From assembly GCA_028288765.1 (NCBI GenBank), contig JAQGHQ010000510.1, positions 1 through 32,725 of the forward strand: a stretch of DNA of 32,725 nt, in the 5' to 3' direction. A program made the translations under genes and the position numbers. The DNA comes from Gemmataceae bacterium. GTDB taxonomy: Bacteria; Planctomycetota; Planctomycetia; Gemmatales; Gemmataceae. This document shows, piece by piece, positions 1 through 32,725 of this stretch; positions within the stretch are counted from its first letter, which is position 1; the number at the start of each line of letters is the position of its first letter. The notes beneath the pieces were generated by a model. It was not told the DNA's origin and made no database searches. It worked only from the letters and a program-made list of their open reading frames with translations.

Positions 1-123
1 GTGTGAAAAAATTGGCAGAAGCTCACGGTTTTGCGATCGTCACCGCGTGCAAGATGCTCGGGATATTGCACTTGCGAACGATAACATCAAAACAACTGAC
101 AGACCGAGCCAATTTTTTCACAC
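1..123. repeat. Possible MITE or IS end with 16-bp inverted repeats
   Basis: Bases 1-16 (GTGTGAAAAAATTGGC) are the exact reverse complement of bases 108-123. The roughly 90 bp between them is AT-richer than the rest of the window and holds no recognisable gene. A short non-coding segment bounded by perfect terminal inverted repeats is the layout of a MITE. The repeat touches the first base of the window, so it could extend further left, or be the end of a larger insertion sequence. No target-site duplication can be judged because the left flank is missing. Confidence 0.5.
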
Positions 124-194
124 CCTCGTTGGGGCGTTCAAAACCAGGAGTACTCGACCGACGGACCTGGTTGCACGCCATCCCACCGTGCGCG

Positions 195-224
195 TTGGCT
201 TCCGGCCGTCCCTGTTTCTAGATT
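195..224 (+). promoter_or_regulatory. Candidate promoter of a leaderless transcript
   Basis: TTGGCT at 195-200 and TAGATT at 219-224 are separated by 18 bp and each matches the sigma-70 consensus at four of six positions. Transcription would start about seven bases after the -10 element, at or next to the ATG at 231. I see no Shine-Dalgarno sequence before that ATG, which fits a leaderless mRNA. The match is weak and this is a suggestion only. Confidence 0.3.
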
Positions 225-230
225 GCCCCG

Positions 231-1676
231 ATGAACTGGTTGACGCGCCGACGCCCGGCGACCCTTTACGCCTCTCTGGTCGTCGGGTTCCTCATTTTCC
301 GCGCGGTTCTGTTCGCCGTCACGACCGCGGGCGAGTACCGGCTGTACCGCGACTACGGCGAAGCCGCCCGGGCGACGTCGCTCGACGAACTGTATCGTAC
401 CCGCGAGATCGAATACCCGCACCTGGCAGTCGCGTTCGGGTCCGCGGCCTGTGTACTGGCCGACGTCCTGCCCGGGTGGACGGCCCGGCTCGTCCGCTGG
501 CGGCCGAACAAGTTCGAGCCACTTTACCTCTACGAAACCCCGGCCGAGCACGACGAGGGCGACCGGTACGAAGTCGCGTTCGGGCTCATCCTGTTCGCGG
601 TCGACGTTGGGTGTTTGGGGCTCGTCTACCTCATCGCCCGGCGGGTCTACCCGGCCGAAGGCCACGTCGCCCGGGTCGGCCGGATGGCGGGGTACGTGGT
701 CGCCACCGGGGCGCTCGGGCTGATCCTGTATGACCGGCAGGACCTCGTCGTCGGCCTGGTCGCGCTCCTCGCTCTGTGGGCGCTCGCGGCCGGTCGGCCC
801 GCGGTCGGGTACGCCGTGCTCACCCTGGGTACCGCGTACAAGCTCGTTCCGGTACTGCTCATTCCGGTATGGGTGATGGCCGCCGCGGCGGTGCGGGCGG
901 GCCCGAACGCGACCCGGGGCCGATACCTCCGGGCCGTGCTCCTTGAAGCCGCGGTCGCCGGGCTTATCCTCGCCGCGTGGCCGGTTCTTACTTACTGGCT
1001 CGGCGGCGGGCCGCGGGCGTTCCTGTTCCTCACGTTCCACTCGGCCCGCGGGCTGCAGCTGGAAGCCCCGGTCGCGTGGCCGGTCCTTCTGATCGACCTG
1101 GCCACCGAGGTCGGGCACGGGTACGGGAGTTACAACCTCCGCGGGGAGCTGGCCGACCGGGTCGCGAAGCCGACCCGTCTCCTGATGCCGTTGTCCGTAC
1201 TGGCGGGCGTTTTCCTCGCCGGCCGCGGGTTCCGGCGAGCGGCCTCCGCCCCCGCCCGCCCGTCATTTCCGGAACTGGTGCCACACACCGTCGCCGCCGC
1301 GCTGCTGATCTGGCTCGGGTTCATCACGACGAACAAAGTCGGGTCACCCCAGTACCTGATCTGGATCGCGCCGCTGGTCCCGCTCCTCCCGCTGCGGACG
1401 TGGGCGGAGCGCGGGTGGGCCGGGGCGGCGCTCATCGCCATGCTGTGTACGTCGGCCGTCTTCCCGTGCGCGTACCCGGCCGTGGTCGGTCCGGTGGTGC
1501 GGACCGACCCGTCGACCTGGGCCGGGCCGACGGCCGGCGGCCTATTCCTCCTGGCCGCGAAGTCGGTTACCCTGGTCATCACGACCGGGTGGCTGGCGGT
1601 GTCCGTCTGGCGGGCCCCGCGCGTCGGAGCCCCCGGCCGCCCGCCTCCCTCACCCGTTCCGGAGCTGCCCGCATGA
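231..1676 (+). CDS. GT87/DUF2029-like integral membrane glycosyltransferase
   Basis: This 481-residue polytopic membrane protein probably transfers a sugar, by analogy mannose from a polyprenyl-phosphate donor, on the outer face of the cytoplasmic membrane. About ten hydrophobic segments run along its length. Family-like landmarks are the EYPHL segment near residue 60 after the first membrane span, the YKLVPVLLIPVW segment near residue 200, and the GSPQYLIWIAPLVPLLP segment near residue 370; the PQYL(I/L)W motif is typical of GT87/DUF2029 proteins. Acceptor and sugar cannot be read from the sequence. The stop codon overlaps the ATG of the next gene (ATGA), so the two are translationally coupled. 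The start is the ATG at 231, without a visible ribosome binding site. GPI-mannosyltransferase-like or ArnT-like folds are alternatives, but the PQYLIW motif favours GT87. Confidence 0.72.
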   Translation: MNWLTRRRPATLYASLVVGFLIFRAVLFAVTTAGEYRLYRDYGEAARATSLDELYRTREIEYPHLAVAFGSAACVLADVLPGWTARLVRWRPNKFEPLYLYETPAEHDEGDRYEVAFGLILFAVDVGCLGLVYLIARRVYPAEGHVARVGRMAGYVVATGALGLILYDRQDLVVGLVALLALWALAAGRPAVGYAVLTLGTAYKLVPVLLIPVWVMAAAAVRAGPNATRGRYLRAVLLEAAVAGLILAAWPVLTYWLGGGPRAFLFLTFHSARGLQLEAPVAWPVLLIDLATEVGHGYGSYNLRGELADRVAKPTRLLMPLSVLAGVFLAGRGFRRAASAPARPSFPELVPHTVAAALLIWLGFITTNKVGSPQYLIWIAPLVPLLPLRTWAERGWAGAALIAMLCTSAVFPCAYPAVVGPVVRTDPSTWAGPTAGGLFLLAAKSVTLVITTGWLAVSVWRAPRVGAPGRPPPSPVPELPA

Positions 1677-2680
1677 CCCCGGCCGCCTTTCTGGTCGCCG
1701 TTCTGACATCCGCCGCCCCGCTCGCCGACATCCCCGACCCCGGCCCCACCAAGCCCGACGAGCCGATGGCCAAGGCGTTTTCTCCCGCGAAGGCCGCGGA
1801 GTACCTCGACGGCGTCGGGGTCGGCTGGACCCGGGACCGGCAGTGCATCACCTGCCACACGAACCTGCCGTACCTGCTCGCCCGGCCGGCGCTCCCGGGC
1901 GACGCCGGGTGGAAGGAAGTGCGGGCGTTCCTCGAGAAGGACGTGGCCTCGTGGGCGGCCGGGGGCAAGCCGCGGGGCGAGGCCTATGTGGTGGCGACCG
2001 CGTTCGCCCTGGCGTTCAACGACGCCCGGACGACGGGCAAACTGAGCGAGCCGGCCCGGGCCGCGCTCGACCGGATGTGGAAGGGGCAGAAGGCGACGGG
2101 CGAGTGGGGGTGGCTGAAGTGCGACTGGCCGCCGATGGAGCACGACGACTACTACGGGGCGACGATCGCCACGCTCGCGGCCGGCGTCGCGCCCGGCGAT
2201 TACGCCAAAACCGATCTTGCGAAGGCCGGGATCGAGAAGCTGCGGACGTACTTCAAGAAGACCCCGGCCCCGGACCTGCACCACAAGGCGATGCTCCTCT
2301 GGGCGTCGACCAGGGTCGAGGGACTGCTGACAGCTGAGGAGCAGCAAAAGACCGTCTCCGAACTGCGGGCGAAGCAACACGCCGACGGCGGGTGGGGGCT
2401 CCCCTCGCTGGGCGAGTACAAGCGGCGGGACAAGTCCGACAACGACCCGAACGCCCCGAGCGACGGGTACGGGACGGGGCTGGCGGTGTTCGTCCTGCGG
2501 CAGGCGGGGGTGAAGGCCGACGACCCGGCGGTGAAGAAGGGTGTGGCGTGGCTGAAGGGGAACCAGCGGGAGAGCGGCCGGTGGTTCACCCGGTCGCTGA
2601 ACAACGACAAGGCCCACTACATCACGAACGCCGGGACGGCGTTCTGCGTGCTGGCGCTGGACGCGTGTGAGGCCCGGTGA
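1673..2680 (+). CDS. Squalene-cyclase-repeat protein with a CxxCH motif
   Basis: This 335-residue protein has a short hydrophobic N-terminus (residues 4-19, probable signal peptide) and is therefore likely exported. It has a single CITCH motif at 58-62, the signature for covalent c-type haem attachment. The rest looks like an alpha/alpha barrel of the prenyltransferase/squalene-cyclase superfamily, with three QxxxGxW (QW) repeats at residues 139-145, 235-241 and 298-304. The DxDD acid motif of squalene-hopene cyclases is absent; the nearest acidic patch is HDD at 157-159. Hopene synthesis is therefore unlikely. The ATG overlaps the stop of the upstream glycosyltransferase gene (ATGA), so they form an operon. 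Haem binding and any catalytic role are inferred. The reading frame stays open upstream to 977, but that part is the shadow of the glycosyltransferase gene. Confidence 0.75.
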   Translation: MTPAAFLVAVLTSAAPLADIPDPGPTKPDEPMAKAFSPAKAAEYLDGVGVGWTRDRQCITCHTNLPYLLARPALPGDAGWKEVRAFLEKDVASWAAGGKPRGEAYVVATAFALAFNDARTTGKLSEPARAALDRMWKGQKATGEWGWLKCDWPPMEHDDYYGATIATLAAGVAPGDYAKTDLAKAGIEKLRTYFKKTPAPDLHHKAMLLWASTRVEGLLTAEEQQKTVSELRAKQHADGGWGLPSLGEYKRRDKSDNDPNAPSDGYGTGLAVFVLRQAGVKADDPAVKKGVAWLKGNQRESGRWFTRSLNNDKAHYITNAGTAFCVLALDACEAR

Positions 2681-2714
2681 GGCAGGGCTCGACGGTCTAT
2701 TGACCGTGTCGAAA

Positions 2715-2738
2715 CCCTCGGTAAGCCGAGGGAGTTTT
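2715..2738 (+). terminator. Hairpin with short T run after the cyclase-repeat gene
   Basis: CCCTCGG (2715-2721) can pair with CCGAGGG (2726-2732) across a 4-base loop, and the stem is followed by AG and four T residues. It lies 35 bp after the stop codon of the upstream operon. The T tract is short, so termination efficiency is uncertain. Confidence 0.45.
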
Positions 2739-3004
2739 CAGCCCGAAGGGCTGGGCCACAAGCCCGGTCCCAGATCGTCAAACCTCTTCCAGGGGCGATC
2801 CGGATCTCGTGGTCGGCCACTCCGGTCCCAGCCCGACAGGCTGAATGATCCGCCCGGGTTCTCCGGGCGTTGCCCTGGGCTAGATGCCACAGAATCACCA
2901 CCACCTCGACCACGCAGCTTGCCAGCAGCCACCGGGCGCCCTTGTGGGGCCGGTCCCGCTCTCGGGGAGGAGCCGACACGTCGGTGCCTCCCGAACTTGT
3001 TTAG
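2739..3004. other. Intergenic region with degenerate palindromic repeats
   Basis: No convincing gene is present. AGCCCGAAGGGCT (2740-2752) is a short hairpin. GGGCGTTGCCCTGGGC at 2865-2880 recurs at 18929-18944 inside a palindromic element between two transporter genes. Both copies probably belong to a dispersed intergenic repeat family. Open frames across this stretch lack the GC-rich third positions of the real genes nearby. Confidence 0.5.
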
Positions 3005-3032
3005 TTGGCATGACAATTGCGATAAGTATTGT
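3005..3032 (+). promoter_or_regulatory. Candidate promoter of the Tyr-rich exported protein
   Basis: TTGGCA at 3005-3010 and TATTGT at 3027-3032 are separated by 16 bp, 104 bp before the start codon. Two overlapping short inverted repeats cover the same bases: GACAAT (3012-3017) with ATTGTC (3028-3033), and CGATAA (3020-3025) with TTATCG (3035-3040). This could be an operator, but no regulator can be named. Confidence 0.4.
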
Positions 3033-3096
3033 CGTTATCGCCCGCGCCCGGAGGGCCGGAGGAAGCCTGCAACCGCCCAGGTGGGCCATTTCGACA

Positions 3097-3117
3097 ATGA
3101 GACGCCGATCGTCTCAT
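3097..3117 (+). promoter_or_regulatory. 5'UTR hairpin just before the ribosome binding site
   Basis: ATGAGACG (3097-3104) and CGTCTCAT (3110-3117) form a perfect 8-bp stem with a 5-base loop. It ends five bases before the GGAGG at 3124-3128 that serves the ATG at 3136. Such a hairpin may stabilise the mRNA or modulate ribosome access; the role is inferred. Confidence 0.45.
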
Positions 3118-3135
3118 CTTGCAGGAGGTTCCATC

Positions 3136-3513
3136 ATGATTCGCATCGCATTCTGTGCGCTGGCGTTGTTCGGATTCGGCAATCTCGTCTGGGCTGACTC
3201 GAACGGTCAGGACTCCCACCCGAAAACCAGTCAGGAGCCGAGCGCTTCGACGACGCCACCGACCCACTATCCCAGCTCCGGGCTCACCCTTGAGACGTTG
3301 AAAGCGTTGCCGCCCACTCAAGATAGTTGGTATCCCGGTGGCTCGGCTAACCGAGGGTGGGTTTACCAGCCCTACTCCTACGGGGGTCTGTATCCGTATT
3401 ACTCGTTCAATTACCCGTACAACTCCTATGTGTACCCGTATGGTATAGGCGGCTATTATCCCCCCAGAGTTGGGGGCTCTTACCAATCCGTACTTGGCTG
3501 GTGGCTTTGGTGA
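3136..3513 (+). CDS. Small exported Tyr/Gly/Pro-rich protein
   Basis: This is a 125-residue protein of unknown function. The N-terminus (MIRIAFCALALFGFGNLVWA) is a typical Sec signal peptide with cleavage expected after VWA at residue 20. The mature part starts with a polar Ser/Thr/Pro segment (about 21-60) and then becomes very rich in Tyr, Gly, Pro, Asn and Ser (about 72-120), with repeated YPY and YGG-like units, ending in GWWLW. That composition suits a surface or matrix protein, or one that self-associates through aromatic residues. The start ATG at 3136 is chosen because of the strong GCAGGAGG sequence at 3121-3128 and the signal peptide. The gene appears monocistronic, with its own promoter candidate and a 5'UTR hairpin. 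Codon bias is weaker than in neighbouring genes. Confidence 0.68.
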   Translation: MIRIAFCALALFGFGNLVWADSNGQDSHPKTSQEPSASTTPPTHYPSSGLTLETLKALPPTQDSWYPGGSANRGWVYQPYSYGGLYPYYSFNYPYNSYVYPYGIGGYYPPRVGGSYQSVLGWWLW

Positions 3514-3750
3514 GCGGATGTGACGAAAACGCTTTCGCCGGGCTTGTTGCACCTCCGCGCCGGCTGTCGACTGGTCGGCACACGGACGGGTAAATAGTCG
3601 CTCCGCAGGTGCAGGGCGTGATGCCCGAATTCCCGGACCAGCCCGGGATCATGACTCCCTCCCTGCGAACGCCACTCAGTCCAGAGGTAAATCGTTCTCC
3701 ACCGTGGCAAATTCAGCTACAGTACCGGCCCACTATTGACCACGGACCCA

Positions 3751-4941
3751 TCACCGAAACGCCTCCCACTCCTTCCCCAGCACCGCCGACGCGATCTTGA
3801 GCTTCAGGATCTCGTCCGTTCCTTCGTAAATCCGGCAGACCCTCACGTCCATCAGATGGCGGCCGGGGCGGTACAGGGTGGACCACCCCCGGCCGCCGAA
3901 CACCTGCACCGCCCGGTCGGCCGCGTCCCAGGCCGCGTTCGCGGCGAAGAACTTCGCCTGCGCGGCGAGCAGGTCGGCCTGCCGGGCGAGGTCCTTGTCG
4001 GCCCTGTTCGCCTCGGCCCGGTCCTTCATCTCCGCCGCCCGCAGCACCAGCGACTCGCTCGCCACCCGGGCCATCTCGATGTGCGCAATGTGGTCCTGGA
4101 CCAGCTGGTGCCGGGCGATCTCCTTCCCGTGCTGCCGCCGCATCTTCCCGTACTCGATCGTCTCGGCCAGACAGTCCTCGATCACCCCGAGGCAGCCGGC
4201 GGCGACGCTCAGCCGGCCGCTGACGAGCGTCCCCATCGCCACCCGGAACCCGTCGCCCTCTTCCCCGAGTCGGTTCTCGGCCGGCACCGCCACGTCCTCC
4301 ATCTGGAACATCGCGGTGTTCGAGGTCGGCATCCCCATCTTCGCGTTCGGGGCGAACGACTCGGCCGCGAACCCCTCCGCCTTCGTGTCCACCACGAACG
4401 CCGTGATGCGCCGCTTCGGGTCCCCTTCCGGGACGTCGCGCGGGTAGCCGAACACCACGACCGCGTCGGCGATCCCGCCGTTCGAGATGAGGTACTTCAC
4501 GCCGTTCAGGACGTAGTGCCCGCCCGTTTTCTCGAAGGTGGTGGTCATCTCCCGCGGGTTGCTCCCGGCGTCCGGTTCGGTGAGGCCGAACGCCAGCACC
4601 TTCTCCCCGCGGACCGCGCCGGGGAGGTACTTCTGCTTCAGGGCTTCGCTCCCCCAGGTCTGGATCGGGTACGCGCCGATGCTCAGGTGGCCGGAGAAGA
4701 ACGTGCGGACCCCTGTTCCCTCGCGGCCGATCCGGGCGAGGGCCTTGAAGTACGACACGTTGTCGGCCCCGCGGCCGCCGTACTCGGGCTTCACGTTGAT
4801 CCCGAGGAGGTCGTACTTCTTCGCGAGCGGGACCAGCTGGTCGTTGAACCGGTGCTCGACGTAGCAGAGCTCCTCGTGCGGCCGGAGCTCCTGGCAGAAC
4901 GCCTCGGTGTCGACGACGAGCTTGGCGGGGTCGAATGGCAT
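3751..4941 (-). CDS. Acyl-CoA dehydrogenase family protein
   Basis: This 396-residue protein has the full length and architecture of the acyl-CoA dehydrogenase family: an alpha-helical N-terminal domain, a central beta domain and a C-terminal four-helix domain. It would be an FAD enzyme oxidising an acyl-CoA at the alpha-beta bond, with electrons passed to ETF. Family signatures include FGLTEPDAGSN near residue 120, a YLISNGG segment in the beta domain, and RIYEGTDEILKLKIA near the C-terminus. There the Glu at about residue 373 sits where the catalytic base of medium/short-chain enzymes lies. A VFGGRGW segment precedes it, as in the family. Substrate chain length cannot be assigned. The ATG at 4941 has GGAG seven bases upstream, and a promoter candidate lies at 4989-5018. 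Confidence 0.9.
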   Translation of the reverse strand: MPFDPAKLVVDTEAFCQELRPHEELCYVEHRFNDQLVPLAKKYDLLGINVKPEYGGRGADNVSYFKALARIGREGTGVRTFFSGHLSIGAYPIQTWGSEALKQKYLPGAVRGEKVLAFGLTEPDAGSNPREMTTTFEKTGGHYVLNGVKYLISNGGIADAVVVFGYPRDVPEGDPKRRITAFVVDTKAEGFAAESFAPNAKMGMPTSNTAMFQMEDVAVPAENRLGEEGDGFRVAMGTLVSGRLSVAAGCLGVIEDCLAETIEYGKMRRQHGKEIARHQLVQDHIAHIEMARVASESLVLRAAEMKDRAEANRADKDLARQADLLAAQAKFFAANAAWDAADRAVQVFGGRGWSTLYRPGRHLMDVRVCRIYEGTDEILKLKIASAVLGKEWEAFR

Positions 4942-4988
4942 GACCGGCTCCGCGTGCGTGAGAAGGGATGGGAGACGGGGTGTGTCGT

Positions 4989-5018
4989 ATTATACGGCGG
5001 CCCGCAGAGACCGTTGAA
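4989..5018 (-). promoter_or_regulatory. Candidate promoter of the acyl-CoA dehydrogenase gene
   Basis: On the minus strand a perfect TATAAT occupies 4994-4989, preceded after an 18-bp spacer by a poor TTCAAC at 5018-5013. It lies about 48 bp before the ATG at 4941. The perfect -10 box is unusual in this GC-rich DNA, which is the main support. Confidence 0.5.
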
Positions 5019-5028
5019 CCCCGCGGAT

Positions 5029-5097
5029 GTGGGGGCAAGTTTCCAACTTGCCCGGGCATTTCCAACCGTCCCGGGCAAGTTGGAAACTTGCCCCCAC
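5029..5097. repeat. Perfect 28-bp inverted repeat
   Basis: Arm 5029-5056 (begins GTGGGGGCAAGTTTCC) is the exact reverse complement of 5070-5097, with a 13-base loop. Each arm also has internal near-symmetry (AAGTTTCCAACTT). The element ends three bases before the stop codon of the VanZ-like gene and lies just upstream of the acyl-CoA dehydrogenase promoter candidate. It may end the VanZ-gene transcript, but without a T tract. It looks like a dispersed repeat. Confidence 0.85.
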
Positions 5098-5100
5098 AAG

Positions 5101-6027
5101 TCAAAACTCCAGCCAGATCCGGTACAGCAGGACCGTCCGCACTTCCCGGGGGCGGACGGCAAAGAACTGAACGAACCGGACGGCCGAGAGGTCGAGCGGG
5201 TCAGGCCGGGCCCGCGCGGCGAGTGCCCCGAGGTCCAGCCGGACGGTGTGAGTTCCTTCGCCGTAGGATCGTCCGACGTCGGTGTGGGTCGTCCGCCCCG
5301 GATCGTCCGTACCCGTTCGGACCGAGATGACGAGATCCACCGGCCCCCCCACGGTCCGGAACTCGCAGCACAACCACCGGTGGCCGCGGAAATCGGGGAC
5401 GACCGGCCGCAGCGCCGCGTACGAGTATTCGTCCGGGCCGGGGAGGAGGTCGAGCCGGCCGACTTGGCCGTCCGGTGGTCCCCCGGGCTCGGCCCCGCGG
5501 CGGAAAGTGGCCTGGTGGCAGTCCCAGCGGAGTAGTTCGCGGTCGGTCCCGAACGCGGCGAGCACCGGGAATTCCCGGTAACCGGCGGCCGTGTCCAGCA
5601 CGTAAGGGCCGAGATCGATGACCGGCCACACCCACAGCCCGGCCGCAAGGAGGAGAAACCCGACCGCCCGGATCGCGGACCGGCGGCCCTCCCATGCTCG
5701 GATTACTGCCGCCGCGGACAGCGCCCCGAGGGCACCCCGGACGAAATCGGCCCAGTCGCCCGTCCGGCCGAACGTCGGCTGGATGATTTCCGCGAGCCCG
5801 GCCAGCCCGATCGCGACGGCCAGAGACCGCCAGAGGGGCGGTCCGATGCCGGCCCGGAGGGCGAAAACGAGTGCCGCGAAAAGAGGGACGTGACCGAGGT
5901 CGAGCAATTTCCCCTGCCAGGCCCCCAGGAAATCGGGGGGCAGGGGGGCGAGGAGCAGGCCGGCCGTCACCGCGACCGCGATCAGGGCGGTCAGCCTGGC
6001 GGCCGGTCGGGTCGGCTCGTGTTCCAT
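5101..6027 (-). CDS. VanZ-like membrane protein with a C-terminal beta-rich domain
   Basis: This 308-residue protein begins with a VanZ-like module (about residues 8-130). It has several membrane segments with the family pattern: a DLGHVPLFAALVFAL segment around residue 42, a GLAEIIQPTFGRTGDWADFVRGALGA segment near 75-100, and a following membrane helix. VanZ relatives are linked to glycopeptide resistance, but most have unknown function. After another membrane span (about 118-136) there is a soluble, probably extracytoplasmic domain (about 140-308). It is rich in beta-strand-like alternation and Trp/Tyr, and resembles carbohydrate-binding beta-sandwich domains only in general character. The start ATG at 6027 has a poor ribosome binding site. 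No functional partner is evident nearby. Confidence 0.7.
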   Translation of the reverse strand: MEHEPTRPAARLTALIAVAVTAGLLLAPLPPDFLGAWQGKLLDLGHVPLFAALVFALRAGIGPPLWRSLAVAIGLAGLAEIIQPTFGRTGDWADFVRGALGALSAAAVIRAWEGRRSAIRAVGFLLLAAGLWVWPVIDLGPYVLDTAAGYREFPVLAAFGTDRELLRWDCHQATFRRGAEPGGPPDGQVGRLDLLPGPDEYSYAALRPVVPDFRGHRWLCCEFRTVGGPVDLVISVRTGTDDPGRTTHTDVGRSYGEGTHTVRLDLGALAARARPDPLDLSAVRFVQFFAVRPREVRTVLLYRIWLEF

Positions 6028-6325
6028 CCTGGCGGCCCGGTCGGCGGAGTGGTGGGGGGCTCCTTGTCACACATACCCGCCCCGGCTGTCCGCGGACACC
6101 GTTCGGATTGCAATGTCCCGGACGATCCGGCGGACGGGGACTGTGTTTCGACCGATAGTCCCGCTGGACATTGTTCGGGCTATACGGGCCGTTCGCGGGG
6201 TGTGGGTTGGTTTGAGGTGATGGAGTAAAGGTTCGCCGGAATCTGCACGCGGGTCCCGGCAAGCGGCCGGAGATAGGTTAAGTTTTAGCGAGCGGGACGG
6301 TCGGGCGGGTGAAACCGGACCCAAC
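6028..6325. other. Intergenic region without recognisable gene
   Basis: This stretch separates the divergent VanZ-like gene and the dnaG operon promoter. I see no coding region with the codon bias of the window and no strong repeat. It should hold the promoter of the minus-strand gene, but no convincing -35/-10 pair stands out. Confidence 0.5.
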
Positions 6326-6353
6326 TTGACGGTTCTACCCAGTCCGCTATAAT
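6326..6353 (+). promoter_or_regulatory. Near-consensus sigma-70 promoter of the dnaG operon
   Basis: TTGACG at 6326-6331 and a perfect TATAAT at 6348-6353 are separated by 16 bp. It is the best sigma-70-type promoter visible in the window. Transcription should begin near 6360, giving a leader of about 345 nt before the dnaG start. Confidence 0.75.
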
Positions 6354-6360
6354 TCGCGAA

Positions 6361-6423
6361 GCATCAACGGATTGATGCACCGAACCTTAGGCTCTGGAGA
6401 GAGCCGCGGCACCGTCCGAGGTT
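6361..6423 (+). ncRNA. Candidate structured RNA leader upstream of dnaG
   Basis: Immediately after the expected transcription start, GCATCAA (6361-6367) pairs with TTGATGC (6372-6378) around a four-base loop. GGCTCT (6390-6395) pairs with AGAGCC (6400-6405) around GGAG. AACCT (6383-6387) can pair with AGGTT (6419-6423), enclosing the second hairpin. The following sequence to 6704 has no convincing gene. The fold suggests a 5'UTR regulatory element or a small RNA. I cannot match it to a known riboswitch, 6S RNA or RNase P RNA. Confidence 0.4.
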
Positions 6424-6704
6424 ACCCACCCCACCCAATAGGCGATCACCTCCGGCCGGCCGTCCTCTGCTCCGGCAGTGCTGATGAGCTGCACACGTGC
6501 CGGGTCCGCCTGCTCCACCAAAGCACCGGGGATTACTGGGAACTCGACTACCGCCAAGGCCCGATCGACCCGCGGACCCGAAACCGACCGCCCGCTGCCG
6601 ACGACCCGCCCATCCTTCGAGACCGAAGCCCCGGCCGACCTTCCGGCCGCCGGGTCCGGTTTCCGGCGGTAACCGTCCGTCCGCGGGCAGCCCGCAGGTG
6701 ACCC

Positions 6705-8549
6705 GTGCCGTCCGACCCGGTGGAGCAGACCAAACAGATCAAAACCGCCAGCGACATCGTCGCGGTCGTAGGCGGCTACCTCGCGCTCGCGCCGGCCGGC
6801 CGGACGTTCAAGGCCCTCTGTCCGTTCCACAACGACTCCCGTCCCTCCCTCGACGTCGACCCCCGCCTCCAGCGGTACCGGTGCTGGTCCTGTCAGGCCC
6901 ACGGCGACGTCTTCGCCTTCGTCCAGCACATGGAGAAAGTGGGCTTCAAGGAGGCCCGACAAATACTCGCCGTCCGGGCCGGAATCAAGCTGGATGAGAC
7001 CCAGTCGCCGCAGGACCAGGCCCGCGTCCGGCTGCTCGGGGTGATGCGGTGGGCGCAGGAGAAGTACCAGGACTGCCTCCTGAACGACCCGGCCGGCGCG
7101 GCGGCGGTCGCGTACATCGCGGGCCGGAAGCTCTCCGGGAAGACGGTCCGCGACTTCGGCCTCGGGTTCGCCCCGCTCGGCGGCGAGTGGCTTACCCGGC
7201 TGGCCTTCGCCGAACGGGTCCCGGTCGAGGTCCTGGGCGAGGTCGGTCTGCTGCTCGAGCGGCACGGGGGCCGCGGCCACTTCGACCGGTTCCAGGACCG
7301 GGTGATGTTCCCGATCCGGGACGTGCAGGGGCGGCCGGTCGGATTCGGCGGCCGGATCATGCCGGAATCTCCCCTACTACCCCGCGCCCCGAAGTATTAC
7401 AATTCTGCTGAAACTCCGCTGTTCTCGAAGAGCGAGCTCCTTTACGGCCTCGACCTCGCCCGGCACGCCGGGGCTGCGGTCGGTTATCTCGCGGTCGTCG
7501 AGGGGTATACAGATGTGATGATGGCCCACCAGTGCGGGGTGCCGCAGGTAGTGGCCACCATGGGAACCGCCCTGAACGCCCGGCACGTCGCCCAGCTCCG
7601 CCGGTACGCCCCCAAGGTGGTGCTGGTGTACGACGCGGACGCGGGCGGGATGACGGGGGTCGACCGGGCCCTGGAGCTGTTCGTCGGCCAGGACGTGGAA
7701 CTCGCGGTCGCGACTCTTCCCGACGGGCTCGACCCGTGCGACCTCCTCGTCCGGCCTGGGGGCCTTGAGACGTTCAAAGCGATCCTGACCTCCGCCGTCG
7801 ACGCCCTGGATTTTAAACTGAATCGCCTCCTGGACCGCGACCCGAACCCGTCCGTCGAGGGCACCCGCCGGATCATCGACGAGGTCCTCGGGGTCATGGC
7901 CGCCGCCCCGGTCGTCCCGAACCGGGCGGGCCAGGTCAAGCAGGAGCTGATCGTTACCCGGCTCGCCCACCGGCTCGGGCTGCGGCAGGAGACGGTGTGG
8001 GCCCGGTTCGGGGAACTGAAGCGGGAGCGGAAGCAGAAGGATTTTCAATCCGCCGCGAAGACCGGGCCGCTGGTCCAGGCCTCCGCGGCGAGGGAGACGA
8101 GGCCGGCCCCCGACCAGCCGGCGGGGAAGACCGGGCCGGTGGTGGCCGCCGAGATGCAGTTGCTCGAACTCCTGCTCGCCCACCCCGGGTTCGTCCCCCA
8201 GGCGGCCGCCGTGATGTCGGCCGACGACCTGACCCACACCGGGCTGCGGCGGATGCTGGTCGAACTGTACTCGCTCCAGGCGGCCGGGCTGACCCCGGAC
8301 GTGGACACCCTCCGGGACCGGCTCGCCGACCGCCCGGACCTGTTCGAGGCGGCCGAGAAGCGGCTGTTCGTCGGCCAGCACATGCAAGAACCGGAGCAGA
8401 ATCTGGCCCGGATCCTCGGCTGGTTCTCGAAGCACAAGAAAGAGGTCGGGGAGCGGGCCCTGACCGCCCGCCTCAAGGGCGGGGCCCTCGACCCGGACCA
8501 GGCCGCGGAGCTCCTTCGCAAGCTCCAGGACCGGCGGGCGGGGGGATGA
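6705..8549 (+). CDS. dnaG: DNA primase DnaG
   Basis: This 614-residue protein synthesises RNA primers at the replication fork. The N-terminal CHC2 zinc-binding domain has ligands C39, H42, C60 and C63 (CPFH and CWSC). The catalytic RNAP-like core follows, with the TOPRIM acidic residues in VVEGYTD (E266) and VYDADAGG (D310, D312). The DGLDPCDLL segment near 340-348 is also typical. The C-terminal part (about 455-614) should bind the replicative helicase DnaB. The start is taken as GTG at 6705, three bases after an AGGTGA sequence; GTG at 6720 is an alternative. The gene precedes rpoD, the conserved macromolecular-synthesis arrangement, but no rpsU lies upstream. Confidence 0.95.
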   Translation: MPSDPVEQTKQIKTASDIVAVVGGYLALAPAGRTFKALCPFHNDSRPSLDVDPRLQRYRCWSCQAHGDVFAFVQHMEKVGFKEARQILAVRAGIKLDETQSPQDQARVRLLGVMRWAQEKYQDCLLNDPAGAAAVAYIAGRKLSGKTVRDFGLGFAPLGGEWLTRLAFAERVPVEVLGEVGLLLERHGGRGHFDRFQDRVMFPIRDVQGRPVGFGGRIMPESPLLPRAPKYYNSAETPLFSKSELLYGLDLARHAGAAVGYLAVVEGYTDVMMAHQCGVPQVVATMGTALNARHVAQLRRYAPKVVLVYDADAGGMTGVDRALELFVGQDVELAVATLPDGLDPCDLLVRPGGLETFKAILTSAVDALDFKLNRLLDRDPNPSVEGTRRIIDEVLGVMAAAPVVPNRAGQVKQELIVTRLAHRLGLRQETVWARFGELKRERKQKDFQSAAKTGPLVQASAARETRPAPDQPAGKTGPVVAAEMQLLELLLAHPGFVPQAAAVMSADDLTHTGLRRMLVELYSLQAAGLTPDVDTLRDRLADRPDLFEAAEKRLFVGQHMQEPEQNLARILGWFSKHKKEVGERALTARLKGGALDPDQAAELLRKLQDRRAGG

Positions 8550-8678
8550 CCGGACGCCGCGGGTCGGGGGCGCGGGCCCCCGACTCCACCATTACAGCAC
8601 GGGTTTGACACCACGAGTCTTCGATCCACCCGCCCCGGGGTTTCGGCCCCGGCGGTTGGCCTTGTGGGAGGGGTTCGG

Positions 8679-10349
8679 ATGGACTGGAAGAACGAAGAGA
8701 CGCTCCTGGCCTTGATCAAACGGGGCAAGGAAACGGGCTCCCTCACCTACGACGAGGTCAACGCCGCGCTGCCCGAGGGGACGGCGGGCGTCCCCGAGTC
8801 CGACCGGCTGGAGAGCGTCCTCGAAGTCCTCGAGGCGAACGGGATCAGCATCATCGACGAGTCGGACACCGAGGAGCGGGAGGAGGCCCCGGTCGTCCTC
8901 GCCGACGAGATCCTCGCCGACCCGGAAGCGAACCCGTTCGGGGACTCCGACGGGGACGGCCGGCACATCGACGACCCGGTCCGGATGTACCTCACCCAGA
9001 TGGGCGAGATCCCGCTCCTCAGCCGGGACAAGGAGATCGCCCTCGCCCGCAAGATCGAGGTCACCCGCCGCCGGTTCCGGCGGAAGGTGCTGGAGTGCGA
9101 CTACGCCCTCCGGCAGGTGGTCGAGACCCTCAAGCGGGTCCACACCGGTGACCTCCCGTTCGACCGGACCGTGAAGGTGTCGCAGACCGAGAACCTGGAG
9201 AAGGACAAGATCCTCCAGCGGATGCCGCACAACCTGAAGACCCTCGAACCGCTGATGGAGTTCAACGTCGAGGACTTCCAGCGGCTGACCGACGAGCGGA
9301 CCCAGCCGGCCGACCAGGAGGAGCTCCGGGAGCGGCTCCGGCTCCGGCGGCGGAAGACGGTCACCCTGGTCGAGGAGCTGTCGATCCGGACCCAGAAGGT
9401 CCAGCCGCTGATGAAGAAGCTGGAGCAGATCAGCCACCGGATGGACGAGCTGGAGGGCGAGATCGAGACCCTCCGGGGCGACCGGGCGGCGAAGGAGGAG
9501 CGGGCCAACCTGGAGAAGGAGCTCCAGGACCTGATGCTCATCACCCTCGAGGAGCCGGCCAGCCTGCGGAAGCGGGTGTCGATCATGCGGCAGCGGTTCG
9601 CCGAGTACGAGCAGGCGAAGCGGGAGCTCTCCGGCGGGAACCTCCGGCTGGTCGTGAGCATCGCGAAGAAGTACCGCAACCGGGGGCTCAGCTTCCTCGA
9701 CCTGATCCAGGAAGGGAACACCGGGCTGATGCGGGCGGTGGACAAGTACGAGCACCGCCGCGGGTTCAAGTTCAGCACCTACGCGACGTGGTGGATCCGG
9801 CAGGCGATCACCCGGGCGATCGCGGACCAGGCCCGGACGATCCGCATTCCGGTCCACATGATCGAGACGATGTCGAAGCTCCGGAACGTCTCGAAGAAGC
9901 TCCTGCAGGACATGGGCCGGGAGCCGACGATCGAGGAAACCGCCAAGGCCGCCGGGTACACGCTGGAGGAGACCAAGCGGGTCCTGAAGATCAGCCGCCA
10001 GCCGATCAGCCTGGACCGCCCGGTCGGCGAGAGCGAGGACAGCTACTTCGGGGACTTCATCGAGGACAACTCGGTCGAGTCGCCGGTGAACGCCGCGACG
10101 AACGAGATGCTCAAGGACAAGATCGAGGGCGTGCTGAAGACCCTGACCTACCGCGAGCGGGAGATCATCAAGCTCCGGTACGGGCTGGGCGACGGGTACA
10201 CGTACACCCTGGAAGAGGTCGGCCGGATCTTCAAGGTGACCCGGGAGCGGGTCCGGCAGATCGAGGCGAAGGCGGTCCGCAAGCTCCAGCACCCGGTCCG
10301 CAGCCGCCAGCTCGAAGGGTTCCTCGACGGCATCCGCCGGGGCGTCTAA
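8679..10349 (+). CDS. rpoD: Primary sigma factor RpoD (sigma-70/SigA)
   Basis: This 556-residue protein is the housekeeping sigma factor. An acidic region 1.1-like N-terminus is followed by region 1.2 ([30 protein letters not shown]). A charged, partly coiled-coil non-conserved insert spans roughly residues 130-310. Regions 2.1-2.4 follow, including [27 protein letters not shown] and [17 protein letters not shown]. Region 3 then leads to region 4 with the helix-turn-helix [28 protein letters not shown]. The start is ATG at 8679 because GGGAGGGG lies at 8667-8674; a GTG 15 bp upstream would contain that site. The gene starts 129 bp after dnaG and is probably co-transcribed with it. Confidence 0.96.
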
Positions 10350-10401
10350 GGCCGGAGGTCCGAGTTCCAGGAGGCCCGAGTTCCACGGTCGGCGGTCGGA
10401 A

Positions 10402-10546
10402 TCCCAGGTTCCTCGGTTTTCGACCCGGAATCTGGAACGTGGAACCTGGGACCCGGAACAACCCAGAGGTCAGGAGTCGGGGGTCGGACGTCAGCCGGGA
10501 CCGCGCACCGCGGGCCGCTGACCTCCGACCCCTGATTTCTGACCTC
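10402..10546. repeat. Two adjacent inverted repeats between rpoD and the zinc-ribbon gene
   Basis: TCCCAGGTTCC (10402-10412) is the exact reverse complement of 10441-10451. A second pair has arms 10466-10494 and 10518-10546, matching at 25 of 29 positions (outer ends GAGGTCAG and CTGACCTC). The second could form a long hairpin downstream of rpoD, but no T tract follows. The degenerate GGAACCTGGAAC-like wording looks like a dispersed intergenic repeat. A weak -10-like TAGAAT at 10555-10560 lies just after it and could serve the next gene. Confidence 0.7.
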
Positions 10547-10582
10547 TCGGCTGTTAGAATTCCTTCTAAAGGAGCCGACCCA

Positions 10583-11281
10583 ATGTCCGCGACCGACACG
10601 CTCCGCGAGTGCCACCGCCTCCGCAAACACCTCAAGGCCCTGCAGGAGGAGATCGACCGCGGGCCGCGGGTGCTCAAGGCCCAGCAGGCCAGGCTCGCCC
10701 AGGAACAGCAGGCCCACAAGGACCACTTCGAGACGATCACCAAACTGAAGCTCAAGCAGCGGGACGACGAGGGGACGCTGAAGCAGACCGAGACCCGGCT
10801 GGCGAAGCTCGAGGCCCAGCTGCTCGGGATCTCGGTCCCGAAGGAGTACGAGGCGAAGAAGTCTGAGATCCGGCAGGCGGAGGAAAAGAAGGCGGCACTG
10901 GAAGACGCGATCCTGGCGACGATGGCGGAGCTCGAGGAGAAGACGGCGGCGGTCCCGGCGGTGGACAAGAAGTGGGCCGCCGCCCAGGCCGAGTTCGCGC
11001 AGTCCCAGGAGGACGCGAAGGCCCGGCTGGAGCGGCTGCGGGCGGACCAGGAGGAGTCGCGGGCGGCGCTGGCGAAGGCGGAGGCGACGCTCCCGGACAA
11101 GAACAAATCGACCTACGACCACCTGTCGAAGGCGCTGGGGCCGGACGCGTTCGCGGCGGTGAAGGACCGGATCTGCCAGGGGTGCCGGACCGGGATCACC
11201 CAGCAGCGGGTGATGGAGGTGCAGGGCGGGATGTTCTTGCTGTGTTCGAGCTGCGGGAAGATGCTCTACCCGGCGGAGTGA
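10583..11281 (+). CDS. Coiled-coil protein with C4 zinc ribbon (CdsZ/FlgZ-like)
   Basis: This 232-residue protein is almost entirely a charged, Ala/Glu/Lys-rich coiled coil (about residues 5-180). It ends in a C4 zinc ribbon with ligands in CQGCRTG and CSSCGKMLYP. This is the architecture of the PF02591 family (HP0958/FlgZ-like, actinobacterial CdsZ). Members act as nucleic-acid- or sigma-factor-associated chaperones, or have unknown roles. The start ATG at 10583 has AAAGGAG at 10568-10574. The long open frame upstream (from 9788) is a shadow of rpoD and the repeat region. The next gene follows after six bases, so they form an operon. Confidence 0.82.
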   Translation: MSATDTLRECHRLRKHLKALQEEIDRGPRVLKAQQARLAQEQQAHKDHFETITKLKLKQRDDEGTLKQTETRLAKLEAQLLGISVPKEYEAKKSEIRQAEEKKAALEDAILATMAELEEKTAAVPAVDKKWAAAQAEFAQSQEDAKARLERLRADQEESRAALAKAEATLPDKNKSTYDHLSKALGPDAFAAVKDRICQGCRTGITQQRVMEVQGGMFLLCSSCGKMLYPAE

Positions 11282-11287
11282 CCGGCG

Positions 11288-11515
11288 ATGACCAAGTGGA
11301 AGTACATGACGGCCCAGTTCGTGACCACCGGGTTGGGGGACCAGGCTCAGGCCGAGAAGGTCCAGGAGAACATGAACGCGTTGGGGTTGTACGGGTGGGA
11401 GCTGGTGTCCACGAACCTCTACCACAACCACGACATCACCCAGGACGTGCTGATCATGTTCTTCAAGAAACCGGTCCAGGAGGACGGGCCCGGCGCCCCC
11501 CGGCTGGGGCGGTGA
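11288..11515 (+). CDS. DUF4177 family small protein
   Basis: This 75-residue protein has the DUF4177 pattern: an N-terminal strand (WKYMTAQFV), a helix with the LGLYGWELVSTN motif around residues 32-43, and a final strand LIMFFKKP. The family's function is unknown. The start is six bases after the stop codon of the zinc-ribbon gene. The C-terminal 15 residues are Gly/Pro/Asp-rich and probably disordered. Confidence 0.75.
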   Translation: MTKWKYMTAQFVTTGLGDQAQAEKVQENMNALGLYGWELVSTNLYHNHDITQDVLIMFFKKPVQEDGPGAPRLGR

Positions 11516-11721
11516 CCCCAAGACACGTCGCTCCGATTACTTCGCGCATGTCGGCTTCCGCCCGAACACGGACACGGCTTGTGCCCGGACCAATGGCATT
11601 GATTCGCTCAACCCGACGAACGCTTCGAGCGGGTCTCGCCCACCCGGGTTCGGTTGGTCGTTCAGGACTGCCGGATACAATTGCCGACCGGAAAACAAGA
11701 TACGGCCGGCCCTGCGAGCCG
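11516..11721. other. Convergent intergenic region, nothing recognised
   Basis: This lies between the plus-strand DUF4177 gene and the 3' end of the minus-strand GT4 gene. I found no strong terminator hairpin, no tRNA-like sequence and no coding frame with the expected codon bias. Confidence 0.5.
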
Positions 11722-12882
11722 TCATGCTACCTTTCGCACTGGTACCGGGTCGCCCGCGGCCACGCGGTCGAGGTACGTAAACAGGTCTGACTCGAACCGT
11801 TCTTTGCGGAACAACAGCGCCTGCCGCCTGGCCGCCCGCGGGTCGAACCGGTCCGCGTCCCGCTCGAACCGCTCGACCGCGGCGATCGCGGCGGCGGTGG
11901 TCTGCTCGGCGAAGAACACCCCGGTCGGGTCGCCGGCCTCACCGAGCGGGCGGACGGTTTCGGTCGCCCCCCCGCGGCCGAACGCGATTACCGGGCACCC
12001 GCACGCCTGGGCTTCCAGCGGCACGATCCCGAAATCCTCCTCGCCGGGGAAGAAGAGCGCCTTCGCCCGCCGCAGGTGGTCGCGGATCACCCCGTCCGGC
12101 TGCCATCCAAGGAAGTCGACCCCGGGCCCGGCCGTCGCCTTCAGCTTCGCCGCGTCCTGGCCGCTCCCGATGACTACCAACTTCCTCCCGAGCCTGGAAC
12201 AGGCCTCGATCGCGAGGTCGAACCGCTTGTACGGGGCGAGCGCCGAGACCACGAGGTAGAAGTCTTCGCGCGGGCCCGGCCCGGGCGTGTAGAAGTCGGT
12301 ATCGACCGGCGGGTAGATCACGACGGCGTCCCGCCCGTAGCACTCGCGGATGCGGTCCCGCACCGTCCGGCTGATGGCGACGAAGTGGGTCACCCGGTCG
12401 GCCGTCCGGCGGTCCCAGTCGCGGAGGGCGGACAGCAGCCGGTCCACGGCCGCCGCCTTGACCCGTCCGACGAGCCCGGCCTTCCGGAAGTACGCCTCCT
12501 TCATGTGCCAGGCGTACCGCATGGGGGTGAAGCAGTAACAAACATGCGGTACGCCCTTCGGCGGGTGGGCGGACTTGGCGACGCAGTGACTCAGGCTGAC
12601 GACGAGGTCCGCGTCGGCAATCTTCCACCGCGAGGCGGCGTACGGCATGAGCGGCAGGAGATACCGGTAGTAGCGGTCGACGCGGGGAAGGCGGTTCAGG
12701 GGGCTGGGGTTGATCGCGAGCTGTTCGATGAGAGGGGAGACGCTCCCCCGCTTGTGGAGGAGGGTGAACAACCGGGCCGCCGGCCACCGCCGGGCGAGCG
12801 GTTCGAGGCACTTCTCCCCGCCTCTCATCCCGGTCAGCCAGTCGTGGACCAGCACCACCCGTTCGGGCCGCCCGGCGTCCAT
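11722..12882 (-). CDS. GT4 family glycosyltransferase
   Basis: This protein of about 386 residues has a GT-B fold of the GT4 family. It probably transfers a nucleotide-sugar-derived glycosyl unit during cell-surface polysaccharide synthesis. The N-terminal domain starts with VVLVHDWLTGMRGGEKCLE, typical of GT4 enzymes with a glycine-rich loop. The C-terminal domain contains YLVVSALAPYKRFDLAIEA and LFFPGEEDFGIVPLEAQACGCPVIAFGRGG, where the Glu-x7-Glu motif of retaining enzymes (E in EEDFGIVPLEA) is seen. The start is ATG at 12882, seven bases after AAGGG. The frame is open to 12999, but that extension runs through repeat-like hairpins at 12912-12952 and is probably not coding. Donor and acceptor are unknown. 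Confidence 0.85.
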   Translation of the reverse strand: MDAGRPERVVLVHDWLTGMRGGEKCLEPLARRWPAARLFTLLHKRGSVSPLIEQLAINPSPLNRLPRVDRYYRYLLPLMPYAASRWKIADADLVVSLSHCVAKSAHPPKGVPHVCYCFTPMRYAWHMKEAYFRKAGLVGRVKAAAVDRLLSALRDWDRRTADRVTHFVAISRTVRDRIRECYGRDAVVIYPPVDTDFYTPGPGPREDFYLVVSALAPYKRFDLAIEACSRLGRKLVVIGSGQDAAKLKATAGPGVDFLGWQPDGVIRDHLRRAKALFFPGEEDFGIVPLEAQACGCPVIAFGRGGATETVRPLGEAGDPTGVFFAEQTTAAAIAAVERFERDADRFDPRAARRQALLFRKERFESDLFTYLDRVAAGDPVPVRKVA

Positions 12883-13429
12883 GCCGTTACCCTTCATGCT
12901 TGCCTGGGATCGCAGGCGTTCCGCCCGCATCGCCGTTCGTCTCCCGGAGACGCCGAGACGGCCGTGTTCCCAAAAGGTCCACCCGACGTGAAAGATCATC
13001 GGGGCTCGGAGTGTAGCGTCTTCTGGCAGCGTCGGGAAGACAACCCGGTGGGTAGCCGTTTGAGGGCCCGAGGGAAATGCGGGCTAGCCCAGGAGCCCGG
13101 GTTTCTGAGTCTCGGGTCGCGCTCTCCAACCCGGGATTTCCTTGCCGCTGAATCCCCGTCCCGCGGCCCAACCGTCAGGTCTTCGCTCTTGTACAGAAGA
13201 TGAATCGAGAACGGGGGTTGAGGGTTTCAAGGTGAATTCGTCGATTCACCCCGGGCACGTTGCACGCCACATGCTATCGTTGTAAGCTGAAAATAATTGT
13301 GACGCGGGCGCGGTCCCGCCTCGACCCCGGGCTGCCCGCTCAACTCTTTCTGCACGAACGCTGCCCCGGGACGTCGACGGACCCACTTGCACACCCCGGA
13401 CACCCCGGGTCGGTTTGGGAGACGGGAAC
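12883..13429. other. Intergenic region rich in short palindromes
   Basis: No gene is supported here. Hairpins include 12912-12928 (GCAGGCG/CGCCCGC, one mismatch), 12938-12952 (CGTCTC/GAGACG, 3-base loop), the palindrome GGGCTAGCCC at 13081-13090, CCCGGGTT (13096-13103) with AACCCGGG (13128-13135), and GGTGAAT (13231-13237) with ATTCACC (13244-13250). It must contain promoters for the divergent GT4 and PP2C genes, but I could not pick a convincing -35/-10 pair. Confidence 0.5.
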
Positions 13430-14185
13430 ATGGCGTTCATGCTGAACATCGGCAAGTGCAGCCTGCTCGGCAACTACCGGGAGAATAACGAGGATTCGAT
13501 CGAGGTCCGGCAGTTCCCGGATTTGACGGTGGGCATCGTGGCCGACGGGATGGGTGGACAGGCGGCCGGCGAGATCGCCAGCAAGAGGGCGGTCGAGATC
13601 GCCCCCCGCGAGCTGAGAAAGAACCTCAGCCCGAACCTCAACCCGGAAGCGGTGAACGCGGTCATCCGGCGCGCGATCGTCCAGGCGAACGAAGAAATCA
13701 TGGCGATGGGTGCCCTCGACAAAGACATGAAGAACATGGGCACGACGGTGGTGATGGCGATCTGGCGGAAGGGGTCGGAGATGTACGTCGCCGGCGTCGG
13801 CGACAGCCGGGCGTACCTGATCCGGAACCGGAAGATCCAACAGCTCACCGTCGACCACTCGCTCGCCCAGGCACTCGTCGAGGCCCGGACCATCTCCCCC
13901 GCCGAGGCGAAGGACCACCGGTTCCGGAACGTCCTGTGGAAGTACCTCGGGAGCAAGGAGGTCGGTGAGGGGCCGGACGTGGGCGTGATTCCGCTCCAGG
14001 GCGGCGACCGGTTCCTGCTCTGCACCGACGGGCTCACCGGGGTCGTCCCGGACGAGCAGCTCGCCACGTTCATCTCCGAACAGACCGACGTGCAGGCGTG
14101 CGCGGAGGCGCTCGGGCAGATCGCCCTCGACCAGGGCTCCCGCGACAACGTGTCGTGCATCGTGATCGAGGTGGTGGAGTCGTAA
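13430..14185 (+). CDS. PP2C-type (PPM) serine/threonine phosphatase
   Basis: This 251-residue protein removes phosphate from Ser/Thr residues, typically opposing Hanks-type kinases. The complete PPM motif set is present: RENNEDS near residue 20, VADGMGGQAAGE near residue 43, GTTVV near residue 109, GVGDSRAYLI near residue 128, CTDGLTGVV near residue 203, and RDNVSCIVIE at the C-terminus. The Asp residues of DG, GD, TDG and RDN form the binuclear Mn/Mg site. There is no signal peptide or membrane segment, so it is cytoplasmic and of the short PrpC/Stp type. Start ATG 13430 is preceded by GGGAGACGGG; ATG at 13439 is a less likely alternative. No kinase gene is adjacent. Confidence 0.93.
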   Translation: MAFMLNIGKCSLLGNYRENNEDSIEVRQFPDLTVGIVADGMGGQAAGEIASKRAVEIAPRELRKNLSPNLNPEAVNAVIRRAIVQANEEIMAMGALDKDMKNMGTTVVMAIWRKGSEMYVAGVGDSRAYLIRNRKIQQLTVDHSLAQALVEARTISPAEAKDHRFRNVLWKYLGSKEVGEGPDVGVIPLQGGDRFLLCTDGLTGVVPDEQLATFISEQTDVQACAEALGQIALDQGSRDNVSCIVIEVVES

Positions 14186-14241
14186 GCCCGGGGTCGCGGC
14201 CGGTGGGCCCTGCGACGGGCAGGGAACACCCGACCCCGGCT
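14185..14241. terminator. Nested hairpin between convergent genes
   Basis: AGCCCGGGGTCG (14185-14196) pairs, with a one-base bulge, with CGACCCCGGCT (14231-14241). Inside it CCCTGC (14208-14213) pairs with GCAGGG (14219-14224). It lies between the stop of the PP2C gene and the convergent SDR gene, a natural place for a bidirectional terminator. No T tract follows, so function is inferred. Confidence 0.45.
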
Positions 14242-14320
14242 ACCGCGCGGGACAATGAGTCGGGTGGCGAAGAGCGGGGGGCCGGACGCACCAAGAGGAC
14301 CCGGTGCGGGTCCGACGATC

Positions 14321-15055
14321 TCACCAGTACATTTGTGCCGTCGGCTTGATGACCAGCTCCGGGATCGACACCCGCGGCGGCAGCGACGCGACGAACAGTA
14401 CCGCCTCGGCCACGTCCTCCGGCTTCAGGATCACCGCCCGCTGCTCCTCCGTCACGGGCCTCGGCCGGTGCTCCAGGATCGGCGTGTCGATCTCGCCGGG
14501 GTAGACGTTACTCACCCGGACGCCGCTGTCCTTCTCCTCGTTCGAAAGGACGAGCCCGAGCCCGCCCATCCCGAACTTGGCCGCCACGTACGCCGCCCCG
14601 CCGAGCGGGTTCGCCCGCTTTCCCGCCACCGAGACCACGTTCACGATCACCCCATCTTTCCGGTCGAACATCTGCGGCAGCACGGCTTTCGTGCAGTAGA
14701 ACGCGCCGTCCAGGTTTGTCCGGATCATCATGTCCCACGACTCGGGGGTGAGCTCGCGGATCGTCCGGGCCTTCAGGTTCGTCCCGGCGTTGTTCACCAG
14801 GACGTCGACCCGGCCGAACGCCTCGGTGGCGGACTGGACGAGCGTCTGGCACTGGGCCGGGTTGGTCACGTCGGTGGTGACCGTCTTCAGGTTGGCCCCG
14901 GCCTTCGCCTCGGCGGCGGTGGCGGCCAGTTTCGCCGGGTCGCGCCCGGCGATCACCACCCGCGCCCCTTCCTTCAGGAACAAGAAGGCCACGGCCTTCC
15001 CGACCCCGGACCCGCCCCCGGTGACGACCGCGACTTTGCCGTCCAGTTTGCCCAT
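14321..15055 (-). CDS. Short-chain dehydrogenase/reductase (classical SDR)
   Basis: This 244-residue enzyme is a classical SDR oxidoreductase using NAD(P)H. The Rossmann-fold cofactor motif TGGGSGVGKA lies at residues 12-21. NNAG follows VDVLV near residue 90. The catalytic Ser is in NVVSVAG, and the YxxxK pair is in AAYVAAK. An Arg after the second strand (AGRDP) suggests a preference for NADP(H). The substrate cannot be deduced. The gene is convergent with the PP2C gene and divergent from prfB. GAGG lies ten bases before the ATG. Confidence 0.9.
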   Translation of the reverse strand: MGKLDGKVAVVTGGGSGVGKAVAFLFLKEGARVVIAGRDPAKLAATAAEAKAGANLKTVTTDVTNPAQCQTLVQSATEAFGRVDVLVNNAGTNLKARTIRELTPESWDMMIRTNLDGAFYCTKAVLPQMFDRKDGVIVNVVSVAGKRANPLGGAAYVAAKFGMGGLGLVLSNEEKDSGVRVSNVYPGEIDTPILEHRPRPVTEEQRAVILKPEDVAEAVLFVASLPPRVSIPELVIKPTAQMYW

Positions 15056-15206
15056 GATCGACCCGCCTCGTGTAGAACGCCGGGGACCCCGGCCGCGCCC
15101 GGCGTTCGTGCGCTGGGCTTCAGTACGTGAACCTTGTTCGCTATGCTACTATCAGACAGAATGGGCGGCACGCCGCCGCCCCCACTTACCGGAAGGGACG
15201 ACCGCG

Positions 15207-16323
15207 ATGAACCCGGATCTCCGTCGGCGGACCGACGACCTGTGCGCCCGGCTGGCCCAGTTGCGGGACTCTCTTTGACGTCCCTGGTAAGACCGTGGTC
15301 CGAGACCAGCTGGAGGCGAAACAGGCCGACCCGGGGTTCTGGAACAACCAGGAGCAGGCCCGGGCGGTGATCCAGCAGCTGAAAGTGGCGAACGCGCTGC
15401 TCAAACCCTACGAGGAGCTGACCCGGACCGCCGCCGACCTGACGGCGATGGCCGAACTCGCCGACGAGGACGCCGCGTTCGAGGTGGAGCTGGAGCCGGC
15501 GCTGGCCAAGGCCGAGGGACAGTACGAGGGGTTCGAACTCCAGGCGATGATGAGCGGCAAGCAGGACGCCGCCAACGCCATCGTGTCGATCAAGCCCGGG
15601 GCCGGCGGGACGGACGCCTGCGACTTCGCGGAAATCCTCTACCGGATGTACACCCGGTGGGCCCAGCAGCACGACTTCGCCGTCGAGGAGCAGGACCTCG
15701 AACCGAACCTGGAGGCCGGCATCCAGAGCGTCACCTTCCGGGTGGTCGGGCCGTACGCCTACGGCTACCTCCAGAGCGAGATCGGGGTTCACCGGCTGGT
15801 CCGGATCAGCCCGTTCGGCTCGGGCGACACCCGGCAGACGTCGTTCGCGGCCGTGGACGTGGTCCCCGAGCTTGACGACACGATCGAGATCGAGATCAAG
15901 GACGACGACTACATCAAGCAGACGTTCTCGGCCGGCGGGCCGGGCGGCCAGCACCAGAACAAGACGCAGTCCGGGGTGCGCCTGATCCACAAGTCCGGGG
16001 TGCGGGCCGAGAGCCGGACCGAACGCAGCCAGCACAAGAATCACGACAACTGCATCAAGATGCTCAAGGCCCGGCTGTACGCGATCGAGGAGCAGAAGCG
16101 GCTTGGCGACTTGTCGCAGCGGTACGACGCCAAGGGCGAAATCGCGTTCGGCAGCCAGATCCGCAGCTACGTCCTCCAGCCGTACACGCTCGTCCGCGAC
16201 GAGCGGGACGGGGTCGACGTGAAGACGCCCGCGATCATGCAGGTCCTCGACGGCAACCTCGACGAGTTCATGCACGCCTACCTGCGGTACAAGACGGCCA
16301 GGCAGAACAAGGTGAAGAAATAA
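15207..16323 (+). CDS. prfB: Peptide chain release factor 2, with programmed +1 frameshift
   Basis: RF2 recognises UGA and UAA stop codons and releases the peptide. The gene is in two frames. ATG at 15207 (GGAAGGGA at 15191-15198) opens 23 codons ending CTT TGA at 15273-15278. A +1 slip on CTTT continues at GAC 15277 for 348 more codons, giving about 371 residues. The site CTTTGAC is the canonical autoregulatory site: low RF2 leaves UGA unread and favours the shift. The upstream stimulatory Shine-Dalgarno-like element is weak (only GCGGGA). RF2 signatures present are the SPF tripeptide (VRISPFGSGDTRQTSF) and the GGQ motif (SAGGPGGQHQNKTQSGVRL). Confidence 0.96.
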
Positions 16324-16329
16324 GAGCGA

Positions 16330-16430
16330 GCCGCACGATAAACGCAGAGTTAAAAACACGATCAAAACGAAGTTGTATTCAAAATCGACGTTAGTTCTGA
16401 TCGTATCTTTCTCTGCGTTTATCGTGCGGC
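16330..16430. repeat. 101-bp palindromic element, MITE-like or terminator
   Basis: Arm 16330-16349 (20 bp, begins GCCGCACGATAAACGC) is the exact reverse complement of 16411-16430. Inside it a second pair, ACGATCA (16358-16364) and TGATCGT (16398-16404), is also perfect. The interior is AT-rich in contrast to the rest of the window. The element fills nearly the whole gap between prfB and the next gene. It could act as a terminator for prfB, but the size, terminal repeats and base composition also suit a MITE. Confidence 0.8.
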
Positions 16431-16439
16431 TTCGTCTGT

Positions 16440-16925
16440 ATGATCAGAACTATCGAGATCCCCGAGCTTTCGGCGACCGAGGCGTTCGGCCGGCGGCTCG
16501 GGGAGCTACTGTTCCCCGGAGCCGTGGTCGCGCTCGTGGGTCAACTCGGCGCGGGGAAGACCCATCTGACGCGGGCTGTCGCCGAGGGACTCGGGGTGCG
16601 AAACCCGGCGGCGGTGAACAGCCCGACGTTCGTGCTCATCCAGGAATACCCCGCCCGGCTCCCGATCTACCATTTCGACGCCTATCGGCTCTCCGGGGCC
16701 CGAGAGTTCGCCGAACTCGGCGTCGACGAGTACTTCTCCGGCGACGGCGTCTGTCTGGTGGAGTGGGCCGACAAGGTCGGAGCGACGCTCCCGGCGGAGC
16801 ACCTGCGGATCGAGATCGAGATCGTGGGCGAGAGCCGGCGGCGGTTCGAGATCACAGCGACCGGTCCGCGGTACGAAACCCTTCTCCATTCGCTCAGCAG
16901 CTCCGAAACATCGCACCACGAATGA
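16440..16925 (+). CDS. tsaE: TsaE, tRNA threonylcarbamoyladenosine biosynthesis ATPase
   Basis: This 161-residue P-loop ATPase works with TsaB and TsaD to make the t6A modification at tRNA position 37. Walker A is GQLGAGKTHLTRAVAEGLG (about residues 34-52). The family segment VNSPTFVLIQEY follows, then YHFDAYRL and the Walker B-like VCLVEWADKV. The length fits TsaE/YjeE. The start ATG at 16440 lies directly after the palindromic element, with no clear Shine-Dalgarno sequence. tsaB and tsaD are not in the window. Confidence 0.92.
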   Translation: MIRTIEIPELSATEAFGRRLGELLFPGAVVALVGQLGAGKTHLTRAVAEGLGVRNPAAVNSPTFVLIQEYPARLPIYHFDAYRLSGAREFAELGVDEYFSGDGVCLVEWADKVGATLPAEHLRIEIEIVGESRRRFEITATGPRYETLLHSLSSSETSHHE

Positions 16926-16955
16926 CTTCGGGTAATCCGGTTGATCGGCCTACGG

Positions 16956-16967
16956 GGAGGCGCCTCC
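16956..16967 (+). promoter_or_regulatory. Ribosome binding site inside a perfect palindrome
   Basis: GGAGGCGCCTCC is a perfect 12-bp palindrome ending at the base before the GTG at 16968. The first five bases are the Shine-Dalgarno sequence, seven bases from the start. A very tight hairpin or an mRNA dimer could hide the site; whether it does is inference. Confidence 0.5.
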
Positions 16968-17450
16968 GTGCGAGTTCGGAATGCCACTCCGGAAGATGCG
17001 GGCGCGATCGCCGCGATCTACACGGAGGGGATTGAGGACCGGACCGCGACCTTCGAGACCCGACCCCGGACCGCCGCCGACGTCGGCCCATGGGTCGGCG
17101 GGAGACATCCGGTCGTGGTGGTCGAGGACGCCGGCCGGGTGATCGCGTTCGCCGCCGCCTCCGCGTACCGGCCCCGCGAGTGCTACGCCGGGGTGGCTGA
17201 GTGCTCCGTCTACGTTGGCCGCACGGACCGGGGTCGGGGCGCCGGCCGACTGGCCCTCGCGGAATTGGCGGCGGCGTGCGCGGCGGCCGGGTTCTGGAAG
17301 CTGGTCAGCCGGGTGTTCCCGGAAAACGCGGCCAGTCGGGCACTGCTCCGGCGGCTCGGATTTCGGGAGGTCGGCGTCTACGAGAAACATGCCCAGCTGG
17401 ACGGCGTGTGGCGGGACGTGCTGATCGTCGAGAAGTTGCTCCCGGCGTAA
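16968..17450 (+). CDS. GNAT N-acetyltransferase, phosphinothricin-acetyltransferase-like
   Basis: This 160-residue GNAT-fold protein probably transfers an acetyl group from acetyl-CoA to an amine. It resembles the phosphinothricin/arsinothricin/methionine-sulfoximine acetyltransferase subgroup: VRNATPEDAGAIAAIYTEGIEDRTATFET at the start, the acetyl-CoA loop GRTDRGRGAGRLALAEL near residues 85-101, and the C-terminal SRVFPENAASRALLRRLGFREVGVYEKHAQLDGVWRDV segment. The start is GTG at 16968 rather than TTG at 16941 because of the GGAGG seven bases upstream. The gene follows tsaE by 42 bp. It is followed immediately by a truncated glycosyltransferase on the other strand, suggesting a local rearrangement. 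Confidence 0.85.
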   Translation: MRVRNATPEDAGAIAAIYTEGIEDRTATFETRPRTAADVGPWVGGRHPVVVVEDAGRVIAFAAASAYRPRECYAGVAECSVYVGRTDRGRGAGRLALAELAAACAAAGFWKLVSRVFPENAASRALLRRLGFREVGVYEKHAQLDGVWRDVLIVEKLLPA

Positions 17451-17456
17451 CCGAGG

Positions 17457-17666
17457 GCCAAGCGTGGCCGGGTTGATCTCGTACCGGACGGGGAATGGGG
17501 CGGTGACCGCGAATTCCCGAATGACTCGCGGCGTGTCGTCGGCCGAGGTGTCGTCGCAGACGATCATCTCGTCCGGCGGGCGGGTCTGGGCGGCGATGCT
17601 CGCCAGCTGCGCGGGCAGATACCGGCCGCCGTTATATGTGCAAAGGGCCGCCGAAAGTGTCGGCAT
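17457..17666 (-). pseudogene. 5' fragment of a GT2 family glycosyltransferase
   Basis: An ATG at 17666 opens about 70 codons with clear GT2 homology: SAALCTYNGGRYLPAQLASI, the PPDEMIVCDDTSADDT nucleotide-binding segment with the conserved Asp, and RYEINPATLG. In intact enzymes this last motif leads into a VxxNFexA segment and about 200 more residues. Here the frame instead runs antisense into the GNAT gene, so the homology stops at about 17457, seven bases beyond the GNAT stop codon. I read it as a gene truncated by a deletion or replacement. The open frame to 16950 beyond this point is a shadow. Confidence 0.7.
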
Positions 17667-17774
17667 GATCGGAGGCCAATGCCTGAAGAGTATGGGCCCC
17701 CCGCGATTCGTATGGTGACACCTGATGAATCGTCATCGTGTGCCGCAGCCCGCGCCCGACACCGGAGGGACGAC

Positions 17775-18908
17775 GTGAACACGACGGGCCGGCCGGACCG
17801 CCGCCAGTTCCTCCGTGGGGTCGGTGCGGGAGCGGTCGGCCTCGGGCTGGGCGGGTGCGGGTCATCGAACCCGACGCCGGGGGCCGGCGACTTCCGCGGC
17901 CAGACGCTCACCATCTTCGTCTACTCGGGGCTGGACAAGATCTTCCAGGAACACTTTGTCGAGCCGTTCCAGGCCCGGACCGGGGCCAAGGTCGTTCTCG
18001 ACGCCGGCTGGTGGGACTCGATCGGCAAGCTGAAGGCGTCTCCAAAGGGGCAGCCGGCCTACGACCTCGTCCTGACCGACGCGACCCAGGGCTACCCGGC
18101 GATCAAGGGCGGGATGTTCCGGCAGATCGACTTCGACAAGGTCCCGAACCACCGCGCGCTCGCCCCGGTCGTGCTCGACAACTGGGTGGCCCGGGAGCGG
18201 TACGGGGTGACGTTCCACGAGTCGGCGATGACGCTCGCCTACGACCGCCGTCAGTTCGCGCGCGAGCCGACCGGCTGGGCCGACCTGATGCGCGACGACC
18301 TCAGGGGGAAACTGTCGCTGTACGACTCGCTCTACATGTCGCTCTACACGTTCGCTTGCATGAAGGTGGCGGCGGAGGGAAACCCCGGGACCGCGCACGC
18401 GGCGGTGTCGGACGACCTGGGTGGGGTGCTCGAGTTCGCGAAGCGGGAGCGGGACCGGGTCCGGTTCTGGTGGCCGACCGGGACGAAGATGATCCAGGAC
18501 CTGCTGCAAGGCAACTTCGCCGCCGGGAACGCCCACAGCGTGGCCGTCCTGCAAAGTGTGAGGGAGAAGCCGGAGGTGATCGGGTTCATCACTCCGGACG
18601 CGGACCGGGCGTACGTTCAGCTCATGTGGGTCATCCCGGCCGACACGCCCAATGCGGAGCTGGCCGAGGTCGCCGTCGACTTCCTGCTGAGCAAGGACGT
18701 GCAGGCGGCGGTCGCCCGCCGGGGGGCCGGGACGTCGCACGTCGAGGCGGCGAAGGAGGTGGCCGCGGCCGACCCGGCCTGGGCAAAGACGTATCCGTCG
18801 ACCGACGAGCAGTTCCGGGCGCTGCGGTACTTCCCGTACGATGCGTACTTCAAGGACTGGGATCGGCTGAAGAAAGCTTGGGAGCAAGAGGTCCTACGGA
18901 AGGGATGA
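17775..18908 (+). CDS. ABC transporter substrate-binding lipoprotein
   Basis: This 377-residue protein is the solute receptor of an ABC importer of the class that includes polyamine (PotD), iron(III) and 2-aminoethylphosphonate receptors. The N-terminus combines a Tat motif (RRQFLRG) with a lipobox ending LGLGGC, so it is probably Tat-exported and lipid-anchored. The mature domain begins LTIFVYSGLDKIFQEHFVEPFQARTGAKVVLDAG, typical of periplasmic binding proteins. The start is GTG 17775, four bases after GGAGGGA; upstream in-frame codons would bury the signal peptide. The ligand cannot be assigned. The gene end (aag gga tga) lies at the edge of a repeat insertion. The permease genes follow. 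Confidence 0.87.
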   Translation: MNTTGRPDRRQFLRGVGAGAVGLGLGGCGSSNPTPGAGDFRGQTLTIFVYSGLDKIFQEHFVEPFQARTGAKVVLDAGWWDSIGKLKASPKGQPAYDLVLTDATQGYPAIKGGMFRQIDFDKVPNHRALAPVVLDNWVARERYGVTFHESAMTLAYDRRQFAREPTGWADLMRDDLRGKLSLYDSLYMSLYTFACMKVAAEGNPGTAHAAVSDDLGGVLEFAKRERDRVRFWWPTGTKMIQDLLQGNFAAGNAHSVAVLQSVREKPEVIGFITPDADRAYVQLMWVIPADTPNAELAEVAVDFLLSKDVQAAVARRGAGTSHVEAAKEVAAADPAWAKTYPSTDEQFRALRYFPYDAYFKDWDRLKKAWEQEVLRKG

Positions 18909-18968
18909 CCTGTCGGGTTCCCCGCCCAGGGCGTTGCCCTGGGCGGGAAGCAAGAGGTCCTACGGAAG
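18883..18968. repeat. Palindromic insertion flanked by a 20-bp direct repeat
   Basis: AGCAAGAGGTCCTACGGAAG occurs exactly at 18883-18902, in the 3' end of the binding-protein gene, and again at 18949-18968. Between them lie 46 bp whose core CCCGCCCAGGGC (18921-18932) and GCCCTGGGCGGG (18936-18947) form a perfect 12-bp hairpin with loop GTT. Removing one repeat copy and the core would restore a frame ending aag tcg tga, overlapping the permease GTG as GTGA. The layout looks like an insertion with target duplication. Confidence 0.85.
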
Positions 18969-18970
18969 TC

Positions 18971-19849
18971 GTGAGCCCGCGAACTCCACCCCCGGTCGTG
19001 CCCTGGCTCCTGGCAGCCCCCGCGGTCGTGCTGCTGGCCGGGTTCTTCCTCGGACCACTGCTCCTGTTGCTGCGGGTCAGTCTGTACGAGGGCAGCGGCT
19101 CCGGGTTCTACCGCCCCGGCACCTGGTCGGCCGACGCCTACGCCGAGCTGGTCGGGGAAAGGTTCGGCCGCGGCATCATCGCGTTCACTGTCGCGCTCGG
19201 GACGGGCGTGGCCGCCCTGAGCGTCCTGATCGGCTACCCCCTCGCCCTGTTCATCCACACGTTGCCGCGGCGGGCGAAGTGGCTGGCGCTGGCGGCGGTG
19301 GTCCTTCCGAAGCTCGCGAACGTCTTTGTCGTCCTCTACGGCGTCAACCTGCTGCTCGGCAACTCCGGCCCGGTGAACCGGTCACTCCTGTGGCTCGGGC
19401 TCGCCACGGAGCCCCTGCCCCTGACGCACAGCCTGACCGGGGTCCTCATCGCCGAAACGTACCTCATCCTGCCGTACGCGGTCCTCGTCCTCGTCCCGGC
19501 GTTCGACCGGATCGACCCGGCGCTGATCGCTGCCGCCCGGGGGCTCGGGGCCGGGCCGTGGGCCGCCTTCCGACGGGTCACGCTCCCGCTCTCGCTCCCG
19601 GCCGTCGCTGTAGCCGGCCAGCTCTGCCTGATCTGGGCGCTGGGGGCGTTCGTCGGACCGATCTTACTCGGTGGACCGGACCAGACGACGCTGGCCGTCC
19701 TGGTCCAGCGCCACGGACTGGAGTACGCAGACTGGCCCCGCGGGGCCGCGACCGCGGTCCTCTCGCTGCTGACCATTGCCGTGTGTGTCGCGGTCTATGC
19801 GTGGCCGGCGGGTCGGCTCCGGCGGGCGGGAGGTGCGGGCGATGTCTGA
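18971..19849 (+). CDS. ABC transporter permease (PotB-like)
   Basis: This 292-residue inner-membrane protein has about six transmembrane segments. Its EAA-type cytoplasmic loop AARGLGAGPWAAFRRVTLPL (near residues 196-215) docks to the ATPase. It is one of two different permease subunits, as in PotB/PotC-type importers. The start is GTG at 18971; in the sequence before the nearby palindromic insertion this GTG probably overlapped the binding-protein stop codon. The gene overlaps the following permease by 8 bp. Loss of the close junction with the receptor gene may lower translational coupling. Confidence 0.87.
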   Translation: MSPRTPPPVVPWLLAAPAVVLLAGFFLGPLLLLLRVSLYEGSGSGFYRPGTWSADAYAELVGERFGRGIIAFTVALGTGVAALSVLIGYPLALFIHTLPRRAKWLALAAVVLPKLANVFVVLYGVNLLLGNSGPVNRSLLWLGLATEPLPLTHSLTGVLIAETYLILPYAVLVLVPAFDRIDPALIAAARGLGAGPWAAFRRVTLPLSLPAVAVAGQLCLIWALGAFVGPILLGGPDQTTLAVLVQRHGLEYADWPRGAATAVLSLLTIAVCVAVYAWPAGRLRRAGGAGDV

Positions 19850-20633
19850 CCACGTGTCCCGCTGGCTCCTCCGCGGCGGTCAGATCCTGGCCGTGCTGCT
19901 CCTGCTCGCAATGCTCGCCCCGTTCGGGTACGCGGTCTGGATGTCGTTCGCGCCGGGCGAACTCCTGGAGCCCCCGACCGGCCACTGGTCTTTACGGTGG
20001 TACCGCGAAGTCCTCGGCTCCGCCCGGTGGACGACTGCCCTTCGAACGACCGCTCAGGTCGCCGGGATGTCGGTCATCGGGTCGGTGGCCGGCGGGCTCG
20101 GGGTGGCGCTAGCGGTGACCCGCTACCGGTTCCGCGGGCGGCCGGCGCTGTCCGGGGCGGTACTCGTGCCGCTGTTCGTGCCGGCGGTGGTCCTGGGGAT
20201 GGGGCTGCTGCCACTGGTGCGGGCGGCGGGGTTATGGGGCACAACCGCTTCGCTTGCCGCCGCGCACAGCCTGGTGAGTCTACCGGTCGTCTTTCTCCTT
20301 CTGCGGTCAGCGCTCGCGCAGGCCGATCCCGACCTGGAGCGGGCGGCCCGCGGGCTCGGAGCTGGCCCCGTGACGGCCTTCCGTCGGGTCACGCTGCCGC
20401 TGGTCTACCCGGCGGTGCTGGCCGGGGTGGTGATCGCCTTCATCCTGTCGGTGAACGAGTTCGTGCTTGCTGTGTTCTTGAGCACTCCGCGGACGCGGAC
20501 CCTACCGGCCGCCCTGTGGCCCGAGTCTCGCGACAAGGAGACGCCGCTGCTGGCTGCGGCGTCGTGTTTGTCAGTCCTGGTCGCGCTCGCGGGGATGGGG
20601 CTCTCGGCGTGGCTGCTGCGCCGCCGGTTGTAA
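19842..20633 (+). CDS. ABC transporter permease (PotC-like)
   Basis: This 263-residue second permease has about six transmembrane segments and the EAA loop AARGLGAGPVTAFRRVTLPLVYPAVLAGV, in the usual position two-thirds along the protein. The ATG at 19842 lies within the last codons of the first permease gene and has GGGAGG at 19827-19832. The pair should form a heterodimeric channel for the substrate delivered by the lipoprotein at 17775-18908. The energising ATPase is encoded convergently at 20869-21978 instead of within this operon. Confidence 0.88.
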   Translation: MSDHVSRWLLRGGQILAVLLLLAMLAPFGYAVWMSFAPGELLEPPTGHWSLRWYREVLGSARWTTALRTTAQVAGMSVIGSVAGGLGVALAVTRYRFRGRPALSGAVLVPLFVPAVVLGMGLLPLVRAAGLWGTTASLAAAHSLVSLPVVFLLLRSALAQADPDLERAARGLGAGPVTAFRRVTLPLVYPAVLAGVVIAFILSVNEFVLAVFLSTPRTRTLPAALWPESRDKETPLLAAASCLSVLVALAGMGLSAWLLRRRL

Positions 20634-20717
20634 AGCCAGGTGACCGGAACATTTTTTGAGACTTCTCGCTCGACGCGACAATCACGCCCTCCTCGCGTCA
20701 CGGCGTCGACAGCCCGT

Positions 20718-20887
20718 TACCCCGGAGGGGTTGTAGTCCATAGCCCAGGGTCGCGCTTCGCGCACCCTGGGTCGGGGGATCTCGCCCCGGGAGGGGCCGA
20801 GGGCGAGTTGTTCTCGATTGCTTGCCACCCAGGGTGCGCTCACTTCGCTCGCGACCCTGGGCTATGGACTACAACCCCTCCGGGGTA
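20718..20887. repeat. Long inverted repeat with perfect 38-bp arms
   Basis: Arm 20718-20755 (begins TACCCCGGAGGGGTTGTAGT) is the exact reverse complement of 20850-20887. Inside, GCGCACCCTGGGT (20760-20772) has a complementary copy at 20828-20840, slightly offset. The arms include AGCCCAGGG, also seen in other repeats of this window. The element lies between the convergent permease and ATPase genes and can act as a bidirectional terminator. Its right arm overlaps the ATPase gene and supplies its TAG stop codon at 20869-20871. Confidence 0.92.
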
Positions 20888-21978
20888 CAGACACCTCCGA
20901 TCCGAGGTTCGCGGATGTGGACAATGCATGGCGCCGAGTCTTGGTCGGCTTCGGGGATCACCCAGACGCCGTCTTCGGGCACCCCCACCTTGACCTGCTG
21001 ACCGCGTTCCAACGGCTCGCCGGGCCGGGTTCGCACCCGGAATGACAGCGCGTTGTCGCACACTACCTCGGCGAGTAACTCCGCCCCGAGAAAGGTCACG
21101 TCCGCTACCCGCCCCGGCCACACCCAGTGGCAGCCCCCGGCCTCCGGTCCGATCCGGCAGTGCTCCGGCCGGACCATGACCACCGCGGCCGGGTGCCCGA
21201 CCGCCTTCCCGTCGAACAGGTTCGCCGCCCCAAGGAAGCGGGCCACGAACGGGGTCCGCGGGCGGGCGTACACCTCGGCCGGCGGCCCGACCTGGAGGAC
21301 CCGCCCGGCCGCCACCACCCCGACCAGGTCCGACACCGACAGGGCCTCTTCCTGGTCGTGCGTCACCATCACGGTCGTGACGCCGGTCTGGCGCTGGAGC
21401 GACCGGAGCTCGGTCCGGAGCTGGTCTCGGAGGTGACGGTCGAGGTTCGCGAGCGGCTCGTCGAGGAGCAGCACGTGGGGCTCGATCACCAGCGCCCGGG
21501 CCAGGGCGACTCGCTGCTGCTGCCCGCCGGAGAGGGCGGCCGGCTTCCGGTCCCGCTCCGCCGGGGACAGACCCACCCGGCCGAGCATGTCGTCCACCCG
21601 GCGGGCGCGGTCGGCCCGTGGGATGCGGCGGACCTCCAGCCCGAACGCGACGTTCTGCCGGGCGGTCAGGTGCGGAAACAGGGCGTAGTTCTGGAACATC
21701 ATCCCGGCGTTCCGCTTCTCGGGCGGAAGACGAGTCATGTCGCGGCCGCGCAGCTCGACCCGACCCGTCGTGGGGGTGAGATAGCCGCCGAGGAGTTTGA
21801 GAAGGGTCGTCTTGCCGCACCCGGACGGGCCGAGAAGGGTCAGCAGCTGTCCCGCCGGGACCGCGAGCGACACGTCCCGAACGACGGGGACCGACCCGTA
21901 CCCGAACGACACGCCGGCGAGCCGGACCGCCTCGGGGTCGTCTGCCCGGACCGGGAGGACCGCATTTGCGGGCGTCAC
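20869..21978 (-). CDS. ABC transporter ATP-binding protein (PotA/CysA-like)
   Basis: This 369-residue ATPase should energise the importer encoded on the other strand. Walker A is GPSGCGKTT (near residue 50), the Q-loop is FQNYALFPHL, the signature is LSGGQQQR, Walker B is VLLLDEPLANLD, and the switch His is in VTHDQEEAL. A C-terminal TOBE-type regulatory domain (about 245-350) contains VMVRPEHCRIGPE. The GTG start at 21978 overlaps the stop codon of the upstream CDP-alcohol transferase gene (GTGA). The last six codons (TPEGL and stop) lie in the inverted-repeat arm, so the native C-terminus may have been replaced. Confidence 0.9.
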   Translation of the reverse strand: MTPANAVLPVRADDPEAVRLAGVSFGYGSVPVVRDVSLAVPAGQLLTLLGPSGCGKTTLLKLLGGYLTPTTGRVELRGRDMTRLPPEKRNAGMMFQNYALFPHLTARQNVAFGLEVRRIPRADRARRVDDMLGRVGLSPAERDRKPAALSGGQQQRVALARALVIEPHVLLLDEPLANLDRHLRDQLRTELRSLQRQTGVTTVMVTHDQEEALSVSDLVGVVAAGRVLQVGPPAEVYARPRTPFVARFLGAANLFDGKAVGHPAAVVMVRPEHCRIGPEAGGCHWVWPGRVADVTFLGAELLAEVVCDNALSFRVRTRPGEPLERGQQVKVGVPEDGVWVIPEADQDSAPCIVHIREPRIGGVCTPEGL

Positions 21979-22673
21979 GAGATAACCTGTGTGTCAGTGG
22001 TCCGTCGGTCTGAGGCGGCCCCCGGTCCCGGTACGGTGGTCGACGAGATCACGCCCACGGCAACACTCCCGGCGCGAAAGGTCCCGACCGCCGCGGCGAC
22101 GCGGGTGGCGGTGGTCACCCAGCACAACCCGCCGAACACCCACGCGAACACCGCGAAGTGATCCGGGAGCAGGCAGATCAGGACAAACAGTCCGATCGTC
22201 TCGGCCCCCTCAGTCAACCCACCGAGGTAGTAGATCGCCTTCCGCCCGCGGGCCCCGGTCGAGATGCCCCGCTTCGCCGCGACCGCGGCGAACGCCAGGA
22301 ACGAGGACCCCGTGCCCACAAAGCTGAACACGAGGAAGGCCGCCGGCAGGGCGACCTCGGACCGACCGACCGCGAAGAAGAACGGCACCCCGGCGTAGAA
22401 GAAGAAGTCGAGCACGATATCGAGGTATCCGCCGAGGTCGGTCGACCCGAGCCGCCGGGCGACCGCCCCGTCGAGCCCGTCGGCCACCCGGTTTGCCGCG
22501 ATCAGCCCGAGCGCGGCCGGGTAAGCTTCGACCGAAAGAGCGACCCACGCCCCGACCCCGAACAGGAACCCCCCGACCGTGACCGCGTTCGCCCCCAGTC
22601 CGAGCCGGGCCAGGACCGTCCCGGCCCGGTCGAGGGACGGGTCGATGAGCTGACGGACCCGGGCGTCGAACAC
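21975..22673 (-). CDS. CDP-alcohol phosphatidyltransferase family protein
   Basis: This 232-residue membrane enzyme contains the CDP-alcohol phosphotransferase motif, seen as DGLDGAVARRLGSTDLGGYLD followed by IVLD (near residues 65-90). It carries all the conserved Asp and Gly residues for metal and CDP binding. About six membrane segments are evident. Members move a phosphatidyl or phospho-alcohol group between CDP-linked donors and alcohols. The specific alcohol is not readable. The start is GTG at 22673 with GGAGG seven bases upstream. It is translationally coupled to the transporter ATPase gene, suggesting the imported solute and this reaction could be linked. Confidence 0.87.
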   Translation of the reverse strand: MFDARVRQLIDPSLDRAGTVLARLGLGANAVTVGGFLFGVGAWVALSVEAYPAALGLIAANRVADGLDGAVARRLGSTDLGGYLDIVLDFFFYAGVPFFFAVGRSEVALPAAFLVFSFVGTGSSFLAFAAVAAKRGISTGARGRKAIYYLGGLTEGAETIGLFVLICLLPDHFAVFAWVFGGLCWVTTATRVAAAVGTFRAGSVAVGVISSTTVPGPGAASDRRTTDTQVIS

Positions 22674-23213
22674 CGCTTCGCCTCCGTCCCGGACTGCCCG
22701 CGACCCCGCCGTCGCTCGGCCGGGTCGCTCCGGTTTGGGGGATATGGGGAAGGATCACACCGGCAGGGGTGTCGTATGTGTAGAGCCGGGCGTGTCCATC
22801 CGGGTGGCGTCGAGGGTCGGGCAGGTCGGCCACGGAGTCTGTCGGGATTGGGCGGACAAAAGCGAGCCCCCTTACCCTTACCGGATACAGGTTGCCCAGT
22901 CGCACCAGCTGCCCCAGCCACAGCCAGTGCCAAACTTGGAACGCCCTGGTCGAGGAGGCGGGATACACGGGCAGTGCCGGCCGCGGCGGTTCCTCGTATT
23001 CCCTGGCCCGTAACGGATCTCGGTAATCCCGGAAAGATGCGGGTGGGCGAAGGACGACCGCGGGTGTCGTGGCCGCGGGTGGTCTTGACGGCGCGGGCTG
23101 GCTGCGGAACAATGCCGCGGATCGACTATCTTACGCATGGACTGCTGTTCGGGTTATGCCGATAGCCCGGAATGGGGCGGTGTCGGCGGGATATCCGGGG
23201 TGGGGGCGAAGCC
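22674..23213. other. Divergent intergenic region without supported gene
   Basis: A minus-strand open frame (ATG at 23112) crosses this area and contains a natural-looking segment around VWHWLWLGQLVRLGNLYPV. However, it continues out of frame deep into the phosphatidyltransferase gene, and its third-position GC looks much lower than in the real genes. I do not call it. The region should hold the promoters of the two divergent genes. Confidence 0.45.
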
Positions 23214-24617
23214 ATGCGGCGGGGCGGGGCCGGACTGATCGCGGTCGTGCTGGCACTCGCCGGGTGCAAGGGTACGGACCCGAAGCCGGGCGATAAGAAA
23301 GACCCGGCCGGGCTCGCCGCCCGGACCAAGGGACAGGGCCCGGCGTGGCTCGACGAGTCGCTGGCGAAGTTGCCCGGGGCCGGGACCGGGGTGCCCAAGG
23401 CCGACTCGTGGGTCCACCCGAGCGACCCGAACTTCAACGTCGCCGCCGAGACCAGAGGACTGCTCGCCGGGAAGGTACTGGACCCGGAGGGGCGGGGGGC
23501 GAAGGGCGTGTTCATCCGGATCGAACCGGCCGACGCCTCGCCGAAGGACCGGGACGGGGCGCCGAAGGGGATCGTTACCGACTCGGCCGGGTATTTCATG
23601 GCCAAGGGCCTGCCGCCCGGCCGGGTGTATAACCTGATCGCCGAGGCAAAGATCGACGGTAAACCGCTCTCCGGGACCGTCCAGACCCGTCCGCCGCAGC
23701 CGAATATCACCATCGCCCTGCGGGACGATCTCGCCCTACCCCCGGCCGGTCCGGGTGGTCCGGGCGGGGGGACCGGGGACGCCCTTCCCCCGGGTCTGCC
23801 TTCGGCGGGGGCCGGGCCGGCTACTTTCCCGCCCCCGCCCGGCGACTTGATCCCGCCGATGGGTCTGCCGCGGCCCGTCCCCACCCGGCCGTCCGACGGG
23901 AACTGGGGGCCGGACCCGGGCGCGCAGACGAGCCCCATCCCGGCGACGATTCCGTCGGCGTCCCCGCCCGCACCGACCAGCCCGATTCCGCCGCCGGTCA
24001 CGACCCCGGCGGTCCGCCCGGAAAGTACTGCCGGCGGCTCGCCCCCGCCGTGGAAACCGCCGGCGGCGAGCGTGCCCGGCCCGCCGGTCCCGAGCCTCCC
24101 TCTCCCGCCGGCGGGATCGCCACTCCCGTCTGGGGTCCCACCGGCCGGGAAGCAGTCGTCGCGGCCCGTGGTGCGGCCGGGGGCGAACTTCACCCTGGTC
24201 GACTCCCTGGAGCGGCCGTGGGACTTCGCGACGAGCCGGTCCGGGTCGCTGGTACTGCTCGACTTCATGACCACGACGTGCGTTCCGTGCCGGCAGGTGA
24301 TCCCGATCCTGGTCGATCTCCAGGGTCGGTACGCGGCCGACGGGCTCCAGCTGATCGGGGTCGTGTGCGACGACGCCCCTTTGCGCGACCGGACGGCGCT
24401 CGCCGCGAAGTACCAGCAGGACCACAACCTGAACTACGAGCTGTACACCGAGTCCGGCCCGGCGCCGGGCGCGGTGCAGGAGCGGTTCCAGGTCCCGAGT
24501 TACCCGCTGGCGGTGCTGCTAAACGGCGAGGGCACCGTGCTGTGGCGCGGCCACCCGGGCCAACCGGGCAACAAGGCCGCGCTCGAATCCGCGATCCGGC
24601 GGTACCTCGCGAAGTGA
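23214..24617 (+). CDS. Thioredoxin-fold (TlpA-like) lipoprotein with Pro-rich linker
   Basis: This 467-residue exported lipoprotein begins MRRGGAGLIAVVLALAGCKG, a lipoprotein signal with lipobox ALAGC. Residues about 80-175 look like a carboxypeptidase-regulatory/CNA-B-like beta domain (GLLAGKVLDPEGRGAKGVFIRIEP, TDSAGYFMAKGLPPG). A low-complexity Pro/Gly/Ser linker spans about 176-320. The C-terminal domain is TlpA/AhpC-type thioredoxin, with the CVPC active site at 356-359, the preceding LVLLDFMTTT strand and the cis-Pro region VPSYPLAVLLNGEG. It probably acts as an extracytoplasmic thiol-disulfide oxidoreductase. The ATG at 23214 is selected over the upstream in-frame GTG/TTG codons because the lipobox follows directly. 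Confidence 0.84.
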   Translation: MRRGGAGLIAVVLALAGCKGTDPKPGDKKDPAGLAARTKGQGPAWLDESLAKLPGAGTGVPKADSWVHPSDPNFNVAAETRGLLAGKVLDPEGRGAKGVFIRIEPADASPKDRDGAPKGIVTDSAGYFMAKGLPPGRVYNLIAEAKIDGKPLSGTVQTRPPQPNITIALRDDLALPPAGPGGPGGGTGDALPPGLPSAGAGPATFPPPPGDLIPPMGLPRPVPTRPSDGNWGPDPGAQTSPIPATIPSASPPAPTSPIPPPVTTPAVRPESTAGGSPPPWKPPAASVPGPPVPSLPLPPAGSPLPSGVPPAGKQSSRPVVRPGANFTLVDSLERPWDFATSRSGSLVLLDFMTTTCVPCRQVIPILVDLQGRYAADGLQLIGVVCDDAPLRDRTALAAKYQQDHNLNYELYTESGPAPGAVQERFQVPSYPLAVLLNGEGTVLWRGHPGQPGNKAALESAIRRYLAK

Positions 24618-24722
24618 TCCGCGGGCCAAAGCTCGACGACCGCCGCCGGTGTCGCAACAATCGTCGGATCCTCTGAGTTTCGCGATACCGGTCTCGAATT
24701 CCACTTCTGCCCGGATTTCTCC

Positions 24723-24753
24723 TTGTTCACCCCCGCCCGGCGTGTTAGATAAT
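24723..24753 (+). promoter_or_regulatory. Candidate promoter of the attenuator leader
   Basis: TTGTTC at 24723-24728 and GATAAT at 24748-24753 are separated by 19 bp, longer than ideal. TTAGAT at 24745-24750 with a 16-bp spacer is an alternative -10. Transcription would start near 24760, about 36 bases before the leader peptide ATG. Confidence 0.4.
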
Positions 24754-24795
24754 TACGTCCGCCGTGTCGGCGGTTCCGGTGTGAGGCGTTTCCTG

Positions 24796-24897
24796 ATGAC
24801 GATGGCGTTCGAGGTCCGGTTCGCACAAACCGCCCGTGTGGCGGTTGCGGTCGGTGCTATCGCCGTCGTCGCGGCTGCGGCCGCAGCCCCCACCTGA
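24796..24897 (+). CDS. Ala/Val-rich attenuator leader peptide
   Basis: This 33-codon open frame starts at ATG 24796, nine bases after GAGG (24783-24786). It encodes 13 Ala, 6 Val and 1 Ile. The Val and Ala codons are concentrated from codon 15 onward, ending with six consecutive Ala codons (24871-24888), then Pro, Thr and TGA. Composition and length recall the enterobacterial ilvB/ilvG leader peptides. The stop codon falls in the first bases of an antiterminator arm, so the ribosome position would decide which hairpin forms. The peptide itself probably has no other role. A frame extension upstream to 24649 lacks support. Confidence 0.65.
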   Translation: MTMAFEVRFAQTARVAVAVGAIAVVAAAAAAPT

Positions 24898-24968
24898 CTC
24901 CGGACCCGACCAGCGTTCATCGAACCACCTGTCGGCCCCGGAGTCACCCTCCGGGGCTGTGTTGTTTT
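24895..24968 (+). terminator. Attenuator: mutually exclusive antiterminator and terminator
   Basis: Terminator: GCCCCGGAG (24935-24943) pairs with CTCCGGGGC (24949-24957) across TCACC, followed by TGTGTTGTTTT (24958-24968). Antiterminator: TGACTCCGG (24895-24903) pairs perfectly with CCGGAGTCA (24938-24946), extended after a 2x2 internal loop by CCGAC (24906-24910) with GTCGG (24931-24935). The two structures share 24935-24943 and exclude each other. GGTCCGG (24813-24819) could pair with CCGGACC (24900-24906) as a 1:2 hairpin. A ribosome reaching the TGA would cover segment 2 and permit termination; stalling on Val/Ala codons would allow read-through. Confidence 0.7.
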
Positions 24969-25044
24969 CCGGGCTGCCTGCCCCTCACCCCTACCCTGCT
25001 CCCCACCGGGAACGGGGAGGAAGAAGGTCGAAAGGGTTCCTCCG

Positions 25045-26358
25045 ATGCCGTCGGCTCCCCTCCCGTTGTCGGGCAGGTCGCTCCGCACGACCGACTCCCC
25101 GATCTCGTACTTCATCCAGAAGGCGTTCGAAACCCCGGGGCTGATCTCGTTCGCCGCCGGCCTGGTGGACGAGCCCTCGCTCCCGGCCGCCGAGGTCGGG
25201 GCCGCCGTCGCCGCGTTGATGGCCGACCCCGCGACCGCCCGGGCCGCCCTCCAGTACGGCACCACCCGCGGGTACACCCCGCTGCGGGAGAAGGTGCTGG
25301 ACCTCGTCTGCCGGGCGGACGGCGTCGCGCCCGGCGACGTCGGCCTGTCGGTCGACGACGTGATCCTCACCACCGGGTCCCAACAGCTCCTTTATCTGCT
25401 CGGTGAGGCCCTGTTCGACCCGGGCGACATCGTGATCACCGAGGCCCCGTCGTACTTCGTCTACCACAGCCTGCTGGTGAGCCAGGGGGCCCGGGTCCTG
25501 ACCGTCCCGATGGACGACGGCGGAATGGACCTGGACGCCCTCGAGGCGCTCCTCGATCAGCTCGCCCGGACCGGCGAGATCGCCCGGGTGAAGCTCATCT
25601 ACACCGTGGACTATTACCAGAACCCGACCGGGCTTACGCTCGCCGAGGCCCGCCGCCCCCAGCTGGTCGAACTCGCCCGCCGGCACAGTACCCGTCACCG
25701 CATCCTGATCCTCGAAGACGCCGCGTACCGCGAGCTCCGGTACTCCGGCGACGACATCACGAGCATCAAGCGGTTCGACGAGGGGAACGAGTTCGTGGTG
25801 TACACGAGTACGTTCTCGAAACCGTGCGCGCCGGGCCTTCGGACCGGGTATACCCTGATGCCGCGGGATCTCGTGGGCCCGGTACTGAACCTGAAGGGAA
25901 ACCACGACTTCGGCTCGGCTGCCCTCGGCCAGCACGTCCTCGATCAGCTCATGAGTACCGGCACGTACCACCGACACGCCGAGAAGGTGCGGGGGGTGTA
26001 CCGAGAGAAGTGTGGGCTGACCCTGAGGGCGCTGGAACAAGAGTTCGCCGACTTCCCGGGGGTCAAGTGGACGGTCCCGGCGGGCGGGCTGTACGTCTGG
26101 CTGACATTCCCCCCGCACGTCGACACCGGGCCGGGCGGGTCGCTCGTTCCGGCCGCCCTGGCGGCCGGGGTGCTGTACGTCCCCGGGGAGTTCGGGCACG
26201 TCCCGGACGAGACCGGGTGGGTGCCGCGGAACGAGGTCCGGATCTGCTTCGCGGTGGCGGACCCCGCCCAGATCCCGGAGGGCATCCGCCGGCTGCGGCA
26301 GGCGTGTCGCGGGTTGGAGCGGTCAACGGCCCGGGGCAAGATGACGGCCGGAGTATGA
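25045..26358 (+). CDS. PLP-dependent class I/II aminotransferase
   Basis: This 437-residue enzyme has fold-type I aminotransferase features: FAAGLVDEPSLP at the start, QYGTTRGYTPLRE (residues 70-82), TTGSQQLLYLL near 109-119, YYQNPTG (190-196), LEDAAYRELRY with Asp225, and TSTFSKPCAPGLRTGY with the PLP Schiff-base Lys at about 259. This pattern is closest to the LysN/ARO8/kynurenine-alpha-aminoadipate and MocR-like subgroup without a DNA-binding domain. The amino-acid substrate is not fixed by sequence. The preceding attenuator with Ala and Val codons suggests alanine or branched-chain amino-acid metabolism. Start ATG 25045 is preceded by GAAAGGG. No further gene follows in the transcript. 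Confidence 0.88.
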   Translation: MPSAPLPLSGRSLRTTDSPISYFIQKAFETPGLISFAAGLVDEPSLPAAEVGAAVAALMADPATARAALQYGTTRGYTPLREKVLDLVCRADGVAPGDVGLSVDDVILTTGSQQLLYLLGEALFDPGDIVITEAPSYFVYHSLLVSQGARVLTVPMDDGGMDLDALEALLDQLARTGEIARVKLIYTVDYYQNPTGLTLAEARRPQLVELARRHSTRHRILILEDAAYRELRYSGDDITSIKRFDEGNEFVVYTSTFSKPCAPGLRTGYTLMPRDLVGPVLNLKGNHDFGSAALGQHVLDQLMSTGTYHRHAEKVRGVYREKCGLTLRALEQEFADFPGVKWTVPAGGLYVWLTFPPHVDTGPGGSLVPAALAAGVLYVPGEFGHVPDETGWVPRNEVRICFAVADPAQIPEGIRRLRQACRGLERSTARGKMTAGV

Positions 26359-26635
26359 CCGAGCCGAGGGTCGTCTTCTGTGGACCGCGGCCGTCTCGGC
26401 CGCTCTTGCTTCGTCTCATCCAGGAACCCGGTGACGGGTCCGTTTCAGGTCCCCCTTTCCCCTTGAGTGGAGAGGGAGGGGAATGGCCCGGGTGGCATGT
26501 CCACGGCTCGGGGACATGTGAAGGTCCGGATGCCGGATCCGGATCGGGTATTCGCCCGACCGAGCTCAATCATGTCCACCCAAAGCTGTGGACATGCCAC
26601 CCAGACCAAGGTGACGGCCTCAGTGGGTTCGTGTA
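26359..26635. repeat. Intergenic region dominated by a palindromic repeat
   Basis: Arms 26490-26508 (GGGTGGCATGTCCACGGCT) and 26584-26602 are reverse complements at 18 of 19 positions. Nested within, GGACATG (26512-26518) pairs with CATGTCC (26572-26578), and a short TCGGG/CCCGA hairpin lies in the middle. The element spans about 113 bp between the convergent aminotransferase and diguanylate cyclase genes and may terminate both. No coding frame is supported here. Confidence 0.8.
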
Positions 26636-27898
26636 TCAAACCGTCGACGCCGTTTCCTTCCGCCGGGCCTTGCACGAGTACATCTCCTGATCGGCCCGGG
26701 AGACGGCCGCGGGGAAGTTTGCGGCGGAGTCGAAGTCGGCCGTCCCCCAGGCGATGACCAGATCGACCGGCCCCGCGACGCCCGGCAAGCGGAGCCCGCG
26801 GAGGGCGGCGTCCGTCGAGCTGAGCCGGTTCGCCAGTTCGCTCGCCCGTCCGCCCTCCAGGATCACCATGAACTCATCCCCGCCCATCCGGAAAACCGGG
26901 TCGGTGATCCGGAAGCGGGCCCGTAAGGCCCGGGCGACGAGCTGAATCGCGGCGTCCCCGGCGGCGTGCCCGTGGGCGTCGTTCGTCCGCTTCAGGAAGT
27001 TCAAATCGACCATCCCCACGCTCCCGGCGAACGGGGTCCCGGCCCGGTCGGCGAGCAGCCCGTCGTACGCCCGGCGGTTGAGCAGCCCGGTCAGCGGGTC
27101 GGTCCGGGCGGCGGCGGCGAGCTGGTCGGACGCCTCGGCCAGTCGGCGGTTCGTCTCGGCGAGTTCCCGGTTCGCCGCCTCCAGCATCCGCCGGACGCCG
27201 TCTGTCCCCAGAACCACCATCCCGAATGCGAGCAGGGTTTCGACCAGCCCGTCGTACAGGGATGAGTAGTGCAGGTAATGCAGGTCGGTCTGCCGCTCCC
27301 GGACGGCGAGCCAGCCCATCACCCCGGCGTAGTGCCCGAACAGGAGGACGAGCCCCGCGAGCGCGACCTGGAGCAGCCGGAGCCCGATCATCGTCTGCCG
27401 GTTGTCCGGGCGGAGGCGGATGGTGGTCAGCCCGGCGAGCAGGCAGAACCCGGCGAACACTGCGGCGTGGAACGGGAACAGCACGTTGATGTGCGGGAGG
27501 TAGGCGGGGGCGACGAGCCCGAACACGACGGGGGGCACGAGGAGCAACCAGTCCGACCGATGGATCTCAGTGCCCCGGGCGAACGCCCGACACCCGGCCC
27601 AGAGGTAAAACCCGAACACGTACTCGCACACGCAGTACGCGGCGAGAGCCGGCCGGGTCAGCCAGGCGGCCGGGGTCGGGAAGAGCTGGCCGAGGAGGAA
27701 CGCCAGGTTGAGAGAAACCAGGGCGACCGACAGCCCCGCCCACGCCACCGACCAGTAGTCGAGAAACCGACCCGGTACCCCGCGGGTGAGGAGCCGGAGG
27801 AGGAGGGCGATCAGCACCGTCCCGGCCGTCTGGAACGTGGTCGCGACCAGGCTCGCCTCTTTCAAGGCCGAGGGCTCGAACGAACCGTCCATCGCCAT
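26636..27898 (-). CDS. Membrane-bound diguanylate cyclase (GGDEF)
   Basis: This 420-residue protein makes the second messenger cyclic di-GMP from two GTP. About seven membrane segments occupy residues 15-235 and probably form a sensor module. A short coiled coil (about 236-262) connects them to a GGDEF domain starting TDPLTGLLNRRAYD at 266. The metal-binding Asp is in GMVDLNFLKRTND near 298. The catalytic motif GGDEF lies at 339-343, preceded by the RxxD product-inhibition site RITD at 330-333, so feedback inhibition is expected. No EAL or HD-GYP partner is nearby. ATG at 27892 is an alternative start to 27898. Confidence 0.92.
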   Translation of the reverse strand: MAMDGSFEPSALKEASLVATTFQTAGTVLIALLLRLLTRGVPGRFLDYWSVAWAGLSVALVSLNLAFLLGQLFPTPAAWLTRPALAAYCVCEYVFGFYLWAGCRAFARGTEIHRSDWLLLVPPVVFGLVAPAYLPHINVLFPFHAAVFAGFCLLAGLTTIRLRPDNRQTMIGLRLLQVALAGLVLLFGHYAGVMGWLAVRERQTDLHYLHYSSLYDGLVETLLAFGMVVLGTDGVRRMLEAANRELAETNRRLAEASDQLAAAARTDPLTGLLNRRAYDGLLADRAGTPFAGSVGMVDLNFLKRTNDAHGHAAGDAAIQLVARALRARFRITDPVFRMGGDEFMVILEGGRASELANRLSSTDAALRGLRLPGVAGPVDLVIAWGTADFDSAANFPAAVSRADQEMYSCKARRKETASTV

Positions 27899-28082
27899 CG
27901 CCCCGCGCGGCCGGAACCGCCCCGATACCCGATTCTCGCTACGGTGACGATTAAATCTAGAACAGAATTAATCGGGTTCGGGGTGTACTTTTCAGTACCA
28001 GCGGACCGCCCGACGGGAACGGCCGATATGCCCGGCTGGCGGCACCCGTATTTTACCTCATTCCGCCCACCCGGGTGACAAC

Positions 28083-28478
28083 TCACTCCTTCTTCTCCTT
28101 GAGCAGGTCGCGGATCTCGGTGAGGAGCTTCTCCGTCGGTGTCGGGTCCGGAGTCTTGGCCGCTTCCTCTTTCAGGAAGCTCCGGTGGAGTGTGTTCACC
28201 CCCTTGACTACAAGGAACATGCAGAACCCAATGATGACGAAGTTGATGACCGTCTGGAGGAAGGCGCCCCACTTCAGGTACGCTTCCCCGTGCAGTTGGA
28301 CCGACTGACCGGAAATGTTGAACCCTCCGGTGAGGAGGCCGATGACCGGCATGAACAAGTCAGCGACGAGCGAGTCGACGATCTTCCCGAACGCCGCCCC
28401 GATGACCACGCCGACCGCGAGGTCCACGACATTGCCGCGGAGGATGAACTTCCTGAACTCCTCGACGAACGAGTTCAT
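28083..28478 (-). CDS. mscL: Large-conductance mechanosensitive channel MscL
   Basis: This 131-residue inner-membrane protein opens under membrane tension to release solutes during hypo-osmotic shock. The first amphipathic helix and TM1 are clear: MNSFVEEFRKFILRGNVVDLAVGVVIGAAFGKIVDSLVADL. TM2 is FLQTVINFVIIGFCMFLVVKGVN, followed by the charged C-terminal bundle ending EKLLTEIRDLLKEKKE. The start is the ATG at 28478, with CAGGAG seven bases upstream; the frame upstream to 28526 has no site. It lies between the sulfatase and the diguanylate cyclase genes and is probably transcribed alone. Confidence 0.96.
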   Translation of the reverse strand: MNSFVEEFRKFILRGNVVDLAVGVVIGAAFGKIVDSLVADLFMPVIGLLTGGFNISGQSVQLHGEAYLKWGAFLQTVINFVIIGFCMFLVVKGVNTLHRSFLKEEAAKTPDPTPTEKLLTEIRDLLKEKKE

Positions 28479-28586
28479 TCGCGTCTCCTGTACCTGGCCG
28501 AGAATACGGGGAGGAAGGGTTACCACCCCGCCGATCTCTTCCTGCCGACCGCCGAAATCCGGGCCGCGGCTCGGTGAAATCCCGCC

Positions 28587-30032
28587 CTACTTCTTCGGCG
28601 GAACGTCGACGGCCGGGAGGGGGAAGTCCGGATGCGGGGTGTGTTGGTCCTTCATCCGGCGTTCGAGCCGGGCGAGGACGTCCGGGTGCTCCGCCGCGAC
28701 GTCCATCTTCTCCGCCGGGTCCTTCGACAGGTCGTACAGTTCCGTCCTCACCACCCCATTCGAGAGTCCCTGGCGGACCGCCTTCCAGTCCCCCTCGATC
28801 ACCGCCTGCTGCCCGCCGTAACTCGGGAACTCCCAGTACAGGAACTCGTGCCGCACCTGCCCCGGCTCCCCGAGAAGGGTGGGCCGGAAGCTGACCCCGT
28901 CGAGCCCGGCGGGGGTCTTCGCCCCGACGACCTGGCCCAGGGTCGGGAGGACGTCCGGGAAGTAGAACCGGCCGTCGCAGGTGGTGCCGGGGGCGATCCG
29001 GCCGGGCCAGGAGATGACGAACGGGACGCGGACGCCGCCCTCGTACAGACTCCCCTTGAGCCCGCGGAGGTCGCCGGCGGACTTGAAGAACGTCGAATCG
29101 GCCCCCCCGACGTTGTGGGCCGGGCCGTTGTCGCTGGTGAAGACCACGAGCGTGTCCTTCTCCAGCCCGAGGGCCTTGATCTTGTCTACGATCCGGCCGA
29201 CGCTCCGGTCCATCCGGGTGACCATCGCGGCGTACCCGGCGTGCGGGGCCGGGTGCGGGCGATACCCCTTCTTCCCGTCGTAAGCGGGGTCGTCGCCGAG
29301 CCGGCCCTTGTACTCGGCGAGCGAGTCGTCGGGCACCTGAACGGCGACGTGCGGGACGATGAACGGCAGGTACAGGAAGAACGGCCTCGTCTTGTTCTCG
29401 TCGAGGAATGCGAGGGCCTCTTTCTCGAACAGGTCTTGCGTGTAGCTGTCGCCGCCGGCCCCGTTATTCCCGGGCAGCTCGAACCGCTTGCCGTCCCGGT
29501 ACAGGTGGGCCGGGTAGTGGGTGTGAGCGTGGCCCTGGCAGTTGTAGCCGTAGAAGTGGTCGAACCCGTGCTTGAGCGGGCTCCCGGTGGTGTCCCACAT
29601 GCCGAGCCCCCACTTGCCCATCGCCCCGGTGGCGTACCCCTTCGTCTTGAGTACCTCGGCGACGGTCGTGTCGTCGGGCCGGATCGGCCACTGGCCCTCC
29701 TCGCCCTTCTTGAACTGGACGTTGTCCCGGACGGTGGTGTGTCCCATGTGCTTGCCGGTCATGAGCGCGCACCGGGACGGCGCGCAGACGGCGTTCCCGG
29801 CGTAGAACCGGGTGAACTTCATCCCCCCGTCCGCGAGCTTGTCCACGTTCGGCGTGCGGATCAGTTTCTGCCCGTAGCACCCGAGTTCCGCCGACCCGAG
29901 GTCGTCGGCGACGATCAGCACGACGTTCGGCGGCCGTGAGGGTTCGGCTGTCTGCCCGGCGGGTGGCAGCCCCAGCGCGAGGAGCAACCGAGTACCCGGG
30001 TCGCGATCCGGTGCGGGAGGCGAACCGGGCAA
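28587..30032 (-). CDS. Cys-type sulfatase, 5' end uncertain
   Basis: This sulfatase of about 481 residues cleaves sulfate esters, probably from a sulfated polysaccharide. The catalytic signature CAPSRCALMTG is intact, with Cys83 to be converted to formylglycine. Metal and phosphate-site motifs include NVVLIVADDLG near 36-46, GKWGLGMW near 140 and FTSDNGPAHN near 305. A signal-peptide-like stretch RLLLALGLPPAGQTAEP (about 15-31) precedes the mature domain. No ATG exists in frame. The called start is a TTG at 30032 without a ribosome binding site. An ATG at about 30074 in another frame could join with a one-base slip, so a 5' frameshift or sequencing error is possible. The maturase is not in this window. 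Confidence 0.88.
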   Translation of the reverse strand: MPGSPPAPDRDPGTRLLLALGLPPAGQTAEPSRPPNVVLIVADDLGSAELGCYGQKLIRTPNVDKLADGGMKFTRFYAGNAVCAPSRCALMTGKHMGHTTVRDNVQFKKGEEGQWPIRPDDTTVAEVLKTKGYATGAMGKWGLGMWDTTGSPLKHGFDHFYGYNCQGHAHTHYPAHLYRDGKRFELPGNNGAGGDSYTQDLFEKEALAFLDENKTRPFFLYLPFIVPHVAVQVPDDSLAEYKGRLGDDPAYDGKKGYRPHPAPHAGYAAMVTRMDRSVGRIVDKIKALGLEKDTLVVFTSDNGPAHNVGGADSTFFKSAGDLRGLKGSLYEGGVRVPFVISWPGRIAPGTTCDGRFYFPDVLPTLGQVVGAKTPAGLDGVSFRPTLLGEPGQVRHEFLYWEFPSYGGQQAVIEGDWKAVRQGLSNGVVRTELYDLSKDPAEKMDVAAEHPDVLARLERRMKDQHTPHPDFPLPAVDVPPKK

Positions 30033-30415
30033 TTCCCGGCACGATGCGGGCTGAAGCGCGGGAGGCGGATCATGGCAGCAACCCCGAAACGAGCGACGGT
30101 GAATTCGGGATGGAGGGGTGTCCCGACGACAGCCATCCCCGCCACCGGCCCCCCCTTGACAGGTCCGGTTCCCGACCCGGGCGTATTGTCGTCCGCTCCC
30201 GCGCCCCGGTCAAACCGGAACCCCCCAACCGCCGGAAGAGGGCGGGAGGACGTCGGAAACCCGCCGCACTGGTCCACTCCGAATTCCTTGAGGCCACGAT
30301 CACCCCCCGTCGGCATGAAAGGTCGTCCCGGCGTCCCCGCAGGTAGGGTCGCTGGAGGTGGCGAGGCATACAACGAACGGTCAGACCGATTCAAGAGAGA
30401 CCGACGGGGAAACCC
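30033..30415. other. Intergenic region, nothing firm recognised
   Basis: This lies between the divergent sulfatase and RNase Z-like genes. A TTGACA at 30156-30161 is present, but the nearest -10-like TATTGT at 30184-30189 is 22 bp away, too far for a normal promoter. No coding frame has the expected codon bias. The first 45 bp may contain the true 5' end of the sulfatase gene. Confidence 0.45.
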
Positions 30416-31417
30416 ATGCCTGCCGCCCGGGCGTTCTCGGACGTGACGTTGGTGAACGGCTCGACCGGCGACCCGGTGCTGTACCTGGACTACCCCGGGG
30501 CGGACAACGCCCTCCTCTTCGACGGCGGGGAGAACGCCGGCCTCACGGCCGCCCAGCTCGGCGACCTCGAAGCCGTGTTCGTCTCTCACCACCACGTCGA
30601 CCATTTCATCGGCCTGGACCGGATCATCCGGGCGAACATGGACCGGGACAAGGTCCTCCACGTGTTCGGCCCGGTCAACACGATCCGCAAGGTTTACGAC
30701 CGGATCACCGCCTACGAATACCCATTCTTCCCGTTCCAGAAGATTGTGGTCCGGGTGACCGAACTCCTCCCGGGCGCGGCGCGGACGGCGGTCCTTGAAT
30801 GCACCAAGAAGTTCCCGGAGCCGGAGGTGGCTGAGCAGCCGTGGGCCGGGCCGGTGTGTTACGAGAACGCGGACCTGTGCGTCGAGGCCGTGCCAGCCGA
30901 TCATACCGTCCCCTGTCTGGCGTACGCGCTCGCCGAGAAGACGGGATTTCACCCCGACCCCGAGAAGCTGGGGGCGGGCACGTTGCGGCCGGGGCGGTGG
31001 GTGGCGGAAGTGCTCCGGCTGCTCCGGGCCGGGGCCGACGCCGAGACTCGGCTGGAGATTGACGGCGGGAGCTTCACACTCGTCGCCCTCTCCGACCGGT
31101 ACTTTGCCAAATCGCCCGGGGCGCGGGTGGCCTACGTGACCGACACGCTCTGGTCTGACGCGGCCCGCCCGGGTCTGACGAAACTCGCCCGCGGGGCGTG
31201 GCGGCTGTATTGCGACAGCTTCTACGCCGCGGCCGAGGCCAGGCAGGCGACGAAATACAAGCACATGCTCGCCCCGCAGGCCGGGGAGCTGGCCCGGGCG
31301 GCCCGGGTCGACCAGCTGGTGCTGATCCACTTCGCGACCCGGTACGCCGGCCAGTACCAGCAACTGGTCGATGAGGCCTCAGCCGTCTTCCCGCGGGTAA
31401 CGGCGGAAATCCCCTGA
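30416..31417 (+). CDS. Metallo-beta-lactamase fold hydrolase, RNase Z-like
   Basis: This 333-residue protein has the metallo-beta-lactamase fold. The zinc-binding HxHxDH motif lies at residues 58-63 (SHHHVDHFIGLDRI). Further ligands are probably the His in PADHTVPCLAYAL and the Asp in YVTDTLW. The C-terminal HFATRYAGQYQQLVDEASAVFP matches the HFSxRY region of tRNase Z. Other typical segments are LHVFGPVNT and CDSFYA. It may process tRNA 3' ends, or be a related phosphodiesterase. The length fits the short bacterial RNase Z. The start at ATG 30416 has GGGGA nine bases upstream. Confidence 0.82.
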   Translation: MPAARAFSDVTLVNGSTGDPVLYLDYPGADNALLFDGGENAGLTAAQLGDLEAVFVSHHHVDHFIGLDRIIRANMDRDKVLHVFGPVNTIRKVYDRITAYEYPFFPFQKIVVRVTELLPGAARTAVLECTKKFPEPEVAEQPWAGPVCYENADLCVEAVPADHTVPCLAYALAEKTGFHPDPEKLGAGTLRPGRWVAEVLRLLRAGADAETRLEIDGGSFTLVALSDRYFAKSPGARVAYVTDTLWSDAARPGLTKLARGAWRLYCDSFYAAAEARQATKYKHMLAPQAGELARAARVDQLVLIHFATRYAGQYQQLVDEASAVFPRVTAEIP

Positions 31418-31505
31418 CACACGAACCTGCCGGGAGCGTCCCGTCTCGTTTGTGGCAAGGAGGCCGGCGCGACGCTTTCACGCCCGAGACCAGAAGAGGT
31501 GCCGC

Positions 31506-32725
31506 ATGGCCGAGTCCGAGAACGAGCAGGCGGATCCGACCCCGGAGATCGCCCACGACCAGACCGAGCCCGGGCCCGCCGAATCCCGCCCCGAGATGCC
31601 GGCCCACGAAGCCCTCGCCCGCATCGCCGAGGGGAAGCCGGTGGAAGGGGTCCGGGTCCGCAAGCTGAGGCTCCGGGGCGAGTTCGGCGGCCCGGTCGTC
31701 TTCAAGAACTGCGTGCTCACCCAGCCGGAGTTCGGGGCGGCGGCGTTCAAGGACGACCTGACGCTCGTCGGGTGTACCCTGGACCGCCCGGTCTTCTCCC
31801 GGCCGGTCGTGATCGAGGGGAATTTCGGACTGAACGGCTGCACGGTGAACAAGGCGATGTTCTTCCAGCTCACGGTGAAGGGGAAGGTGTTCTTCTCCGG
31901 GGCCCGGTTCAAGGGCAAGTTGATGTTCGAGAAGTGCGACTTCCAGCAGAAGGTCAGCTGGTGGGAGGCGTCGATCGGGTGTTGGGCCGAGTTCAAGGGG
32001 TGTGGGTTCGCCCAGGAGGCGGACTTCCGGAGCATCCACTGCGATCAGGGGTTGATCTTCAGCGGGTGTACGTTCACGGGCGACTTTCTGCTCCGCGGGG
32101 CGATGGTGGCGAAGAAGGTCCAGGCCGACGGGTGTCGGTTCGAGGCGGTCCTGGACGTGTCTAAGGCGAAGCTTCACGACTTCGTCTACCTGGAGGGGAT
32201 CGAGCAGGGGCCGGGGATGAGGTTCGCGTTCGCGAACGCGGTGGCCGAACGGCTGCTCGTCCGCCCGGACCAGGTCGAGGGCCGGCTGGCGAGTGAACTG
32301 GCCGGGCGGCACACCGAGGCGATGCACGAATACGGCCTGTTGAAGAAGTGCTACCAGGGATTGCACCGGTTCGAGGCCGAGGACTGGGCGTTCTACCGGT
32401 TCAAGGTGAGCCAGCGGCGGGCGGTCCCGTGCACCTGGGGCCGCCCGTTGTCGAAGGTCCGGCGGTTCTTTAACTGGCTGTTCCTGGACATCGGGTGCGG
32501 GTACGGGACGAACCCGGTCCGGGCGGTCCGGATGGCGGCGGTGATCATCCTCGGGTTCGCCGCCCTGTACGCGGTCGACGTCGACTCGTTCTACGCCGAG
32601 AAGGTGCCGTTCCCGGGCGAGCCCGCGACCGCCTGGCCGAACCGGGCGATGATCGGGCTGACCACGAGCGTGGCCGTGTTTACCTCGGGGATGGGAGCGA
32701 TCCGCGAGGTCGCCAAGGGGTGGAT
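31506..32725 (+). CDS. Pentapeptide-repeat and ion-channel-like membrane protein (partial)
   Basis: The frame starts at ATG 31506, after GAAGAGGTG, and is open to the window end, giving 406 visible residues. After an acidic, disordered N-terminus (about 1-35) comes a right-handed beta-helix of degenerate pentapeptide repeats (about 55-235) with regularly spaced Phe and Cys, such as FKNCVL, LVGCTL, LNGCTV, FEKCDF, FKGCGF and FSGCTF. A helical region HTEAMHEYGLLKKCYQGLHRFEAEDWAFYRFKVSQRR follows. Then come a CGYGTNPVRAVRMAAVIILGFAALY membrane segment and a re-entrant-like MIGLTTSVAVFTSGMGAI, as in potassium-channel-like pore domains. It probably senses or anchors through the repeat domain and conducts ions. 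The 3' end is missing. Confidence 0.72.
   Translation, partial: MAESENEQADPTPEIAHDQTEPGPAESRPEMPAHEALARIAEGKPVEGVRVRKLRLRGEFGGPVVFKNCVLTQPEFGAAAFKDDLTLVGCTLDRPVFSRPVVIEGNFGLNGCTVNKAMFFQLTVKGKVFFSGARFKGKLMFEKCDFQQKVSWWEASIGCWAEFKGCGFAQEADFRSIHCDQGLIFSGCTFTGDFLLRGAMVAKKVQADGCRFEAVLDVSKAKLHDFVYLEGIEQGPGMRFAFANAVAERLLVRPDQVEGRLASELAGRHTEAMHEYGLLKKCYQGLHRFEAEDWAFYRFKVSQRRAVPCTWGRPLSKVRRFFNWLFLDIGCGYGTNPVRAVRMAAVIILGFAALYAVDVDSFYAEKVPFPGEPATAWPNRAMIGLTTSVAVFTSGMGAIREVAKGW

Follow-up and report, generated by a model that had tools for sequence, protein, structure and literature searches.

The window analysed here, a 32,725-nt stretch of DNA from a Gemmataceae bacterium, carries a gene for a class I/II aminotransferase whose upstream region has the layout of a putative ribosome-mediated transcription attenuator. 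Elsewhere the window contains, at 6705-10349, a DNA primase gene with DnaG domains and, after it, a gene for a sigma-70 factor, which is the gene order of macromolecular synthesis operons, as well as a peptide chain release factor gene (15295-16323; PCRF and RF-1 domains). The features of the aminotransferase locus are as follows:

24726-24753, forward strand: promoter-like site TTCACC-16-GATAAT (9 of 12 matches)
24796-24897, forward strand: leader peptide ORF, 33 sense codons including 13 Ala and 6 Val, TGA stop
24874-24891, forward strand: six consecutive Ala codons, the putative main control codons
24895-24910, forward strand: segment 2, starting with the leader stop codon and covarying with segment 3
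24931-24946, forward strand: segment 3 (GTCGG CC CCGGAGTCA), common to the antiterminator and the terminator
24933-24959, forward strand: predicted intrinsic terminator hairpin 3:4, 11 pairs (9 GC) with the tail TGTTGTTTTC
24960-24969, forward strand: T-rich tract TGTTGTTTTC
25045-26358, forward strand: class I/II aminotransferase gene, 437 aa, PF00155

The leader ORF encodes the peptide MTMAFEVRFAQTARVAVAVGAIAVVAAAAAAPT, and on re-reading, the leader given in the preliminary description (its length, its Ala and Val content, the run of six Ala and a TGA lying inside segment 2) proved exact to the base. The TGA (24895-24897) forms the opening of segment 2. Direct reading of the window likewise bears out the proposed 9+5 bp antiterminator: TGACTCCGG (24895-24903) can pair with CCGGAGTCA (24938-24946) over 9 bp, and CCGAC (24906-24910) with GTCGG (24931-24935) over a further 5 bp. 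The 9-bp terminator that had been claimed for segments 3 and 4 is contained in the longer hairpin listed above, which is separated from the aminotransferase gene by 85 nt. The promoter-like site is the sole one on either strand in the region 24600-25100 (mean of 0.0 in 50 shuffles) and would place the transcript start near 24760. The region 24760-24970 folds better than each of 200 shuffled sequences (z -2.79).

Matches to the aminotransferase at E 1e-85 or better are present in 56 of the 95 genomes of the family and in 58 of the 102 of the order. For all 58 orthologues we took up to 600 nt of upstream DNA, less at contig ends (e.g. in G083 and G003), and in 47 found an intrinsic terminator no more than 250 nt away from the gene match. 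The pipeline then required an ATG-initiated ORF 15-60 codons long, with its stop positioned at a stretch that can base-pair, at a 2:3 score of at least 14, with the terminator's 5' arm. The complete layout (leader, stop at segment 2, 2:3 and 3:4) was recovered in 39 of the 58 orthologues, i.e. in 39 of the 47 with a terminator, by a procedure that is blind to amino acids and whose thresholds were chosen after several leaders had been inspected. The preliminary description had staked the attenuator on a leader ORF and compensatory changes in both helices being conserved in close relatives; these 39 orthologues retain the leader, the position of its stop and both helices, with covariation, which supports the proposed interpretation. 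This pipeline superseded a looser first search for segment 2 (40 ORFs), which in G003 and certain other genomes had picked up spurious partners.

The 19 orthologues that failed comprise 11 without a terminator by our rule and 8 lost at later steps. Among them, four (G012, G088, G093 and G094) contain, as judged by eye, a frame rich in Ala that begins with a codon other than ATG. In G106 all three segments are present and the stop is displaced, and the leader of G017 is poorer in Ala codons and fits weakly. In three further genomes, G068 (L061), G079 (L064) and G080 (L057), the GGCCCCGG hairpin is kept before the aminotransferase gene, while the Ala leader and segment 2 have apparently been lost; these cases may show decay of the attenuator into a plain terminator. 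Both orthologues from the sister family of the same order (G037 and G040) have no terminator and lack the layout, and the same rule found a terminator in none of 12 orthologues from elsewhere in the class (12 of 13 strong matches, G054 being left out). We also built a quick tree from 39 aminotransferases, 26 of them with the leader and 13 without; support was weak for 12 of its 36 inner branches. The distribution of the leader on this tree requires 8 changes, of which well-supported branches force 5.

The layout is rare in control DNA. Among 1520 overlapping tiles taken from the window and from the relatives L032-L050, mostly coding sequence, 77 had a terminator and 4 of these 77 the complete arrangement. 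Two of these four represent the real element of G007 (in L046), and the other two share one peptide with 3 Ala. A search of the 95 family genomes for CTCCGG-N-CCCCGGAG-N-CTCCGGGG gave 20 occurrences, spread over 19 genomes, and by coordinates 18 of these occurrences precede this aminotransferase gene; the reversed control pattern has no occurrence in the 95 genomes. Two occurrences of the three-segment pattern lie away from the aminotransferase gene (G000:C511:8418-8487 and G091:C73:9967-10034), perhaps by chance.

Evidence for the two helices comes from a MAFFT alignment of the 39 regions (38 distinct), which was not fitted to structure and whose columns are named from the row of the window; its cells count sequences and not evolutionary events. 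For the antiterminator, 78.9% of 342 cells are paired and 6 of 9 pairs are doubly changed (27 cells), a result matched in 0 of 500 shuffles. The corresponding values for the terminator are 98.7% of 380 cells and 7 of 10 pairs (42 cells), again with 0 of 500 shuffles. Sliding the registers by 1-3 columns always reduced both the number of paired cells and the covariation score. The segment 3 columns are common to the two helices, and three-way changes are seen, e.g. CTCCGG/CCGGAG/CTCCGG, CCTGGGG/CCCCAGG/CCTGGGG and CTCCGA/TCGGAG/CTCCGAG. The pair at columns 9/61 requires at least 8 changes of state on the aminotransferase tree, unpaired states included. The outer pairs of 2:3 are weak (columns 14/56 are unpaired in 14 of 38 sequences and columns 15/55 in 24 of 38). 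Scoring each segment 2 against the segment 3 of the same genome beat 20000 of 20000 permutations, which is supportive and not independent evidence, since the acceptance threshold bounds these scores from below. The mean minimum free energy over the 39 genomes is -21.1 kcal/mol for the stretch from the stop to segment 3 (not forced into 2:3) and -23.3 kcal/mol for the terminator.

A third pairing fared differently. GGTCCGG (24813-24819), proposed as a partner of segment 2, can indeed pair with CCGGACC in the window, but this is not conserved in the relatives: over the 39 genomes the summed own pairing of a trp-type pause or protector helix 1:2 was reached by 450 of 5000 permutations. We therefore do not count 1:2 pairing, which is no better than chance, among the conserved parts; in our view such a helix characterises the trp type and is not a requirement of the attenuation mechanism.

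The leaders resemble one another in composition. In the last 15 codons of the 39 leaders, Ala accounts for 51.1%, Val for 14.2%, Ile for 8.0% and Leu for 5.0%, while in the two shifted frames Ala makes up 3.1% and 3.4%. At least six Ala occur among these 15 codons in 37 of the 39 leaders (the others, G006 and G036, have 2 and 4). At every codon from 2 to 20 before the stop the most frequent residue is Ala, with a share of 0.49-0.77 at each of codons 3-14, and the spacing from stop to terminator is 29-44 nt (median 34). Ahead of the leader start, a loosely defined Shine-Dalgarno-like motif is present in 22 of 39 cases, and the best promoter score is moderately above that of block shuffles (mean 7.05 vs 5.62). 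Between close leaders, synonymous codon differences do not outnumber those that change the amino acid, which means that the composition of the leader is conserved and not its sequence; these codon changes speak slightly against a peptide conserved in sequence. The in-frame Ala bias speaks for translation of the leader.

We propose that this region is a ribosome-mediated transcription attenuator of the Gemmataceae, which would sense mainly charged tRNA-Ala and perhaps Val and Ile charging too, and we place the probability of this reading, based on sequence comparison, at about 0.85. It is supported by the conserved leader ORF, the in-frame enrichment of Ala, the fixed place of the stop and the covariation of two mutually exclusive helices. 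RNA polymerase would start near 24760, and a ribosome would translate the leader. When charged tRNA-Ala is scarce, the ribosome would stall in the Ala-rich stretch, about 3-14 codons ahead of the stop. Judged by the general size of a ribosome footprint, this should leave most of segment 2 free, as the segment begins at the stop or within a few bases of it; segment 2 would then pair with segment 3 and the aminotransferase gene would be transcribed. A ribosome that reaches the stop would instead hide segment 2, so that 3:4 could form and transcription would end in the T tract. Starvation would thus be expected to induce the aminotransferase.

The same attenuator might respond to the joint pool of Ala, Val and Ile (or to Val and Ile), with an enzyme that transfers amino groups back and forth between alanine and the keto acids of the branched-chain series. 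An activity of this kind is known from AvtA (valine-pyruvate transaminase). In the 17 genomes having both leader and gene sequence, Val is enriched 2.2-fold (16.1% of the last 15 leader codons vs 7.3% of the aminotransferase genes) and Ile 1.8-fold (7.5 vs 4.1%), while Leu is depleted to 0.4-fold (5.1 vs 12.7%), and Ala and Val replace each other in the leader peptides of G065 and G067. However, Ala alone is enriched 5-fold (48.2 vs 9.3%) and predominates position by position, and IlvE is found in 84 of the 95 family genomes, that of the window included. We consider this alternative unlikely; it overlaps with the preferred explanation, so that the odds of the two are not exclusive. In the suggestion that a shortage of charged tRNA-Val or tRNA-Ala would switch the gene on, Ala is the dominant control residue; with Val and Ile only about twofold enriched over the downstream genes in these 17 genomes, the suggestion is better put as Ala first, with Val and Ile possibly contributing. 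In a further reading, which we also consider unlikely, one mixed control stretch would read the joint charge of Ala and Val (and Ile), and, there being no 1:2 helix, an untranslated leader would leave the gene on, the reverse of trp superattenuation. In the same 17 genomes, GCT and GCA make up 34% of the Ala codons in the leaders vs 14% in the aminotransferase genes (Fisher p 3.6e-7, with sequences that are not independent), and GTG and GCG are rarer in the leaders than in the downstream genes.

An attenuator that responds to translation stress in general, as whiB7 does, stalling upon any inhibition of the ribosome with the Ala richness being incidental, would have the same list of parts, and whiB7/wblC uORFs are reported to answer both antibiotics and amino acid starvation (available portion of PMC11550727). 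It is nevertheless improbable here: the 39 leader peptides are alike in their Ala composition, with no fixed motif evident by inspection, and the regulated gene is a metabolic aminotransferase, an argument that is not independent because all upstream regions were selected by that gene. We regard as still less probable an ordinary terminator following the gene of a small hydrophobic micropeptide, with complementarity arising by chance. The leader frame does stay open upstream as far as 24649, and peptides rich in Ala and Val are common in GC-rich genomes, but the covariation of 2:3, the stop on segment 2, the control tiles, the out-of-frame counts and the depletion of Leu all oppose it. A T-box leader, which also senses uncharged tRNA, by binding it, or a riboswitch is very improbable, given that no Rfam family reached its gathering score in the whole window and that the conserved parts found are a reading frame and segments 2, 3 and 4.

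The nearest solved sequences of the regulated enzyme (the best 60 of 84) include a "multiple substrate aminotransferase", a 2-aminoadipate transaminase (LysN of Thermus) and an alanine glyoxylate transaminase, and none of the 25 NCBIfam families listed (of 62) was above its cut-off. Alanine dehydrogenase (E 1e-60) is present in 77 of the 95 family genomes and, like IlvE at the same threshold, in the genome of the window, so the aminotransferase need not be the main source of alanine; inspection of the 95 genomes revealed no clean pattern of exchange between either enzyme and the aminotransferase. The solved relatives, the NCBIfam result and the wide occurrence of the other two enzymes leave the leader as the best available hint that this aminotransferase may supply alanine.

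The proposed attenuator shares with the classical ones (trp, his, leu, ilv, thr and phe) a leader ORF with control codons, a stop near segment 2, mutually exclusive 2:3 and 3:4 helices and a T tract. Unlike them, it has Ala control codons and no conserved 1:2 helix, precedes one aminotransferase gene and not a pathway operon, and belongs to the Planctomycetota. To our knowledge, alanine is absent from the usual list of amino acids under classical attenuation. The accessible portions of the attenuation literature name Trp, His, Thr, Phe, Leu, Ile/Val and Cys. In the trp and his layout, as far as it is described in the available part of PMC1183508, a leader that is not translated folds into 1:2 plus 3:4, and transcription stops. 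In contrast, with nothing conserved that replaces 1:2, an untranslated leader of the type proposed here would be expected to allow read-through, leaving the gene on.

A related system is actinomycete whiB7/wblC, in which intrinsic termination is also under the control of a uORF. According to the available portions of three sources (PMC13236596, PMC11550727 and the preprint PMC13370626), whiB7, in mycobacteria, coordinates the response to alanine starvation and activates the alanine biosynthesis gene aspC. Attenuator sensing of alanine shortage via a uORF therefore has a precedent, which acts through a transcription factor. However, whiB7 itself is the transcription factor gene and answers antibiotics too, whereas here the aminotransferase gene itself would lie behind the attenuator and the leader, unlike that of whiB7/wblC, consists largely of Ala codons. 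Leaders with control codons are also known from comparative work, namely uORFC-8-2 before cysS in Rhodobacterales and the leaders of cys operons in Actinobacteria (PMC8632094, PMC1262725). As far as the available parts of these papers indicate, they differ from the present case in having cysteine codons and in preceding other genes in other phyla, and the actinobacterial cys leaders have no evident terminator. Within the same phylum, short leader genes of Planctomycetes have been described through a statistic on the distance to the main start codon, attributed to reinitiation (PMC4833913); these are also leader ORFs before genes, and no attenuator is named in the accessible part of that paper. 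Among the titles and abstract beginnings of the open-licence matches listed, we found neither an Ala-coded attenuator directly before an aminotransferase gene nor any attenuator in planctomycetes.

The logic of the proposed switch is thus that of the known trp, his and ilv attenuators, and what is new, as far as the literature searched extends, is an Ala-coded leader placed directly on an aminotransferase gene. If this reading is true, it would add one amino acid and one phylum to ribosome-mediated attenuation. The Ala-rich leader also provides a functional prediction, alanine supply, for the aminotransferase, and its retention, along with covarying helices, in a large part of a planctomycete family would suggest that switches of this kind do not need a 1:2 helix.
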